This document shows positions 1-64,000 of a stretch of 64,000 bases of DNA, in pieces (position 1 is the stretch's first letter; the number at the start of each line of letters is the position of its first letter). The position numbers were made by a program, and so were the translations under genes. This stretch comes from Lacrimispora sphenoides (lineage in GTDB: Bacteria; Bacillota; Clostridia; Lachnospirales; Lachnospiraceae), in the NCBI RefSeq assembly GCF_900105215.1, contig NZ_FOIP01000002.1, positions 434,001-498,000 on the forward strand, in the 5' to 3' direction. The notes under the pieces are model-generated. The model was not told the DNA's origin. It saw nothing but the letters and a program-made list of their open reading frames with translations, and ran no database searches.

Positions 1-21
1 GCCGGTGAAGGGGAGGCTTCT

Positions 22-1050
22 ATGGAATTCGTAAAGCTGGTGGGAAGGCCGTTAAAAGGAAAAGAGCTGGAACTGTTAAAGGATTTTTTAAAACGGAATG
101 ATCTGGATTATGACCAGGGAATCGAATACAGCGTATGCCTGCTTGATGAGAATTATCGGATCCAGGCCACCGGCTCAGCAGAACAGAATGTCTTAAAATG
201 CATTGCGGTTGATAAAAGCGCACGTGGGTTTGGCTTATCCGGAACGATCATCTCATCCCTGACCCAGTATGAATTTGAAAACGGCAGATCCCATATTCTC
301 ATATACACAAAGCCGGAAAACAGGGAGATGTTTGGAGATCTTGGTTTTTATCCGGTTCTTATGACCGATGAAGTTCTTTTTATGGAAAACAGGAAAAACG
401 GATTTGAAGAGTTTGTAAACCGTCTGATCTCAGAGTCTCCTAAGGAGGCTCTGAATCCGGATATGGTCATCGGTTCCATCGTTGCCAACTGCAATCCATT
501 TACTTACGGTCACCGGTATCTGGCAGAACAGGCCCTTGCCTGCTGTGACTATGTCCATGTACTGGTTCTTGCCGATAACAGAAGCAGTTTTGGAGCAGAT
601 GAACGATTTTTTATGGTGCGGGAGGGACTAAGAGATCTGCCCCGGGCGATTGTTCATCAGGCAGCTGATTATGTCATATCCGCAGCAACCTTTCCGACCT
701 ATTTCATAAAGGAGAAGGTCCGGGGGGAAAGGGCCGGCTGCCAGCTGGATTTAGAGCTTTTCGGCAAGCGCATCGCCCCGGCTCTTAAGATAACAACGCG
801 TTTCGTGGGGACAGAACCGGTATGCGCGGTAACCGGACATTACAATGAGGAGATGAAAAAGATCCTTCCCCGGCATGGGATTTCTGTGATGGAAATCGAG
901 AGGAAGCGTTCCGGGGGAGAGGCAATCAGTGCAACTGAAGTCCGGAAATGGTATGAAAAGGGGGACTTTGAAGGAATGAGAAACCTGGTGCCTGAAACCA
1001 CATTGGAATACCTTGAAAAGAAAAAAAAAGGCCAGAGGCCTAAGGGATAA
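22..1050 (+). CDS. citC: [Citrate (pro-3S)-lyase] ligase
   Basis: Activates citrate lyase by ATP-dependent acetylation of the thiol of its acyl-carrier prosthetic group in the cytoplasm. The 342-residue product has the family's two-part layout: an N-terminal GNAT-like half (roughly 1-135, with VDKSARGFGLSG) and a C-terminal nucleotidyltransferase half opening with GSIVANCNPFTYGHRYLAEQ near residue 150 and closing with the ISATEVR motif typical of adenylyl transfer. GGGGAGG sits just before the ATG. The lyase subunits are not visible in this window and may lie upstream of position 1. Neighbouring citrate transporter and oxaloacetate decarboxylase genes fit the role. The last 11 bases overlap the convergent response-regulator gene. 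Confidence 0.93.
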   Translation: MEFVKLVGRPLKGKELELLKDFLKRNDLDYDQGIEYSVCLLDENYRIQATGSAEQNVLKCIAVDKSARGFGLSGTIISSLTQYEFENGRSHILIYTKPENREMFGDLGFYPVLMTDEVLFMENRKNGFEEFVNRLISESPKEALNPDMVIGSIVANCNPFTYGHRYLAEQALACCDYVHVLVLADNRSSFGADERFFMVREGLRDLPRAIVHQAADYVISAATFPTYFIKEKVRGERAGCQLDLELFGKRIAPALKITTRFVGTEPVCAVTGHYNEEMKKILPRHGISVMEIERKRSGGEAISATEVRKWYEKGDFEGMRNLVPETTLEYLEKKKKGQRPKG

Positions 1051-1726
1051 ACCGGTATCCAAGACCTCTGACTGTTACGATATGGACCGGCTTTTGCCGG
1101 TTTTCTTCGATTTTACCACGCAGGCGGTTGATGTACACCATGATGGCATTATCGTCTACGGCAACGCTGTTTCCCCACACATGATCGTAAATCATGTCTT
1201 TTGTAAATACCTGGCCTGGATGCTTCAAAAACAGGAGCATCAGACTGCTTTCCTTGGAAGAAAGAACAATCTCTTCTCCGTTTTTATAAAACCGCATGGT
1301 GGAAGTATTATAAGTGAAAGATCCGCATTCCAGAACATCCGAGCTGTACAGCACCTGATTTTTGTTGCGGCGGATTAACGCCTTTACCTTGGCTCCCAGC
1401 ACCAGGGGACGGAATGGCTTGGTTATGTAATCATCTGCGCCAACCGAAAGACCATATAGGGAATCATAATCTTCGTTTCTTCCGCTTACGATCATAACCG
1501 GAGTCTGTATGCCCTGGCTGCGCAGACGTTTGATAACCTCAAAGCCCTCCATATCACCCAGCATTACATCCATGAGGATCATATCGTAAGTGTGGTTTTT
1601 CAGTTGATTCAGTGCGGTAAGTCCGCTGTCAGCAACGCTGGTTTCCAGATCGTTGCTGTGCATGACTTTCTCCAATAACTTACAAACCGCCGGATCGTCA
1701 TCCACAATTAATACTTTATCAGACAT
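1040..1726 (-). CDS. OmpR/PhoB-family response regulator
   Basis: Two-component transcription factor of 228 residues. The N-terminal receiver has the acidic pocket (VDDDP), phosphoacceptor Asp53 (LMDVMLGD) and the conserved Lys in YITKPFRP. The C-terminal half is a winged-helix effector ending in VRGLGYRFIP, typical of this family. The start is supported by AGGGGGA upstream of the ATG. It is divergent from the hybrid histidine kinase at 1794 with about 67 bp between them, so the two are likely co-regulated partners, although the kinase carries its own receiver. The 3' end runs 11 bp into the end of citC. Confidence 0.92.
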   Translation of the reverse strand: MSDKVLIVDDDPAVCKLLEKVMHSNDLETSVADSGLTALNQLKNHTYDMILMDVMLGDMEGFEVIKRLRSQGIQTPVMIVSGRNEDYDSLYGLSVGADDYITKPFRPLVLGAKVKALIRRNKNQVLYSSDVLECGSFTYNTSTMRFYKNGEEIVLSSKESSLMLLFLKHPGQVFTKDMIYDHVWGNSVAVDDNAIMVYINRLRGKIEENRQKPVHIVTVRGLGYRFIP

Positions 1727-1793
1727 AGCTTCCCCCTAAGTAAAATTTATGTAAAGTCTAAAATTATTATAATATTAACCCGGAGACAAGTCA

Positions 1794-4001
1794 ATGAGGA
1801 ACAGGCAAATAGAGGATGATTTCATGAGTAAAATAAAGAGAAATAAGAGATATGGGACGGTTTTTATGTTTTGTGCCATGGCCTCCGTGCTGCTGATTTT
1901 CTGTTGTCTTGTACTCAGTATCTGGAATGAATATAAAGAAACGATTATAAATAATCAAAAGAAACAGATGCTTTTGACAACCCAGAGCATGGGAGAAAAT
2001 TTAAAGATTTTTATTGAAGGATATCAGGCAGATTTAAACACCCTGTGCGACATAGAAAACGAGAACTATAAAAAGACAGGCTGGGAAGAATGGAGCATAC
2101 TAGAGAGCTATGTGACGAAACACAGCCGGTTTGTTTTTGATGTTATTTTGGAGGATCAGGACGGAAGATTATTAAAAAGTGTCAATGGATATGGGGTGAC
2201 TGATACTTATTCCGTAACAGAGATCAGCCAGGATGTGAGCTTCCGGCAGTGTAAACTGGATAATGGAGAAATGTATTTGATTTTAAGGAAAATTCTTCCT
2301 GGCGGCAGAACCCTTTCCATTATCTTAAATGAAAAGAATTATTATAATTCCCTTGTTTCCAATATCCGCCTGGGAACTAATGGGTATGTGGTAATCAAGG
2401 ACTCGGAAGGGATCATCCTCATTCACCCTCAGGAAAGCCAGTGGGGGATCAATGTGATTTCCGGCAGGCAGGAGATGTTTCCTGACAAGGATTTAACCAG
2501 CCTGCAGCAGATGATAGAAAACCAGAACAGAGGAGAGGCAGGGGTCTCTGAGTATTATTCCTACTGGTGGCTGGATCCGGGGGTTCCTGAGGTGAAAAAG
2601 GTCAGCGCTTATTCACCGGCTGTCATTGGAAACGGATTTCTGGTAGTCAGTGCGGTGATTGACTACAATGATATTTATATCCCGGTTGCAGCCGGATTTT
2701 TCAAGCTGGGCCTTGTCTTTTTAGGAATTGTTTCCGTACTCCTTGGAATGGTGCTTTATATCGGGGATCTGCGGGTTCAGAAGAAAAAGGACACGGAAGA
2801 GATCGCATATCTTTGGGAGCTTAATAAAATTTTAGAGGAAATGCAACAGAGTGAAGAAACCATTGCCCATCAGCAGAGGCTTCAGATCATGGGAACCATG
2901 ACCGGCGGTATTGCCCATGAGTTTAACAATTTGCTGACTCCGATCATGGGATATGCCGAATTGCTGATGTATGGACTTCCGGAGGGGGAGGAAAATTATG
3001 ACAGCGCATCAGAGATTTATGAAGCCTCCAGAAAGGCAAAAGAAATTATCCAGCAGATTTCATCCTTAAGCCGGAAAAATATGGAGACCGCCTTTAAAAA
3101 CTTAATCGCCGCAAAGGTACTGGGCCGTGCCATAAAAATGGTAAGCTCCGTATGCCCTGCCCATGTGCATCTGAGGAAAGAGATTGATTTATCCGATGAA
3201 TGTTTTTTGGGAAACGAAACCCAGATGAATCAGGTCATATTAAACATCTGTGTGAATGCAATTCATGCGATCGGACACAGGGAAGGAACCATTACCATAA
3301 ATGGAAGCATAGTAAGTTCGGAAGAATTAAAACAATACAAGCTCACCTCAGTTTCAGAGGAGTGGAATTATTACCTGCGGATTGACATTGCAGACGACGG
3401 GGAAGGCATGAGCGAAGAGGTGTTAAAACAGATTTTTGATCCGTTTTTCACAACAAAGAAAAATGGAACCGGAACGGGCCTTGGTCTTTCTCTGGTGGAG
3501 CAGATCATTCATTCCCACAAAGGGTATGTCTTTGCGGAAAGCAGACTGGTAGAGGGCAGTGTCTTTCATATCTTCCTTCCTGTGAATGAACAGAAAGATA
3601 AGGAAGGGCAGCAGGAAACAGAGGAGGAAAGTGGGGACTCTTTAAGGCTTCTGGTCATCGACGATAACCCAAAGGTATTACGTCTTCTGGAAAAAAGCTT
3701 TAGCAGGCTTCATGTGCCTTTGACAGCCTGCATGGATTTTGAAGAGGCCAGAAGAATACTAAAGGAGCAGGAAATCGATGCCATTGTGACGGAACAGGAA
3801 ATTGCCGGGAAAAGCGGCACGGATTTTTATATGTCCCTTCAGGGAAAGTATCCGGATATTATCAGGATCATTATGACGGACCGGGTAACGAGAGAAATCC
3901 TGGAGGCCAAGAAACGGAAAATCATTGATGAATACATCGATAAACCGGTTTCCGACTCCGTGATTTTAAAAGCAGTAAAGAACTGTAAGGAAAGAGTATA
4001 A
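1794..4001 (+). CDS. Hybrid sensor histidine kinase with C-terminal receiver
   Basis: Membrane sensor kinase of 735 residues. In order: cytoplasmic start, a membrane segment near 21-43, an extracytoplasmic Cache-like sensor region to about 298, a second membrane segment (near 298-324), a HisKA domain with phosphoacceptor His375 in GGIAHEFNN, an HATPase domain with the N box (ILNICVNAIHAI) and G box (GTGTGLGLSL), then a receiver. In the receiver the position normally held by the phosphoacceptor Asp appears to be Glu667 (IVTEQEIAGKSG). GGAGA lies 7 nt before this ATG; an alternative in-frame ATG at 1824 is possible. Placement before a CitMHS transporter suggests it senses citrate or a related carboxylate (inference). 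Confidence 0.9.
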   Translation: MRNRQIEDDFMSKIKRNKRYGTVFMFCAMASVLLIFCCLVLSIWNEYKETIINNQKKQMLLTTQSMGENLKIFIEGYQADLNTLCDIENENYKKTGWEEWSILESYVTKHSRFVFDVILEDQDGRLLKSVNGYGVTDTYSVTEISQDVSFRQCKLDNGEMYLILRKILPGGRTLSIILNEKNYYNSLVSNIRLGTNGYVVIKDSEGIILIHPQESQWGINVISGRQEMFPDKDLTSLQQMIENQNRGEAGVSEYYSYWWLDPGVPEVKKVSAYSPAVIGNGFLVVSAVIDYNDIYIPVAAGFFKLGLVFLGIVSVLLGMVLYIGDLRVQKKKDTEEIAYLWELNKILEEMQQSEETIAHQQRLQIMGTMTGGIAHEFNNLLTPIMGYAELLMYGLPEGEENYDSASEIYEASRKAKEIIQQISSLSRKNMETAFKNLIAAKVLGRAIKMVSSVCPAHVHLRKEIDLSDECFLGNETQMNQVILNICVNAIHAIGHREGTITINGSIVSSEELKQYKLTSVSEEWNYYLRIDIADDGEGMSEEVLKQIFDPFFTTKKNGTGTGLGLSLVEQIIHSHKGYVFAESRLVEGSVFHIFLPVNEQKDKEGQQETEEESGDSLRLLVIDDNPKVLRLLEKSFSRLHVPLTACMDFEEARRILKEQEIDAIVTEQEIAGKSGTDFYMSLQGKYPDIIRIIMTDRVTREILEAKKRKIIDEYIDKPVSDSVILKAVKNCKERV

Positions 4002-4004
4002 AAG

Positions 4005-4085
4005 AAAGCCTAATCTTAACAACTATTAATTTTTCTCTTAAAGAAATGAAAGAGAGAAGGAGGAAGAGTGTAAGGTTAGGCTTTT
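4005..4085 (+). promoter_or_regulatory. Long-range inverted repeat in the leader before the citrate transporter
   Basis: AAAGCCTAATCTTAAC near 4005-4020 pairs with GTAAGGTTAGGCTTTT at 4070-4085 with only one mismatch and one bulge. A second nested pairing is possible between the TTTTCTCTT stretch near 4031-4039 and AAAGAGAGAA near 4048-4059. The right arm ends in a T run, so it could be a terminator for the kinase gene, a conditional terminator, or an operator. Which of these it is cannot be told from sequence. Confidence 0.5.
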
Positions 4086-4127
4086 ATACTGTTCCTATAA
4101 ATAAAAAGTAAAGAGGAGGAAGAAAAC

Positions 4128-5465
4128 ATGAATGAGACAATGCTTGCATTATTAGGATTTGCAACCATTATCATGATCATTGTTTTACTGCTGAGGAATG
4201 TTACTGTTCCGGCGCTGGCATTTATCGGTGTATCCAGCGTAAGTGCGCTGATCCTGGTTTTGACCGGAACCTTCACAGTCAGTGAAGTTGGGAAATTCAT
4301 TTCCAAGGGGGTATCCGGGGTACACTCGACCGCTGCTCTGTTCATATTTTCCGTATTGTTTTTCGGAATTATGACGGATGCAGGAATGTTTGACCGCATC
4401 ATTGATGCGCTTATGAAAAAAGTGGGGAACAATGTAGTAGGTGTAGCTTTTATGACCAGCATTATTGCCATAATCGGCCATTTGGATGGAGGCGGAGCAT
4501 CTACGTTCTTAATCACCATTCCAGCCATGCTGCCGGTCTATAAGAAATTAAAAATGCGTCCGACAACGCTGCTTTTAATATGCGTTACTTCCATGGGTGT
4601 TATGAACCTGCTTCCATGGGGCGGTCCAACCATGCGTGCTGCTTCCGTATTGGAGGTAGAAGCCAATGTCCTTTGGATGAAGCTTTTGCCGATGCAGGCG
4701 GTTGGTATTGTAGTTGCTCTTTTTACCGCGTTTTTCTGGGGAGTTGTTGAAAAGAAGAGAGGGGCAGGAGCCAATAGCACTCTTGTAATTGATGATTACG
4801 AAGCATTGGAAGAAAGTGCCTCTGCCTCCGATCTGGGAGAACTGGCTAGACCAAAGCTGTTTGTTTTCAACGTAATCCTGACTTTAGTTGTTATTATAGC
4901 TCTTGTTTTCATGCCGATGCCGTCATATTTTATTTTTATGATAGGATGTGTCGCAGCACTTTTAGTCAATTATCCTGGTGCGAAGCTTCAAAATAAGATC
5001 ATTAAGTCCCACGCCGGTCCTGGCCTTATGATGGCATCTACCATTCTGGCAGCCGGTGTATTCCTTGGAGTATTGGAAGACAGTGAGATCATGAACTACA
5101 TGGCTAACGCAATGGCTGCATTTATCCCTCAGTCCATGGGTCGTTTTCTGCCGCTTATCATTGGAATACTATCCGTGCCGCTGACCTTATTGTTCTGTAC
5201 AGATTCCTATTTCTATGGTCTCCTTCCGGTTTTGATCGGGATAGGAAGCAAGTTTGGCGTAGATCCTGCCCAAACTGCCATCACCATGGTGGTCTGCCGA
5301 AACTGCGCAACCTTCATAAGCCCTGTTGTGCCGGCCACATTCCTGGGAATCGGCCTGGCGGGTGTGGAGATCAAAGATCATATAAAGACATGCTTCCTGT
5401 GGGTATGGGGTGTGAGTATGGTATGTCTGGTAGCCGGCCTTTTACTCGGCGTACTGACCTTATAA
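4128..5465 (+). CDS. CitMHS-family citrate:cation symporter
   Basis: Integral membrane carrier of 445 residues with about 11-12 hydrophobic segments. It resembles the CitMHS family (Bacillus CitM/CitH type), which imports citrate, often as a metal complex, with protons. Supporting traits are the glycine-rich HLDGGGASTF stretch near residues 117-126, the LLPWGGPTMRA stretch near 161-171, and the length. AGAGGAGGAAG precedes the ATG. It follows the sensor kinase and precedes the Na+-pump decarboxylase operon, so import of citrate for fermentation is the likely job. Exact substrate specificity (citrate versus another tricarboxylate) is inference. Confidence 0.85.
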   Translation: MNETMLALLGFATIIMIIVLLLRNVTVPALAFIGVSSVSALILVLTGTFTVSEVGKFISKGVSGVHSTAALFIFSVLFFGIMTDAGMFDRIIDALMKKVGNNVVGVAFMTSIIAIIGHLDGGGASTFLITIPAMLPVYKKLKMRPTTLLLICVTSMGVMNLLPWGGPTMRAASVLEVEANVLWMKLLPMQAVGIVVALFTAFFWGVVEKKRGAGANSTLVIDDYEALEESASASDLGELARPKLFVFNVILTLVVIIALVFMPMPSYFIFMIGCVAALLVNYPGAKLQNKIIKSHAGPGLMMASTILAAGVFLGVLEDSEIMNYMANAMAAFIPQSMGRFLPLIIGILSVPLTLLFCTDSYFYGLLPVLIGIGSKFGVDPAQTAITMVVCRNCATFISPVVPATFLGIGLAGVEIKDHIKTCFLWVWGVSMVCLVAGLLLGVLTL

Positions 5466-5504
5466 TAGATTCCTGATATAAAATCCTAAAATAAAATTAA
5501 ATGG

Positions 5505-5537
5505 GAAAGACGCCGGAATTTGATTCCGGCATCTTTC
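5505..5537. terminator. Bidirectional rho-independent terminator
   Basis: GAAAGACGCCGGAAT and ATTCCGGCATCTTTC form a 15-nt stem with one mismatch around a 3-nt loop. T/A-rich flanks on both sides let it serve the transporter on the plus strand and the carbonic anhydrase on the minus strand. Confidence 0.85.
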
Positions 5538-5552
5538 TTTCCTATGTAAGAA

Positions 5553-6095
5553 TCAGGAAACCTGATCCAGCCTGCCGCAGGTAATATCCATTACAAAGCC
5601 CTGAACCGTTACATCGGGTGGCATGAGAGGATGGCCTTTAATCAGGGAAACGGATTTTTGAACGGCGGTTTCCGTGTTTTCAAAGCCCTGAAACCAGGAT
5701 TCAAAGTCCAGTCCCTCCTCTTTCAGCTGGAGTATGGTTTCCATGCCTACGCCTCTCTGGATCAGATGGGTGATGATGGTTTCCGGTGATAGAACAGCTG
5801 CACCGCAGTCGGTATGACCGATAACCATGATTTCTTCCACGCCGAATTCCAGAACAGCGATCAGCAGGCTGCGGATTGTGCTGTCAAATGGATCTAAGAT
5901 CAAGCCGCCTGCATTTTTTATTAACTTTACATCTCCGTTGTGGATTCCAAGTGCGGCCGGCAGAAGCTCTACCAGCCGGGTATCCATGCAGGTTAGTATG
6001 GCAAGCTTTTTTCTGGGACATTTGTTTGAAGCAAAGGATTTAAAAGTACCGTTGTTTACAAAAACATCATTGTGCTTTAAAATTTCTCGAATCAT
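5553..6095 (-). CDS. Beta-class carbonic anhydrase
   Basis: Interconverts CO2 and bicarbonate. The 180-residue product has the beta-class zinc site: Cys36-x-Asp38-x-Arg40 (CMDTR) and His94-x-x-Cys97 (HTDCG). The start at 6095 (MIREILKH) is chosen because GAGGAGGC lies 5 nt upstream; an ATG 10 codons further upstream has no comparable site. It stands alone on the minus strand between the citrate transporter and the decarboxylase operon. A role in handling CO2 released by oxaloacetate decarboxylation is a reasonable inference. Confidence 0.9.
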   Translation of the reverse strand: MIREILKHNDVFVNNGTFKSFASNKCPRKKLAILTCMDTRLVELLPAALGIHNGDVKLIKNAGGLILDPFDSTIRSLLIAVLEFGVEEIMVIGHTDCGAAVLSPETIITHLIQRGVGMETILQLKEEGLDFESWFQGFENTETAVQKSVSLIKGHPLMPPDVTVQGFVMDITCGRLDQVS

Positions 6096-6276
6096 AATCT
6101 GCCTCCTCTTTATCATATAGGCCAATGATAGAGGAGAAACCTTAATATTGGATAAAATACTGTCTTAAAGATTGTTTAGTTTGTTTTATCATGAACCTTT
6201 AGGTGGGTTAGCCTATATTGTGCTGTGTTTAAAGAAGAAAGTTTTAATATAATGTGAAAAATACATGGTCTGGTAC

Positions 6277-6305
6277 TTGAAATTTACCAAAATTAGTTAT
6301 ACAAT
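6277..6305 (+). promoter_or_regulatory. Sigma-A-type promoter of the decarboxylase operon
   Basis: TTGAAA at 6277-6282 and TACAAT at 6300-6305 are separated by 17 bp, about 90 bp upstream of the first operon gene. Confidence 0.6.
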
Positions 6306-6340
6306 TATAATTGGCAGAAATTGGTGTTATTGCATAGGAT

Positions 6341-6360
6341 TTTGTTAAATATTTAACAAA
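6341..6360. promoter_or_regulatory. Perfect 20-bp palindrome, candidate operator
   Basis: TTTGTTAAATATTTAACAAA is a perfect dyad lying between the predicted promoter and the ribosome binding site of the first decarboxylase gene. The position fits a repressor roadblock site; it has no loop, so a dimeric DNA-binding protein is more likely than an RNA hairpin. The binding protein is unknown. Confidence 0.6.
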
Positions 6361-6395
6361 TGACTGTAAAAAATTACAAAATGGAGGATTGCAAT

Positions 6396-7850
6396 ATGAG
6401 TAATTCAACAGAAACATCAGCATGCAACCGTATTCATGCCTTGCTTGATGAGAACAGTTTTGTTGAAGTTGGCGGCTATGTTACCGCAAGGAACACAGAC
6501 TTCAACATGACAGCAAAAGAAACTCCTGCTGACGGTGTTATTACTGGCTATGGTACCATTGAGGGTTGCCTTATTTATGTGTACAGCCAGGATGCATCGG
6601 TACTGGGCGGCTCCGTAGGGGAGATGCATGCAAGAAAGATCACAAAGCTCTACACCATGGCTATGAAGACCGGCGCGCCGGTGATTGGTCTGGTCGACTG
6701 TGCTGGATTAAGGCTTCAGGAAGCAACCGACTCTTTAAATGGATTTGGCGAGATTTATATGAGCCAGACTCTGGCATCCGGAGTAATCCCTCAGATAACA
6801 GCAATATTTGGGACTTGCGGCGGCGGCATGGCTGTATCTGCAGCAATGTCTGACTTTACCTTTATGGAAACCAAGGGCGGCAGATTGTTTGTCAATTCCC
6901 CTAATGCCATTCAGGGAAATTATACAGAAAAATGCAACACTGCTTCCGCAGACTATCAAAGCCGCGAAACCGGTATGGTGGATTTCACGGGAGAAGCGGA
7001 TGACATTTTAAATAATATCAGAACTCTTATTTCCATTCTTCCTTCAAACAGTGAAGATGACATGTCTTATGATGAGTGCAATGACGATTTAAACCGTGTA
7101 TGCTCCGACCTGGAGAATTATATCGGGGATACAGCGATTGCATTGGCTCAGATTTCCGATAATCATTTCTTTATGGAGACCAGGAAGGAATATGCGGCTT
7201 CCATGGTAACCGGTTTTATCCGTTTAAATGGCATGACAGTGGGCTGTGTTGCAAACAGAACGGAATCCTATAATGAAAGCGGCATTAAGACAGGGGAATA
7301 TGATGCTCTCTTAAGCGGGCAGGGCTGTGAAAAGGCTGCAAGATTTATTCATTTCTGTGATGCATTCAATATTCCGGTACTTACCCTTGTAAATGTAAAA
7401 GGGTATGAATCAACCAAATGCTCTGAGAAAAAGATTGCCAGGGCGGCTGCAGGGCTTACCTATGCCTTTGCCAATGCCACAGTCCCAAAGGTAACGGTTA
7501 TTCTTGGGCAGGCCCTTGGAACCGCCTATCTGACCATGAACAGCAAGTCCATTGGAGCAGATATAGTTTATGCCTGGCCGTCGGCCTGTATCGGCATGAT
7601 GGAACCGGCTGAAGCGGTAAAGATCATGTATGCGGATGAGATTGCAAAGGCTGAGGATGGAAAAGCATTGATCAGCGATCAGGCAGAAAACTACAGGCAA
7701 CTTCAGTCCAGTGCCGTTTCTGCGGCAAAGAGAGGATATGTTGATGATATCATAGATGCCAGCGAAACAAGAGCACGGGTCATAGCGGCATTTGAGATGC
7801 TGTTCACAAAGAGAGAGGATCGTCCGGCAAAAAAACATGGCACGATTTAG
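6396..7850 (+). CDS. Acyl-CoA carboxyltransferase subunit (methylmalonyl-CoA decarboxylase alpha / PccB-like)
   Basis: Carboxyltransferase of the acetyl/propionyl-CoA carboxylase beta superfamily, 484 residues from this start. Hallmarks are the two glycine-rich crotonase-like halves: VDCAGLRLQE and FGTCGGGMAVSAA in the first, and VNVKGYESTKCSE and LGQALGTAYL in the second. GGAGGA at 6383-6388 lies 7 nt before ATG 6396; an ATG at 6360 would add 12 residues but lacks a site and falls in the palindrome. It would move a carboxyl group between an acyl-CoA and the biotin carrier encoded two genes downstream. Co-occurrence with an OadA-type enzyme is noted as a finding. Substrate (methylmalonyl-CoA or another) is not certain. 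Confidence 0.85.
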   Translation: MSNSTETSACNRIHALLDENSFVEVGGYVTARNTDFNMTAKETPADGVITGYGTIEGCLIYVYSQDASVLGGSVGEMHARKITKLYTMAMKTGAPVIGLVDCAGLRLQEATDSLNGFGEIYMSQTLASGVIPQITAIFGTCGGGMAVSAAMSDFTFMETKGGRLFVNSPNAIQGNYTEKCNTASADYQSRETGMVDFTGEADDILNNIRTLISILPSNSEDDMSYDECNDDLNRVCSDLENYIGDTAIALAQISDNHFFMETRKEYAASMVTGFIRLNGMTVGCVANRTESYNESGIKTGEYDALLSGQGCEKAARFIHFCDAFNIPVLTLVNVKGYESTKCSEKKIARAAAGLTYAFANATVPKVTVILGQALGTAYLTMNSKSIGADIVYAWPSACIGMMEPAEAVKIMYADEIAKAEDGKALISDQAENYRQLQSSAVSAAKRGYVDDIIDASETRARVIAAFEMLFTKREDRPAKKHGTI

Positions 7851-7867
7851 AATGAGGTGACAGGTAT

Positions 7868-8638
7868 ATGAAACTGAATATGAAACGAGTAGCATTGGGA
7901 CTTATTATGGCAGCCTGCCTCTTTTCATTATCTGCATGCAGCAAAGCCGATACCGCAGCCGAAGAAATCGATGCCAGGATCCAGACACAGATGGAGCAGC
8001 TTCCCGGTTCCTTCTTGGAACTGTATACCGGTCTTGAGGACAGCCAGGTTACTGAATTTAAGAAGAACATGCAGTCCCAGGATGAGTATGCTGCCCTGGC
8101 TGAAGGTGTGGATTCCTGGGAGAATATAAAGGATGAGCTTGGTGCCCTGGTATCAATCGGCGATACGGTGAAGGTAGAGGCTGTTGATCATGGGTACAGT
8201 GCTACAATTAATGCAGTATTTGAAAAGAGAGATATGGAATTTTCCATTACAACGGATTCAAAACTAACGAAGGTCACCAGTGTGGCATTTGTACCGGAAT
8301 ATACTTTAGGTGAACGGATGGAAAAAGCCGTGTTCAATACCCTGATGGGAATGGGAACAGTCTTTATTGTGCTGATTTTCATCAGCTGGCTTATCGGCTG
8401 CTTCCAGTATATCGGAAAGCTTGAAGATAAGTTAAACGGGAAGGCACAGGAGCCTGCTCCCGTACCCCTCCCCGAAGTTTCTGCTCCTTCAGCAGAAGAG
8501 AACGAAGAACTTGTGGATGACTTAGAGCTGGTAGCAGTAATTACTGCGGCAATTGCGGCATCTGAAGGGAGCTCGCCAAGCGGCCTGGTGGTCCGCTCGA
8601 TCAGACGGGCGCCAGCTGGAAAATGGAAAAAAGCTTAA
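7868..8638 (+). CDS. OadG-family subunit fused to an N-terminal lipoprotein domain
   Basis: Accessory (gamma-type) subunit of the Na+-translocating decarboxylase, 256 residues. It begins with a lipoprotein signal (lipobox LSAC, Cys near residue 24), followed by an extracytoplasmic domain of about 130 residues, a single membrane segment (VFNTLMGMGTVFIVLIFISW) and a cytoplasmic Pro/Ala-rich linker. The C-terminus (ELVAVITAAIAASEG...VRSIRRAP) is typical of OadG tails. Canonical OadG proteins are far shorter and lack the lipoprotein part. The start lies 17 bp after the carboxyltransferase stop. Function of the outer domain is unknown. Confidence 0.8.
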   Translation: MKLNMKRVALGLIMAACLFSLSACSKADTAAEEIDARIQTQMEQLPGSFLELYTGLEDSQVTEFKKNMQSQDEYAALAEGVDSWENIKDELGALVSIGDTVKVEAVDHGYSATINAVFEKRDMEFSITTDSKLTKVTSVAFVPEYTLGERMEKAVFNTLMGMGTVFIVLIFISWLIGCFQYIGKLEDKLNGKAQEPAPVPLPEVSAPSAEENEELVDDLELVAVITAAIAASEGSSPSGLVVRSIRRAPAGKWKKA

Positions 8639-8659
8639 TCAATCAGGAGGATTAACATC

Positions 8660-9073
8660 ATGAAAAACTATACAATTACAGTGAATGGGAATGTTTATGA
8701 AGTAACCGTAGAAGAAGGCTTAACCACAGGTGTCCCGGCAGCAGCTAAGATGCCAACTGTACCTGCGCCTTCTGCACCAGCCGCACCAGCTCCCTCTGCA
8801 CCGAAGGCAGCGCCTGCACCGGCAGCTCCTGTGAAGGCGGCAAACGTCGGCTCAGAAGGCGATCTAAAGGTAGCGGCTCCCATGCCAGGCAAGATCCTTG
8901 GACTTAAGGTAAACCCGGGACAGGCAGTGAAACGTGGAGATGTGCTGGTTCTTCTTGAGGCTATGAAGATGGAGAACGAGATCGTAGCACCTTCCGATGG
9001 AACCGTTGCCAGTGTTAATGTAGCGATCGGTGACTCAGTAGAAGCAGGAGCAACCTTGGCTACATTAAACTAG
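8660..9073 (+). CDS. Biotin carboxyl carrier protein of the decarboxylase
   Basis: Cytoplasmic 137-residue carrier. A short N-terminal segment and an Ala/Pro-rich flexible linker (about 26-62) lead into a biotinyl domain with the attachment motif EAMKMEN, where Lys103 would be biotinylated. It shuttles carboxybiotin from a carboxyltransferase to the OadB membrane pump. AGGAGG precedes the ATG. It sits between oadG and oadB, and both carboxyltransferases of this operon lack a biotinyl domain, so this is the only carrier available here. Confidence 0.93.
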   Translation: MKNYTITVNGNVYEVTVEEGLTTGVPAAAKMPTVPAPSAPAAPAPSAPKAAPAPAAPVKAANVGSEGDLKVAAPMPGKILGLKVNPGQAVKRGDVLVLLEAMKMENEIVAPSDGTVASVNVAIGDSVEAGATLATLN

Positions 9074-9081
9074 TACGGAAG

Positions 9082-9111
9082 AATCCGCTGTAAAGATAAA
9101 CAGAGCGGATT
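9082..9111 (+). other. Intercistronic hairpin
   Basis: AATCCGCT at 9082-9089 and AGCGGATT at 9104-9111 form a perfect 8-bp stem between the biotin carrier and the pump genes. No T run follows, so RNA processing or differential stability is more likely than termination. Confidence 0.5.
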
Positions 9112-9129
9112 TCATATGGAGGGATTAAC

Positions 9130-10278
9130 ATGGATTATATAAGTAATACATTTACAAATCTTCTTCAGCAGACCGCATTTTTAAACCTGACCGCAGGGAA
9201 TATGATCATGATTCTTGTAGCCTTTATATTTTTATATCTGGCTATCAGAAAAGGATTTGAACCCCTGCTGCTGGTACCGATTTCCTTTGGTATGCTGTTA
9301 GTTAATATCTACCCGGATATTATGAAGGAGGCTGGACCAGATGGCTCCGGAGGCGGACTGCTGAATTATTTCTTTAAGCTGGATGAATGGGGAATCCTGC
9401 CACCCCTGATTTTCATGGGTGTAGGTGCCATGACGGATTTTGGACCTTTAATTGCCAATCCAAAGAGCTTTCTTTTAGGAGCGGCTGCTCAGTTCGGTAT
9501 TTATACCGCTTATTTTCTGGCTATTTTTATGGGCTTTAACGATAAGGCAGCAGCTGCCATCTCAATCATCGGTGGAGCCGACGGACCGACTTCCATATTC
9601 CTTGCAGGAAAATTGGGAATGACCTCCCTTATGGGCCCCATTGCGGTTGCGGCTTATTCCTATATGGCGCTGGTACCTATTATCCAGCCGCCGATCATGA
9701 AGCTTCTGACCACGGAAAAAGAGAGAAAGATCCGGATGGAACAGCTTCGTCCTGTATCAAGACTTGAGAGGATCTTATTTCCGATCATCGTAACAACGGT
9801 CGTATGTCTCATTCTTCCCACAACGGCTCCCCTGGTGGGCATGCTGATGTTAGGAAACTTATTTAAAGAATCCGGCGTGGTAAAGCAGTTAACGGAAACT
9901 GCAGGCAATGCCATGATGTATATCGTGGTCATCCTGTTAGGAACTTCCGTAGGTGCGACGACCAGCGCTGAGGCATTCTTAAATATGAATACCATCAAGA
10001 TCGTTATTTTAGGCCTGGTAGCATTTGCGGTAGGAACAGCCGCCGGCGTGCTGTTTGGCAAGCTGATGTGCAAGGTATCCGGCGGTAAGGTGAATCCACT
10101 GATCGGTTCTGCAGGCGTATCTGCGGTTCCTATGTCAGCCCGTGTGTCCCAGAAGGTTGGCTCTGAGGCAGATCCTACCAATTTCCTGCTGATGCATGCC
10201 ATGGGACCAAACGTGGCAGGAGTTATCGGTACTGCAGTTGCGGCTGGTACATTTATGGCAATATTCGGAGTTAGGTAA
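9130..10278 (+). CDS. oadB: Na+-translocating decarboxylase beta subunit (ion pump)
   Basis: Polytopic membrane protein of 382 residues that decarboxylates carboxybiotin and exports Na+. Family motifs are present: [19 protein letters not shown] near 145-163, containing the Asp implicated in ion binding in characterised OadB proteins, and [20 protein letters not shown] near the C-terminus. TATGGAGGGATTAAC precedes the ATG. The same subunit family serves oxaloacetate, methylmalonyl-CoA and glutaconyl-CoA decarboxylases, so the substrate is set by the carboxyltransferase partner. Confidence 0.93.
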
Positions 10279-10287
10279 CTTTTCCCT

Positions 10288-10308
10288 GGAAAGGCGTTCA
10301 GCCTTTCC
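10288..10308 (+). other. Intercistronic hairpin
   Basis: GGAAAGGC, loop GTTCA, GCCTTTCC: a perfect 8-bp stem between oadB and oadA with no T run. It could separate mRNA segments or tune stability. Confidence 0.5.
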
Positions 10309-10345
10309 GGTAAACAGAAGAATGAACAAACCTGGAGGTAAGACA

Positions 10346-11758
10346 ATGGCAGAAATAGAGAAAAAGCCGGTTAAGATTGTAGAGACAGTCCTTCGTGACG
10401 CTCATCAGTCTTTGTTTGCTACAAGAATGACAACCGAGCAGATGCTTCCCATCATAGAAAAGATGGATCAGGTTGGCTATCATGCGGTAGAGTGCTGGGG
10501 CGGAGCAACCTTTGACGCATGCCTGCGTTTCTTAAAGGAAGATCCCTGGATGAGGCTTAGAAAATTAAGGGATGGATTTAAGGATACAAAGCTGCAGATG
10601 CTGTTCCGGGGACAGAATATCCTGGGATACAACCATTATGCCGATGACGTGGTAGAGTATTTCGTCCAGAAATCTCTGGCTAACGGCATCGATATTATCC
10701 GCATTTTTGACTGCTTTAACGATCTTCGCAACTTACAGACCGCAGTGACTGCCTGCAATAAAGAAAAAGGCCATGCGCAGGTAGCTTTAAGCTATACCCT
10801 TGGGGAAGCCTATACCCTGGATTACTGGAAGGACATAGCAAAGAGGATCGAGGATATGGGTGCTGACTCCATCTGTATCAAGGACATGGCAGGTCTTTTA
10901 ATACCCTACAAGGCGGATGAGCTGGTACGGGCATTAAAAGAATCCACAAAGCTTCCGATTGACTTACACACCCATTATACTTCCGGCGTTGCTTCCATGA
11001 CCTATCTAAAGGCAGTTGAAGCAGGCTGTGATATCATCGATACCGCAATGTCTCCCCTTGCTCTTGGAACCAGCCAGCCGGCGACTGAGGTTATGGTTGA
11101 GACCTTCCGCGATACGCCCTATGACACGGGCTACGATCAGAACCTGTTGGCAGAAATCTGTGCATACTTCCAGCCGATCAGAGAGGAAGCATTAAAGAGC
11201 GGACGCTTAAATCCAAAGGTATTGGGCGTAGACATTAAGACCCTTCAGTATCAGGTACCTGGCGGCATGCTTTCTAACCTGGTGAGCCAGTTAAAGGAAG
11301 CCGGTCAGGAAGACAAATACATGGAAGTGCTGCAGGAGATTCCAAAGGTACGAAAAGACTTTGGAGAACCGCCTCTTGTTACCCCATCATCCCAGATCGT
11401 CGGTACCCAGGCCGTTTTAAATGTCATTAGCGGTGAACGTTATAAAATGGTAACGAAAGAGACAAAGAAAATTTTTATGGGCGAATTCGGACAGACGGTT
11501 AAACCATTTAATGAAGAAGTCCAGAAGAAGATCATCGGTGATGAGACGCCGATCACCTGCCGCCCGGCCGATTTGATTCCTCCCCAGCTTCCTCAGTTTG
11601 AGAAGGACTGCGCACAGTGGAAACAGCAGGATGAAGACGTACTTTCCTATGCCCTGTTCCCAACGGTTGCCAAGGAATTCTTCCAGTACCGGGCCGCACA
11701 GCAGACCGGCGTGGACTCGTCTCTGGCAGATAAAGAAAATAAGGCTTATCCGGTATAA
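10346..11758 (+). CDS. oadA: Oxaloacetate decarboxylase alpha / pyruvate carboxyltransferase subunit
   Basis: Transfers the carboxyl group between oxaloacetate and biotin (pyruvate carboxyltransferase chemistry), 470 residues. Motifs: VETVLRDAHQSLFATRM at the N-terminus (metal-binding Asp), IFDCFNDLRN, CIKDMAGLL and the DLHTHYTSG metal-ligand histidines, followed by a conserved carboxylase domain (PGGMLSNL). The protein stops before any biotinyl domain, as in split enzymes such as the transcarboxylase 5S subunit. The start is set by GGAGG at 10334-10338; an open frame extends further upstream into oadB but has no better site. A strong terminator follows. Confidence 0.92.
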   Translation: MAEIEKKPVKIVETVLRDAHQSLFATRMTTEQMLPIIEKMDQVGYHAVECWGGATFDACLRFLKEDPWMRLRKLRDGFKDTKLQMLFRGQNILGYNHYADDVVEYFVQKSLANGIDIIRIFDCFNDLRNLQTAVTACNKEKGHAQVALSYTLGEAYTLDYWKDIAKRIEDMGADSICIKDMAGLLIPYKADELVRALKESTKLPIDLHTHYTSGVASMTYLKAVEAGCDIIDTAMSPLALGTSQPATEVMVETFRDTPYDTGYDQNLLAEICAYFQPIREEALKSGRLNPKVLGVDIKTLQYQVPGGMLSNLVSQLKEAGQEDKYMEVLQEIPKVRKDFGEPPLVTPSSQIVGTQAVLNVISGERYKMVTKETKKIFMGEFGQTVKPFNEEVQKKIIGDETPITCRPADLIPPQLPQFEKDCAQWKQQDEDVLSYALFPTVAKEFFQYRAAQQTGVDSSLADKENKAYPV

Positions 11759-11765
11759 CTTCATA

Positions 11766-11799
11766 AAAATGGTCTCCCAATTTTGGGAGACCATTTTTT
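11766..11799 (+). terminator. Rho-independent terminator of the decarboxylase operon
   Basis: AAAATGGTCTCCCAA and TTGGGAGACCATTTT form a 15-bp perfect stem around a 2-nt loop, followed by a T run, 8 bp after the oadA stop. It is A/T-flanked on both sides. Confidence 0.92.
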
Positions 11800-11958
11800 A
11801 CTTTATAGGAAAATGAATGTACCCTTAGCCCTGGACCTTCTTTTGCTCCACGGTTAACTGAGGAGGAGCAAAGGAGCTGGGATACCGAAGACATTCTCTT
11901 ATAAGTATAAAGATTTTCTTACAAATAATTCCATTTGTCTGAACTTTACCTGATTCAG

Positions 11959-11988
11959 TTGACACATGGTATCATTTGTCATTATAAT
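11959..11988 (+). promoter_or_regulatory. Strong promoter for the glucosaminidase/cohesin genes
   Basis: TTGACA at 11959-11964 and TATAAT at 11983-11988 with an 18-bp spacer, about 70 bp before the gene. A second TATAAT lies at 11998-12003. Confidence 0.7.
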
Positions 11989-12056
11989 AAATAAATGTAT
12001 AATTTACATGTAATTGGAAATTTATTAAATACAAGAGGACATATTGGGAGAAACAG

Positions 12057-14378
12057 ATGAAAAAGTATAAAAAAGCTCGTAAGATGGCCGTCATTCTGGC
12101 CAGTGTCCTGGTGATGGACTCTTACATGGGAGCGGTTTCGCCATACATAAATGCTTATGCTTATACGGAAAAGGCAGCAACGGTCAATGCCACCACTTTA
12201 AACGTGAGAAGCGGCCCGGGTACGACCTATTCAGTTGTTACAAAATTAACAAATGGGGCATCGGTTACGGTGATCGATGAGAAGAACGCATCGGATGGAG
12301 CGGTCTGGTATCAGATCCGTGTGTCCGGTTCCGGCGGCCAGACGGTTACCGGATATGTTTCCAAAAGCTATCTTAAGTTTCCCGCCTCTTATACCAATGA
12401 TGCGGATTTTGAGTCCCGGCTTACGGCGGAAGGGTTTCCGGAAAGCTATAAGACAAAGCTTCGTGCGCTGCATGCCCAGTATCCCAAGTGGGTATTCCGT
12501 GCCCAGCATACGAACCTGGACTGGAACACGGCTATTAAGGAAGAAAGCCAGGCAGGAAAAACTCTGGTCCACACCAACAGCCTGTCATCCTGGAAGTCCA
12601 CAGTAGATGGCGCATATAGCTGGGATACCAGCACATGGATCGGTTTTGACGGTAGCACCTGGGTCACCGCTTCTGAAGACATTGTAAGATATTATATGGA
12701 CCCCAGGAATTTCCTTGATGAGACCAATGTCTTCCAGTTTATGACCCATACATATGACAGCAATAAGCATACGGCAGATGGATTAAAAACCATGGTAAAG
12801 GGTACGTTTCTATCCGGCGAATCTTCAGGCGGAAGCAGTAACTCTGGGAATACGGACAGTTCTTCCGGCGGCGGCACGGTCATAGGGCCAGGTGCGGCCA
12901 TTGGGCCGGGAGCGGCTACTAACCCGGGGGCGGGATCGGAGTCCAATTCCGATTCAGGAAAGGTCAGTCTGGAAGGGCCGCAAGCTTCCATAACGCCTAA
13001 AAACCTTCCTATCGTTATGGAATACGGACCGGGAGCCAGCCTTACGGGGCCGTCCTCATCCGATACCAATTCCAATACCAATACCACTGGAACAGTTTCA
13101 GGCAGCAACGCCTATGTGAACATGATCATGAATGCGGCTTCTCAGTCAGGAGTGAACCCTTACGTCCTTGCAGCTATGATCATTCAGGAGCAGGGATCTT
13201 CCGGTACAGGCAAAAGCATTTCAGGAACAGAATCCGGTTACCAAGGATATTATAATTTTTTTAATATTGAAGCATATCAGTCAGGAACTATGACTGCGGT
13301 GCAAAGAGGCTTATGGTGGGCGTCCCAGTCCGGCAATTATGAAAGGCCATGGAATTCTCCTGAAAAATCAATTTTAGGCGGAGCTTTCTATTATGGTAAT
13401 AACTATGTAAAAGTTGGGCAGGATACATTTTATCTGAAGAAGTTTAACGTACAGGGGTCTAATTTATATAAACACCAGTATATGACCAATGTACAGGGAG
13501 CTGCATCAGAGGGTGCTGTTTATTCAAAAGCCTATAACAGCGACATGAAACAGACAGAGCTTGAGTTTAAGATACCAATTTATAACAACATGCCTGATAA
13601 CGCCTGCAGCCAGCCTACCGGCGATGGCAATCCAAACAATAAGCTGTCCGGTTTAAGCGTGGAAGGATTTGTCATGACTCCCACCTTTAGCCGCGATACT
13701 CTTGCATACGATTTGATTGTGGATCCCGGAGTATCAAGCATCAATGTGAATGCAACCGCCCTCAGTTCCTTGGCATCTGTCAAAGGGACAGGTACCATTG
13801 CGCTTTCAAGCGGCAATAATGATATCAAGGTGACGATTACGGCACAAAATGGAAGTGTCAGGGAATACGTCCTTCATGTGGTACGCCAGAACAACGGCCC
13901 GACTTATTCCTCAGGCGCTGGTACCGGAACAAGTTCCGGCTCCGGCGGCAATTCTTCTTCCGGCCCTGGCAGCAACACAGGCCCAGGAGTATCAAATTCT
14001 TCCGGTACGGATCATGCTGGAACACCGGGAGGAAGCAATGTATCCATAGCTCCTGACGGTTCCACAGGCATTTCCGTTCAGACTTCCACGGGAGTCATAG
14101 CCCAGGGACCTGGAACTGACATCAAAGTGACGGAAGCCGCCACAAGCAGTCCCCAGCAGACCCAGGCTCCGGCCGCTGGCCAGTCCTCCGCCTATGGAAT
14201 AGGAGATATTAACGGGGATGGAAAATTAAACAGCCTGGATGTACTGAAGCTTCAGCGATACCTTCTGGGATTGGAAACCATACCTGAGCAGGGCAAGCTG
14301 GCAGCTGATTTAAATGGAGACGGCAAGGTGAATTCACAGGATCTTCTGCTTTTGCAGAAAAAAATCCTCGGACTTTAA
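12057..14378 (+). CDS. Secreted SH3/glucosaminidase protein with Cadherin-like and dockerin domains
   Basis: Predicted extracellular peptidoglycan hydrolase, 773 residues. In order: Sec signal peptide (about 1-35), bacterial SH3 domain (about 38-105, with LNVRSGPGTTYS), a glucosaminidase-like domain split by a Ser/Gly/Pro-rich insert of roughly 100 residues, with the likely catalytic Glu in MIIQEQGSSG, a Cadherin-like beta-sandwich (about 530-610), a low-complexity linker and a C-terminal dockerin (about 712-773). The dockerin has two calcium-loop repeats, DINGDGKLNSLDVLKLQRYL and DLNGDGKVNSQDLLLLQKKI. The next gene encodes a cohesin, the natural partner of a dockerin. GGGAGAA precedes the ATG. 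Enzyme family is assigned by motif, not tested. Confidence 0.87.
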   Translation: MKKYKKARKMAVILASVLVMDSYMGAVSPYINAYAYTEKAATVNATTLNVRSGPGTTYSVVTKLTNGASVTVIDEKNASDGAVWYQIRVSGSGGQTVTGYVSKSYLKFPASYTNDADFESRLTAEGFPESYKTKLRALHAQYPKWVFRAQHTNLDWNTAIKEESQAGKTLVHTNSLSSWKSTVDGAYSWDTSTWIGFDGSTWVTASEDIVRYYMDPRNFLDETNVFQFMTHTYDSNKHTADGLKTMVKGTFLSGESSGGSSNSGNTDSSSGGGTVIGPGAAIGPGAATNPGAGSESNSDSGKVSLEGPQASITPKNLPIVMEYGPGASLTGPSSSDTNSNTNTTGTVSGSNAYVNMIMNAASQSGVNPYVLAAMIIQEQGSSGTGKSISGTESGYQGYYNFFNIEAYQSGTMTAVQRGLWWASQSGNYERPWNSPEKSILGGAFYYGNNYVKVGQDTFYLKKFNVQGSNLYKHQYMTNVQGAASEGAVYSKAYNSDMKQTELEFKIPIYNNMPDNACSQPTGDGNPNNKLSGLSVEGFVMTPTFSRDTLAYDLIVDPGVSSINVNATALSSLASVKGTGTIALSSGNNDIKVTITAQNGSVREYVLHVVRQNNGPTYSSGAGTGTSSGSGGNSSSGPGSNTGPGVSNSSGTDHAGTPGGSNVSIAPDGSTGISVQTSTGVIAQGPGTDIKVTEAATSSPQQTQAPAAGQSSAYGIGDINGDGKLNSLDVLKLQRYLLGLETIPEQGKLAADLNGDGKVNSQDLLLLQKKILGL

Positions 14379-14402
14379 AGTCCAACAGAAATAGGAGACA
14401 AT

Positions 14403-16250
14403 ATGAATAGGAAACTGAAAAAACTAACGGCCGGTCTGATGCTGGCCTGTGTGATTGCCATATCCTGTCCTGCCGGACGGCTGGTATCCTGGGCCGCAGA
14501 TGCTAAGATCGCGTTTTCTGACCCATCGGTCATGGTGGGAAACGAAGTAACAGTAAACATGAAAGTGACCAGTGACAGTGCCCTGGGTACGGCGGAAGTC
14601 ATGCTGTCTTATGATCCGAATATTTTGGAGTTTGTAAGCGGAACCAATGCAAATGGCGGAGCAGGAGCTATTAAGGTCCTGGGAACCATGGATTCTGCCG
14701 ATCAGAAAACTTTTAGCTTTACCTTAAAGTTTAAGGCTTTGCAGGCTGGAAATACCCAGATCAACGTGACCTCCCAGGAAATTTATGATGTGGATTCCCA
14801 GACACTTTCTTTAAGCAAGCAGGGGAGTTCAACGGTCAAGGTCACATCTCCTGCCACATATTCAAAGGATGCAACGCTTAAATCATTAAAGATTTCCCCA
14901 GGGACTCTGACTCCGGCGTTTTCTGCGTCTGTAGAAAGCTATACGGCAGAGGTAGATGGAAACACAGCGGACCTGGTAGTAAATGCGGTGGCAGCCAATG
15001 CAGGCGCTCATGTAGCACTTCAGGGAGAAAAGGGCTTAAAGTCCGGTGCAAACCAGGTGGTTATCAAGGTAACCGCAGAAGATGGGCAGACCGTTAAGAA
15101 TTATACAATTCAGGTTAATAAAGCAGATGGGGGACAAACCGCCCCGACTACAGGCGGAAATACAGAAACGTCTGAGGCCGAATTCGGCGAAGCAGTGGTG
15201 ACCATTAACGGAACCGATTACAGCATTGCATCATCCTTTGATGAATCAACGCTTCCAGAAGGCTTTGAGTCTGAGACCTATTCCTATAAAGGAACAGAAG
15301 TCATGGCTGGAAAAGGACTGGAAAAAGACCTGCTTCTGCTTTATTTAAAGGATTCCGGAGGAAACGGCGGATTCTACATTTACAATGAAGGATCGGATTC
15401 CTGGGCCCAGTTCGTTCAGGTTGAGACCGTAGCAAAAGCCATTGTCATCATTCCTCTTGATAAGGATACGGTTGTGCCGGAAGGTTTCCGTGAACGGCAG
15501 GCCGATATCGATGGTGCGCGAGTGACCGGCTGGGTGGAAAACTCAGAGGCTGAGCCTCAGTATTGCCTTTTCTATGCAATGAACTGGAACGGAGAAAAAC
15601 ATTTCTACCGTTATGATATTTCAGAAAAGACCATTCAAAGATACTATGCTTCCGGAGTTTCCAATAGTAAGTATGTGGAAATGGCCAACACATATGATCA
15701 GCTGGCTAAGGATTACTACAGGCAGCTCTACCTTCTCATTGGAGTGAGCGTTGTTGCCCTTGGATTGCTTGTTGCAGTCATCGTCCTTGCAAGAAAAGGA
15801 AACGGATCAGGCAGCGGCCGGACCGGCAGCGGCAGATCTGGAAAAGGAAAAGAAAAAGAACCGGAAGATAACCGGCTGTGGGCAGAGCCAGAGGAAGAAA
15901 TTCCAACAAGCAAGATCAAACGATACAGCAGGGAAGAGTTTGACAGAGAAAACTCCCAAACCGAACAGGATCCGGAATACCAGGAAGAAACCTTGGACGA
16001 GCCTCTTTATGCAGATGATGCAGAACAAGAAGTCCGGGAAGAGGATGATTTCGAAGAGGATGATTTCATAGAAGAAACCAGTCTGGAAGATTTTGAACGG
16101 GATCTTAAATCTTCCGGTGAAGGGAATTCCGGGAAACCAAAGGAAAAAGGCGGTTCAAGGCCTGTCCATAAGGAGCCGGATGAATTTTCGGAAACGGAAG
16201 AGCCAGATAGGGACGAAGACGACTTTGAGTATTTGGACTTAGATGATTAA
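14403..16250 (+). CDS. Membrane-anchored cohesin-domain protein
   Basis: Predicted cell-surface scaffold of 615 residues. Layout: signal peptide (about 1-32), cohesin domain (about 34-150, with VMLSYDPNILEFVSG), a Cadherin-like beta-sandwich (about 155-240), an extracellular region of unknown fold, one membrane segment (LYLLIGVSVVALGLLVAVIV, about 442-461) and a long, strongly acidic, low-complexity cytoplasmic tail. It starts 24 bp after the dockerin gene and surely shares its transcript, so it most likely holds that hydrolase at the membrane. The acidic tail could contact a cytoplasmic partner; none is identified. Confidence 0.85.
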   Translation: MNRKLKKLTAGLMLACVIAISCPAGRLVSWAADAKIAFSDPSVMVGNEVTVNMKVTSDSALGTAEVMLSYDPNILEFVSGTNANGGAGAIKVLGTMDSADQKTFSFTLKFKALQAGNTQINVTSQEIYDVDSQTLSLSKQGSSTVKVTSPATYSKDATLKSLKISPGTLTPAFSASVESYTAEVDGNTADLVVNAVAANAGAHVALQGEKGLKSGANQVVIKVTAEDGQTVKNYTIQVNKADGGQTAPTTGGNTETSEAEFGEAVVTINGTDYSIASSFDESTLPEGFESETYSYKGTEVMAGKGLEKDLLLLYLKDSGGNGGFYIYNEGSDSWAQFVQVETVAKAIVIIPLDKDTVVPEGFRERQADIDGARVTGWVENSEAEPQYCLFYAMNWNGEKHFYRYDISEKTIQRYYASGVSNSKYVEMANTYDQLAKDYYRQLYLLIGVSVVALGLLVAVIVLARKGNGSGSGRTGSGRSGKGKEKEPEDNRLWAEPEEEIPTSKIKRYSREEFDRENSQTEQDPEYQEETLDEPLYADDAEQEVREEDDFEEDDFIEETSLEDFERDLKSSGEGNSGKPKEKGGSRPVHKEPDEFSETEEPDRDEDDFEYLDLDD

Positions 16251-16281
16251 AGTACTTTAAACAATTGAATTAACAATGACG

Positions 16282-16309
16282 AAAGCACCTGAATGAAGGT
16301 GCTTTTGTT
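16282..16309 (+). terminator. Rho-independent terminator
   Basis: AAAGCACCT, loop GAATGA, AGGTGCTTTT then T-rich sequence, about 30 bp after the cohesin gene. Confidence 0.88.
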
Positions 16310-16412
16310 CTTTCGTTATTGGTTTTGAACATAGGGAACAGGACCTCCGGTTTGTTTTGACAGAGCGCAGATGACGTATAAAATGGGGAATGATGCCAGA
16401 TGATTTTTTGTG

Positions 16413-16459
16413 TTGAAAAAGGCAATAGATTGTGCTATTATGTGTATAACAGGTATAAC
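16413..16459 (+). promoter_or_regulatory. Promoter of the mcs/clpC operon with tandem operator-like repeats
   Basis: TTGAAA at 16413-16418 and TATTAT at 16436-16441 have a 17-bp spacer. Directly downstream are two copies of GTATAAC (16444-16450 and 16453-16459), 9 bp apart, overlapping the expected transcription start. The arrangement fits autoregulation by the GntR protein encoded next. Confidence 0.65.
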
Positions 16460-16475
16460 GAAAGATGGTGAAAAT

Positions 16476-16862
16476 ATGTTTTTACAAATTGATTTTAACA
16501 GTGATGAAGCGATCTACATTCAGCTTCGGAACCAGATAATCATAGGAATCGCCACAGAAAGTATAAGAGAAGGTGACCCCCTGCCTTCCGTGCGCCAGAT
16601 GGCCGACAACATAGGGATTAATATGCATACGGTAAATAAGGCGTACTCTGTGCTGAAACAGGAAGGGTTTGTCAAGCTGGACCGCCGTAAAGGGGCCGTA
16701 GTATCGCTGGACGTGGATAAAATCCAGGTCCTTGATGAAATGCGCAAAGATTTAGGAGTTGTCCTTGCCAGAGGAGTCTGTAAGAATATATCATGTGAAG
16801 AGGTTCACCAGCTGGTTGATGAGATATTCCAGTCGTTTTTAAGGGACCAGGGGGAAGAGTGA
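16476..16862 (+). CDS. GntR-family (YtrA-type) transcriptional regulator
   Basis: DNA-binding repressor of 128 residues. The N-terminal winged helix is typical GntR: YIQLRNQIIIGIATESIREG, then PLPSVRQMADNIGINMHTVN as the recognition region. The short C-terminal part is helical, as in YtrA-type members. The start at 16476 has GGTGA nearby; an in-frame ATG 22 codons earlier falls within the -35/-10 region and is unlikely. It leads the mcsA-mcsB-clpC operon in the position usually held by ctsR, so it may regulate this stress operon (inference). Confidence 0.87.
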   Translation: MFLQIDFNSDEAIYIQLRNQIIIGIATESIREGDPLPSVRQMADNIGINMHTVNKAYSVLKQEGFVKLDRRKGAVVSLDVDKIQVLDEMRKDLGVVLARGVCKNISCEEVHQLVDEIFQSFLRDQGEE

Positions 16863-16884
16863 TTCACTGGATTGGAGGTTCTTT

Positions 16885-17469
16885 ATGTTATGTGAGAAAT
16901 GTAAAATTCGCGAAGCAAATATACAATATACAGAAGTTGTAAATGGCACGAAGAAAGAGCACCATTTTTGTGCCCAATGTGCGAAAGAGATGGATTTCGG
17001 AGTGTATGCAGCTATTTTTGACGGGGAATTTCCCTTAGGAAAGCTGCTTTCCGGCCTTTTGGGGATTGAAGATAAGGATCAGGAGCCAGATAAGCTCCAT
17101 CAGATCCTGTGTCCGACCTGCGGGACCGGTTACGATGAATTTGTAAGAGACAGCAGATTTGGCTGTGCAGATTGCTACAGCGTATTTGGTCCCCTTATGG
17201 AGGACAGTTTAAAGCAGCTTCATGGAAATCTTATTCACACGGGAAAAACACCGGTTTACCAGAGGCAGGACAGTATGGATCCGGCCGGCCATGGGAACGG
17301 CCGCTCTGCGGGGACACCAATAGACCCAGAAAGCGCTGCCAACTATGAGGAAATCTTTCGGTGGGATGTCAAATTAAAGGAAGCCCTGCGATTTGAGGAT
17401 TATGAAACGGCAGCTGTTTGCCGCGATAAGATAAGAGAGCTGAAGAAAGGAAATGAGACTGATGCTTAG
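16885..17469 (+). CDS. mcsA: Protein-arginine kinase activator McsA
   Basis: Activator and metal-binding partner of McsB, 194 residues. Paired CxxC motifs are visible (CEKCKI and CAQCAK, then CPTCGTG and CADCYS), followed by a C-terminal UVR-type helix (LKEALRFEDYETAAVCRDKI). GGAGG precedes the ATG. Its 3' end overlaps the mcsB start, which suggests translational coupling. Confidence 0.93.
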   Translation: MLCEKCKIREANIQYTEVVNGTKKEHHFCAQCAKEMDFGVYAAIFDGEFPLGKLLSGLLGIEDKDQEPDKLHQILCPTCGTGYDEFVRDSRFGCADCYSVFGPLMEDSLKQLHGNLIHTGKTPVYQRQDSMDPAGHGNGRSAGTPIDPESAANYEEIFRWDVKLKEALRFEDYETAAVCRDKIRELKKGNETDA

Positions 17470-18493
17470 ATGGTTTGAACAGAAGGACACTGGTCGGCCT
17501 GGAGTGATAAGCAGCCGGATCCGTCTGGTAAGAAACTGGCAGGATTACCAGTTTCCTTCTGCGCTTAGTGAAAAAGAAGGCGAAGAGATGGTCCGCAGGC
17601 TGGAGTTCGGCTTAAAGGATTTAGGCAAGGAAGAAGGCCGGAATTTTGAATTTTCCATGCTTTCGGACTTGGAAGAGCTGGACCGGGTGGCCCTTAAAGA
17701 ACGGAGAGCTCTTAATTCCGCAGCTGTTTTAAACAAAAAGCCTGCCGGTATTTTTATCTCAGAGAATGAAGACACCGGAATCGTGCTTAACTGCGATGAT
17801 CACATCCGGATCCAGCTTCTCCAGATGGGCCTTCACTTAGAGGAGCTTTGGGAAAGGGCAGATAAGATCGATGATTATATCAATGAGCGGTTTGCTTATG
17901 CATTTGATGACCGTTACGGTTATCTCACCTCGTTTCCCACAAATATGGGGACCGGCTTAAGGGCATCGGTGGTGGTTCATCTTCCCATGCTGTCCCAAGG
18001 GAAAAAGTTCCAGGGTCTTATCAGCGATATGGGCCGCTTCGGAGCTTCAGTCCGGGGCGTCTATGGGGAAAGGGATGAGAATTTCGGTTCCCTTTATGAG
18101 ATATCAAACCAGAAAACCCTGGGTCAGACGGAGCGGGAAATTATTGATACAGTTACAAAGGCAGCGATACAGCTGACCAATCAGGAGTTTCAGGTGAGGA
18201 AGCTTTCTCTCCAGAGGCACAGGGACGAGAGAGAGGATGAAGTTTACAAATCCTATGGGGTATTAAAATACTCCAGACGGCTGACTTCCAGGGATGCTAT
18301 GATTTTCCTATCACAGATCATGGCAGGGCTGGCAGACGGCCTGATCCATACGGAGGAAGATTTTTCCGTCTACCGCTTGATGCTTGGAATCCAGCCGGCG
18401 AATCTGCAGAAGCTTTCAGACCGCCCATTAAGCAAGGAAGAACTGGATGGAGCCAGGGCGGAATTTATCCGGAGAGAATTGCCGGAACTATGA
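17453..18493 (+). CDS. mcsB: Protein-arginine kinase McsB
   Basis: Phosphorylates arginines on client proteins to mark them for ClpCP degradation. The 346-residue length and the guanido-kinase core fit the family, including the nucleotide-binding arginines in SSRIRLVRN and the conserved [18 protein letters not shown] stretch. The annotated ATG overlaps mcsA by 17 bp; a second ATG at 17462 (MLRWFEQ) is an equally good start. clpC follows 16 bp downstream but is disrupted, so the usual partner may be missing. Confidence 0.93.
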
Positions 18494-18509
18494 CAGGAGG
18501 ATTGCATTT

Positions 18510-20853
18510 ATGATAGACAGATTTACAACAAAGGCCAGGACAGCCATTAATCTGGCCGTTCAGGCAGCGGAACGTCTCGGCCACAGCTATGTGGGAACGG
18601 AACACTTATTAATCGGGCTTTTAGAAGAGGGCAGCGGAGTTGCTTCCAGAGTTCTGGAAGAGAATGGTGTAAAAGAGGAGAAGGTTTTAAACCTGATCAG
18701 CCAGCTGATCGCTCCTGACCAGGCAGTCAGGCTGAAAGAAGGTAACGGGTATACTCCGGGTGCCAGAAGGGTTTTAGAGAACAGCTACCGGGAAGCCGTG
18801 CGGTTTAAGGCAAACTTAATCGGTACGGAGCATTTGCTCATTTCCATAATCCGTGACAATGACTGCGTCGCTTCCAGGCTTTTAAATACCATTGGAATCA
18901 GCATTCAAAAGCTATACATTGATGTGCTGTCTGCGATGGGTGAGGATGCTCCTGCCAATAAGGAAGAGCTTATGAAATCACCAAAGTCAAAAGGCAGTAC
19001 GCCCACTCTTGACAGTTACAGCAGAGATTTAACAGAGCTTGCAGTACAGGGAAAGCTTGATCCGGTCATCGGAAGAGAGTCGGAGATCAAGCGTCTGATC
19101 CAGATACTGAGCCGGAGGACCAAGAATAATCCTTGTCTCATCGGAGAGCCTGGAGTTGGGAAAACTGCAGTTGTGGAAGGCCTGGCTCAGATGATAGTAG
19201 AAGGTGATTGCCGAAGTGATTGATGATGGGGAAGTTCTTCTCTTCATCGATGAGATCCATACAATTATCGGTGCAGGAGGAGCGGAGGGAGCCATTGACG
19301 CCTCCAATATCTTAAAGCCTTCCCTGGCAAGAGGGGAATTGCAGCTGATCGGTGCCACCACCATTGAAGAGTACCGCAAATATATCGAAAAGGACTCTGC
19401 CCTGGAACGGCGTTTCCAGCCGGTTACGGTGGAGGAGCCGTCGGAAGATGCTGCTATCGTCATATTAAGAGGGCTTAAGGGACGGTATGAGGACCATCAC
19501 AAGGTAATCATTACTGACGATGCCATAAAGGCTGCTGTAAAGCTGTCTTCCAGGTATATTAATGACCGTTTTCTTCCGGATAAGGCCATTGATGTCATTG
19601 ACGAAGCTTCTTCCAAGGTACGCCTGACCACATTTGTAGAGCCGGGTGAAATTAAGGAACTGGAAGCTGAGATCGAGCAGATGGAGGATCAGAAGGAAGC
19701 CGCCATTAAAACCGAAGCCTACGAAAAGGCAGGGGCCATTAAGAAGAAGCAGGAAAAGAAGCGGGAAAAAATAGAAAAGATCCGGGAACGTTGGCAAAAG
19801 GAAAAAACGTCAAAGAACCTCATAGTCGATGAGGGAGAGATCGCTGATGTGGTATCCAGCTGGACTAAGATCCCCGTAAGAAAGCTGGAAGAGGGAGAGA
19901 GTGAACGCCTTCGCAATCTGGAAGCCATCCTCCATGAGAGGGTGATCGGCCAGGAGGAAGCGGTTACCGCTGTTTCAAAGGCCATACGAAGGGGGAGAGT
20001 GGGACTTAAGGACCCCAGGCGCCCCATTGGCTCCTTCCTGTTTTTAGGACCTACGGGTGTTGGAAAAACCGAGTTATCCAAGGCCCTTTCCGAAGCCATG
20101 TTTGGAACGGATAATGCTTTGATCCGGGTAGACATGTCCGAGTATATGGAGAAGCACAGCGTTTCCAAGATGATCGGCTCACCGCCAGGATACGTAGGCT
20201 ATGATGAAGGCGGACAGCTTAGTGAAAAGGTCCGCAGGAATCCTTATTCCGTCATATTGTTTGATGAGATCGAAAAGGCTCATCCCGATGTGTTCAATAT
20301 CCTGCTTCAGGTACTGGATGACGGACATATTACAGATGCCCAGGGCAGGAAGATTGATTTTAAGAATACCATCATCATCATGACCTCCAATGCAGGAGCG
20401 GAGAACATCATATCTCCTAAACGTCTGGGCTTTGGCGCAGTTGCGGATGAAAAGGCTGATTATAAAATCATGAAGGACCGGGTAATGGAGGAAGTAAAGC
20501 GTCTGTTCAAACCTGAATTTATTAACAGGATCGATGGAATCATTGTATTCCATACGTTAAATAAGATTCACATGAAGGATATTGTGACGATCATGATGAA
20601 GGATATTATGAAACGGACATCGGAACAGATGAGCATCACCCTGGATATCGGAGAGGATGCCAAGGAATACCTGATCAATAAGGGCTATGATCAGAAATAC
20701 GGTGCAAGGCCGTTAAGGCGTACCATTCAAAACTGCCTGGAGGATAAACTGGCAGAAGAGATCTTAAATGGAACGATAAAGACAGGGGATGACGTAGTTG
20801 TGGCCGCAGGTGAGGACGGACTAAAATTTTCTGTCAGGGAGCTGGTAAAATAA
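18510..20853 (+). pseudogene. clpC: clpC, AAA+ protease chaperone with internal frameshifting deletion
   Basis: ClpC unfolds substrates for ClpP. The 5' part (18510-19223) encodes the double Clp N-domain and the first Walker A (GEPGVGKT, residues 212-219), then leaves frame after residue 233 (VEGD). A second frame resumes at 19201 with [10 protein letters not shown], Walker B (LLFIDEIHT), the middle coiled-coil, a second AAA+ module (GPTGVGKTE) and a normal C-terminus to 20853. Compared with known ClpC, about 33-35 residues between these points are absent, including the conserved pore-loop segment. AAGGTGAT at 19201-19208 could serve both flanks, which points to a microhomology deletion. An assembly or sequencing error must be excluded. 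AGGAGG precedes the start. Confidence 0.85.
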
Positions 20854-20955
20854 CTAGCCATTTTATATCAATTCGTGTATAATAGCTACAAGCGAGATCA
20901 TTAGTTCATCGCCTTAAAAAAGGATAAGTAAACAAAATACTAGGAGGGCAAACCA

Positions 20956-21369
20956 ATGCCGGTAATTGAAGATTTAATCCGCTCAGAGCAAGACGGGACG
21001 ATCAGTTTTGGTAATTACAAATTAAAGACAAAGTCAAAATTACAGGATTTTGAACACGACGGTGATTTATATAAAGTAAAGACTTTTTACGAGATAACCA
21101 AGCTGGAAAGAAACGGCATGTTCGTATACGAATCCGTTCCGGGAACCGCTGCCATAAATTTCACCGTATCCGATGATGGGGTAGGTTTTTTAGTAGAAGG
21201 TGATAAGGATGCCCAGCTGACCGTTCAGCTGGCAGAGGATACCGAATATGAGGTTTATGTGGATGATGCTGCCGTGGGTGGCATGAGAACCAACATGAGC
21301 GGAAAGCTGTCCATCAGCGTGGAACTGAATGAAGGAACACCTGTAGCAGTGAAGATCAAACGAAGATAA
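20956..21369 (+). CDS. Conserved hypothetical protein
   Basis: Soluble acidic 137-residue protein of unknown function, with no signal peptide or membrane segment. The second half is predicted beta-rich (DAQLTVQLAEDTEYEVYVDD) and ends in a basic KIKRR tail. I recognise it as a small protein family seen in related clostridia but cannot name a function. A TATAAT at 20878-20883 and AGGAGG before the ATG support independent expression. A terminator follows directly. Confidence 0.75.
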   Translation: MPVIEDLIRSEQDGTISFGNYKLKTKSKLQDFEHDGDLYKVKTFYEITKLERNGMFVYESVPGTAAINFTVSDDGVGFLVEGDKDAQLTVQLAEDTEYEVYVDDAAVGGMRTNMSGKLSISVELNEGTPVAVKIKRR

Positions 21370-21381
21370 CAGGATGAGAAG

Positions 21382-21426
21382 CTGGGTTCGGCCCTTTTAT
21401 AAAGAGCCGGGCCCAGATTTTTTGCA
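21382..21426 (+). terminator. Rho-independent terminator
   Basis: CTGGGTTCGGC at 21382-21392 pairs with GCCGGGCCCAG at 21406-21416 using two G-U pairs; a T run follows. Confidence 0.85.
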
Positions 21427-21486
21427 TGAGTAATGAGCCGGACGAATATGCCTGCATATTCCTTTGGCAAATAGGAGGAAATTCCC

Positions 21487-22884
21487 ATGGCAAAGGGAAA
21501 GACAACCGCATTTTTCTGCAAGGAATGCGGATTTGAATCGGCAAAGTGGCTGGGACAGTGCCCGGCCTGTAAAGAATGGAATACATTTGTGGAGGAGCCT
21601 TCCGGGAAAAAGGAGCCAGCTGCTAAGCGGGGAATCAGTGGAAAAGGGGACGGGACCGCAGGAAATCATTTCCTGAATGCCAAGCCCTCCCGTTTGTCTG
21701 ATATTCAGTTAGACGAGCAGGACCGGATGAAGACCGGATATGAGGAGCTGGACCGGGTTTTAGGCGGCGGCGTTGTCAAAGGCTCACTCGTGCTGGTAGG
21801 CGGTGATCCAGGCATTGGAAAATCCACCCTGCTTTTACAGGTTTGCCGCAATCTGGCGGCCGACAGCAGGAAGGTGCTTTACATATCAGGAGAAGAATCC
21901 CTAAAACAGATTAAGCTGCGGGCAAACAGAATCGGGGAAGTGAAGGGGGATTTGTTATTCCTTTGTGAAACCAGCCTGGAGTTGATTGAAAGTGCCATTG
22001 AAGAGGAAAAGCCAGATGTGGTAATCATTGATTCCATACAGACTATGTTCCGGGAAGAAATCTCTTCCGCCCCGGGAAGTGTCAGCCAGGTAAGGGAATC
22101 CACCAATATCCTGATGCAGATCGCCAAGGGGGCGGGAATCGCCATATTTATCGTAGGCCATGTGACAAAAGAAGGCGTGGTGGCCGGTCCCAGAGTCTTA
22201 GAGCATATGGTTGATACGGTTTTGTATTTTGAAGGAGACCGAAGCGCTTCTTACCGGATTATCCGGGGAGTGAAAAACCGTTTTGGATCCACCAACGAGA
22301 TCGGCGTTTTTGAAATGGTAGAAAGCGGGCTTTCCGAGGTGAAGAATCCTTCGGAATATATGCTCAGCGGAAGGCCGGAGGATGCCTCCGGTGCAGTGGT
22401 AGCCTGTTCCATGGAAGGCACCAGGCCCATGCTGCTGGAGGTTCAGGCTCTGGTCACCCCAACGGCTTTCGGTATGCCAAGGCGTACTGCGGCTGGTACG
22501 GATTATAACCGGGTGAATCTTTTGATGGCTGTTTTGGAAAAGCGATGCCATTATGACCTGTCCCATTTTGATGCTTATGTGAATATTACGGGCGGTCTGC
22601 GTATGAATGAGCCGGCCTTAGACTTAGCGATTATAATGGCAATTGTGTCCAGTATGAAGGACAAGGCCGTAGATCCGAAAACCATTATCTTTGGAGAAGT
22701 GGGACTGGCAGGAGAGGTGCGGGCCGTGTCCATGGCACAGCAGAGAGTGAATGAGGCAAAGAAGCTGGGATTTAACACCTGCGTGCTGCCGGAGATTTCC
22801 CTGGGAAAGATGGGGAAGGTGGAAGGGATGCGGCTGATTGGAGTCACGAATGTAAGAGAGGCGATTGTGAGAGTTATGGGGTGA
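21487..22884 (+). CDS. radA: DNA repair protein RadA
   Basis: RecA-like ATPase that promotes branch migration in recombination, 465 residues. Features: N-terminal C4 zinc finger (CKECGF and CPACKEWN), Walker A (GGDPGIGKST), the RadA-specific KNRFGSTNEIG motif and a C-terminal Lon-protease-like domain (about 330-465). AGGAGG lies before the ATG. The stop codon is buried in the terminator stem that follows. Confidence 0.95.
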   Translation: MAKGKTTAFFCKECGFESAKWLGQCPACKEWNTFVEEPSGKKEPAAKRGISGKGDGTAGNHFLNAKPSRLSDIQLDEQDRMKTGYEELDRVLGGGVVKGSLVLVGGDPGIGKSTLLLQVCRNLAADSRKVLYISGEESLKQIKLRANRIGEVKGDLLFLCETSLELIESAIEEEKPDVVIIDSIQTMFREEISSAPGSVSQVRESTNILMQIAKGAGIAIFIVGHVTKEGVVAGPRVLEHMVDTVLYFEGDRSASYRIIRGVKNRFGSTNEIGVFEMVESGLSEVKNPSEYMLSGRPEDASGAVVACSMEGTRPMLLEVQALVTPTAFGMPRRTAAGTDYNRVNLLMAVLEKRCHYDLSHFDAYVNITGGLRMNEPALDLAIIMAIVSSMKDKAVDPKTIIFGEVGLAGEVRAVSMAQQRVNEAKKLGFNTCVLPEISLGKMGKVEGMRLIGVTNVREAIVRVMG

Positions 22885-22914
22885 AGCCATTTAAGGCTTC
22901 ACCCTTATTTATTT
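22879..22914 (+). terminator. Terminator overlapping the radA stop codon
   Basis: GGGTGAAGCC, loop ATTTAA, GGCTTCACCC, then TTATTTATTT. The radA TGA (22882-22884) lies inside the left arm. Confidence 0.88.
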
Positions 22915-23053
22915 AGCGATATTACGTTCTCCATAAATAATTGAGAAATTTCCCGCAATAATGGGAAAAATAACAGATGTCCTTACCTTGTGCCGAAAGT
23001 GCTTGCAAGGCTATTTTTTTACATGCCTGTATGATATGTTATTTACGGATGAA

Positions 23054-23070
23054 GATTTTCGCGAAAAATC
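23054..23070. promoter_or_regulatory. Candidate operator upstream of the alpha-glucoside PTS
   Basis: ATTTTCGCGAAAAT at 23055-23068 is a perfect 14-bp palindrome, 27 bp before the PTS start codon. The linked RpiR regulator is the natural candidate to bind it. Confidence 0.5.
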
Positions 23071-23096
23071 ACATTTACCTATAGGAGGATATTATT

Positions 23097-24644
23097 ATGA
23101 TGGAGAAACTGCAGCGGTTTGGAGGAGCGATGATGGCACCCGTAATGCTTATGCCATTTGCCGGTATTATCATCGGATTCTCGACCATTTTCATGAATGC
23201 AGATATTATGGGGGCATTAGCAGCAGACACTACGCTCTGGTATAAATTTTGGTCCATGATGTACGATGGGGGATATGCAATTTTTAATCAGCTTCCATTA
23301 TTATTTGTAATTTCATTGCCCATTGGCCTGGCTAAAAAGGCAGCAGGGCGTGCGGCGATGGAATCTTTTGTAATCTATATTATTTTTAACTACTTTATTC
23401 AATCCCTGCTTACATTCTTTGGTGATACCATGTTCCATGTGGATTTTGCCCAGGAAATAGGCGGTACAAGCGGACTTACAATGGTTGCTGGAATTAAAAC
23501 CATGGATATGAGCGTGATTGGAGCCATTATGATTGCAGCCATTGCCGTATGGATCCACAACCGCTGGTATGATAAGAAGCTTCCCAGCTTAATAAGCTCT
23601 TTTCAAGGTTCAGCCTTAATTGTCATTATAGGATTTGTTTTCATGATACCAATGGCTTTTGCTGTGTGCGTTGTATGGCCTGGCGTTCAATCCGCTATTT
23701 TAGGATTGCAGGAATTCTTATCAAAGTCCGGTAATTTAGGCGTATTCCTGTTTACCTTTTTAGAACGTATAACACTTCCTACCGGCTTGCATCATTTCTT
23801 ATGGACGCCGTTTGATTTAGGTCCTGCAGTCATTGCAGATGGCAACTGGACACACTGGATGGCCAATGTAAATGAATACGCTGCTTCCACAGCTCCCTTA
23901 AAGGAATTATTTCCTACCGGCGGATTTGCATTATATGGAAACTGTGCCGTCTGGGGAATGCCTGCCATAGCGTTTGCTATGTATAAAACAGCCCGTCCGG
24001 AAAATAGAAAGAAAGTTGCAGCGATGCTGATTTCTGCTACGATCCCTGCAGTATTATGCGGTATTACTGAGCCTATTGAATTTACATTCTTATTTATATC
24101 ACCCATGCTGTTTGCAGTAGGTGCGGTTCTTGCTGCTTTGCTCTCCACTGTTTTGTACATGTTTGGGGTCGTTGGTTATCAAGGCGGCGGACTCATGGAT
24201 TACATTACCTATAACTGGATGCCGATGATGAAGAATCATATGGGAGAAGTTATTACTCATATTGTGATCGGCTTAATCTTCTCTGTTATCTATTTTGTGG
24301 TATTTTACTGGGCGATAAAGAAATTCAATATTATGACTCCCGGCAGAGAAAAGGATATGGGCAGTGAAGTAGAATTAGGAAAGCAGACCGGATCTGCATC
24401 CAGTGTCTTTCATGACGAAGCCGTTGGCTTTTTACAGTCTTTGGGAGGGAAGGAAAATATCGAAAGCGTTACAAATTGTATGACAAGATTGCGCCTCAGT
24501 ATAAAAGATGAAAGCCTTGTTGCTGCAGATGAGGATTTTAAGAAATATAATGCAAAAGGCGTTGTCCGTAAAGGGAAAGCAATTCAGGTCATCATTGGTT
24601 TTGATGTAGAAAATGTAAAAAATGAATTTGAAAAACTGTTATAA
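23097..24644 (+). CDS. PTS alpha-glucoside (maltose-type) transporter, EIICB
   Basis: Imports and phosphorylates a disaccharide, 515 residues. The N-terminal EIIC membrane domain (about 1-420) contains the GITEPIEFTFLFISP motif of the glucose/glucoside superfamily, and the C-terminal EIIB domain has the phosphorylated Cys in NCMTRLRL. No EIIA domain is present, so it must borrow one. AGGAGG lies 8 nt before the ATG. The following GH4 6-phospho-glucosidase implies an alpha-glucoside such as maltose; the exact sugar is inference. Confidence 0.9.
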   Translation: MMEKLQRFGGAMMAPVMLMPFAGIIIGFSTIFMNADIMGALAADTTLWYKFWSMMYDGGYAIFNQLPLLFVISLPIGLAKKAAGRAAMESFVIYIIFNYFIQSLLTFFGDTMFHVDFAQEIGGTSGLTMVAGIKTMDMSVIGAIMIAAIAVWIHNRWYDKKLPSLISSFQGSALIVIIGFVFMIPMAFAVCVVWPGVQSAILGLQEFLSKSGNLGVFLFTFLERITLPTGLHHFLWTPFDLGPAVIADGNWTHWMANVNEYAASTAPLKELFPTGGFALYGNCAVWGMPAIAFAMYKTARPENRKKVAAMLISATIPAVLCGITEPIEFTFLFISPMLFAVGAVLAALLSTVLYMFGVVGYQGGGLMDYITYNWMPMMKNHMGEVITHIVIGLIFSVIYFVVFYWAIKKFNIMTPGREKDMGSEVELGKQTGSASSVFHDEAVGFLQSLGGKENIESVTNCMTRLRLSIKDESLVAADEDFKKYNAKGVVRKGKAIQVIIGFDVENVKNEFEKLL

Positions 24645-24648
24645 ATGA

Positions 24649-26016
<1,368 letters not shown>

Positions 26017-26057
26017 GATGAACTTGTAAAAGTGTGGATCGTTTATATCGTTTATTG

Positions 26058-26089
26058 GAAAATGACAGAGTCTTTCTGTCATTTTTCTT
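26058..26089 (+). terminator. Rho-independent terminator
   Basis: GAAAATGACAGA and TCTGTCATTTTTC form a 12-bp stem around a 5-nt loop with a T-rich tail, about 40 bp after the GH4 gene. Confidence 0.88.
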
Positions 26090-26169
26090 ATGTCAGAGCC
26101 GGATATCGGTGGTATATTTTTTGCCCGGGATATGATACTATGAAAGAAATACGAAATTGAGGTGGCATC

Positions 26170-26922
26170 ATGCTGATTGAAGCGATTAATAAAAATTATG
26201 ATAAATTAAATGAATCAGACATTCAAAGTCTTTCTATTATCATGTCGATTGTATATAAAATTTCTGAAATGAGTATTGAAGACCTGGCAAACGAATGCAA
26301 TACATCGAAAAGCACGATTTTAAGATTAACCCAGAAGCTGGGATTTTCCGGATACAGTGAATTTAAGAACTATCTGAAATGGGAGAAGAAAGAACATGTA
26401 AAAGGGAATGATAAGGATATCAAATCAGACATAAGAAGCGATTTCTTAAATACGTGCCAGCAGATAGAATCCTCTGCGAATCTGTCAGCCATAGCAAAGG
26501 AAATTCATAAGTCCCAAAATGTTGTTGTTTATGGTACGGGACAGGCCCAGCGCCATTGTGCAATGGAAATGCAGCGTTTGTTTATGCAGATGAATAAATA
26601 TATCTATCATGTAGGTGCAAGTGATGAGCTTTGTATGCTGTCAATGAATCTGGGGCCTGAGGATTTAGTAATTGTGATATCTTTGTCCGGGAATGTGCAG
26701 AAAATAAAGGATACTTTGCAATTGCTTCATTTGAAGAAAGTGAAGATCGTTTCCATTACAAATCTTCAAAGTAATTTACTGGCGGGTATGAGTGATTACA
26801 GCCTGTATGCTGTCAGCAGTCCTGTTAAGATTGGTGAACACCTATATCATAATTCCTTTGTTAACTTTTTAACTGTTATTGAGTATGTGTTTTTGAGTTA
26901 TATTGAGGTGAGTGAAGGATAG
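26170..26922 (+). CDS. RpiR/MurR-family transcriptional regulator
   Basis: Sugar-phosphate-responsive regulator of 250 residues. The N-terminal HTH_6 domain includes EDLANECNTSKSTILRLTQK; the C-terminal SIS domain (about 110-240) includes VVVYGTGQAQRHCAMEMQRL and the phosphosugar-binding VIVISLSGN stretch. GAGGTGG precedes the ATG. It is downstream of the PTS/GH4 pair with its own terminator, and probably controls them through the palindrome at 23055-23068. Confidence 0.9.
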   Translation: MLIEAINKNYDKLNESDIQSLSIIMSIVYKISEMSIEDLANECNTSKSTILRLTQKLGFSGYSEFKNYLKWEKKEHVKGNDKDIKSDIRSDFLNTCQQIESSANLSAIAKEIHKSQNVVVYGTGQAQRHCAMEMQRLFMQMNKYIYHVGASDELCMLSMNLGPEDLVIVISLSGNVQKIKDTLQLLHLKKVKIVSITNLQSNLLAGMSDYSLYAVSSPVKIGEHLYHNSFVNFLTVIEYVFLSYIEVSEG

Positions 26923-26923
26923 T

Positions 26924-26953
26924 TGCGGCCACATTGCTGGCCGCATTTCTTAT
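26924..26953 (+). terminator. Rho-independent terminator
   Basis: TGCGGCCA, loop CATTGC, TGGCCGCA then TTTCTTAT, immediately after the RpiR gene. Confidence 0.85.
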
Positions 26954-27060
26954 GCTGTTTCCTTCCTCTCCGGCAGTTGTGGATATGCCAATTCTTAACG
27001 GGACTCTCATTGCATAAATTATATCATATGCGCCATTGCTGTAGATGAGGAGAACTGATC

Positions 27061-27669
27061 ATGAATAAAATATTAGACGATAACTATTATGACCTAATAA
27101 TTAGTAACATCATGATTCCGTACTATGATACCGGAGATAATATAACGCATATGAATATAAGAAATTCGTTAGCCCATGTTCCCAATAATCCTGTGAAACC
27201 TTGTGATTTAGGAGTTTACCCTTATAATGCATTTCCTTCCATTGCTACCTTAAGTTCTACGGTAAGCCTTGAAAGATCTGGTGTCGGAACGGTTCAGTTT
27301 ACCGTCACCGCTTACAATCAATTCAGTAACAGCATACTGCCGGAGTCAGGAAGAGGCTATACAAGGACAGGGTTTATGAAGCCAGATATAGCGGCACCGG
27401 GATACCAGCTTACCTGTGCATTTCCGGGAAACCAGTATGGAAGCATCACTGGAAGCGGAACTGCAGCAGCCCATGCGGCGGGGATTATCGCTATGGCCTT
27501 TGAATGGGCAGTTTCAAGAGGAAATTATACAAGTATTACGGGAATCGATGTGAACCGTCTGCTTATTCGAGGAGCGCGGCGCCCTAGTACAACCACCTAT
27601 CCTAATATTGTATGGGGATATGGTCAAATTGATATTAATGCTTTGTTTGAACGGCTTACAAGGATTTAA
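27061..27669 (+). pseudogene. Csp-type subtilase with large internal deletion
   Basis: The first 83 or so residues match the propeptide start of clostridial Csp-like S8 peptidases (MNKILDDNYYDLIISN, CDLGVYPYNAFPSI, SGVGTVQ). The reading frame then jumps directly to the C-terminal part of the catalytic domain (GYTRTGFMKPDIAAPG, GQIDINALF). Full-length relatives are near 550-600 residues; this is 202, so the catalytic Asp and His regions are gone. The serine motif also reads GSGTAAAHAAG, where Gly appears to replace the catalytic Ser. The frame stays open across the junction. GAGGAG precedes the ATG. It cannot be an active protease. Confidence 0.82.
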
Positions 27670-27848
27670 GCTCTTCTTGACATGATCGGAATCCGCATTA
27701 TAATCCAAATCATGACCACCCGTCAAACGGGTGGTTTGCTCTGAGGCTATAAGCCTCTGTTACCGGCCAGCGCCTAAAGACGCTGGCTTTCACTTTGTTC
27801 AAGCCTTAACGCCCTTGACTCGTCGCAGCCCTTGAAAGGGCATTTGTA

Positions 27849-28310
27849 CTACCGGCTACCCTTAAAAGGGTCTTCATACTCTTTGACGCTTAATTTATCC
27901 ATTGCAACATCGTGACTTTCTTGTTCCTGGATATATTTCTTTATAGTTGCCTCGTTAAGTCCAACTGTGCTCACATAATATCCCTCTGCCCCAAAATGCC
28001 GATTTCCAAACTTATACTTTAAGTTTGCGTGCTGATCGAAAATCATTAGCGCACTTTTTCCTTTGAGGTATCCCATAAATTGTGATACACTAAGTTTAGG
28101 CGGAATACTTACTAGCATATGGACATGGTCGGGCATTACATGCCCTTCCAATATCTCTACGCCTTTGTATCCACATAGCTGTTTCAAAATATCTCTGATG
28201 CTCTCCTTGTACTGGTTGTAAATTATTTTTCTCCTGTACTTTGGTGTGAACACTATGTGATACTTACACATCCATTTGGTGTGTGCTAAACTGTTTGCCT
28301 TATTGGCCAT
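27849..28310 (-). CDS. tnpA: IS200-type Y1 transposase
   Basis: HUH single-strand transposase of 153 residues. The metal-binding HUH motif appears as HVHML and the catalytic tyrosine is probably in KKYIQEQE. The start at 28310 (MANKANSLAHTKW) is chosen because GGTGAT lies 5 nt upstream; an ATG three codons earlier is less well placed. No frameshift is visible, so it may be active. Its ribosome binding site is locked in a hairpin (see the next entry). No tnpB/IscB-like accessory gene is adjacent. Confidence 0.93.
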   Translation of the reverse strand: MANKANSLAHTKWMCKYHIVFTPKYRRKIIYNQYKESIRDILKQLCGYKGVEILEGHVMPDHVHMLVSIPPKLSVSQFMGYLKGKSALMIFDQHANLKYKFGNRHFGAEGYYVSTVGLNEATIKKYIQEQESHDVAMDKLSVKEYEDPFKGSR

Positions 28311-28311
28311 T

Positions 28312-28378
28312 AAAATCACCTTTCCTCTCGTTATAAATTGGCTTGAACAACCTCATTATAACGGAAAGGTGATTTTTT
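28312..28378 (-). promoter_or_regulatory. Ribosome-binding-site sequestering hairpin of the IS200 transposase mRNA
   Basis: AAAATCACCTTTCC, just upstream of the tnpA start, is perfectly complementary to GGAAAGGTGATTTT located about 50 bp further upstream on the transcript side. Pairing would bury the Shine-Dalgarno sequence. A TATAAT-like -10 (GTTATAATG, minus strand) lies in the loop region. Known IS200 elements repress transposase translation with such a structure. Confidence 0.8.
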
Positions 28379-28465
28379 TGTATAACAAACACCGCGCACC
28401 CGCATAGCGGGTGGTTGATATTTCGCACGCTTCGCGAGCTCAACAGGGTCACGACCCATAACAAA

Positions 28466-28498
28466 GGGGAAAGACCGAAAAAATGATCTTTCCCCATG
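28466..28498 (-). terminator. Terminator-like hairpin after blaR1-like gene
   Basis: GGGGAAAGA and TCTTTCCCC form a 9-bp stem around a 12-nt loop between the IS and the end of the M56 gene. Confidence 0.55.
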
Positions 28499-28553
28499 GA
28501 AACCTATTGCACAGTATTTTCTGCATAGTCAATTTGCTCTCAAATTACAGTTT

Positions 28554-30638
28554 CTATAACGGTTCATAAACCTCTGTCAGTTCTGTTATATTATTGCCGC
28601 TTTCATCAGTATGGACAATTAACTTTGCAATTGTCGGTTCTTTGAAGTAACTGCCACCTTGATTCAAGTAACTGATGAGCTTTTTACCGTTTGTGCCTGT
28701 GCTGCTTTCATAATCAATGTAACTAACCAAAACGTCAGCAGGAAGTATTAATTTCGTGTTACTGACCACTTCATATGATGTCTCGCCGCTATTTTCAACC
28801 ATATTACCTTTAGGAGCAAGAACTTCGATATACAAAGAGCAGCTATCTCCGATTTCAAAATCCACAATTCTGATAACGCTCCCGTCCACAATATTCGGTT
28901 CCGTTACCATGACTGGTATTGTACCTAAGCCTGTAATATCGGAGGCGCTTCCAGAGAACATCTTTTCAATTGAAAGATTCCAGTTGTTCCGAAAATCTTC
29001 CCAACCAAGCCCGATAGATTCAAGATATTCGGATATATCCTCCTTGCTGTACGTTGCTCGTGAAGTGTATTCCTCCTTGTCAAGCCCGCCGTCACTCGGC
29101 GTTTCACGAAAAGCAATATTCACTTCCTCAAGATTATCAATCAGCACGAATAATAGTACGGAGTTCTTAGGCGTAACTGTTATATTCCCTATAGCGGACG
29201 TTTCTGAATCGTTAGGTTCATAGTAAATAGTGAGTGTATAGGGCGCACGGCCAGTTCCGTAATCGTCACCAATTGAAAAAAACTGTTGTGTATACTCTCT
29301 GTCAATACTTGGCAGCTCGCCTATGATTTTTCCGACCTCGCTGTTATTGCCCACATAAGGTGTCCGCATTGCAGAAAGTGCATAGATATCGTCCATAATT
29401 ATTCTCATATCAGGGCTTGTCAAAACAATCGCGTAAACGTTATTTATCTGCGCCGGATAGGACTCCGCGATTTCACCGTTATAATAGACAATAACTCTAT
29501 CACCGACATTAAAATGGGTTATGCTATCTCTTAATTTCATATTGAGAGAGACACTTATCAAATCGCTGTTCCTGCGCACCTCCTCGCCCTCCTCGACGAT
29601 CACAAGGATGGTATTATCGTTCACTTCGGTTACCGTTCCGGCAAAGTGTGGCTCTTTCGCGATATTGTGCATAGACATTGGTATTATCAGATCTAAAATG
29701 CTTCCATCCGTAGTGCGATTCACCGCAAACCCAGCGCTCATCACCGCTACAAGCACAATGGCAAGCGTAATAATCACCTTCGACGGCTTTTTGAAATTCA
29801 GCACGTTCTTTATCCTCTCTTTCATACCGCCCTCCCCGAACGCAAGGGGACTTCCGTTCAAGATTTTATGCCCTGACGCTACACGGACGAGCGACAACGA
29901 ATATGCGCTTTTAATCTCCCCGCCAAGTCTGCGTATCACGCATTCATCGCAGGACATTTCCATATCCGCACCCATCAGAACAAACGCAGCCCACGCCAGC
30001 GGATTAAACCAATGCAGGCAGAGCACAAGATACGCGAACATTTTTACCGCGTGGTCGTGACGCCTGATGTGCGTCCGCTCATGAAGGACGATAAAGCAAT
30101 GTTCCTCGTCGGTCAGTCCTGCCGGAATGTAAATCTTCGGTTTGAGAATCCCGATTACAAGCGGTGTTTTAAGGTTTTCGGCTTCATAAAGATTTCCTTC
30201 CATAAGCGTCGCGCTGCGAAGTCTGCGTTTTAACACAGCGATTGATACAAAACTGTAAATAAGCATAAAGGCAATGCCGAGAAGCCAAATGCAAGTACCG
30301 ATAAAAATCCATGTCTGCAATGGGTTTATACTTGTGACGGGTGTGGCAGCAGGTAACGCGGCGCTTACGGCTTTGTCGATTACGGTTATCCCACTGTCAA
30401 TGCGCGGAACAGCTTGCACTGCGATGTCCTGCGGGATAGGTGTGGAGTTGAATGGGAGCAAACTGAACGCGCCCTCCAAAGTAAACGGGAATACGAGCCG
30501 AAACCCAGCCACTGCCCACAGCGCATAGGAGATTATCTTCGGAGCTCTTTTAAGCGGTATCCGCGCTAAGATAATTGCGGCGATAACAAAACTTGCCGTC
30601 AGGCTCATATTGAGGACTGACAGAAAAATCCTTTCCAT
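28554..30638 (-). CDS. M56-family (BlaR1/MecR1-like) membrane metallopeptidase sensor
   Basis: Membrane sensor-protease of 694 residues. The N-terminal half has several membrane segments and the M56 zinc site (VLHERTHIRRHDH, with HERTH as the HExxH motif), plus the downstream MSCDECVIRRLG glutamate region. After another membrane segment (VIITLAIVLVAVMSAGFAV, about 285-303) comes a long extracytoplasmic domain of about 390 residues. I do not recognise that domain as a penicillin-binding one, unlike classical BlaR1. It is probably translated with the BlaI-like gene 3 bp upstream. The inducing signal is unknown. Confidence 0.87.
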   Translation of the reverse strand: MERIFLSVLNMSLTASFVIAAIILARIPLKRAPKIISYALWAVAGFRLVFPFTLEGAFSLLPFNSTPIPQDIAVQAVPRIDSGITVIDKAVSAALPAATPVTSINPLQTWIFIGTCIWLLGIAFMLIYSFVSIAVLKRRLRSATLMEGNLYEAENLKTPLVIGILKPKIYIPAGLTDEEHCFIVLHERTHIRRHDHAVKMFAYLVLCLHWFNPLAWAAFVLMGADMEMSCDECVIRRLGGEIKSAYSLSLVRVASGHKILNGSPLAFGEGGMKERIKNVLNFKKPSKVIITLAIVLVAVMSAGFAVNRTTDGSILDLIIPMSMHNIAKEPHFAGTVTEVNDNTILVIVEEGEEVRRNSDLISVSLNMKLRDSITHFNVGDRVIVYYNGEIAESYPAQINNVYAIVLTSPDMRIIMDDIYALSAMRTPYVGNNSEVGKIIGELPSIDREYTQQFFSIGDDYGTGRAPYTLTIYYEPNDSETSAIGNITVTPKNSVLLFVLIDNLEEVNIAFRETPSDGGLDKEEYTSRATYSKEDISEYLESIGLGWEDFRNNWNLSIEKMFSGSASDITGLGTIPVMVTEPNIVDGSVIRIVDFEIGDSCSLYIEVLAPKGNMVENSGETSYEVVSNTKLILPADVLVSYIDYESSTGTNGKKLISYLNQGGSYFKEPTIAKLIVHTDESGNNITELTEVYEPL

Positions 30639-30641
30639 ATC

Positions 30642-31004
30642 TTAATCCCCCTTGTGTTCGTTAATTAGGCGCACAAGTTCCTCCGCCTGCTTGTTGGATA
30701 ACCTTTTACCGCCAATAAACGAAGTAAGAAAACGTGGCAGACTACCGCCGAACGTATCCTCGATATAGCGGCGGCTCTGACCCGCATAAAACTCATCACG
30801 GCTTAACGCTGACGTAACGACTGCACCCTCGTTTTTGAAAATCCCCCTGTCGCATAACCGCTTCAGGATGGTGTATGTGGTAGATTTTTTCCACTGCATA
30901 ACTTCCTCTGACAGCCGGACTAGCTCTGTTGAATTAATCGGCTCATTTTCCCAAATCAAATCGGCGAATCTCGATTCCGTTTCTGCCAATCTATAATCAA
31001 TCAT
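30642..31004 (-). CDS. BlaI/MecI/CopY-family repressor
   Basis: Winged-helix repressor of 120 residues, with WKKSTTYTILKRLCDRGIF as the recognition region and the C-terminal dimerisation helices. AGGAGG precedes the start. The partner M56 protease presumably relieves repression. A large palindrome immediately upstream is its likely operator. No beta-lactamase or penicillin-binding protein gene is adjacent, so the regulated gene may be only this operon. Confidence 0.9.
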   Translation of the reverse strand: MIDYRLAETESRFADLIWENEPINSTELVRLSEEVMQWKKSTTYTILKRLCDRGIFKNEGAVVTSALSRDEFYAGQSRRYIEDTFGGSLPRFLTSFIGGKRLSNKQAEELVRLINEHKGD

Positions 31005-31023
31005 ATGACAATCCTCCTATTGA

Positions 31024-31065
31024 TCTACTTGAAGTAAACCTTAGCTGAAGTTTACTTCAAGTAGA
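31024..31065. promoter_or_regulatory. BlaI-type operator: 16-bp perfect inverted repeat
   Basis: TCTACTTGAAGTAAAC at 31024-31039 and GTTTACTTCAAGTAGA at 31050-31065 are perfect inverted repeats with a 10-nt spacer; each arm is itself nearly palindromic. It lies 20 bp upstream of the blaI-like start. A further half-like CTACTTGAAA is at 31090-31099. Confidence 0.8.
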
Positions 31066-31554
31066 CCTGATTGTCAAGAGATATTTGTGCTACTTGAAAA
31101 TTAGACATTTACCTTTGATAAAATGGAGAATATATGATTCACCAAGATCAGGAATTTCTGTATTGAAAGAATTAATAAATATATAAAATGTTAAGGGGAA
31201 AACATATTTCTAATTTTGATTTAATTTCAAGTATTTTCAATATAAAGAAGAAAGAGATAAAAATCCTATATAGAATAAGGAATTTAAGGCTTAACAAAAG
31301 CAGGGGAAGAAGGATATATATTCCACAAAACGTTAAAAATAAAGGAGGAAAAGACATTTCATCCGCACATGTATTCAATTTTGTAGTCAAAATATTTTAT
31401 ATGCAAATAAATTTATATACAAATGTATTTAAATATCAATATTAATTAAGTATACTTGTAGATGAATCTATTTACCATGATTATCCAGTGAATAGATTTG
31501 GTAATATGTGGTATAATTTACATGTTAATATTTATAGGTAAAGGAGAGGATATT
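31066..31554. other. AT-rich intergenic region
   Basis: No convincing gene. An 85-codon open frame at 31188-31445 has low-complexity Lys/Ile/Asn composition and no ribosome binding site. A TATAAT at 31512-31517 probably serves the following small gene. Confidence 0.5.
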
Positions 31555-31800
31555 ATGCCCCGTGGAGTACGCAAATCACCACTCGTAAAACTTAGAGATG
31601 AGCTAAAAGATACACAGGATTCAATAGAACAATACAAAGCTGCAATCAAAACACTTCAGGAAAAAGAGAAGCAAATACAAGAAGAAATTAAGTTAGAAGA
31701 ATTTAAAGAAGTATCAACAATACTAGAAGAACAAAACATGTCCTTGTCGGAATTAAAGGAATTACTTATATCCAAAGCAGAAATTGAACAGGGTAGCTGA
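31555..31800 (+). CDS. Small coiled-coil protein of unknown function
   Basis: An 81-residue, highly charged helical protein (LRDELKDTQDSIEQYKAAIK, then KEKQIQEEIKLEEFKEV) predicted to form a coiled coil, with a basic N-terminus (MPRGVRKSP). GGAGAGGA lies just upstream of this ATG, so the longer open frame from 31498 is not used. A TATAAT promoter element and a clear terminator bracket it as a single-gene unit. Similar small proteins occur in related clostridia; the function is unknown. Confidence 0.75.
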   Translation: MPRGVRKSPLVKLRDELKDTQDSIEQYKAAIKTLQEKEKQIQEEIKLEEFKEVSTILEEQNMSLSELKELLISKAEIEQGS

Positions 31801-31807
31801 ATTTTGT

Positions 31808-31845
31808 ACCGAGAGTCTTCGTAATGAAGATTTTCGGTATATTTT
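31808..31845 (+). terminator. Rho-independent terminator
   Basis: ACCGAGAGTCTTC, loop GTAAT, GAAGATTTTCGGT (13 pairs including two G-U), then a T-rich tail. Confidence 0.85.
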
Positions 31846-32208
31846 TATATAGAACATATGTTTGCGCTTTTCTGCTGAATGTTATAATATAACATAAAAA
31901 GGTATCGCTGTCAGATGTCATGAAGGAATATTCATTGTTAAGTCGGCCATAAAACCAGTGAGTAAAGACCATTTGCGAGGTAAGATTTTTTGAACCAGCC
32001 GATAAGCAAAAATTAGTGGTTGAATCGCAGAAGAATATAAGCGAGTTAAATTTTGCCAATGAATCAATCATTTTATGAGTATTTAACGGAGAAAGGAAAG
32101 CAGAAGTAAGTATCAGCGATTAAACCCTGCAGCATTAGAAAAGTAAACACAAAGGTTGTACTAATTTAGATTGGCCGGGTTTTCGATTCCGGCCAGAGAA
32201 TTGGATTT
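31846..32208. other. AT-rich intergenic region, no gene seen
   Basis: Short open stretches are interrupted repeatedly by stops on both strands, and none has a ribosome binding site. It may hold remnants of a decayed gene. Confidence 0.4.
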
Positions 32209-32664
32209 TCAAAGATACTCTGGGTTATAAAAATAAATTGCCCAAGTTGTTAGTTCCGAGAAAGGTCTGAGAGGATAATGAGCAGGCATACCAGGAGATA
32301 TAATGGGAGGCCATGTAAAAGCAACAAATGTGTAAAACGGATAGTTGGGTTGAGTGGTGTTGGGCTGAAAGATTTGAAATATATTTACAAGGTTGGCCGT
32401 AAAAGGTCCGTCTATTGTCGGTCCTGTTATTAGAATAACCCATCTTCCGATGAAATTATATAAATCAAGAGGGTTTATTAAGCCCGATATTATATAGCCA
32501 GGAGATTCAAATAAGTTTCTATCACCCTGATAATTTATAACTATATTTTTCATAGATATTTGATCGTTTTGGATATTAGAAAATTCATTGATTTGTGTTT
32601 GAATAGGAGCAGGAATAATCAAGCTTTTATTTTCTCCTATGCCAAAAAAATTAGTGTCATTCAT
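32209..32664 (-). CDS. Hypothetical protein
   Basis: A 151-residue protein rich in Pro, Ile, Asn and aromatic residues (FTWPPIISPGMPAHYPLRPF near the C-terminus), with no signal peptide or clear membrane helix. Only a weak AGGT-type site precedes the ATG. I do not recognise the family. The even amino-acid use and lack of a competing frame argue for a real gene; the isolated position within a decaying region leaves doubt. Confidence 0.55.
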   Translation of the reverse strand: MNDTNFFGIGENKSLIIPAPIQTQINEFSNIQNDQISMKNIVINYQGDRNLFESPGYIISGLINPLDLYNFIGRWVILITGPTIDGPFTANLVNIFQIFQPNTTQPNYPFYTFVAFTWPPIISPGMPAHYPLRPFSELTTWAIYFYNPEYL

Positions 32665-32765
32665 ATTGTATTACCTGTTTTTAATATAGTATATGCAATA
32701 TTTATTCTAAGAGAGCTTGGCTTTTTATTTTAGGACTTACCGTAGTATAGGAAGAAAGGATATAA

Positions 32766-32995
32766 ATGAGATTTAAAGATGCAGTTGGTTTATATAAAAT
32801 ATGTGAACAAGCTGCTTCCAACCTGACTGGAAGAACCAGGGTAAATATGGTGCAAATGGATTACACTATCTGTTGGGGAGAAAAAGCCCAAGCAACGAAA
32901 AGGTAGGTTACTCAGGCTTATACACGAGATGGGTCACTATTATAGTCCCCGTAAATAAAAGAAATATCCGGGAAATTAGTATTTACAGAATATAG
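32766..32995 (+). pseudogene. Small frameshifted gene remnant
   Basis: ATG 32766, preceded by AGGAAGAAAGGA, opens a frame encoding MRFKDAVGLYKICEQAASNL and LTGRTR. Near 32838-32842 coding character passes to another frame (GKYGANGLHYLLGRKSPSNE, VGYSGLYTRWV) that ends at 32995. The first frame stops at the TAG near 32904. A single-base change would join them. The family is not recognised. Confidence 0.5.
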
Positions 32996-33095
32996 TATAT
33001 TAAAAACTAATATTGATAGTTGGAAGAGTTTATTGTATTATTAATTTAAAATCGAATTTATCGTATAATTGTTATAGAGATAAGAGGAGGAATAT

Positions 33096-33953
33096 ATGCT
33101 TTGGGTAGCGATAGTTTTGATTATGCTAGCAATCATAGTGATGTATTTAGCAATACCTGGGGGCAGACTTTGGAAGCAATATCTTACAGATGTAAAATGT
33201 TCTTTGACCGAAACAAACAGTCAAAGAAGCACACAGAGTATATTTACTGAAGAGTGTGTTGCTGAACTGCCCGCTCTGCTCCGGCAGCACATCATCAATG
33301 GGGGCTATATTGGAAAGCCTTTTATGGATAACATGCTGATACATTTTCATGACACTAGGTTTCGTATGTCAGCAGGTAAAAAGCCAATTAAAATTAAATT
33401 CATGCAGGTTAATTTTGTAAATAGACCAGATCGACACGCATTTTTGACAGGAAGAATTGCGGGTATTCCATTGCACGCCAAAGACAGCGTGTTGGACGGA
33501 TTCGGCTCTATGATAGGTATGCTTGCCAAACAGTTCGAGCTTTTCCGTTCCACTGGGGCAGAAATGGATCAAGGTCAGTTGATAACGGCGTTGGCAGACG
33601 CAGTATATATGCCGTCCTTGTTTTTACAGGAATATGTGTCATGGACAGTCGTTGACAATTGCACGATTGAAGGTGAGATATCATGGAAGGGCGTTATTGC
33701 TAGAGGAAGATTTACTTTTGATAATAATGGCAACATTATACGTTTTGACACCAATGACCGATATATGGATAAAAACGGGAAAGGCAGTTCGCTGGTACCA
33801 TGGTATATAACCTATTCTGATTACAAAGAACAGAATGGTTACTTTCAGCCGGGAAGTGTTAGTGTAAATTGGAGACTCCCTGATGGTGACGATACATATT
33901 TTGTGAGCGACCATATTGAGGTTCTATACTCAATTAATGAAGCAATTTTATGA
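33096..33953 (+). CDS. DUF6544-like conserved protein
   Basis: A 285-residue protein with one N-terminal membrane segment (LWVAIVLIMLAIIVMYLAIP) and a soluble domain. Its pattern (LPALLRQHIINGGYIG, FMQVNFVNRPDRHAFLTGRI, SWTVVDNCTIEGEISWKGV) matches a family I know as DUF6544, of unknown function. AGAGGAGG precedes the ATG. It is monocistronic here. Confidence 0.75.
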   Translation: MLWVAIVLIMLAIIVMYLAIPGGRLWKQYLTDVKCSLTETNSQRSTQSIFTEECVAELPALLRQHIINGGYIGKPFMDNMLIHFHDTRFRMSAGKKPIKIKFMQVNFVNRPDRHAFLTGRIAGIPLHAKDSVLDGFGSMIGMLAKQFELFRSTGAEMDQGQLITALADAVYMPSLFLQEYVSWTVVDNCTIEGEISWKGVIARGRFTFDNNGNIIRFDTNDRYMDKNGKGSSLVPWYITYSDYKEQNGYFQPGSVSVNWRLPDGDDTYFVSDHIEVLYSINEAIL

Positions 33954-34263
33954 CTAAATTATTTTACAGCGCAGTAATAGGTTCTATTTTATCTCAAAAT
34001 GTGAAACTATCAAATTCTAATTCAATATGGTAATCGTGAACTACTAACTATCAATATTAGTTAGTAGTTTTTTATGCAATAATTTAGTCAGTAAAAATTG
34101 TATTTACAGAAGAAAGAAACCTAACTATGGTACACGACAAGAAGCTGAATGAAAAGGCCATATGATCCCACTGTAAGATCTGCCAGGAATGCATAACAGG
34201 TGCTAAGATGATGCAAAGAATAACAAGGGAGATTTAAACCTCCCTTGCGTTACCGGATGATGC
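33954..34263. other. Intergenic region with terminator-like repeat
   Basis: Contains repeat copy A (34041-34115) and an AAGGGAG...CTCCCTT hairpin near 34227-34246 that may terminate the small minus-strand gene beginning at 34440. No further gene is seen. Confidence 0.5.
34041..34115 (+). repeat. Dispersed terminator-like repeat, copy A
   Basis: CTACTAACTA, 7-nt loop, TAGTTAGTAG (perfect 10-bp stem), then TTTTTT and a conserved tail containing AATTTAGTC and TATTTACAGA. Related copies lie at 35871-35955 and 45089-45150. Confidence 0.7.
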
Positions 34264-34440
34264 CTAATTGGATGTAATTCTAGGTTTAGGGCCTTCACCC
34301 GGAGGAGTATAAAATGGATCAATATAATCGCTATTTGATGCGGTTTTCGAACGATGATCTGTATGGGTAACATTTTTATTACTGGTATTATTGTCTGTAG
34401 CACTGCCCTGTTTGTTGGAAGATTTATCTTTGCTATTCAA
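34264..34440 (-). CDS. Small hydrophilic protein with TTG start
   Basis: A 58-residue reading frame starting at TTG with AAAGGAG 8 nt upstream. The N-terminal two thirds are polar and probably disordered (NSKDKSSNKQGSATDN and similar), and it ends in a distinct motif (YIDPFYTPPGEGPKPRITSN). The good ribosome binding site and lack of internal stops support it. The family is not recognised. Confidence 0.5.
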   Translation of the reverse strand: MNSKDKSSNKQGSATDNNTSNKNVTHTDHRSKTASNSDYIDPFYTPPGEGPKPRITSN

Positions 34441-34523
34441 GATTGATACTCCTTTCGCTTTTTAGTAGTGTCTGCAGAACAAAAAATAATATACAAAAGT
34501 TGGAATTTCACGAGGTGAATGAT

Positions 34524-34735
34524 ATGACAAATAGATTGAAAAATTTGCAGTGGGCTATCCTTACCCAACTGATTATGTTGAAAACTTGCTGAAAAAATAT
34601 GATTACGACACTATGAAAGTACATGAAATCCTATGTAAACCTTATAACAAGGTTATCAAAGAAGTGCAGAACAGAAATGAAGTAACGGAAGGTGGATTAC
34701 TGTCAATCGTGAAAGCAAGACGAAGAAAAAAATAG
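34524..34735 (+). pseudogene. Small gene with one-base frameshift in a G run
   Basis: ATG 34524 has a GAGGTGA site and encodes MTNRLKNLQ, then loses frame at a GGG run near 34551-34554. The continuing frame encodes GYPYPTDYVENLLKKYDYDT and a basic C-terminus (KARRRKK) to 34735. One extra G would restore a protein of about 70 residues. The family is unknown. Either a genuine loss or a homopolymer sequencing error. Confidence 0.55.
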
Positions 34736-34912
34736 TGCCATCCCATAAGGGATAACACTACTATACGAGGATTTGACGGATTACTGTACATTGGAAACTT
34801 AATATTGATAGTTAGCTGGATATAGGGTAATCTTTAATTATTATGTCAAAGTAAAAATAATTGTAACGAATTCGATCCCCCGTAGTCTTATGTATGAAAG
34901 CGAGGTGAAAAA

Positions 34913-35395
34913 GTGGCGGACTTCAATGAAATATACAGTCTTTACTTCAAGGATGTCTATAAATATGTTTTGTCAATAAGCAGAGATGAAATGATTGCGG
35001 AAGAAATAACACAAGAGACATTTTTTAAAGCTTTAAAAAATATAGATAAATTTGATGGAAAGTGCAAGCTCTATGTGTGGTTATGCCAAATTGCAAAAAA
35101 TACATTCTTCACATACAAAAAGAGAGAGAAGTATTATGAGGACTTAACTGAGGCGAAAGATATTCTTGCTGATTCAACGATTGAGCAGAGCTTGTTAACA
35201 AAAGAATCTGTATTTAAAATTCACAAAGAGCTTCATAACTTAGGCGAACCCTATAAGGAGGTTTTTATGCTGCGGGTGTTTGGAGATTTATCCTTTTCAC
35301 AGATAGGGAGCCTATTTGAAAAAACAGAAAGTTGGGCGAGAGTCACTTACCATCGAGCTAAAATGAAAGTAAAGGAGAAAATAGAATGCGAATAA
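34913..35395 (+). CDS. ECF-type RNA polymerase sigma factor
   Basis: Sigma-70 family factor of 160 residues with GTG start and GAGGTGA upstream. Region 2 includes YVLSISRDEMIAEEITQETF and region 4 includes FGDLSFSQIGSLFEKTESWA. It overlaps the anti-sigma gene by 10 bp, the usual co-translated pair. The controlled genes are not evident here; membrane stress is the common theme for such pairs. Confidence 0.9.
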   Translation: MADFNEIYSLYFKDVYKYVLSISRDEMIAEEITQETFFKALKNIDKFDGKCKLYVWLCQIAKNTFFTYKKREKYYEDLTEAKDILADSTIEQSLLTKESVFKIHKELHNLGEPYKEVFMLRVFGDLSFSQIGSLFEKTESWARVTYHRAKMKVKEKIECE

Positions 35396-35832
35396 CCTGT
35401 GAAATTATAAAGGACCTGCTCCCGTTGTATTACGATAATGTATGCAGTGAAGACAGCCGAAAATTAATTGAAGATCATTTATCAACGTGTGAAATGTGCC
35501 GTAACGAACTGAAGCAGATTGACATTGAGATAAAAGCTGTTAAAAATACGGAGGATGTAAAAATTATGAATAATATTGCAAAGAAATGGAAACAGGATAG
35601 ACTGTCATCATTTTTTACAGGCACATTACTTTTTTCTATTATTGCCAGTGTGGGGTGCGTGGTGGCATATAATAGAATCGGCAGTTATGTAACTGCAGAA
35701 GGATTTCTGGTGGAACCGTTTGCTTTGATTCCGCTAACCTACCTGTTTGGATTGGCTGCATTTTTGTCAGGACTTGTTCTAGGGGTTCTGTCTATAAAAA
35801 GGCACATGCTAAATTCTAAATTGTTTAAATGA
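35386..35832 (+). CDS. Zinc-finger anti-sigma factor
   Basis: Membrane anti-sigma of 148 residues. The N-terminal cytoplasmic zf-HC2-type domain carries the HxxxCxxC signature (HLSTCEMC). Two membrane segments follow (TGTLLFSIIASVGCVVA and FGLAAFLSGLVLGVLSI). It presumably holds the ECF sigma encoded just upstream. A terminator-like repeat (copy B) lies after it. Confidence 0.87.
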   Translation: MRITCEIIKDLLPLYYDNVCSEDSRKLIEDHLSTCEMCRNELKQIDIEIKAVKNTEDVKIMNNIAKKWKQDRLSSFFTGTLLFSIIASVGCVVAYNRIGSYVTAEGFLVEPFALIPLTYLFGLAAFLSGLVLGVLSIKRHMLNSKLFK

Positions 35833-35870
35833 TCATGATCATTATGTGTAGCCAATAATATAAATGAGCT

Positions 35871-35955
35871 AAAAAACTACTAACTATATGTAACTTAGTT
35901 AGTAGTTTTTTTGAAGTAATTTAGTCTAGAAAACTGATATTTTACAGATAAAAGA
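35871..35955 (+). repeat. Dispersed terminator-like repeat, copy B
   Basis: CTACTAACTA at 35877-35886 and TAGTTAGTAG at 35896-35905 form the same 10-bp stem as copy A, with a T run and the tail AATTTAGTC...TATTTTACAGA. It likely terminates the sigma/anti-sigma operon. Confidence 0.7.
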
Positions 35956-36280
35956 ACTATTTAAAGGAGGATATTAATATTGTACTCTAACTGAGAAGGC
36001 CATGAGCGGATACACAGAAATCGATAGAAAGTGGGCTTTCTGATAAACAAGTTGCTGAGTGGGTTACAGCTTTCCTTTCTGGAGGCAAGTCATAGCAATT
36101 GATGAGATAGAGTCATTGGAAGAAGCTTAGGAAAGGATATAAAGACAGAAAATGTTAGTTGAATAACGAATCGTGCTCTATTAAAAAAGGTAAGGGTAAA
36201 AACGAAACTGAATGATAATAATGTTTCATTTGGGAATAATGTGAATAATATATAATAAGGGTTAATAAGGAGGTGAATTT
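35956..36280. other. Intergenic region with a coding fragment
   Basis: A short open stretch near 36020-36095 reads IESGLSDKQVAEWVTAFLSG and then stops; it has no start site and looks like a leftover C-terminus. Nothing else is supported. Confidence 0.35.
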
Positions 36281-36517
36281 ATGCGAGGTTATTTGTCTAT
36301 TGTGATTTTTTTTATCGGGATAATCTTGGCTGCTTATATTGGATATTGGAGTTTATTCATAAAGCCTATTATGGTTTGTGTATCGGCATCAAAGGCTGGA
36401 GCGTTAACGTCCGCACTTACGATGATGACAATAATCAAATGTGCTTTATCATGGTTGGTTGCTGGTGTGATTTTTGGTTTGGGGTATATCGCTGCGATGA
36501 TTGTGAGTCGCAAATAA
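36281..36517 (+). CDS. Small membrane protein
   Basis: A 78-residue protein with two or three hydrophobic segments (YLSIVIFFIGIILAAYIGYW and CALSWLVAGVIFGLGYIAAM) and a short basic tail. AAGGAGGTGAA lies before the ATG. It might be a phage- or island-derived membrane protein; the function is unknown. A 48-codon gene follows 28 bp downstream. Confidence 0.65.
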   Translation: MRGYLSIVIFFIGIILAAYIGYWSLFIKPIMVCVSASKAGALTSALTMMTIIKCALSWLVAGVIFGLGYIAAMIVSRK

Positions 36518-36545
36518 TCTAGCTGTTGTATTGGAGGAAGAAACG

Positions 36546-36692
36546 ATGCTAAACGAAGATGTGCAAGCATGGGTAGATTTGGGGTTTTCAGAGGAAGAGG
36601 CAATTGTAATGGCAAACGCAATGAAGGATAGGTATGGCGAAGTTGAAATAACAGATGATGACTCTGATTCATCTCATAATGAATTGTTTTGA
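36546..36692 (+). CDS. Small acidic protein
   Basis: A 48-residue reading frame (MLNEDVQAWVDLGFSEEEAI at the start, DDDSDSSHNELF at the end) with GGAGGAAG in good position. The strongly acidic C-terminus and co-orientation with the preceding small membrane gene suggest a two-gene unit. The family is not recognised. Confidence 0.5.
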   Translation: MLNEDVQAWVDLGFSEEEAIVMANAMKDRYGEVEITDDDSDSSHNELF

Positions 36693-36727
36693 GAACTAAT
36701 ACAACAAACAGGACATTCAATAAAGGA

Positions 36728-37301
36728 ATGATTTTATTATAGTAATATTTTTAGATATTTATGGTGTATTAAATTTCAACGGATGTCGAGATAAAATTGG
36801 CGGAATTTATTTTGTAAATGATAACAGGATTAAACTGCTAAAGAAAATTATTGATGCAACAGGGGCAAAGATTGTCCTATCTTCAACCTGGCGAATAGGC
36901 TGGTTTGATAGAGATTATGGTCTACATAGTCAACACGTAGAAGATTTCAACAGGTTAGAAGAAAGGCTAAAGAAATCTGAGATCATATTTATCTCAAGAA
37001 CTCCGATATTGCCAAGTAGATATCGTGGTAAAGAGATTAAATCATGGCTAGACAATTGGAGGAGCGAGTCAGTAGAGTCATTTTTAATTATTGAAGAGGA
37101 TTTACTTACAGATTTTCCTGCTCGGCAGCTTGGTTTGTATCGAATGCGTTAAAAGAATATGGTGATACAACTATCTATATATCTGATGAGGCATATGACA
37201 TTAAGGGGAATTGCTTACAAGAATATTATTCACTAAGAAGCAAAGTAAACTGCAACAGATCAAACTTTTGGCAACTGTTTAACAAGTTGAGAAAGAATTG
37301 A
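36728..37301 (+). pseudogene. HAD-superfamily (Swiss-army-knife type) phosphatase-like gene, frameshifted
   Basis: The main open frame (36736-37152) encodes VIFLDIYGVLNFNG near its start and IVLSSTWRIGW, typical of the HAD domain of RNA-repair-associated proteins. The nucleophile-loop DxDG reads DIYG. It has no start codon in frame; ATG 36728 with AAAGGA would join it if the TTTT run at 36732-36735 had one more T. Downstream, coding character shifts again near 37120 (SAAWFVSNALKEYGDTTIYI) and runs to 37301. At least two lesions, so a pseudogene unless both are sequence errors. Confidence 0.55.
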
Positions 37302-37551
37302 TAGATTACCACTGGATTCCGGTGGTATTTTATTACTATAAAAACAAGATTCAATGATGGAAAGGAGAATGTAAATATGAGATGGAGGAAGTATAAATAT
37401 ATTTATGTGACAAGATATCTGTTATTCTGCCAATAAAGAGAACAGAGGCTTTGGGCAATATTTCTCAAAACCACTGTTCCTTTATAAAATTTTTATTCTT
37501 TTTCCTCTTTTGCAGCGATTCTGTAATTTTAGTATGCGCTTTATTTTGACC
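37302..37551. other. Intergenic region
   Basis: No gene. An imperfect inverted repeat (AAAGAGAACAG near 37434 and CTGTTCCTTT near 37475) may terminate the minus-strand S51 gene. Confidence 0.4.
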
Positions 37552-38166
37552 TTAGATGCCTTCTACTTTTATTTCATTATTGTTGACCAATATTGCTTGA
37601 CTATTACTAATTGGGGTTAATTTTAATGTAGAAGAATAAGTATCAATAATTTTTTGTGCAGCTTTCTTGAAAGGGGGATTGTTATAGTGTGGTACAGCAT
37701 AAAACTCTACAAGACCTAAAGCATCGAAACTCTCTAAGTCCGGTGCTTTTTTAATACTATCCATTCCCTTTGCATATTCAACATTCGCTGATACAACCAT
37801 TGCTCCGGCAGATTCACCGATATAAAGTTTACCAGAGTTGACTTCATCAATAATTAATTTATCTGCACCTGTTCTTTTCAATTCCTGTAATAAATAGAAT
37901 GTGTTTCCACCCGTTACATAAATAAAATCATTGTTTTTTATTTTAGAGCTTATTTCATCAGTTGTAGCAGTTGATATTTCTAGTTCGTCAACGGTTAAAC
38001 CGATTTTTTCGAGTGCTTTCCTACCCGCATTTACATAAAATATAACCTTTTCCACTTTGCTTGCGGTAGGGATAAAGGTTACAGTTTTGCCGCTCAAGTC
38101 TTTTTCAAAATCTGTAAATATGTTAACTACATCCTTAAAAGATGAAACCAAAAATAGTTTTTTCAT
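37552..38166 (-). CDS. Peptidase S51 (dipeptidase E-like)
   Basis: Class I glutamine-amidotransferase-like serine peptidase of 204 residues. The nucleophile elbow GESAGAMV holds the likely catalytic Ser, and YVTGGNTFYLLQEL is the conserved glycine-rich stretch. AAAGGAG lies upstream of the ATG, somewhat distant. Family members cleave Asp-containing dipeptides; this protein's substrate is unknown. It is monocistronic. Confidence 0.87.
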   Translation of the reverse strand: MKKLFLVSSFKDVVNIFTDFEKDLSGKTVTFIPTASKVEKVIFYVNAGRKALEKIGLTVDELEISTATTDEISSKIKNNDFIYVTGGNTFYLLQELKRTGADKLIIDEVNSGKLYIGESAGAMVVSANVEYAKGMDSIKKAPDLESFDALGLVEFYAVPHYNNPPFKKAAQKIIDTYSSTLKLTPISNSQAILVNNNEIKVEGI

Positions 38167-38702
38167 AGCTTCTTTAATCTCCTTTAGTTGCTGTGCTGAT
38201 TATAGTATAATGTATAATGGTGTCAGTTTGTGAAACTATTTAATTAATGATTTGATTATAGTTAAGTTTAAAGATATTATGAACAGGTATGGCATTTCTA
38301 AACGTACAGTTGTTTAGTAAAACACTTAAGAAGGTTATATATCAATAAAACCACAATTTCAAAGTAGAAAAGGAGGCGTAAATGTGAAGTTAAAAGACTA
38401 GTACCTAAACAATATCGAAGTCAAGTTTATTGTATTCACATAGACGGGGAGAATTTTGATGAAAAGTTGAATAAACAAGGTTTTAGTATAGTTAATATTG
38501 AATAGAAGAAACTCATTTGAAGTAGTTACAGATAGCTATGCTTTTCATTGATGAAGATGATAAGCAATAGGACAGATGAATTATAGGCAAATATAAATGA
38601 ACCATAAAATCCGGTTTTTATATCGGTAGAAATTGAAAATTTAATCGTATGAACAGGTAGGTTGGCATATAATAGAATTAATAAGATCATTTGAGGGAAG
38701 TC
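38167..38702. other. AT-rich region with a broken small frame and the lysM promoter
   Basis: After AAAGGAGG near 38370, a start at ATG/GTG stops almost at once, while another frame (RLVPKQYRSQVYCIHIDGE, then QGFSIVNIE) stays open to about 38505, suggesting a decayed gene of about 40 residues. CATATAATA at 38666-38674 is the likely -10 element for the LysM protein that follows. Confidence 0.4.
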
Positions 38703-39998
38703 ATGGTCATACATGTTGTCCAGCCAGGTGAAACAATCTATACAATATCAGAGTATTACGAAATCCCTGTTGACAGATTAATATTGGAAAACGGAATTAC
38801 AAATCCTGAAGATTTAGCAATAGGCCAGACTATTGTGGTTGTTCAGCCTGAAACACTTTATACCGTCCAGGTCGGTGATACCTTAGAGAGTATCGCGGAG
38901 CAGCATGGTACTACGCCAATGGAATTATTAAGAAATAACCCCTATCTTTCCGATAGAGAATATTTGTACGCTGGTGAAACGATTGTTATAAGTTATCAGA
39001 CGAATAAAACAAGATCAGTTGGTACTATAGGTTATACATTTCCTTATATAGATAGATCTGTTTTAATAAAGACACTCCCCTATTTAACATATCTGACTAT
39101 TTTCAATTATAGGACTACAAGTGAAGGCGAAATTATCTCCAGTGCTGATGATACTGAAATTATCCAGCTAGCTAAAACATATGGTGCTGCGCCCATGATG
39201 TTTATTTCCACTATGACTGAAGAGGGAATCATTAGACGTGAAGTAACCTATAATATTTTAAATAATTCTTCTGTGCAGGATCGTTTTATTAATAATGCTC
39301 TTTACATACTAAAAACAAAAGGTTTTTATGGTATAAATATATATGCCGAAAACGTAACCAATGACAATATAAATAGCATTGCAGAATATTTAAAAAGAGC
39401 CTCTGCGATATTTCATTCAGAGGGTTATAAGGTACTGATTACCATAACACCAGCTACGAATGTAGATACCCCCAGCGTCGCTTTTGAAAGATTAGACTAT
39501 TCAAGATTATCTGAATTTGTAGATGGAATCATATTTTCCTCTTATGACTGGGCAAGGTCTTACAGCTATCCAAACGCAATTTTTCCGGTTAATATCTTAC
39601 GAGAATTGATAGATTATGTGGTTAGTATTATTCCCCCTGAAAAAATTTTTCTTGGAGTTACTGCTCTAGGCTATGATTGGACACTTCCATATGTCCCCGG
39701 TGCCACAGAAGCTATAATAATATCTAATGATAGAGCGGTACAAATTGCAGCGGAAAATAATATACCAATACAATTTAATGAAGCGGCACAGTCATCCTAC
39801 TTCTATTATATGGATATCGATGGGATTTTACATGTCGTATGGTTTAAAGATGCAAGAAGCTTTGATGCACGAGCAGAGTTAGTAGCAGAATATAATCTCC
39901 AAGGTTTATCAATTTGGACTATTATGAGATTCATCACCCAATTGTGGCTTATTATCAATACTAAATACTACATAGAGAGGCTTATGGGTATTGACTAA
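38703..39998 (+). CDS. LysM-GH18 spore cortex/germination hydrolase-like protein, copy 1
   Basis: A 431-residue protein related to SleL/YaaH. Two LysM domains (about 3-47 and 52-96) precede a GH18 barrel. No signal peptide, as in mother-cell or spore-coat proteins. The catalytic strand reads GFYGINIYAENV rather than the usual DGxxxDxE, so the acidic motif is degenerate apart from Glu. The start at 38703 is set by GAGGGAAG and by matching the paralogue at 41354. The upstream CATATAATA resembles a sporulation sigma -10 (inference). Peptidoglycan binding is likely; hydrolysis is uncertain. Confidence 0.82.
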   Translation: MVIHVVQPGETIYTISEYYEIPVDRLILENGITNPEDLAIGQTIVVVQPETLYTVQVGDTLESIAEQHGTTPMELLRNNPYLSDREYLYAGETIVISYQTNKTRSVGTIGYTFPYIDRSVLIKTLPYLTYLTIFNYRTTSEGEIISSADDTEIIQLAKTYGAAPMMFISTMTEEGIIRREVTYNILNNSSVQDRFINNALYILKTKGFYGINIYAENVTNDNINSIAEYLKRASAIFHSEGYKVLITITPATNVDTPSVAFERLDYSRLSEFVDGIIFSSYDWARSYSYPNAIFPVNILRELIDYVVSIIPPEKIFLGVTALGYDWTLPYVPGATEAIIISNDRAVQIAAENNIPIQFNEAAQSSYFYYMDIDGILHVVWFKDARSFDARAELVAEYNLQGLSIWTIMRFITQLWLIINTKYYIERLMGID

Positions 39999-40471
39999 GA
40001 ATTACCTGGGCTGATATGGTTGAGATGAAAGAAGAAGGATATAAAATAAGATATGTTATTATTGTTATAAGATTATAAGATTCATATTATTTAAGTTCAC
40101 TCGAAGATACGAATAAACGAATTGAATTTATCTTTACACCTCTCAAGTCAGATGCATGTATGAAAAGAAGCTGCAATGAATGTGGGGTATTGGATACGTT
40201 CTTTACACCAAGGTACAATTTGGATTTTAAAATCCAAGGGTGCAAGGAAATAGATGGTATAATTATAGTGACTTAGATGATTTTACGGGAGGATGTGTGG
40301 CTGATGCTGAATGTGCATTACAAACTGTCTTATTTAATGGTCATGTTTGTATTGAAATGAAAGATATCTTGGGTTGATATGGGTTCACTATGGACGATGT
40401 TTGGGCCATAGGCCCCAAAGTTTAGTGGAATAAACTGATATTTATATATTATGGAGGTAGAAGACATAAAT
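39999..40471. other. Region with decayed coding fragments
   Basis: An open stretch ending at 40275 (SSLEDTNKRIEFIFTPLKSD, then SCNECGVLDTFFTPRYNLDF) and an overlapping one ending near 40377 (DFTGGCVADAECALQTVLFN) look protein-like, but neither has a start codon with a ribosome binding site. They may be one or two eroded genes. Confidence 0.4.
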
Positions 40472-40502
40472 AAAAAAAGACCACTTATTAGCAGTCTTTT
40501 TT
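40472..40502 (-). terminator. Terminator of the cold-shock gene
   Basis: On the minus strand AAAAGAC and GTCTTTT pair across a short loop, ending in a T run, 9 bp after the stop codon. Confidence 0.65.
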
Positions 40503-40510
40503 CACGTAGT

Positions 40511-40711
40511 TTATACCGTATAAACATTAACGGCCTGTAATCCACGATTACCTTCTGTTACATCAAATGTTACAGACTGTCCCTCATCTAAGGTTTTAAA
40601 CCCATCCATTGCGAGACCGGAAAAATGAACGAATATATCGTTGCCCTGCTCGTCGCAGATAAAACCAAAACCTTTTTGTGGATTAAACCATTTTACTGTA
40701 CCTTTAGTCAT
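40511..40711 (-). CDS. Cold-shock protein, CspA family
   Basis: Single-domain RNA chaperone of 66 residues. RNP1 (KGFGFI) and RNP2 (IFVHFS) are intact, with the typical [18 protein letters not shown] start. AAGGAGG lies 8 nt before the ATG, so the longer open frame is not used. It sits between the two LysM-GH18 paralogues on the opposite strand. Confidence 0.95.
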
Positions 40712-41052
40712 GAAAGATACCTCCTTAAATAATAATATTATATTTTTACTAAAACTAAAAATCGCATATATATGTAAATCATCAATAGAATAATGACTTA
40801 CATATACATGCGAAATCAAGACCTTATTTAAAATACTAATTTAATATAACACAATGTTTGAAATAAGTCAAGAAAAAATAATGGAAAAGAAGAGATGATA
40901 TGAGAAAATTAACAAAAGAGATAAAGAGATAAGTGAACAACGCGAAGCGGAAAGGTGTTCCTGGCTGAATTTGGTAAGATATCATAAAGCTAGGACCTAA
41001 TCCGAATTTAAGTAAGATGGTAAGAAACCATCGTTTAATTGGAAGATAAAAG
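40712..41052. other. Intergenic region upstream of cspA
   Basis: AT-rich. The part next to cspA is probably its promoter and 5' leader. The rest shows no supported gene. Confidence 0.4.
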
Positions 41053-41271
41053 ATGGCTTAATTACAAGTAAAAGATTTTAAAAACAGAGAAGTAGTTTAT
41101 GGTTGTGCCTTTAATATCGACTTTGATAGAAATAGATGGTATGGAGGGCAAGTAGTACATAATATATGTAAACCAATCAAAGGTATGGTTAAGATATATG
41201 AAGATTCTGATTCATATAGGACTAAGTTCAATACAATGGAACCGTCTGTGCCAAGTTTTACTGCATATTAA
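41053..41271 (+). pseudogene. Small gene with nonsense codon 3
   Basis: ATG-GCT-TAA, then an uninterrupted frame of 69 codons (LQVKDFKNREVVYGCAFNID, RWYGGQVVHNICKPIKGMVK, FNTMEPSVPSFTAY) to 41271. A CAA-to-TAA change at codon 3 would explain it. GGAAGATAAAAG upstream is a weak ribosome binding site. The family is not recognised. Confidence 0.5.
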
Positions 41272-41353
41272 GATACATTAATATCTATATTATTATGTTA
41301 TGAACATGTGAGATTAGCATATAATTAAATTAATAAGATTATTTGAGGGAACC

Positions 41354-42637
41354 ATGATTATACACGTTGTCCAACCAGACGAAACCTTAAAATCAATATC
41401 AGATTATTACAAAATCCCTGTTGACAGATTAATATTAGAAAACGGAATTACAAACCCTGCTAATTTAGCAATAGGCCAAACTATAGTGATTGTTCAACCT
41501 GAAACACTCTACACCGTCCAGGCCGGCGATACTTTAGAGAGTATTGCAGTGCAGCATGGTGTTACACCAATGGAAATATTAAGAAATAATCCCTATCTTT
41601 CCGATAGAGAAATTTTGTATGTCGGTGAATCCATAGTTATAAGCTATCAAACTAATAAAACAAGAACAATTGCCACTAGTGGCTATATCTTTCCTTATGT
41701 AGATAAATCTGTTTTAAAAAAAACACTTCCCTTTTTATCTTATCTGACCATATTTAATTATAGGGCCACAAGTGAAGGAGAAATTGTCTCCAGTGCTGAT
41801 GACACTGAACTTATCCAGCTGGCTAAAACTTATGGTACTGCGCCCATGATGTTTGTTTCCACTATGACGGGAGAGGGAATAATTAGCCGTGAAGTCTCCT
41901 TTAAAATTTTAAGTAATCCTTCTGTGCAGGATCGCCTGATTGATAATGCTCTTCAAATACTGAAAATGAAAGGTTTTTATGGTATAAACATATATACTGA
42001 AGCCATTAACTATGATAACATAAATATCTATGCAGAATTTCTGGGAAGGGCCGCTGCAAAATTTCATTCAGAAGGTTTCAGGGTACTAATTACCATAACG
42101 CCTGCTACAAATATTAATACCCCTAAAATTAGTTTTGAAAAAATGGACTATTCAAAATTATCTGAATCTGTAGATGGAATTTTATTATCTTCTTATGATT
42201 GGGCAAGGACTTACAGCTATCCAAACGCTATTTTCCCGGTTAATATCTTAAGAGAATTGTTAGATTACATGGTTAGTATTATTCCAGCTGAAAAATTTTT
42301 TCTAGGAGTTACTGCTCTAGGCTATGATTGGACACTTCCATATGTTCCAGGTGCAACAGAAGCTACTATAATATCTTATGACAGTGCAGTAAGAATTGCC
42401 GCGGAAAATGGTATACCAATACAATTTAATGAAGCAGCACAGTCACCCTTCTTCTACTATACGGATAGTGATGGGAATCTTCATGTAGTATGGACGAAAG
42501 ATGCAAGAAGCTTTGATGCAAGGGCTGGACTGGTAGAAGAATATGGTCTACAAGGCTTATCATTTTGGACCGTTATGAAATTCGATGCACAAATGTGGTT
42601 TGTTATTAATACGCAATATTACATCCAGAAGTTTTAA
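41354..42637 (+). CDS. LysM-GH18 spore cortex/germination hydrolase-like protein, copy 2
   Basis: Paralogue of the gene at 38703, 427 residues, closely similar along its whole length (two LysM domains, then GH18). The catalytic strand is GFYGINIYTEAI, again lacking the usual aspartates. The upstream region is also duplicated: CATATAAT, AATTAATAAGAT and TTTGAGGGAA occur at matching distances. No signal peptide. The two copies probably arose by segmental duplication and then diverged. Confidence 0.82.
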   Translation: MIIHVVQPDETLKSISDYYKIPVDRLILENGITNPANLAIGQTIVIVQPETLYTVQAGDTLESIAVQHGVTPMEILRNNPYLSDREILYVGESIVISYQTNKTRTIATSGYIFPYVDKSVLKKTLPFLSYLTIFNYRATSEGEIVSSADDTELIQLAKTYGTAPMMFVSTMTGEGIISREVSFKILSNPSVQDRLIDNALQILKMKGFYGINIYTEAINYDNINIYAEFLGRAAAKFHSEGFRVLITITPATNINTPKISFEKMDYSKLSESVDGILLSSYDWARTYSYPNAIFPVNILRELLDYMVSIIPAEKFFLGVTALGYDWTLPYVPGATEATIISYDSAVRIAAENGIPIQFNEAAQSPFFYYTDSDGNLHVVWTKDARSFDARAGLVEEYGLQGLSFWTVMKFDAQMWFVINTQYYIQKF

Positions 42638-43326
42638 ATGTCCATGTAAGCAGATTGCAAAAAAACAATTGCTTTAATTAGCATACCATAACCCGATAAA
42701 AGAGCTTTTGCGGAAAGCTATTCTTTTAGCTGAAAAGCGGAGAGTAAAGCATATAACAATTCATCCTTGTGTTTTGTAAACATTAATCAAGTTTGGTATT
42801 AGGCATTATGTCGATACCGGAACTATCTATGCAAGCAATGGAACTGTTCCAGTACCTAGTGCGCGTGTAACAATAACAAATACTGAGACTGGTAAAGTGA
42901 CTCAATATAATCTTAATGAATCTAGTACTCAAAGTGTGATTGATAAAGATGAAGAAAGAGTTTTTGTTAGTACATTTAACATAGAGGATAAACGTATGCC
43001 GGTCTAAAGATCGGCTTATTTGTATGCTGAATATGAAGAGAAATAGTTGAAATAACACTCGTATCGTTAACAGTGAGATTCTTTTTTTCGTGGGGGACAC
43101 CCCATATGATTGATGAAATTGAAAGAGTATGGAAGATGATTGAGAAAATGAAATAAGTGGTTTAAAGTAAGATGATACTAGAATATAAGAAGTAAAAATG
43201 ATATTTGCGTTAATAACGAGGCTTATACAAGAAATTATTGCGAATTAAACTGAAATCTTGGTATTGATAGCTTGTAGTTTTTAAGATAAAATATTAATTA
43301 AATATAAATTTAGAAGGAGAAATATA
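42638..43326. other. AT-rich region with one coding fragment
   Basis: Apart from the fragment listed at 42780-43007, no gene is supported. A GGTATTGATAGCTTGTAGTTTTT stretch near 43260 recalls the dispersed repeat. Confidence 0.4.
42780..43007 (+). pseudogene. Fragment resembling a carboxypeptidase-regulatory-like beta-sandwich
   Basis: A start-less open frame encodes YVDTGTIYASNGTVPVPSAR, then VTITNTETGKVTQYNLNES, and ends with DKRMPV. The pattern (small residues, PxAxVTITNTxTGK) recalls CarboxypepD_reg or Ig-like surface modules. It looks like the C-terminal piece of a lost larger gene. Confidence 0.4.
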
Positions 43327-43656
43327 ATGATCATAGATGGAAATCCAAAAGAGAAGGAAGCTATGAAAGCTTTTCGGCAAGGCAACAGGGCAGAGGGCCT
43401 AAAATTGCAGGAAGAATTTGCAGCAGAATTCCGTGAGGAATATAAAGAAAAAGATCATTGTTCTTGCAAAAAAGCTTGTAGGTATCATGGGAATTGTAAA
43501 GAATGTGTAGCTATCCATAGAGCACATCAAGAGCATCTACCAAATTGTATGCGACCGATCGTGAACCAAAAAATTAAGCTTTTATCGGAACTTACTGAAC
43601 ATACAATAGCAAATGAAATAGAGCCACCAAATGAAATTTTGAGACGAGAAAATTAA
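43327..43656 (+). CDS. Small cysteine-rich protein (DUF6485-like C-terminus)
   Basis: A 109-residue protein. The N-terminal half is charged and helical (KEAMKAFRQGNRAEGLKLQE); the centre has CSCKKACRYHGNCKECVAIH and HLPNC, a Cys/His cluster likely to bind zinc and similar to small DUF6485-type proteins. AGAAGGAG precedes the ATG. The role is unknown. Confidence 0.65.
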   Translation: MIIDGNPKEKEAMKAFRQGNRAEGLKLQEEFAAEFREEYKEKDHCSCKKACRYHGNCKECVAIHRAHQEHLPNCMRPIVNQKIKLLSELTEHTIANEIEPPNEILRREN

Positions 43657-43841
43657 AGTGACATTTATGTAAATTATTTAATGAGTAAGATGCCTGACGA
43701 TACAATAACACAAGGCACAGGGGTGTCTATGACAATGTATTCAAAACAATCATAATCTAAATTATTTAAATTAGTAAGGTGTTTCTGAAATTAGTTTAGC
43801 AATTGTAACTGTAGATTATTTTTATTTGTGGAGGAAATCAA

Positions 43842-44342
43842 ATGGACAAAAATATTTATAGTGATATCAAAACCGTTACACTTGAAAGATTTAGAGTAGC
43901 TAGATATGTTATTATCAGTCCCGCTCCGGAAATGGATGTTATTGCCTATATAGATAAGTGGGCGGGTAAAAGCGGCTTATTTGATATTGAGGGCTACAAA
44001 AGAAAACGAATTGGTTGGGATTTTCCGTTTGTTACAAAAGAACAGCAGGAAAAGTTCGGACTAAGGGGCTATGTTGCAGCGTACGTCATACCAGAGAATT
44101 TTGTTCCAAAGTGTGAAGGAGCTGAAATCGCATATATAGAAAAGGATACTTATGCAACAATTACTATAACGAATCCGCACAGTAATTCTTTTGAGAACAT
44201 AACCAAGGCATACCACATGCTTTTTGAATTTGCTAAAACATCATCATGGGAAAATAGACTTGCATTCGAAGAAGAATATGATATAGATGGAGTCCACTAT
44301 ATGGACGTATACGTTCCCTGGTGCGGACAAAATTCAATTTAA
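43842..44342 (+). CDS. GyrI-like effector-binding domain protein
   Basis: A stand-alone 166-residue protein resembling the small-molecule-binding GyrI/AraC-effector fold (LERFRVARYVIISPAPEMDV at the start; AIATI-type core IEKDTYATITITNP; MDVYVPW at the end). No DNA-binding part. GGAGG precedes the ATG. It is 22 bp upstream of the Ntn hydrolase gene, so probably co-transcribed. The ligand is unknown. Confidence 0.65.
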   Translation: MDKNIYSDIKTVTLERFRVARYVIISPAPEMDVIAYIDKWAGKSGLFDIEGYKRKRIGWDFPFVTKEQQEKFGLRGYVAAYVIPENFVPKCEGAEIAYIEKDTYATITITNPHSNSFENITKAYHMLFEFAKTSSWENRLAFEEEYDIDGVHYMDVYVPWCGQNSI

Positions 44343-44364
44343 GTATATAAGGAGATAGTGATTT

Positions 44365-45060
44365 ATGTGTACAAGCTTTATTAAAAAGACTGAAGATAAT
44401 TGGCTAATAGGCATGAACTTTGATAATAATGGGATGAGATATACCGTAAACACCAGAAAGAAAGATTGGTTTATTGTATATGTTGATACAGGAAAAATTA
44501 ACACACCAAGCTTTGGTATCCATAAGTCAGGCGTATTCTTTAATAATCTCTGCGTTAATTCTAATGGAAAAGGGGGTTATAGAAGGTCATCGGATGTAAC
44601 ACATACAGCAAAATTTTTATCGGGAATTATTGACGGAAAAATTGATGTGGAAAGTTTGGAAGGATATTTATCACAGACAGAAATCGTAAATGTTCCAGAT
44701 TGGAGTACCCATAACATGATTTGTACGGAATATGGAAATGTGTGGATTATAGAGCCTGGAAGAGGAAATAGATATAGAGAGTTGGGAAATGGTAAATTTG
44801 AAATAATGACAAATGACGCTATATTAGATGCCCATGAAGAGAATAATATTTCCTGTGGTCGATATAAGAAAGTGAAGGAAGTATTAAATCAGAGTGTAAA
44901 ATTTGATGTAAGTAAGGCTTTTGAATTATTAAATGATGTGAGGCAGAACGAAATAGACTGGATTACAGATTTCTCTCTTGTTTTTGATAAAAAGGTAAAT
45001 ACGGTATATTATGTTGAACATCAAGATTTTACTTACATGAAGGAATATGTATTCCCATAA
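44365..45060 (+). CDS. Ntn-hydrolase, linear amide C-N hydrolase (choloylglycine hydrolase-like)
   Basis: A 231-residue protein beginning MCTSF, where Cys2 becomes the N-terminal nucleophile after Met removal, as in penicillin V acylase and bile salt hydrolase relatives. The conserved NWLIGMNFD and WSTHNMICTEYGNVWIIEPG stretches fit. It is shorter than classical bile salt hydrolases (about 320), so substrate assignment is not justified. AAGGAGA precedes the ATG. A degraded copy of the terminator repeat follows. Confidence 0.75.
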   Translation: MCTSFIKKTEDNWLIGMNFDNNGMRYTVNTRKKDWFIVYVDTGKINTPSFGIHKSGVFFNNLCVNSNGKGGYRRSSDVTHTAKFLSGIIDGKIDVESLEGYLSQTEIVNVPDWSTHNMICTEYGNVWIIEPGRGNRYRELGNGKFEIMTNDAILDAHEENNISCGRYKKVKEVLNQSVKFDVSKAFELLNDVRQNEIDWITDFSLVFDKKVNTVYYVEHQDFTYMKEYVFP

Positions 45061-45088
45061 AAATTCAATTTAATAAAGGTTAACTTAG

Positions 45089-45150
45089 ACTACTAGCTGT
45101 CAATATCGTTTAGTAGTTTTTTGTTGTAGTAAACTGATATTTTCCAGAAT
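45089..45150 (+). repeat. Dispersed terminator-like repeat, copy C (degraded)
   Basis: CTACTAGCTGTCAATATCG then TTTAGTAGTTTTTT and the tail GTAAACTGATATTTTCCAGA, clearly related to copies A and B but with a weaker stem. Confidence 0.6.
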
Positions 45151-45341
45151 ACATGCATAAATAGAGAGTGGCCGACAAAACCTGGGTATGATTTTATCGG
45201 CCGAAGTATGAACATATGATGCCAGTTCTTAAATAGAATATCATACTTTACTGAAATAAATCTGAAAAATCATATATAGTTCAGCAAGGAAACGGGAATT
45301 TATATAAAATCCGTGTTTTATTAGAAGGGAAAAAAGATAAT

Positions 45342-45479
45342 ATGAGTAAAGATAAGCAGCCGGTATTAAATCCCGGAGACAAGATAATTTGTAATGAAAA
45401 AGACAACCATGTATGATATGATCATATGAAAGAAGCACTTGAAAACGCTGGATTTACATTGTCTAAGGAGGTAGCTTAA
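45342..45479 (+). pseudogene. Small gene interrupted by an in-frame TGA
   Basis: A 45-codon frame MSKDKQPVLNPGDKIICNEK...DNHV, stop TGA at 45414-45416, then YDHMKEALENAGFTLSKEVA to TAA at 45477. Both halves read as one coherent small protein. The following gene starts 3 bp after the final stop and its AAGGAGG lies inside this frame, suggesting past co-translation. Confidence 0.5.
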
Positions 45480-45481
45480 TT

Positions 45482-46246
45482 ATGGGGACATTGTTAGGAA
45501 TTATTTTTATAGCATATGTATGGCACAAGTATAAAAGACCGAAGCCGGGGACACAGGAGGCAGCGGAATGGTTGCATAATGGCGATAAATATTGGATTGC
45601 AGCAAATAAACTTCAGTTCACAACTCTCTACAAGGACGCTCCTATTACACCTTCTGAAAAGGCAGCCTATAATAAAGTGGAAAAAGAAAATAAATATATA
45701 TTTGCACTAGTAGCCACATCTTTTGTTATGATACTAATGGGGTGTGGCAATGGAGGGAAAGGAACAGCAGCGCCCCAAACAGAAACGGAAGAGAGTTTGA
45801 TTGCTGATAAAGGTGTAGCAGAAAACTCTGAAGGTGGAAAGTCAGAGAAAAGCCATAGTGATGTAGTTGACAAAGAAAGTCTTGTTTCTGAGGATATGGA
45901 TTATTATAGCGTGTGTACCTCGAAGTCAAAACAGGAGGTGGAAGCATTTGCGGAGGCGGTAAAGGTAAACTTCTTGAATGATAACTGGGCGGCGGTTTCT
46001 GAAACGACTGCTTACCCGATTACGATACAAGGAGTAGAATATGTGGATGCGGAAAGTCTTGCGCATGCGGATATTGTGTTAAGTGAGGAATATAAAGAGG
46101 CATTGAAGGCAGCTTCTTGTAAGAACCTTTTTGCTAATGGGGAGGGTATTATGCTTGGGGATGGAGAAGTATGGATTGGAGAGGTGTTGGATGAAGATAT
46201 GCAGTCCCAAGGATTAAAAATTATAGCTATTAATGCGGAGAAGTAA
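45482..46246 (+). CDS. Hypothetical membrane protein with internal lipobox-like segment
   Basis: A 254-residue protein. A short hydrophobic N-terminus (TLLGIIFIAYVW) and a charged stretch of about 60 residues precede a second hydrophobic segment ending in LMGCGNGG (about 75-92) that looks like a lipoprotein signal placed internally. A disordered acidic/Ser linker and a soluble domain (about 140-254) follow. AAGGAGG supports this start. The layout may reflect fusion of a small membrane module to a lipoprotein. The family is unknown. Confidence 0.6.
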   Translation: MGTLLGIIFIAYVWHKYKRPKPGTQEAAEWLHNGDKYWIAANKLQFTTLYKDAPITPSEKAAYNKVEKENKYIFALVATSFVMILMGCGNGGKGTAAPQTETEESLIADKGVAENSEGGKSEKSHSDVVDKESLVSEDMDYYSVCTSKSKQEVEAFAEAVKVNFLNDNWAAVSETTAYPITIQGVEYVDAESLAHADIVLSEEYKEALKAASCKNLFANGEGIMLGDGEVWIGEVLDEDMQSQGLKIIAINAEK

Positions 46247-46621
46247 TAAGAAGGGGCTGTTGAAGAAGTAGTAAATATTCTACTGGAACGATAGTTCCGT
46301 TTTTAAATCTATAATTGAGATTTTATGAAAGAACTGTTTATTTAGCAAGTTTTCTTTACGGCCTTTTCACATGCTGAAGCCATAAAGTTCTCCATTTCAA
46401 CAAAAGACTTGCTTGCCAAACGAACAGCGGAACGAATTAAAAAAGGTAATTGAAGTAATACCATTTGATGGTTATAGTTTAAATATTCATGAATTAGGAT
46501 AAAATGCACGTTTTGTGGCGACTGGTTAAGCTAGATTCTGCTCGGGTGTTATGGTAAAATTGTTATGCAATTGGAACTTTCGTGTGCATTTTAATTATCA
46601 TAATAAAAAGGAGAAATTGTT
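46247..46621. other. Intergenic region with terminator
   Basis: GGAAC-GATA-GTTCC followed by GTTTTT (46285-46304) is a short terminator for the preceding gene. A minus-strand fragment near 46335-46440 (RLASKSFVEMENFMASACEK) has no start and may be a remnant. Nothing else is seen. Confidence 0.45.
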
Positions 46622-47140
46622 ATGAAAAGAATTGCAGCTATTTTAATGCCCGTTTTATTATCAACAATAGTCGGGGCTTGCAATGTTTCAGATAGCGGAA
46701 CAAACGACAATTCCCAAACTCCGGCACCAACCCAACTTGAAACCCCCTCGACAGAAGCGTCATTGATAAAAGCGGAAAAAGAACTCCTTGATAGATACAC
46801 ATTTTTAGTTAGCTTTGAAGGAAACCAGTATCAAGGAGCTGCGTATGAATTTTATAGAGCATATTTCTTAGCTGATATTGAAACCGCTAAAAGTTTAATG
46901 GCAAATCCGGATGATATAGATTTACTTTCCGGCTTTCCAGAAGAAAGAAAATCATTAGATGATATTAGCTGGCTTGTCTTAAAAGTTAACAATTTTATAC
47001 CTTCCGGAGAAAATACGGGGCAAGTAAATGCACAATATGAAATAAGGGAAGCGCAAAAAGACAGCTTTGATTATTTAGGAATTGATATGGATTGCATTAG
47101 TGGAGAATGGAAAGTAACAAATTTCTATGTAGAAAAATAA
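46622..47140 (+). CDS. Putative lipoprotein
   Basis: A 172-residue secreted lipoprotein: signal MKRIAAILMPVLLSTIVGAC with the lipobox Cys at residue 20, a Thr/Pro/Ser-rich linker (about 22-47), then a compact domain (EFYRAYFLADIETAKSLMAN to GEWKVTNFYVEK). The C-terminal part resembles small NTF2/DUF4878-type folds that precede a GEWKV strand, but I cannot confirm this. AAAAGGAGA precedes the ATG. Monocistronic. Confidence 0.7.
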   Translation: MKRIAAILMPVLLSTIVGACNVSDSGTNDNSQTPAPTQLETPSTEASLIKAEKELLDRYTFLVSFEGNQYQGAAYEFYRAYFLADIETAKSLMANPDDIDLLSGFPEERKSLDDISWLVLKVNNFIPSGENTGQVNAQYEIREAQKDSFDYLGIDMDCISGEWKVTNFYVEK

Positions 47141-47583
47141 TATCATTTAGGTATTGATTACAAAATAAAAGAGAGCTCCATATTTTTAGAATGTTCTCTT
47201 TGTATTTCTAAAAGTGAATAAAAATATTCTAATAGCGATAAATACAAGGAAATAAAGCATTCTAGTGTAGAAATTTACATAGAGTGCTTTTTTGATGCAA
47301 ATTTATTCTTAGTCAGAAACCATTAGATTAAATGTCTAGTGGCTATATAGTGGGAATAAAACATTCTTTTTTTGCAAAGTTAGCCTGCTCGACTAATTTA
47401 ATTTTATCCATGTTCCATTATGAGGTTACTATATTATTCTGCATCGAGTAATGTTTTGTTCCTCATGGTCAAATATAAGGGAGAAATTAGCTTGACGGGT
47501 AAACAAACAGATGCTAAGATATGAATGAATAATAATTTATTCATTCATTCATTCATATCTTGCCGATTAGGAGGAAGACTTAA
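47141..47583. other. Intergenic region with terminator and regulated promoter
   Basis: AAAGCATTCTAGTGTA near 47252 pairs imperfectly with TTACATAGAGTGCTTT followed by T's (to about 47294) as a terminator. The regulated promoter at 47492-47561 is listed separately. No gene. Confidence 0.5.
47492..47561 (+). promoter_or_regulatory. Promoter overlapped by a near-perfect palindrome (likely TetR operator)
   Basis: TTGACG at 47492-47497 and TAAGAT at 47515-47520 have a 17-bp spacer. AAGATATGAATGAATAATAA from 47516 is mirrored by TTATTCATTCATTCATATCTT ending at 47561, covering the -10 box and start point. The downstream TetR regulator is the natural binder. Confidence 0.75.
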
Positions 47584-48354
47584 ATGAAAAGGGTAACCGC
47601 GTTTATAGGAAGTACCCGCAAGCAAGCAACTTATGAAGCAGTCCGTGAATTTGAGAGAAATTTGAATTCGTACACGGAAATCGAATTTGAGTATGTTTTC
47701 TTAAAGGACTATCGGCTCGAGTTTTGCAGGGGTTGCAAGCTATGCTTCGATAAAGGAGAAGAATTCTGCCCCATACAGGACGACCGGGATTTACTGATTG
47801 ATAAGATAAACCATTCCGACGGTGTTATATTTGCCACCCCTAATTATTCCTTTCATGTTTCAGCGCCCATGAAGAATCTACTGGATCGGTTGGCTTTTGT
47901 TTTTCATCGGCCACGTTTTTTCGGCAAGGCTTTCACCTCCATTGTTACTCAGGGTATTTTCGGAGGAAACTCTATTGTGAGGTACCTTGGCAATATGGGA
48001 GAAAATTCTGGATATAGTGTTGCGAAAGGCTGTGTATTGAAGACTTTGGAGCCGATCACAAAAGCCGCACAAGAAAAAAACTCGCGTGAAATCAAAAAAG
48101 CTACTGCAAGGTTTTGCCGAGTGCTTATGCGTCCGTCTCCTCCAAACCCTTCTTTTTTCAGGCTAATGATGTTCCGTATGTCGCGGACAACCATGAAAGA
48201 AATGCTCAACGATGAATATTGTGACTATCGGCATTACAAAGCAAAGGGCTGGTTTGAGTCGGATTATTATCACGATGTCTCCTTGAATCCTATCAAAAAG
48301 CTGGCGGGCTGGATTTTTGATTTTATGGGGCGTCGGATGTCGAGGCAGAGTTAG
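47584..48354 (+). CDS. NAD(P)H-dependent flavodoxin-family oxidoreductase
   Basis: FMN-dependent reductase of 256 residues with a flavodoxin-like fold. FIGSTRKQATYEAVREF forms the phosphate loop; GCKLCFDKGEEFCPIQDD and FATPNYSFHVSAPMKNLLDR are typical of the iron-sulfur-flavoprotein-like FMN reductases. GGAGGAAG precedes the ATG. It is in an operon with a TetR gene 45 bp downstream under a palindromic operator, suggesting induction by a toxic or redox-active compound. Confidence 0.85.
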   Translation: MKRVTAFIGSTRKQATYEAVREFERNLNSYTEIEFEYVFLKDYRLEFCRGCKLCFDKGEEFCPIQDDRDLLIDKINHSDGVIFATPNYSFHVSAPMKNLLDRLAFVFHRPRFFGKAFTSIVTQGIFGGNSIVRYLGNMGENSGYSVAKGCVLKTLEPITKAAQEKNSREIKKATARFCRVLMRPSPPNPSFFRLMMFRMSRTTMKEMLNDEYCDYRHYKAKGWFESDYYHDVSLNPIKKLAGWIFDFMGRRMSRQS

Positions 48355-48399
48355 GGATTCAGCTCTGTCTGATATACAGAACATGTGGGAGGGTTATTA

Positions 48400-48993
48400 T
48401 TGAAAGATACGAAAACAGATTTATTTAATTGCGGTAAAGAACTGTTCAGCCGGAATGGCTTTAAGGATACCAATGTATCCGACATCACAAAATCCGTGGG
48501 AATAGGGACAGGTACGTTTTATAATTACTATTCCTCAAAAGAGGAACTGTTCATGGCCATATTCATGGAAGAAAACGAGAAGCTAAAGAAAAAGATACTG
48601 AAATCAATTGAATTGGAAAAGGATCCGCGGAGTCTAGTCAAAGAACTGATGTTATTGAATTTAAAAGGCATGAAGTCAAATCCAATCCTTAAAGAGTGGT
48701 ATAACAGGGACGTGTTCGACAAAATAGAGCAGCATTTCCGTGAAGATAAAGGGATGGAACGTCTTGATTTCATGTATAATGATTTTTCGGAGATCATAAA
48801 AAAATGGCAGGCAGACGGGAAAATGAGGAACGATATTGACAGCGGGATGATCATGGCCATATTCACGGCAATCGTTACCGTCGAGACCCATAAAGAGGAA
48901 ATTGGGCTTCAGCACTTTCCTCAGGTTTTGGATTACCTCACAGAGTTTACGATGAAAGGCTTAGCCGGCGGCGGAACACATAACAGGGAGTAG
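48400..48993 (+). CDS. TetR-family transcriptional regulator
   Basis: Repressor of 197 residues. The N-terminal HTH is classical (FSRNGFKDTNVSDITKSVGI, then GTGTFYNYYSSKEELF), and the C-terminal ligand domain is all-helical. The TTG at 48400 is preferred since GGAGGG lies 6 nt upstream; a GTG at 48385 would overlap that site. It probably autoregulates with the flavodoxin-family gene through the palindrome at 47516-47561. Confidence 0.87.
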   Translation: MKDTKTDLFNCGKELFSRNGFKDTNVSDITKSVGIGTGTFYNYYSSKEELFMAIFMEENEKLKKKILKSIELEKDPRSLVKELMLLNLKGMKSNPILKEWYNRDVFDKIEQHFREDKGMERLDFMYNDFSEIIKKWQADGKMRNDIDSGMIMAIFTAIVTVETHKEEIGLQHFPQVLDYLTEFTMKGLAGGGTHNRE

Positions 48994-49109
48994 CTGCTGA
49001 TAGTAAAATATATGAAGTCCTAGATAGTATTGAAGCGTTATTTAATGGGATGGAGGATATTTTAACGAGCGAGTAAATAAGTGCTAACGAAAGGCTGGTT
49101 TTAGATAAA

Positions 49110-49613
49110 ATGAAAATTAGAAGAGCAGTTGAAGAAGATGCAATGGCAATTATGAAGATTTATGAATATGCCCGTAAGTTCATGATAGAAAGTGGAAATC
49201 CGACCCAATGGAGTCCTGCCTATCCAAATGTAGATGTGGTGAAAAGAGATATTAAAAACGGGAATTGTTATGTTTGCACTGAAAAAGAGACTATTGTTGG
49301 TACTTTCGCATTTATCATTGGGGAAGAACCTACTTACCATATGATTGAACAAGGAAACTGGCATTATGATATGCCGTATGGCACCATTCACAGATTAGCC
49401 GGGAGTGGACAGGCAAAAGGAGTATCGAAAGCTTGCTTTGATTATTGTAAGAGCAAAATAGACTATCTTAGAATAGATACTCATGCAGACAACAAGCCTA
49501 TGCAGGCAGTTATTTTAAAAAATGGTTTTGAAAAATGTGGGATTATCCATGTAGCGAATGGCGATCCAAGAATTGCTTTTGATTTAAAAAATAAGATACA
49601 AGAACTTTTTTAA
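49110..49613 (+). CDS. GNAT-family N-acetyltransferase
   Basis: A 167-residue acetyltransferase: the start MKIRRAVEEDAMAIMKIYEY, a coenzyme A loop region (IHRLAGSGQAKGVSKACFDY) and the terminal IDTHADNKPMQAVILKNGFE motif. The substrate is unknown. The ribosome binding site is weak. A fragment just upstream (48995-49075, reading YEVLDSIEALFNGMEDILTS) has no start and seems a remnant of another gene. Confidence 0.82.
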   Translation: MKIRRAVEEDAMAIMKIYEYARKFMIESGNPTQWSPAYPNVDVVKRDIKNGNCYVCTEKETIVGTFAFIIGEEPTYHMIEQGNWHYDMPYGTIHRLAGSGQAKGVSKACFDYCKSKIDYLRIDTHADNKPMQAVILKNGFEKCGIIHVANGDPRIAFDLKNKIQELF

Positions 49614-49838
49614 CAAGCAGAAAAGAAAACTGGATAAGATTCGCGTGAGTGATAATCAAATGAATTAGAAAAGAAGATATCATTTATGGCTAATGTGTAA
49701 ATGAAACTTCCAAAAGAAGAAACTTTGGAAATGATACAGAATGCCTTTTGAAAATGACTTCGGGCACAGTTGGGCACAAGAATAAAAAAAAGAAGCTCTG
49801 AAACCCTTATAAATAAAGGAATCAGAGCAACACAACAG

Positions 49839-49909
49839 CAGGGGAAGAGGGGCTCGAACCCCCATTTACGGTTTTGGAGACCGTTGCTCTACCATTGAAC
49901 TATTCCCCT
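49839..49909 (-). tRNA. tRNA-Trp (CCA)
   Basis: On the minus strand the acceptor arm AGGGGAA/TTCCCCT, D arm (GTTCAATGGTAGAGC), anticodon loop CTCCAAA with anticodon CCA, T arm (GGGGGTTCGAGCCCC) and discriminator G are all present. The 3' CCA is not encoded. Confidence 0.95.
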
Positions 49910-49946
49910 ATGGGTCGGCATTATATCTCTGCCTGAGCACTTAGAG

Positions 49947-49975
49947 AGTATAGCATAGAAGTTTTTAAATTGCAA
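49947..49975 (-). promoter_or_regulatory. Promoter of tRNA-Trp
   Basis: On the minus strand TTGCAA (49975-49970) and TATACT (49952-49947) have a 17-bp spacer, 38 bp upstream of the tRNA. Confidence 0.7.
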
Positions 49976-50274
49976 CAGTTTTTAGGAAAAAATAAAAAAT
50001 TAATTCTGCTGTTATTGAATCCCTGTTTGTGGTAAAATATTATAGAAAAGGAAGTCCATGGACAAAAGTTATATTTCATGGGCTTGGTTTGGCGTTTTAT
50101 ATGAAAATCATTAGATAAAACCGTGAAATTGAATTAGAATGAAAAGTATCATTGATAATCATTCCCAAAATAAAACTTGTCTCATCAAAAATATGCTTAT
50201 CTACAAAGCTTTCCCTCAGATATAATTACAGGATATGCACAAAAAAGGGCCATATAATCGTATATGAAACATAA

Positions 50275-50304
50275 TTTGACAAATCATGTCAAACATGATA
50301 TATA
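50275..50304 (+). promoter_or_regulatory. Promoter with overlapping dyad for the HPr-like gene
   Basis: TTGACA at 50276-50281 and TATATA at 50299-50304 are 17 bp apart. TTTGACA-AATCA-TGTCAAA (50275-50293) is a perfect 7-bp dyad covering the -35 box and spacer, a plausible repressor site. The 49910-50274 stretch contains no other supported gene. Confidence 0.65.
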
Positions 50305-50346
50305 TATTCTATAACTTTTTCTTCACCATAAAAAGGAGTTGTGATT

Positions 50347-50589
50347 ATGAAACAGTTAAAGATTATGTTGCCGAATGTTGCCGAGGCGAAGAATTTTGTT
50401 GCTGCTGCTGCTAAATGTGATTTTGACATAGACGTGTATTACAATAGAGTAACCATTGACGCAAAGTCTATATTAGGAGTATTGAGTTTAGATTTGACAC
50501 AGGTTTTGACCGTTGAATTTAACGGGGAAGATGCAGAGTTTGAGGCATTTCTGGCAGCGAAAGCTCCAGGTAAATGTTCAGCAGCATAA
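50347..50589 (+). CDS. HPr-like protein lacking the phosphorylatable His (Crh-like)
   Basis: An 80-residue HPr-fold protein. The regulatory-serine region is recognisable (DAKSILGVLSL, Ser41, equivalent to HPr Ser46), but the active-site GLHARPA is replaced: the His15 position aligns with Asn10 in MLPNVAEAKNFV. It therefore cannot carry phosphate for PTS transport and, like Bacillus Crh, may act only in regulation. The ATG at 50347 has GGAG 8 nt upstream; the GTG at 50341 is too close. It is the only gene between its promoter and terminator. Confidence 0.75.
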   Translation: MKQLKIMLPNVAEAKNFVAAAAKCDFDIDVYYNRVTIDAKSILGVLSLDLTQVLTVEFNGEDAEFEAFLAAKAPGKCSAA

Positions 50590-50606
50590 ACAGATGCAAC
50601 GGAAAG

Positions 50607-50647
50607 AGGGAATTGTATGCCGTACGGCCTGCAGTTCCCTTTTTTTA
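50607..50647 (+). terminator. Rho-independent terminator
   Basis: AGGGAA at 50607-50612 and TTCCCT at 50635-50640, with an inner GCCGTACGGC palindrome, followed by a T run. Confidence 0.85.
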
Positions 50648-50782
50648 ACCTCATTAAGTGGCGAAGCGGATTGCGAATATCCGATTGCCTTCATAGGAAA
50701 AAGCTCCGCTGTGGATGCACACTCTTTGTATTTAGATGAAAAAGAAAAGAACGGGCAAGAAAAGAAAGGAGGGGACGCCGGA

Positions 50783-53149
50783 GTGGAGGAGACAGAGAAA
50801 AAAGTCCTGAAAATATCTGTCAGGAATTTAGTTGAGCTTGTTCTGCGCTCCGGCGACCTGGATAACCGGCGGACTGGCGGGGCTGAAAAGACCGCCATGC
50901 AGGAAGGGAGCCGGATACACAGGAAGATCCAGCGCCGCATGGGAGCGGACTACCGGGCTGAAGTGGTGTTAAAGCATGAGGTAGAAGTGGATCAGTTTCA
51001 AATTCTGGTGGAGGGGCGGGCCGATGGCATCATTGATATACCGGAAGGGGTGACCATTGATGAAATCAAAGGCATGTATATGGATTTGTCCTATTTATCA
51101 GAGCCTATTGAAGTACATTTAGCCCAGGCCATGTGCTATGGGTATTTTTACTGTTATGACCACGGGCTGAATGGGGCTGTCATGCAGATGACCTACTGCA
51201 ATATTGAAACAGAGGAGATACGGCGTTTTAAAGTGGAAAAAACCTTTGAGGAGCTGGAACGCTGGTTTCAGGGCCTGATTCACGAGTATATTAAATGGGC
51301 AAGATATTTATATAACCATGGAATAAGAAGAGATGAGTCCATAAAGGAGCTTTCCTTTCCCTATCCCTACCGGAAGGGGCAGAGGGAGCTTGTGGTGGCC
51401 GTATACCGGAGTATTGCCAGAAAGAAGAACCTTTTTATTCAGGCTCCTACGGGAATCGGAAAGACTCTTTCCACCGTTTATCCGGCCATAAAGGCTATTG
51501 GGGAAGGGCTTGGAGATAAATTGTTTTATCTGACTGCAAAAACCATAACCAGAGGTGTTGCGGAAGAAGCTTTTGATATCTTGCGGGAGCATGGGCTTTA
51601 TTTAAACTCAGTGACTATTACGGCAAAGGAAAAACTGTGCTTCCTTGAAAAAACGGAATGCAACCCGGATGCTTGTCCTTATGCCAAGGGCCATTTTGAT
51701 CGGGTTGGAGATGCAGTTTATGATATTATCCACAAAGAGGCCGGAATCACCAGGGAAACGGTACTTCGCTATGCAGAGGAATACAAGGTATGCCCATTTG
51801 AATTCTGCCTGGATATCAGCAACTGGGTGGATTCCATTATCTGCGATTATAATTACGTATTCGACCCTAATGTCCGTTTGAAACGGTATTTTTCCGAAGG
51901 CATCACAGGAGATTACCTGTTTTTGACAGACGAGGCCCATAACCTTGTTCCAAGAGCCAGGGAAATGTACAGCGCAACGGTCTATAAGGAGGACTTTCTT
52001 CTTATTAAAAAGATTTTGAAATCCATGAGCCCAAAGCTTGTCCGGATGCTGGAGCGGTGCAACAAAGAGCTTCTGGAAATGAAACGGGAATGCGAGGAGT
52101 TTCAGATCCTGGAAGACATCCGGTTTTTTATGACCGGTATCATGACCCTTTTCGGTGAAATGGAGAAGTTTATGGAAACCGGTGAGGAATTTAAAGACCG
52201 GGACCTGGTTCTTGATTTCTATTTTAAACTGCGGGATCTTTTAAATATCTATGACCGTCTGGATGAGAATTACCGGATCTATACAGAGCTTTTGTCTGAC
52301 GGACGTTTTATACTCAGGCTGTTTTGCGTAAATCCGGCGAAAAACTTAAAAGAATGTCTGGACAAGGGAAACAGTACCGTGTTCTTTTCTGCCACATTGC
52401 TCCCGGTGAGGTATTATAAGGAGCTTCTAAGCGGTGACCAGGAAGAATATGCAGTATATGCCCAGTCTCCCTTTGATCAGGAGAAACGTTTACTCCTTGT
52501 TGCTTCTGATGTCAGCAGCCGCTATACCAGAAGAAACCGCCGGGAATACCAGAAGGTAGTGGATTATATGCGAAGAATCGTGTCAGCCCGAAAAGGAAAC
52601 TACATGGTGTTTCTGCCGTCATACCAGTATTTAAAGGCAGTAGAAGCGATTCTTGAGGAAACAGAAGGACTGGAACAGGAGTTTGCTTATATGTCCCAGG
52701 CATCTCACATGAGCGAACAGGAGAGGGAGGAGTTTTTAAAGGAATTTTCGGAGGACCGAAAGGATTCTTTTGTGGCCCTCTGCGTTATGGGAGGCGTATT
52801 TTCGGAAGGAATTGATTTAAAGGAAGGGCGTTTGATCGGAGCCATCATCGTTGGCACCGGACTTCCCATGGTCTGTACGGAGCAGGAGATCTTAAAGGGG
52901 TATTTCGATTCCAGGGAGCAGAACGGATTTGATTATGCTTACCAGTATCCGGGGATGAATAAGGTCATGCAGGCAGCAGGAAGGGTAATCCGTACCGTCC
53001 GGGATGAGGGAGTCATCGCATTGCTTGATGAGCGTTTTATAAAGCCAGACTATCAGGCCCTGTTTCCAAGGGAATGGGACGGGTATTATGAAGTGAAGCT
53101 AAAAAATGTAGATGAAGTGGTCCAGAATTTTTGGGCCGGGCGAAAGTAA
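50783..53149 (+). CDS. DinG/XPD-type ATP-dependent helicase with N-terminal PD-(D/E)XK nuclease-like domain
   Basis: A 788-residue superfamily 2 helicase. The N-terminal 190 residues resemble a RecB/Cas4-like nuclease fold: EGSRIHRKIQRR, VEGRADGIIDI, TIDEIKG and HLAQAMCYGY. Then come Walker A (APTGIGKTLS), an iron-sulfur-type cysteine set (CNPDACPYAKGH, CPFEFC), the DEAH box (TDEAHNLVPRAR) and C-terminal helicase motifs (VMGGVFSEGIDLKEGRLIGA, GRVIRT). A GTG start with AAAGGAGGGG 8 nt upstream is chosen; the open frame continues upstream across the terminator but has no better site. A DNA repair role is likely; nuclease activity is inference. Confidence 0.87.
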   Translation: MEETEKKVLKISVRNLVELVLRSGDLDNRRTGGAEKTAMQEGSRIHRKIQRRMGADYRAEVVLKHEVEVDQFQILVEGRADGIIDIPEGVTIDEIKGMYMDLSYLSEPIEVHLAQAMCYGYFYCYDHGLNGAVMQMTYCNIETEEIRRFKVEKTFEELERWFQGLIHEYIKWARYLYNHGIRRDESIKELSFPYPYRKGQRELVVAVYRSIARKKNLFIQAPTGIGKTLSTVYPAIKAIGEGLGDKLFYLTAKTITRGVAEEAFDILREHGLYLNSVTITAKEKLCFLEKTECNPDACPYAKGHFDRVGDAVYDIIHKEAGITRETVLRYAEEYKVCPFEFCLDISNWVDSIICDYNYVFDPNVRLKRYFSEGITGDYLFLTDEAHNLVPRAREMYSATVYKEDFLLIKKILKSMSPKLVRMLERCNKELLEMKRECEEFQILEDIRFFMTGIMTLFGEMEKFMETGEEFKDRDLVLDFYFKLRDLLNIYDRLDENYRIYTELLSDGRFILRLFCVNPAKNLKECLDKGNSTVFFSATLLPVRYYKELLSGDQEEYAVYAQSPFDQEKRLLLVASDVSSRYTRRNRREYQKVVDYMRRIVSARKGNYMVFLPSYQYLKAVEAILEETEGLEQEFAYMSQASHMSEQEREEFLKEFSEDRKDSFVALCVMGGVFSEGIDLKEGRLIGAIIVGTGLPMVCTEQEILKGYFDSREQNGFDYAYQYPGMNKVMQAAGRVIRTVRDEGVIALLDERFIKPDYQALFPREWDGYYEVKLKNVDEVVQNFWAGRK

Positions 53150-53152
53150 AAG

Positions 53153-53175
53153 CTGCCGCCCAAAGGGGGCGGCAG
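53153..53175. terminator. GC-rich hairpin between convergent genes
   Basis: CTGCCGCCC and GGGCGGCAG form a 9-bp stem between the helicase and the LysR gene; no long T run, so termination strength is uncertain. Confidence 0.6.
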
Positions 53176-53196
53176 TGGAAATCCAGTCATTACCGG

Positions 53197-54072
53197 TTAA
53201 AGCATATCCATAAACTGTTTGGAAGCTTGGGAAACGGGCAAGTTTTCATTGTAAGCTACGACCATCTGACGGGTAGGAAGCTTTTCTGAAAGCTTTACCT
53301 GGAATAAATCCCTGTCATTCTCAGGAATGCAGAAGTCCGGAACAAATGCGATCCCCAGGCCAATGCGGGCTAAGTCGATTAAAAGATCGTTGCTGCTCAG
53401 TTCGATCTCAGGGACCAGATCAAGCTGCTCCTTTTGGAACATGTGATGAAGGAACTCACTGGTCGTACTTTTTCTCTCCAGCATCAGAATAGGATAGGTC
53501 TGGAGAGTCCCAAGGCTTACGGTCTGTCCCTTCAAAGGAAAATATTCCTGATTGGCGACAAATACATCGGCGAATTCGTTGATGACCCGGGTATTCTGAG
53601 AGCTTAATAGCCCTGAGTTGGGATAATTGGTAATGATAAAATCCACCTGCCCGCTTTCCAGAAGATGAGCGCATTCAATGGAAGTCTGGTTGGTAACCTT
53701 GATGTGTACATTGGGGTAGGTTTTATGAAATTTATTTAAATATGGAACAAGGTAGTAGCGGCAAATGGTGTCGCTGGCACCGATCCGCAGCTGGCCGCCA
53801 TTTAAGGTATTGGCCTCCAGCAGCTGGTTTTCTCCCTTTTGAATCAGATTAATGGCTGGTTCTATGTGCTTTAGGAGGATGTCTCCTTCCGGAGTAAGCT
53901 GCACCTTTTTCGTGCTCCGGATGAAAAGGGTCTGGTTCAGCTTTTTCTCCAGCACCTTGATGGACTGGCTGACTGCCGACTGGGAGATGAAAAGCTGTTT
54001 GGATGCCTCCGAGAAGCTTAAGGTGGTGGCAACGTGGTAAAAGACTTTATAAAGTTCATAATTAATATCCAT
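53197..54072 (-). CDS. LysR-family transcriptional regulator
   Basis: A 291-residue regulator. The N-terminal HTH (LSFSEASKQLFISQSAVSQS) is typical, followed by the periplasmic-binding-like effector domain (LRIGASDTICRYYLVPYLNK). AGGAGG lies just upstream of the ATG. It is divergent from the sigma-like gene with 60-140 bp between. Targets and co-inducer are unknown; sequence style is close to CysB/CysL-like members. Confidence 0.88.
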   Translation of the reverse strand: MDINYELYKVFYHVATTLSFSEASKQLFISQSAVSQSIKVLEKKLNQTLFIRSTKKVQLTPEGDILLKHIEPAINLIQKGENQLLEANTLNGGQLRIGASDTICRYYLVPYLNKFHKTYPNVHIKVTNQTSIECAHLLESGQVDFIITNYPNSGLLSSQNTRVINEFADVFVANQEYFPLKGQTVSLGTLQTYPILMLERKSTTSEFLHHMFQKEQLDLVPEIELSSNDLLIDLARIGLGIAFVPDFCIPENDRDLFQVKLSEKLPTRQMVVAYNENLPVSQASKQFMDML

Positions 54073-54135
54073 TATTAGTCCTCCTTATAAACATATGGAT
54101 ATTCTATCATGGATCTGATTGGTTTGTAAAGGCGT

Positions 54136-54164
54136 TTGACAAATTTCCTGGGGTGCGGTATAGT
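54136..54164 (+). promoter_or_regulatory. Strong sigma-A promoter
   Basis: TTGACA at 54136-54141, 17-bp spacer, TATAGT at 54159-54164. The expected transcription start is near 54171. Confidence 0.8.
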
Positions 54165-54213
54165 ACGGGCACAGGAGCCAGGATATGAAAAAGAGAAGGA
54201 GCGGTATAAAAGT

Positions 54214-54822
54214 ATGCATGATGATTTTTATCAGATGTATCTGGAAGAGATGGGACATATCCCTCCCTGTACCAGGGGAGAGCAGGAAGACCTTTTAAAG
54301 GAAGCAGCACAGGGCAGGAAAGAAGCGAAAAAAAGGCTTGTAGAAGGAAACCTACGTGCTGCCCTGGAATATGCCGGGGAATATGACGGCAGGGGCGTTC
54401 TTATGACAGATCTGGTCCAGGAAGCCAATATGGCTCTCATGATGGCTGTGGAAGAGTATGTTAATTCAGAAGACAGACCGGAATTTGACAGCTTTAAAAA
54501 CCGGAGAATCAAGGAAGCCCTTGATGCAGCTGTGGAGGAACAGCAGTCTGCAAAGCAGACAGAAGAAGAGCTGGCTGCCCGGGTGAATGTGCTTCAGCAG
54601 ATATCACAGCTTCTTGCAGGGGAACTGGGACGGGAGGCAACGGTAGAAGAGCTGGCAGACAAAATGAAGATGACCGTGGAAGAAATAAAGGGAATTATGA
54701 AGATTGCAATGGATGCCATGAGCATGAATGCGGAAACCATGGATTTAGAAGCCCTGGCAGAAGTGGAAGGCATCGAGATCACAGGGGATGAAGAGGCTGA
54801 TGATTACGATTACGAAGAATAA
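54214..54822 (+). CDS. Sigma-70-region-like protein lacking region 4
   Basis: A 202-residue protein resembling sigma regions 1.2-3 (YLEEMGHIPPCTRGEQEDLL; VEGNLRAALEYAGEY; LVQEANMALMMAVEEY; a region-3-like GREATVEELADKMKMTVEEI). Region 2.4, which reads the -10 box, is poorly conserved, and no region 4 HTH is present; the C-terminus is very acidic (DEEADDYDYEE). It may therefore be a divergent sigma factor, an anti-sigma-like decoy or a structural relative. ATG 54214 lies downstream of the promoter; AAGGAG is 12 nt upstream. It is co-transcribed with the phosphatase gene. Confidence 0.75.
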   Translation: MHDDFYQMYLEEMGHIPPCTRGEQEDLLKEAAQGRKEAKKRLVEGNLRAALEYAGEYDGRGVLMTDLVQEANMALMMAVEEYVNSEDRPEFDSFKNRRIKEALDAAVEEQQSAKQTEEELAARVNVLQQISQLLAGELGREATVEELADKMKMTVEEIKGIMKIAMDAMSMNAETMDLEALAEVEGIEITGDEEADDYDYEE

Positions 54823-54840
54823 GAGACTGGGAGAGATGAG

Positions 54841-55452
54841 ATGAAAATATATCTGATACGCCACGGACAAACTGACTGGAACATCCAGGGTAAAATCCAG
54901 GGGAGCCACGATATTCCTCTTAATGAAACGGGCCGAAGGCAGGCGGAGCTGCTGGCAAAGGGCATGGATTCACGCCCGGTTTTAAGGATCTTTTCCAGTA
55001 CCTTAACTCGTGCCATGGAAACAGCCGAAAAGATCAGAAGCAGGCAAAAGGTGGAAATATGTTCCATGCCCCAGCTTATTGAAGTGGAATTTGGCAAATG
55101 GGAAGGCATGACGTGGGATGAGATCATGGAAGCGTATCCAGAGGAATATAAACGGTGGGCTTTATGTCCTGATGAAGCGTCTCCTCCAGGGGGGGAAAAC
55201 CGGGACCAGGTTTTAAACCGCTGTGTGTGGGCGGTGAAGGAAATATTAAGAATCACCGGCGGCAGAGAGGATGTTGCTATTGTATCCCACGGCGCCACCA
55301 TCGCCTATCTTGTCTCCTATATGATGCAAAATCATCCGGAGGTGGAAAGCATTATTGTAGAAAATGCAAGCATTACAACGGTTAATTACAGTCCGCTGAC
55401 GGAAGATTTCATGCTGCTGGAGATGAACGATATTTCCCACATGGAGGAATAA
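54841..55452 (+). CDS. Histidine phosphatase (phosphoglycerate mutase-like)
   Basis: A 203-residue 2H-phosphatase: N-terminal IRHGQTDWN with the phospho-accepting His, SSTLTRAMETAEKI, EVEFGKWEGMTWDE and the second catalytic His in VAIVSHGATIAYL. Related proteins include CobC and broad-specificity phosphatases; the substrate is unclear. It starts 18 bp after the sigma-like gene. Confidence 0.88.
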   Translation: MKIYLIRHGQTDWNIQGKIQGSHDIPLNETGRRQAELLAKGMDSRPVLRIFSSTLTRAMETAEKIRSRQKVEICSMPQLIEVEFGKWEGMTWDEIMEAYPEEYKRWALCPDEASPPGGENRDQVLNRCVWAVKEILRITGGREDVAIVSHGATIAYLVSYMMQNHPEVESIIVENASITTVNYSPLTEDFMLLEMNDISHMEE

Positions 55453-55458
55453 AAAAAG

Positions 55459-55522
55459 CCCCTTTTAAAGAGGGGAAGAATAGAAGAAGCAAGGAAGCCT
55501 TTTGGCCTCCTTGCTTCTCTTG
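55459..55522. terminator. Double hairpin terminator between convergent genes
   Basis: CCCCT-TTTAAAG-AGGGG is followed by a larger stem (GAAGCAAGGAAGCC and GGCCTCCTTGCTTC), serving both flanking genes. Confidence 0.75.
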
Positions 55523-55531
55523 AACCAGTAC

Positions 55532-55849
55532 TTAATCAAATAGTGTTTCTATGAGGATTTTCACCATGGAAGGGGTGGTGCGGATATAAAGCATATCCCT
55601 TCCAGCACAGCGCAGGGAGGTCTGCATAAGAACCTCCATTGGAGCGGAATCGTCAAAGATGCTGACCATGTTTGCACATGATTCCACAATGGAGTTAAGC
55701 TGCCCGGCCTTTTCAATGAACTTTTTAATGTGTTCTTCTTGAAGCTGCAGGCACACCTCCAGATAGGGACTTTGTTCCTCTTTCTTTAAGCGGGCGTTTT
55801 CAAATGAATATTTTTGGGATAAGTCCTTTAATTGCTGATGAAGATCCAT
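55532..55849 (-). CDS. Conserved hypothetical coiled-coil protein
   Basis: A 105-residue soluble protein. The first two thirds are helical and heptad-like (HQQLKDLSQKYSFENARLKK, QLQEEHIKKFIEKAGQLNSI). The family is not recognised. AAGGAGTG precedes the ATG and a promoter (TTGAAA, 17-bp spacer, TATAGT on the minus strand, 55914-55886) lies just upstream. Confidence 0.65.
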   Translation of the reverse strand: MDLHQQLKDLSQKYSFENARLKKEEQSPYLEVCLQLQEEHIKKFIEKAGQLNSIVESCANMVSIFDDSAPMEVLMQTSLRCAGRDMLYIRTTPSMVKILIETLFD

Positions 55850-55885
55850 AAATCTAGCACTCCTTTATTAAAAAAATCTTTTATT

Positions 55886-55914
55886 ACTATAGTTCAAATT
55901 TTTCAAATTTTCAA
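55886..55914 (-). promoter_or_regulatory. Promoter of the coiled-coil gene
   Basis: Minus strand TTGAAA (55914-55909), 17-bp spacer, TATAGT (55891-55886). The surrounding DNA has CAAATTTT-type direct repeats. The rest of 55915-56159 holds the purL upstream region, with TATGAT at 56085-56090 as a candidate -10; no purine riboswitch motif is recognised. Confidence 0.6.
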
Positions 55915-56159
55915 GTATTTTTATAAAAAATGTCGAATTTTGTCAAATTGCGTCGAAGGGGAAGGAGACCAGATGAAACATAAGGCTGGCTAATGATTTT
56001 CTTCTGCCGATGGCATCAATTATATTAACTATACTGATTAATAACATAAGATATATTAATTTCTCTAATCTATATAACTTGTGGTATGATTAATACACGA
56101 GAATAACAGGGAAATTCCTGTCCTGATAAACCATGGGGAGTTTTTGCAAGGAGGAAAAT

Positions 56160-59100
56160 ATGAGTGTAAGAAGAGTGTATGTTGAGAAAAAAACGGCCTA
56201 TGCCGTTAAGGCGATGGAATTAAGAGAAGAAATTGCAGGCTATCTTGGTATCAATACGGTGACCGGTGTGAGGGTGCTGATCCGCTATGATGTGGAGGCC
56301 CTGTCCGACGAAGTTTATGGATTGGCTCTTACCGCTGTATTTTCAGAGCCTCCCGTGGATGAGGTTTATGAAGAGGCTTTCCCAAAAGAGGAAGGGGATG
56401 TGTTTTTTACCGTAGAGTACTTACCGGGCCAGTTTGACCAGCGGGCTGATTCCGCAGAGCAGTGCGTAAAGCTGTTAAAAGAAGATGAAGAGCCTGTGAT
56501 CCGGTCCGCAACCACCTATGTGATTTCCGGCGTACTTACAGATGCCCAGATTGCCGACATCAAATCCTACTGCATCAACCCCGTGGATTCCAGAGAAGCA
56601 GAGGAAAGAAAGCCGGAGACGCTTGCCGCAATGTTTGATACTCCTTTAGATGTGATTATGTTTGATGGTTTTACGGATCTTACAGAAGATGCATTAATGG
56701 AACTATATGAGTCCTTAAATCTGGCAATGACCTTTAAGGATTTTCTTCATATCCGGAATTACTATAAAAAGGAAGAACAAAGAGACCCGTCAATGACAGA
56801 GATAAGGGTCCTTGATACCTATTGGTCGGATCACTGCCGCCACACTACTTTCCAGACGGAATTAAGGGATGTGACATTTCGTTCGGGAGATTACCGCAAA
56901 CCCATTGAGGATACCTACAGACAGTACCTGGCAGACCGGGAGGTGGTCTTAAAGGGAAAAGACGGTAAGTTTGCGTGTCTTATGGATCTTGCTCTCCTGG
57001 CGATGAAGAAGCTACGCATGGAGGGAAAAGTGGAGGATTTGGAAGTATCCGATGAGATCAACGCCTGCAGCATCGTGGTCCCGGTCCTGATTGACGGTGT
57101 AGAAGAGGAATGGCTGGTGAATTTCAAAAATGAAACCCACAATCATCCTACGGAGATCGAGCCCTTTGGCGGTGCGGCAACCTGCCTTGGAGGAGCGATC
57201 CGTGACCCCCTTTCCGGCCGCACTTACGTATATCAGGCTATGCGGGTAACAGGAGCAGCTGACCCAACAAAGCCATTGAGCGAAACATTAAAGGGAAAAC
57301 TTCCTCAGAGAAAGATCGTGACAGGAGCTGCAGACGGCTACAGTTCCTACGGAAACCAGATCGGACTGGCAACCGGATATGTAAAGGAGATTTACCATCC
57401 GGATTATGTGGCAAAGAGAATGGAAATAGGCGCCGTCATAGGTGCTGCCCCAAGAAAAAATGTCATCCGGGAGACTTCAGATCCGGGAGATTTGATCATT
57501 CTCCTTGGGGGCCGTACCGGACGGGACGGCTGCGGCGGAGCCACCGGCTCCTCCAAGGTCCATACGGAAGCCTCCATTGAGACTTGCGGAGCAGAGGTCC
57601 AGAAGGGGAACGCGCCTACAGAACGAAAGATACAGCGTTTGTTCCGAAGAGAAGAAGTGAGCAGGCTCATTAAGAAATGCAATGATTTTGGTGCGGGAGG
57701 AGTGTCGGTTGCCATAGGAGAACTGGCAGACGGCCTGCTGATCGATTTAGATAAGGTTCCGAAGAAATACGCAGGACTGGATGGTACGGAGATTGCCATT
57801 TCTGAGTCTCAGGAACGCATGGCGGTTGTGGTTGATCCAAAAGATGCAGACCGGTTCCTGGCCTATGCGGCAGAGGAAAACTTAGAGGCATTAGTAGTCG
57901 CAGAGGTAAGGTCAGAGCCAAGGCTTGTGATGAATTGGAGAGGAAAGGCCATTGTAGACATCAGCCGGGCTTTCCTGGATACTAACGGAGCCCATCAGGA
58001 AGCCTCGGTTGTTGTGGAAGTCCCTGACAGAGAACCAGGCGCATTTATGAGACAGGAGATCGCAGATGTCAGGGAAGCCTGGCTGAAGCTGCTTTCTGAC
58101 TTAAATGTCTGCTCTCAGAAAGGTCTTGTGGAAATGTTTGACGGTTCCATAGGGGCGGGAAGCGTGTTCATGCCCTATGGGGGCAGGTACCAGCTGACAG
58201 AGACTCAGACCATGGTGGCAAAGCTTCCGGTGCTTCATGGAAAGACGGATACCGTAACTATGATGAGCTGCGGCTTTGATCCTTATCTGTCAAACTGGAG
58301 CCCCTATCATGGCGCAGTATATGCGGTATTGTCCTCTGTTGCAAAAATCGTGGCATCAGGCGGCGATTACAGAAGAATCCGCTTTACCTTCCAGGAATAT
58401 TTCCGCAGGATGACTGATGATCCGGCGCGTTGGAGCCAGCCCTTTTCCGCCCTCCTTGGGGCATACAGCGCCCAGATTGGATTTGGGCTTCCTTCCATCG
58501 GAGGAAAAGACAGTATGTCAGGCACCTTTCGTGACATTGATGTGCCGCCCACCCTTGTTTCCTTTGCTGTGGATGTTGCAGAAGGGAAGCATGTCATTAC
58601 GCCGGAATTTAAGAAGGCGGGAAGCAAGATCGTGGTATTCCGGATTGTAAAGGATTCCTATGATCTTCCGGTATACAGCCAGGTCATGAAAGGCTATGAA
58701 GCGTTGTTTGAAGATATCTGCGCAGGGCGCATCCTATCCGCCTATGCCGTAGAGAGCCACGGGATCTGTGAGGCGGTCAGCAAGATGGCCTTTGGAAACC
58801 GAATGGGCATAAGGATCAGTAATAACGTAGACCCAGGTGAATTCTTTAAGGCCGGCTGGGGAGATGTGATATGTGAAGTTCCGGAAGAAAGGCTTGAGGA
58901 ACTGACTGTCTCCTATACTGTCATCGGTGAAGTCACTGATGGGGGCGTGTTTGAATACGGCGGCACAGCCATTGCCATAGATGAGGCGCTGAACGCATGG
59001 ACTAAACCACTGGAAGATGTATTCCCAACGGTGTCAGGGGCAGAAAAGACTCCTGTTTCAGAGCGGCTTTATGATACAAAGGATATTTATGTCTGCAGGA

Positions 59101-59909
59101 ATAAGGTAGCAAAGCCTAATGTATTTATTCCGGTGTTTCCTGGTACAAACTGTGAATACGACAGTGAAAGAGCTTTTAATAGAGCAGGAGCCAATGTGGT
59201 GACAAAGGTGTTTCGGAATTTAACGGCCCAGGATATCAGGGAATCGGTGGAAGTCTACCGCAGGGAAATATCCAAAGCCCAGATCGTCATGTTTCCCGGA
59301 GGATTTTCCGCAGGCGACGAACCGGATGGCTCTGCCAAGTTCTTTGCCAACCTATTCCGGAATCAGGTGATCAAGGAGGAAATCGGGAAGCTGTTAAATG
59401 AAAGGGATGGCCTGATGTTAGGAATCTGCAATGGCTTTCAGGCTTTAATAAAGCTAGGGCTTGTGCCGGAAGGAATGATCACAGAGCAAAGGGAAGATTC
59501 CCCTACGCTGGCGATGAATACCATTGGCCGCCATGTTTCCAAGATGGTTTATACAAAGGTGGTGACGAATAAGTCACCGTGGCTTTCAGGGGCAGAATTA
59601 GGAGGCGTTTACTGCAATCCGGCTTCTCATGGAGAAGGACGGTTCATTGCAGGGGAGGAATGGATCAAGCGTCTGTTTGACAATGGACAGGTAGCTACTC
59701 AGTATGTGGATGACAAGGGATGCCCTACCATGGATGAGTGCTGGAATCCTAACGGATCTTTCATGGCGGTTGAGGGCATTACAAGCCCTGACGGGCGGAT
59801 CCTGGGCAAGATGGCTCATTCCGAACGACGCGGCGAATCGGTGGCCATGAACATTTACGGTGAGCAGGATATGAAGATTTTTGAATCCGGTGTGAAATAT
59901 TTCCAGTGA
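56160..59909 (+). CDS. purL: Phosphoribosylformylglycinamidine synthase (single chain)
   Basis: Fourth step of purine synthesis, converting FGAR, glutamine and ATP to FGAM. The 1249-residue protein joins PurS-, PurL- and PurQ-like parts: the synthetase core contains DTYWSDHCRHTTF, FKNETHNHPTEIEPFGGAAT and GGKDSM; the C-terminal glutaminase has the nucleophile in MLGICNGFQAL and a following catalytic His (ASHGEGRF). The start at 56160 follows AAGGAGG; an ATG 9 codons earlier is not needed. It is monocistronic, with its own terminator. Confidence 0.96.
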   Translation: MSVRRVYVEKKTAYAVKAMELREEIAGYLGINTVTGVRVLIRYDVEALSDEVYGLALTAVFSEPPVDEVYEEAFPKEEGDVFFTVEYLPGQFDQRADSAEQCVKLLKEDEEPVIRSATTYVISGVLTDAQIADIKSYCINPVDSREAEERKPETLAAMFDTPLDVIMFDGFTDLTEDALMELYESLNLAMTFKDFLHIRNYYKKEEQRDPSMTEIRVLDTYWSDHCRHTTFQTELRDVTFRSGDYRKPIEDTYRQYLADREVVLKGKDGKFACLMDLALLAMKKLRMEGKVEDLEVSDEINACSIVVPVLIDGVEEEWLVNFKNETHNHPTEIEPFGGAATCLGGAIRDPLSGRTYVYQAMRVTGAADPTKPLSETLKGKLPQRKIVTGAADGYSSYGNQIGLATGYVKEIYHPDYVAKRMEIGAVIGAAPRKNVIRETSDPGDLIILLGGRTGRDGCGGATGSSKVHTEASIETCGAEVQKGNAPTERKIQRLFRREEVSRLIKKCNDFGAGGVSVAIGELADGLLIDLDKVPKKYAGLDGTEIAISESQERMAVVVDPKDADRFLAYAAEENLEALVVAEVRSEPRLVMNWRGKAIVDISRAFLDTNGAHQEASVVVEVPDREPGAFMRQEIADVREAWLKLLSDLNVCSQKGLVEMFDGSIGAGSVFMPYGGRYQLTETQTMVAKLPVLHGKTDTVTMMSCGFDPYLSNWSPYHGAVYAVLSSVAKIVASGGDYRRIRFTFQEYFRRMTDDPARWSQPFSALLGAYSAQIGFGLPSIGGKDSMSGTFRDIDVPPTLVSFAVDVAEGKHVITPEFKKAGSKIVVFRIVKDSYDLPVYSQVMKGYEALFEDICAGRILSAYAVESHGICEAVSKMAFGNRMGIRISNNVDPGEFFKAGWGDVICEVPEERLEELTVSYTVIGEVTDGGVFEYGGTAIAIDEALNAWTKPLEDVFPTVSGAEKTPVSERLYDTKDIYVCRNKVAKPNVFIPVFPGTNCEYDSERAFNRAGANVVTKVFRNLTAQDIRESVEVYRREISKAQIVMFPGGFSAGDEPDGSAKFFANLFRNQVIKEEIGKLLNERDGLMLGICNGFQALIKLGLVPEGMITEQREDSPTLAMNTIGRHVSKMVYTKVVTNKSPWLSGAELGGVYCNPASHGEGRFIAGEEWIKRLFDNGQVATQYVDDKGCPTMDECWNPNGSFMAVEGITSPDGRILGKMAHSERRGESVAMNIYGEQDMKIFESGVKYFQ

Positions 59910-59965
59910 GCTTAGGCAGTTCCCTGTATGTAGAAATCATTCATAAAAATATAGTAATACAAAGC

Positions 59966-60017
59966 AAAAAGCGTTTCTTCTGCGGATGGCATCCGGGGAA
60001 GAAACGCTTTTTGTTTT
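59966..60017 (+). terminator. Rho-independent terminator of purL
   Basis: AAAAAGCGTTTCTTC and GAAGAAACGCTTTTT form a perfect 15-bp outer stem, with an inner GATGGCATC palindrome and a following T-rich stretch. Confidence 0.92.
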
Positions 60018-60019
60018 TA

Positions 60020-60097
60020 GCCGGTTAAAATCGTAACGTTTTTTAACGGCCGAAAGATGTATTCTCGCTTGACAATCCATAAATTTAAGCCTATGAT
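60020..60097 (+). promoter_or_regulatory. Promoter of the KimA-like permease with upstream dyad
   Basis: TTGACA at 60069-60074 and TATGAT at 60092-60097 with a 17-bp spacer. Upstream, GCCGGTTAAAA (60020-60030) mirrors TTTTTTAACGGC (60039-60050), a possible regulator site. Confidence 0.65.
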
Positions 60098-60162
60098 TCA
60101 TCAGGTGTATTTTTATATAGTATTGAGATCATTGGCATTACTAAAATTAAGGAAAGAGGATT

Positions 60163-62097
60163 ATGTATCAGAGAGGACATACGGATATGCATTCAAAGAG
60201 AAAGATAAAAAATATATTGTTGGGAAATACATTGAGAAGCAATGATCTGGAAGGCGAAAAGATGGGGATCCTTTGGGGAGTTCCCATTATGTCAAGTGAT
60301 GCGGTTTCCTCAGTGGCGTATGCAATTGAAGAAATGCTGCTGGTTCTGGCTCCGGTTCTGGGACTGTCGGCGGTTCATTACCTTGGATATATTACATTAC
60401 CGATCATACTGCTGTTTTTAGTTTTAGCTTTTTCCTATTCGCAGATTATTGCTAACTACCCTAATGGCGGAGGCGCCTATATCGTATCTTCTGAAAATAT
60501 TGGAAGAGGCTCATCAATGGTAGCCGCCTCAGCCCTGATTATTGATTATGTAATGACGGTAGCAGTCAGCCTTTCTGCTGCAACGGCAGCCCTCATTTCC
60601 GCTTTTCCGGAATTTGCAGATTACCGCTTGTTGTTTGCCCTGCTTTTTCTATGTACCATTACACTCCTTAATTTAAGGGGAATGAAGGAGTCTTCCAAGC
60701 TATTCGGAGCTCCTACTTATGTTTTTATCATTATTATGCTGGTACTTATTACAACCGGATTTGTAAGGCTGATAACGGGGAATTTACCGCCAGTCCATTA
60801 TTCAGAAACGATTCAGCCTGTTGCAGGCGGAGCCGGAACGATCTCACTGTTCCTGCTGCTCAGAGCCTTTTCTTCCGGATGTTCGGCCCTCACTGGAGTG
60901 GAAGCCGTGAGCAATGCGGTTCCAAGCTTTCGTGAACCGTCACAGCGGAACGCCAAACGTGTACTTTTTATTCTGGTAGGGATCATTATCACCATTCTCG
61001 GAGGTTCGGTGCTGCTGGTTACTTCTTTAAATATCATTCCTTTAGAGGGAAAGACGGTGATCTCCCAGCTTGGCATGGCAGTGTTTGGACCAGGGCCAAT
61101 GTTTTATATTCTACAGTTTGCAACCTCCCTTATTTTGTTGTTGGCTGCAAATACTGCATATAACGGTCTGCCTACGTTGCTGGCGATCCTCGCGGAGGAT
61201 GGATTTGTGCCCCGTCAATTCATGCACCGCGGGACCAGGCTCAGCTTTTCCAATGGAATTATGTTCATCTTTTTTGCAGTAGCATTTTTGCTGATTGTAT
61301 TTAAAGCAGAGACCCATTATCTGATCCCCTTTTATGCCATCGGAGTTTTCTTGTCATTTACCTTGTCCCAGTATGGAATGCTGGCCAGATGGATCCGGGT
61401 GAAAGGAAATGGCTATTGGTATAAAATGTGTATAAACGGCCTTGGTGCAATTATGACGGCTACGGGAACAGTCATTGTATTTGTGACTAAATTTTCACAA
61501 GGTGCCTGGGCGCTTGCCATTCTCATACCGGTTCTTGTTTATATTATGCACCGTATTGAAACTCACTATCAGTTTGTCGGCCGGCAGCTGGTAGTAAACG
61601 ACTTTATGTCCCATTATCACAAAAGCACCAGTCATGACACCAATCTTTGCATTGTACTGACTGGAGGAATTAACCGGTCCGTGCTGAAAGCGTTAAATTA
61701 TGCAAATTTAATCACTACCAATGTGGTTGCTCTGCACATAGCTACAGATGAGAAACAAAGTCAGCAGCTTCAGAAAAAATGGAGGGAAACAGGAATTGAT
61801 ATACCTCTTGAGGTCATCATGTCTCCTTACCGGGAGCTTATTGAACCGGTGGAAGAGTATATCAGCAAAAAAGAAGCCGATCTGCTTCCGGGAGAAATGA
61901 TCACAGTGGTTATGTCCCGTTTTATGGAAGAGAGCTGGTTTGCCAATATTCTTCATAACCAGACCACTTATTTCATAATTCAGAGGCTGAGAAAGCACAG
62001 AAATGTTTCTATGGTTCTGGTCCCATATATTTACAGTACGGCATTTAAGCCTGCTCCAAAGCAGATAGACGAAAATACGGAAAAAGGAAGGGCATAA
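60163..62097 (+). CDS. APC-family permease, KimA-like potassium/amino acid transporter
   Basis: A 644-residue membrane protein with about 12 helices (GVPIMSSDAVSSVAYAIEEM at the N-terminus, PNGGGAYIVSSENIGRG in an early helix) and a cytoplasmic C-terminal domain of about 160 residues. Length and layout match the KimA (YdaO) group of high-affinity K+ importers more than classic amino acid permeases. Start: AAAGAGGA before ATG 60163; an ATG at 60190 is an alternative. In Bacillus this gene is under a c-di-AMP riboswitch, but the 65-nt leader here is too short for one. Substrate is inference. Confidence 0.8.
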   Translation: MYQRGHTDMHSKRKIKNILLGNTLRSNDLEGEKMGILWGVPIMSSDAVSSVAYAIEEMLLVLAPVLGLSAVHYLGYITLPIILLFLVLAFSYSQIIANYPNGGGAYIVSSENIGRGSSMVAASALIIDYVMTVAVSLSAATAALISAFPEFADYRLLFALLFLCTITLLNLRGMKESSKLFGAPTYVFIIIMLVLITTGFVRLITGNLPPVHYSETIQPVAGGAGTISLFLLLRAFSSGCSALTGVEAVSNAVPSFREPSQRNAKRVLFILVGIIITILGGSVLLVTSLNIIPLEGKTVISQLGMAVFGPGPMFYILQFATSLILLLAANTAYNGLPTLLAILAEDGFVPRQFMHRGTRLSFSNGIMFIFFAVAFLLIVFKAETHYLIPFYAIGVFLSFTLSQYGMLARWIRVKGNGYWYKMCINGLGAIMTATGTVIVFVTKFSQGAWALAILIPVLVYIMHRIETHYQFVGRQLVVNDFMSHYHKSTSHDTNLCIVLTGGINRSVLKALNYANLITTNVVALHIATDEKQSQQLQKKWRETGIDIPLEVIMSPYRELIEPVEEYISKKEADLLPGEMITVVMSRFMEESWFANILHNQTTYFIIQRLRKHRNVSMVLVPYIYSTAFKPAPKQIDENTEKGRA

Positions 62098-62121
62098 AGA
62101 ACATAAAGAACATAAAGAACA
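62094..62121 (+). repeat. Three 9-bp tandem repeats
   Basis: ATAAAGAAC occurs three times in a row, beginning at the stop codon of the permease gene. It is a small variable-number-type repeat. Confidence 0.85.
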
Positions 62122-62134
62122 TGCAGTAAAGCCT

Positions 62135-62929
62135 TTATGCCTGAATCGGCAGATACACTTCAATGTAATTGATAGGTGTATCTGCCATTTTTTCCTGATT
62201 TTCTTTTGCGGTATCCTTAAAGGCGCAGCTTAATAAGTGCCCGCTGTAGGCAACTCCGAGAGGAGAATATCCTTTTTGTCTTGCCCAGTCAGCCGCGTCT
62301 AAAACGGCCTGTGATACTAAAACAGGGCTTTCTGATTCAACCACGGTATATACACAGCGTTCCTGCTTTAGTAAGGGATAGCCGTTTAATGCCTGTTTTA
62401 ATTTCATAATGGAAGCAGTATCCTCAGCGATCATGAAGAATTCGTTTATCTGGTTCGCCTGGTTCTCCTCTATCCCATATTCCTGGCAGATATAGCATAA
62501 ATCAGAGATACCTTCTTGATTGATGAAGTGATTATCCGGCATCTGGTAATGGGGAGGCATGGGCCTTTGGTCATAACGGTTTAAATATTTTTCTACGTTT
62601 TTATAGTGTTTCTGCAAATGAGTCAGATGGATGAGGGATTGCCGGTGCTTTTCCATCTGTTGTTTTTCTTCAGTAATTTTTTCCTGAATCATGGAGCAGT
62701 AGGAAGGAAAGGAGCTTTTATACAGGATACGGCCGATATCCTCGATACTGAAGTTTAGTCTGCGGTAAAACATGATGCTTGAAAGTTTTTTAATATCTTC
62801 ATATGTATAGGTTCGGTAACCATTTTTTTGCTTTTCCGGTTGTATGATTCCCTTTTTTTCATAAAAGCGAAGGGTATCACGGCTTAGACCTAAACGGTCG
62901 GAAACTTCTCCAATGGTGTATTTTTTCAT
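62135..62929 (-). CDS. MerR-family transcriptional regulator with GyrI-like domain
   Basis: A 264-residue activator. The N-terminal MerR HTH (YTIGEVSDRLGLSRDTLRFY, then GYRTYTYEDIKKL) and a dimerisation coiled coil lead into a C-terminal effector-binding domain (about 150-264). Convergent with the KimA-like gene and divergent from the oxidoreductase at 63146. The ligand is not evident; multidrug- or redox-responsive relatives are common. Confidence 0.88.
   Translation of the reverse strand: MKKYTIGEVSDRLGLSRDTLRFYEKKGIIQPEKQKNGYRTYTYEDIKKLSSIMFYRRLNFSIEDIGRILYKSSFPSYCSMIQEKITEEKQQMEKHRQSLIHLTHLQKHYKNVEKYLNRYDQRPMPPHYQMPDNHFINQEGISDLCYICQEYGIEENQANQINEFFMIAEDTASIMKLKQALNGYPLLKQERCVYTVVESESPVLVSQAVLDAADWARQKGYSPLGVAYSGHLLSCAFKDTAKENQEKMADTPINYIEVYLPIQA
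62148..62195 (+). terminator. Permease terminator embedded in the merR 3' coding region
   Basis: GGCAGATACACTT at 62148-62160 and AGGTGTATCTGCC at 62174-62186 form a 13-pair stem with ATTTTTTCC after it. It lies wholly inside the final codons of the convergent merR gene. Confidence 0.8.
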
Positions 62930-63060
62930 TTTGATTCCTCTTTACAGTCCGCATTTCAAACGGGTCAAAACTTGCTTACGTAGATAGTTTACCATAAAAA
63001 CACGTATTTTCAGCTTTACGGTTTTCTTTCTATGCTTACGAATTATTAACGGAAAGAAGT

Positions 63061-63088
63061 TTGAAATCGTAAAAAACTATGTTATGAT
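63061..63088 (+). promoter_or_regulatory. Promoter of the FAD oxidoreductase
   Basis: TTGAAA at 63061-63066 and TATGAT at 63083-63088 with a 16-bp spacer, 58 bp before the gene. Confidence 0.6.
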
Positions 63089-63145
63089 AGAAGCAGAAAT
63101 AAAGCTTGTACTTACAAAAGAAGCTTGAGAAGGGGGTATTTTTAC

Positions 63146-64000
63146 ATGGGAGAAGGTAAGAAGAAAATGGTTAAATGCCTGGTATGCGGTGCCGTATTTG
63201 AGGAGGGAAATGAGGTTTGTCCGGTATGCGGTGTAGGACCGGAAAATTTTGTCCCTTATGAGGAGGAAGAAAGGAATTACCATAAAAACACGGAGGAGTT
63301 ATACCTCATACTTGGTAATGGTGCGGCTGGTGTCAGTGCGGCTGAGGCGATTCGTGAAAGAAATTCCACCTGTTCCATTGTCATGGTAACGAAAGAGGAC
63401 TGCCTGCCTTATTCTAGGCCTATGCTGACGAAATCCGTGATGGGAAAGGATGAAAGAGAAGAATTACTTCTTCATGATCCGGCATGGTACGAAGAGAAAC
63501 GAATCTTAAACCTTACGGGAAAACAGGCGGAGAAGATCGATACCAGGGAAAAGGAAGTCACCTTTGATGATGGAATCCGGCTTAAATACGACAAATGCAT
63601 CTATGCATTGGGATCGGAATGCTTCATTCCTCCGATACCTGGAAGCGAAAAAAATGAAGTGGTCGCCATACGCCGGCTTTCTGATATAGAGAAGCTTAAT
63701 TCCCTCCTTTCCGATTCAAAGCGGGCCGTGGTCATTGGCGGCGGCGTGCTGGGGCTGGAGGCAGCCTGGGAATTAAAAAGGACAGGTCTTTTTGTGACGA
63801 TATTGGAGCAGGGCGACCAGCTCATGAAGCGCCAGCTTGATGAGGAAGCCGGTGAGTTTTTAAGATCCATTATACTGGAAAAGGGGATCGATGTGAAATT
63901 CCAGGCAGTTACCCAGGAGATAGAAGGGGAAGAGAAGGTGACCGGTGTCCGCCTTAAGGATGGTACAGTTCTGCCGGCAGATCTGGTGGTCATATCCGCA
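63146..64000 (+). CDS. FAD-dependent NAD(P)H oxidoreductase with N-terminal rubredoxin-like domain (partial)
   Basis: The window end cuts this gene after 285 codons. The first 35 or so residues form a rubredoxin-like iron site (KCLVCGAVFEEG and CPVCGVGPENF). An FAD-binding fold follows (LILGNGAAGVSAAEAIRERN), then the conserved YALGSECFIPP stretch and the NAD-binding loop (VVIGGGVLGLEAAWELKRTG). Such fusions transfer electrons from NADH to rubredoxin-type partners or oxygen/peroxide-detoxifying enzymes in anaerobes. AGGGGG lies before the ATG. Confidence 0.88.
   Translation, partial: MGEGKKKMVKCLVCGAVFEEGNEVCPVCGVGPENFVPYEEEERNYHKNTEELYLILGNGAAGVSAAEAIRERNSTCSIVMVTKEDCLPYSRPMLTKSVMGKDEREELLLHDPAWYEEKRILNLTGKQAEKIDTREKEVTFDDGIRLKYDKCIYALGSECFIPPIPGSEKNEVVAIRRLSDIEKLNSLLSDSKRAVVIGGGVLGLEAAWELKRTGLFVTILEQGDQLMKRQLDEEAGEFLRSIILEKGIDVKFQAVTQEIEGEEKVTGVRLKDGTVLPADLVVISA

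Follow-up and report, generated by a model that had tools for sequence, protein, structure and literature searches.

Two adjacent genes of Lacrimispora sphenoides most likely form a cell-wall unit in which a membrane-bound cohesin receptor holds a dockerin-bearing glucosaminidase near the membrane, as a counterpart of the SagB-SpdC system of Staphylococcus aureus (probability about 0.6). The pair lies in a stretch of 64,000 nucleotides of contig NZ_FOIP01000002.1, hereafter the window. The domains of both proteins, the cohesin fold, the genome-wide uniqueness of the two modules and the recurrence of the operon are shown by the analysis. Cohesin-dockerin pairs are the glue of plant-fibre machines. 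If our reading is true, one such pair, or its dockerin-less relatives, would keep a hydrolase of the wall anchored to the membrane of the same cell in many genera, and the Lachnospiraceae, a major gut family, would have a regulator that is reserved for wall growth and differs in kind from SpdC. This would point to housekeeping functions of some cohesins.

Gene order, start and stop codons and the 24 bases between the enzyme stop codon and the ATG of the cohesin gene agreed with the initial annotation (Table 1). The terminator-like hairpin upstream appears to set the pair apart from the preceding gene cluster. Promoter-like sites of any quality were found 6 times, with 6.4 expected from shuffled sequences.

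Table 1. Features of the gene pair and its flanks (positions in the window; residues refer to the respective protein)
Feature	Position	Strand	Details
Terminator-like hairpin 5′ of the pair	11765..11798	+	15 pairs, T-rich tail
Promoter-like site TTGACA-18-TATAAT	11959..11988	+	consensus match only, 12/12
Enzyme gene	12057..14378	+	ATG 12057, stop 14378; 773 aa; secreted glucosaminidase, dockerin at C-terminus
SH3_3 domain, residues 47-107	12195..12377	+	Pfam, E 1.6e-13
N-terminal conserved enzyme segment, residues 112-245	12390..12791	+	own profile 'ghn'
Gly/Ser/Pro-rich low-complexity stretch between the two enzyme segments	12804..13109	+	sequence
GH73 catalytic segment, residues 352-512	13110..13592	+	SagB model and solved-enzyme matches
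Aligned acidic residue Glu378	13188-13190	+	aligns with Glu of 4pi7
Cadherin-like domain of the enzyme, residues 533-611	13653..13889	+	Pfam, E 7.8e-9
Type I dockerin, residues 716-771, two calcium-loop repeats	14202..14369	+	Pfam
Single-cohesin membrane protein gene	14403..16250	+	ATG 14403, stop 16250; 615 aa
Cohesin domain, residues 39-159	14517..14879	+	Pfam PF00963
Cadherin-like domain of the membrane protein, residues 159-240	14877..15122	+	Pfam, E 7.6e-11
Conserved extracellular beta-rich domain, no family assigned, residues 258-420	15174..15662	+	
Membrane helix, about residues 444-462	15732..15788	+	hydropathy; single strong one
Acidic tail, residues 467-615, predicted cytoplasmic	15801..16247	+	
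Conserved tail end DEDDFEYLDLDD	16212..16247	+	alignments of close relatives
Terminator-like hairpin ending the two-gene unit	16278..16309	+	

The description of the enzyme as glucosaminidase-like held up, although the Pfam glucosaminidase family PF01832 gave no match in the enzyme at E 10 and none in the genome at E 1e-3. The catalytic segment matched the solved enzymes Autolysin E (2.9e-10), bifunctional autolysin (3.1e-9) and 6u0o (6.1e-8; record title 'LYZ2 domain-containing protein'), whose matching chain 6u0o_B we take to be SagB. We further assume that the matching structures 4pi7, 6fxo and 6u0o are GH73 enzymes and that the aligned acidic residue is the catalytic one; in the GH73 cleft, the upstream conserved segment probably forms the first lobe. 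The subfamily is diverged: the enzyme of one relative (L073) matched PF01832 weakly (E 0.0018), and those of L188 and L190, which are of another type, matched it well. With the SagB model NF052642, the catalytic part scored 44.8 bits (8.5e-12), far under the NCBI cut-off of 425, so that the enzyme may be said to work like SagB, not to be SagB. It probably cuts the cell wall. The SH3 domain was recovered as proposed, and the dockerin (Dockerin_1, PF00404; E 4.7e-17) aligned over positions 2-57 of the 57 of the profile; hence both repeats are present.

In the second protein, the cohesin scored 25.9 bits in the protein search (cut-off 24.1) and 31.5 bits in the genome search, and structure comparison with Foldseek, with 2xdh as best match, found the cohesin beta-sandwich fold. 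The Cadherin-like domain common to both proteins was found in each, with about 31% identity between the two copies. The predicted model of the domain at residues 258-420 is moderately confident, with pLDDT blocks mostly at 74-89 and the lowest at 56-61; in the structure search with the protein, matches to the cohesin took up the list. Also the single membrane helix and the long acidic tail were as initially annotated: the tail has 149 residues, 54 of them D/E and 20 K/R, and is placed inside the cell because basic residues come after the helix. The pattern of the tail end occurred in 30 (strict) or 45 (loose) of 80 rows from the genus sample and the window, as raw counts. The tail, with its DDFEFxDLD-type end in close relatives, is consistent with a role in signalling or docking.

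A search of the L. sphenoides genome found one cohesin and one dockerin, encoded in adjacent genes, and no dockerin protein besides the glucosaminidase. Many genera of the Lachnospiraceae carry the same pair of genes. Since the genome's one cohesin adjoins its one dockerin and other genera repeat this arrangement, the pairing goes beyond chance.

In the mechanism that we propose, the first protein would be secreted and hold wall material via its SH3 domain, while its GH73 domain, judged by homology, would cut glycan strands and its C-terminal dockerin would plug into the one cohesin that the second protein carries. The latter is predicted to sit in the membrane, with the cohesin, the Cadherin-like and the further beta domain outside and the acidic tail inside; this membrane position and the outward cohesin would thus make it the receptor for the enzyme. 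It would keep the enzyme, the one member of its type detected in the cell, close to the membrane, at which nascent glycan strands appear, and may act in strand length or release. The acidic tail would probably couple the complex to an inside partner. In dockerin-less relatives, the two proteins would most likely still associate via a second contact that predates or replaces the dockerin.

The SagB-SpdC (LyrA) complex is reported to be a releasing factor: it cuts newly made peptidoglycan free of the lipid anchor, and SpdC makes SagB yield products of correct length (PMC12272431). SpdC is integral to the membrane and belongs to the CAAX protease family; the partner in the operon, by contrast, has a single helix together with cohesin and Cadherin-like domains, and the link would be cohesin-dockerin. 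Common to both systems are a glucosaminidase and a membrane protein, and the catalytic part matches the SagB model and the presumed SagB chain 6u0o_B.

The enzyme may instead be an autolysin of daughter-cell separation, with the membrane protein as a receptor placed at the divisome and with septal rather than nascent-strand action. The sequence does not separate this role from a SagB-like one. Bifunctional autolysin and Autolysin E are among the solved homologues, and the conserved end of the tail may serve as a divisome peptide; on the other side, no division gene was recognised among the neighbours of the pair, and those downstream resemble what we take to be mcsA-mcsB-clpC-radA. We consider septal action possible, though not probable.

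The initial annotation had also proposed a membrane-tethered hydrolase complex. Cohesin, dockerin, glucosaminidase, helix and recurring pair speak for the complex, while docking as the sole link did not stand: by our own profile, a dockerin-bearing enzyme was present in 36 of 73 glucosaminidase operons and the dockerin was missing in the other 37. The operon thereby supplies many natural comparisons with and without dockerin. No dockerin was found by Pfam anywhere in 31 of 80 genomes, and 29 of these 31 kept a cohesin-sized domain, 28 matching our own cohesin profile. The dockerin is dispensable in evolution. Four loci in two sister-family genera kept the cohesin without a glucosaminidase found beside it, and in one of these genera no such enzyme was found anywhere in its two genomes (97% and 86% complete); L157 and L162 likewise keep the cohesin. 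For the pattern of cohesin loss, the best tree gave 4 descent-aware pairs and starred branches gave 2, which is too few. As a possible replacement partner we considered, and set aside, a large fn3 protein of Hungatella hathewayi and an Enterocloster that contains a dockerin-like stretch: this stretch falls within the first 290 residues and not at the C-terminus, and in the Enterocloster protein it scored 17.3 against a Pfam cut-off of 22.9.

A structure model of dockerin and cohesin as one fused chain gave confident parts (pTM 0.69). In a mirror-distance analysis of 41 loci, possibly low in power with a dockerin of about 60 residues, the partial correlation between dockerin and cohesin was null (0.04; 5-95% -0.14 to 0.19) and that between dockerin and GH73 was higher (0.29). 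This result does not favour the dockerin-cohesin pair. When pairs were binned by distance, the short and middle bins hinted at a cohesin that changes faster once the dockerin is lost, which was not borne out tip by tip (tips under 0.5; 31 with and 25 without dockerin): for the cohesin on dockerin-less tips, the ratio was 0.86 against the enzyme segments (p 0.79) and 1.05 against the rest of the operon (p 0.39). The value versus the domain at residues 258-420 was 1.33 (p 0.045), a signal that goes with a slower change of that domain in dockerin-less tips (control 0.65). As the cohesin is kept in dockerin-free genomes and does not speed up there relative to the enzyme domains, docking cannot be the only link. 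The pairing of dockerin and cohesin is likely, yet it explains only part of the picture.

The retained cohesin, the lack of extra co-evolution and the absence of cohesin relaxation after dockerin loss also fit a cohesin-like domain that binds the wall or a different part of the enzyme, with the dockerin serving elsewhere or as a calcium-bound stabiliser in a still functional operon. The same holds for a GGSNVTIV-like motif, 2-6 residues past which the enzymes of dockerin-less operons end in 22 of 43 named loci and 9 of 34 loci of the genus sample (the two sets overlap; among 680 shuffled tails there were 0). This explanation is unlikely, given that the only dockerin and the only cohesin found in the host genome are neighbours and that in 29 of the 35 genomes with an operon dockerin no second dockerin was found as alternative ligand. 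Also improbable is a reading in which the cohesin is a general receptor, filled by the dockerin in some lineages and, after dockerin loss, by a GGSNVTIV-type C-terminal strand added to the sandwich edge in others, with occupancy passed through the membrane to the tail, whose DDFEFxDLD end would recruit an inside partner.

That the pair is what remains of a cellulosome-like complex for nutrient degradation, or the seed of one, is highly improbable: the modules are common to cellulosomes, and elsewhere in one related genome (G054) a GH9-dockerin enzyme and a protein with a strong cohesin occur, but, unlike in the type I systems of Clostridium cellulolyticum, C. thermocellum and C. acetobutylicum, one cohesin and one dockerin were found in the genome, without multi-cohesin scaffoldin or several dockerin enzymes, the dockerin belongs to an SH3-bearing glucosaminidase and not to a plant polysaccharide enzyme, 36 of the 73 glucosaminidase operons have a dockerin-bearing enzyme, and the receptor is predicted to be in the membrane.

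We know of no other case in which a glucosaminidase and a membrane protein with an acidic tail form a two-gene operon, and the operon was not described among the literature matches listed (titles and abstract starts). Non-cellulosomal cohesins were reportedly covered by a survey of 2009. Those of Clostridium perfringens glycoside hydrolases and Archaeoglobus (2jh2, 2vo8, 2w1n, 2xdh) are single as here, in different proteins. For Butyrivibrio proteoclasticus B316, it is reported that secreted polysaccharide-degrading enzymes have no dockerin and that scaffoldin and cohesin components are missing (PMC2914790). Dockerin-bearing wall hydrolases of Ruminococcus champellensis, the subject of the 'lyticome' idea, are said to join a cellulosome scaffoldin (PMC6403190); dockerins on wall-cutting enzymes are shared with our system, in which, unlike there, the gene next to that of the enzyme specifies a membrane protein with one cohesin of its own. 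In Ruminococcus albus, a single cohesin was proposed as cell-surface anchor for dockerin enzymes (PMC6118326), and it serves many of them, in contrast to the one wall enzyme here.

Both genes of the pair, a glucosaminidase-like enzyme and a cohesin-bearing membrane protein, lie precisely where the initial annotation had placed them, and the features it had read from the translations were recovered: the two-repeat dockerin is a complete type I dockerin at the extreme C-terminus of the first protein, the Cadherin-like domain is shared (copies 31% identical over about 107 residues), and the second protein carries a single membrane helix followed by an acidic tail. Pfam does not detect the glucosaminidase part; it nevertheless matches the solved structures of Autolysin E, a bifunctional autolysin and 6u0o, which we take to be SagB. 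Glu378 of the enzyme, presumably the catalytic residue, lines up with the Glu of 4pi7. A Gly/Ser/Pro-rich stretch of about 100 residues (window 12804-13109) separates the two conserved glucosaminidase segments. For the conserved extracellular domain at residues 258-420 of the membrane protein (window 15174-15662) there was no Pfam match.

Features of the gene pair and its flanks (window positions)
Feature	Position	Strand	Description
Enzyme gene	12057-14378	+	signal-like start, SH3_3, two-part glucosaminidase, Cadherin-like, type I dockerin
Membrane-protein gene	14403-16250	+	signal-like start, cohesin, Cadherin-like, beta-rich domain, one membrane helix, acidic tail
Promoter match	11959-11988		12/12 consensus positions
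Terminator-like hairpins	11765-11798 and 16278-16309		

The promoter match and both hairpins frame a two-gene unit; promoter-like sites as a class were not commoner than in shuffles (6 vs 6.4), and terminator-like sites exceeded shuffles (13 vs 4.4). The upstream hairpin, a strong one, follows a cluster (7868-11758) of what we take to be oxaloacetate decarboxylase subunit genes, and the genes 3′ of the pair (16885-22884) are, judging from their translations, presumably mcsA, mcsB, clpC and radA. Several loci of the genus sample (e.g. L157, L162, L170 and L174) likewise have clpC-like frames 3′ of the cohesin gene, and purD-like frames lie 5′ of that gene in L162, L177 and L180 and 5′ of the enzyme gene in L201.

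A search of the genome (5.93 Mb, two contigs, 99.99% complete) for other dockerin proteins, as initially proposed, found only this one dockerin; likewise, one cohesin, no PF01832 glucosaminidase and a single site matching the enzyme part were found genome-wide. The closest named locus (best 80 of 278 confirmed) is that of L. celerecrescens, with 91% in its best segment, and a Lacrimispora sp. protein (P0121) is 97% identical across the enzyme from residue 110 on; the window's genome is close to Lacrimispora. The dockerin is also present in the three same-genus genomes drawn (G382, G465, G517), and contig C15 of G517 holds two extra, shorter dockerin matches (5860-6021 and 14306-14446) in very short open frames.

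Of 299 Lachnospiraceae genomes, each representing one genus, 191 (counting that of the window) gave a match to the membrane protein, some of them by its Cadherin-like domain alone. The genus sample comprised the 80 best-ranked of the other 190 matching genomes, not drawn at random, and the named sample 77 loci (best 80 of 278 confirmed kept). According to profiles built in this analysis, with L188 and L190 added by Pfam, a glucosaminidase gene adjoins the cohesin gene in 73 of 78 judgeable loci; two loci are truncated by contig ends, and in both genomes the enzyme was found at the end of another contig. All 72 measured pairs are same-strand, with a median ORF gap of 5.5 bases. Order-wide, 104 of 294 genomes gave any membrane-protein match; among the matches listed, those beyond Lachnospiraceae that cover the greater part of the protein were confined to one other family (four genomes, two genera), and most of the remainder were the Cadherin-like piece. 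In L188 (1652-6337) the neighbouring glucosaminidase has no dockerin match and carries nine ChW repeats, an alternative wall anchor. The neighbour in L190 (1926-5390) belongs to another glucosaminidase subfamily, of the Pfam type, and has a dockerin at its end, as the window's enzyme does. L043 (1-7833) contains the cohesin region and the dockerin end twice each, by either tandem duplication or assembly artefact. The enzyme is broken across several frames in L048 (4396-8404), as is the cohesin there, and in L054 (3617-7620), reflecting either sequencing error or decay.

A cohesin-sized N-terminal region is missing from the membrane proteins of L170, L177 and L180, in which the Cadherin-like domain begins at residue 49, 53 and 83, respectively. 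All three are among the five loci in which no glucosaminidase gene adjoins the cohesin-protein gene, and none of the 73 enzyme-adjacent loci lacks the region (Fisher 1.3e-4, descent ignored), five of them scoring below our cohesin profile; in L148, L178, L182 and L188, which lacked placement by the Cadherin-like landmark, the cohesin was judged by this profile. Descent-aware pairs were too few (two on starred branches, neither contrary; four on the best tree). No such enzyme was found in genomes G103 and G268. G282 carries it at another site, without a dockerin, beside what we take to be gyrA/gyrB; large proteins at further sites of this genome contain other cohesins and a dockerin. On the other side, L157 (subtilase upstream), L162 and four sister-family loci retain the cohesin without the enzyme (of the latter genomes, two carry it unlinked and two show none). 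The cohesin within Lachnospiraceae thus tends to follow the enzyme, though not strictly.

The dockerin is the labile part of the operon, i.e. of the cohesin gene with its adjoining enzyme gene. Pfam places a dockerin within the operon of 35 of 80 genomes (the sole one found genome-wide in 29 of them), only elsewhere in 14 and nowhere in 31. Among the 14, G218 very likely has its operon split between contigs, and the operon of G125 gives a weak dockerin match with our own profile, which found dockerins in 36 of 73 operons. The 31 genomes without dockerin retain a cohesin-sized region in 29 cases, matched by our cohesin profile in 28, and 28 have the enzyme beside the cohesin gene. A quick membrane-protein tree (37 rows with dockerin, 35 without, 8 unlabelled), in which long branches are numerous, four long pairs group together and an outgroup is absent, requires at least eight trait changes (six forced by starred branches), compared with a shuffled mean of 24 (0/500 shuffles as low). 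The trait is clustered by descent, yet was gained or lost repeatedly. No dockerin is present in L111-L113 (Hungatella and kin), the rows nearest the window in the tree sample. Since several distant lineages and C. symbiosum share a YxVVIYGD-type beta stretch ahead of the dockerin, loss from a dockerin-bearing ancestor seems the likelier direction. In Hungatella hathewayi, L191 (5250-7499) encodes a large secreted fn3 protein whose residues 172-218 resemble a dockerin, and similar long frames with a dockerin match occur in further genomes. In a Lachnospiraceae genome (G054), a GH9-dockerin enzyme adjoins a strong cohesin protein (L199, 3070-6822), and a dockerin-less operon is also present.

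Dockerin and cohesin distances were no more alike than other domains predict (partial correlation 0.04; 41 loci, 820 pairs), and cohesins of dockerin-less tips show no acceleration relative to the other parts of the operon; together, these results speak for a job of the cohesin even without dockerin. A first impression of faster cohesin change after dockerin loss, from pairwise bins, was not borne out by the tip comparison. In frames above 550 aa, a GGSNVTIV-like motif lies 2-6 residues from the C-terminus of dockerin-less enzymes in 22/43 named and 9/34 genus-sample loci, and 105-201 residues before the end of dockerin-bearing enzymes in 16/29 and 1/34 (the two sets overlap); roughly half the dockerin-less enzymes of the named set lack it, as do most of those in the genus sample, and it occurred in 0/680 shuffled tails. 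Its position at the exact C-terminal end in many species makes it a possible second contact; it may instead be a mere remnant of a Gly/Ser linker. The linker of the window's enzyme holds the near variant GGSNVSI. The initial observation is correct and has stronger support than its reader could know; the interpretation holds by half: there is a recurring unit of wall enzyme and membrane receptor, in which cohesin-dockerin pairing is likely one way of joining, not the sole one.

According to PMC12272431, SagB and the membrane protein SpdC cleave nascent peptidoglycan from its lipid anchor, giving products of correct length. Because a membrane-held glucosaminidase would suit this task, we give a SagB-SpdC-like function of the gene pair a probability of roughly one third; its chief competitor is a role in septal cell separation. 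Among the literature matches listed, subscription papers being mostly outside their scope, a published description of the operon was not found. Dockerins on wall hydrolases, as on the enzyme here, have already been published for Ruminococcus champellensis (PMC6403190), and a single anchoring cohesin, comparable to the one cohesin in this genome, for R. albus (PMC6118326).
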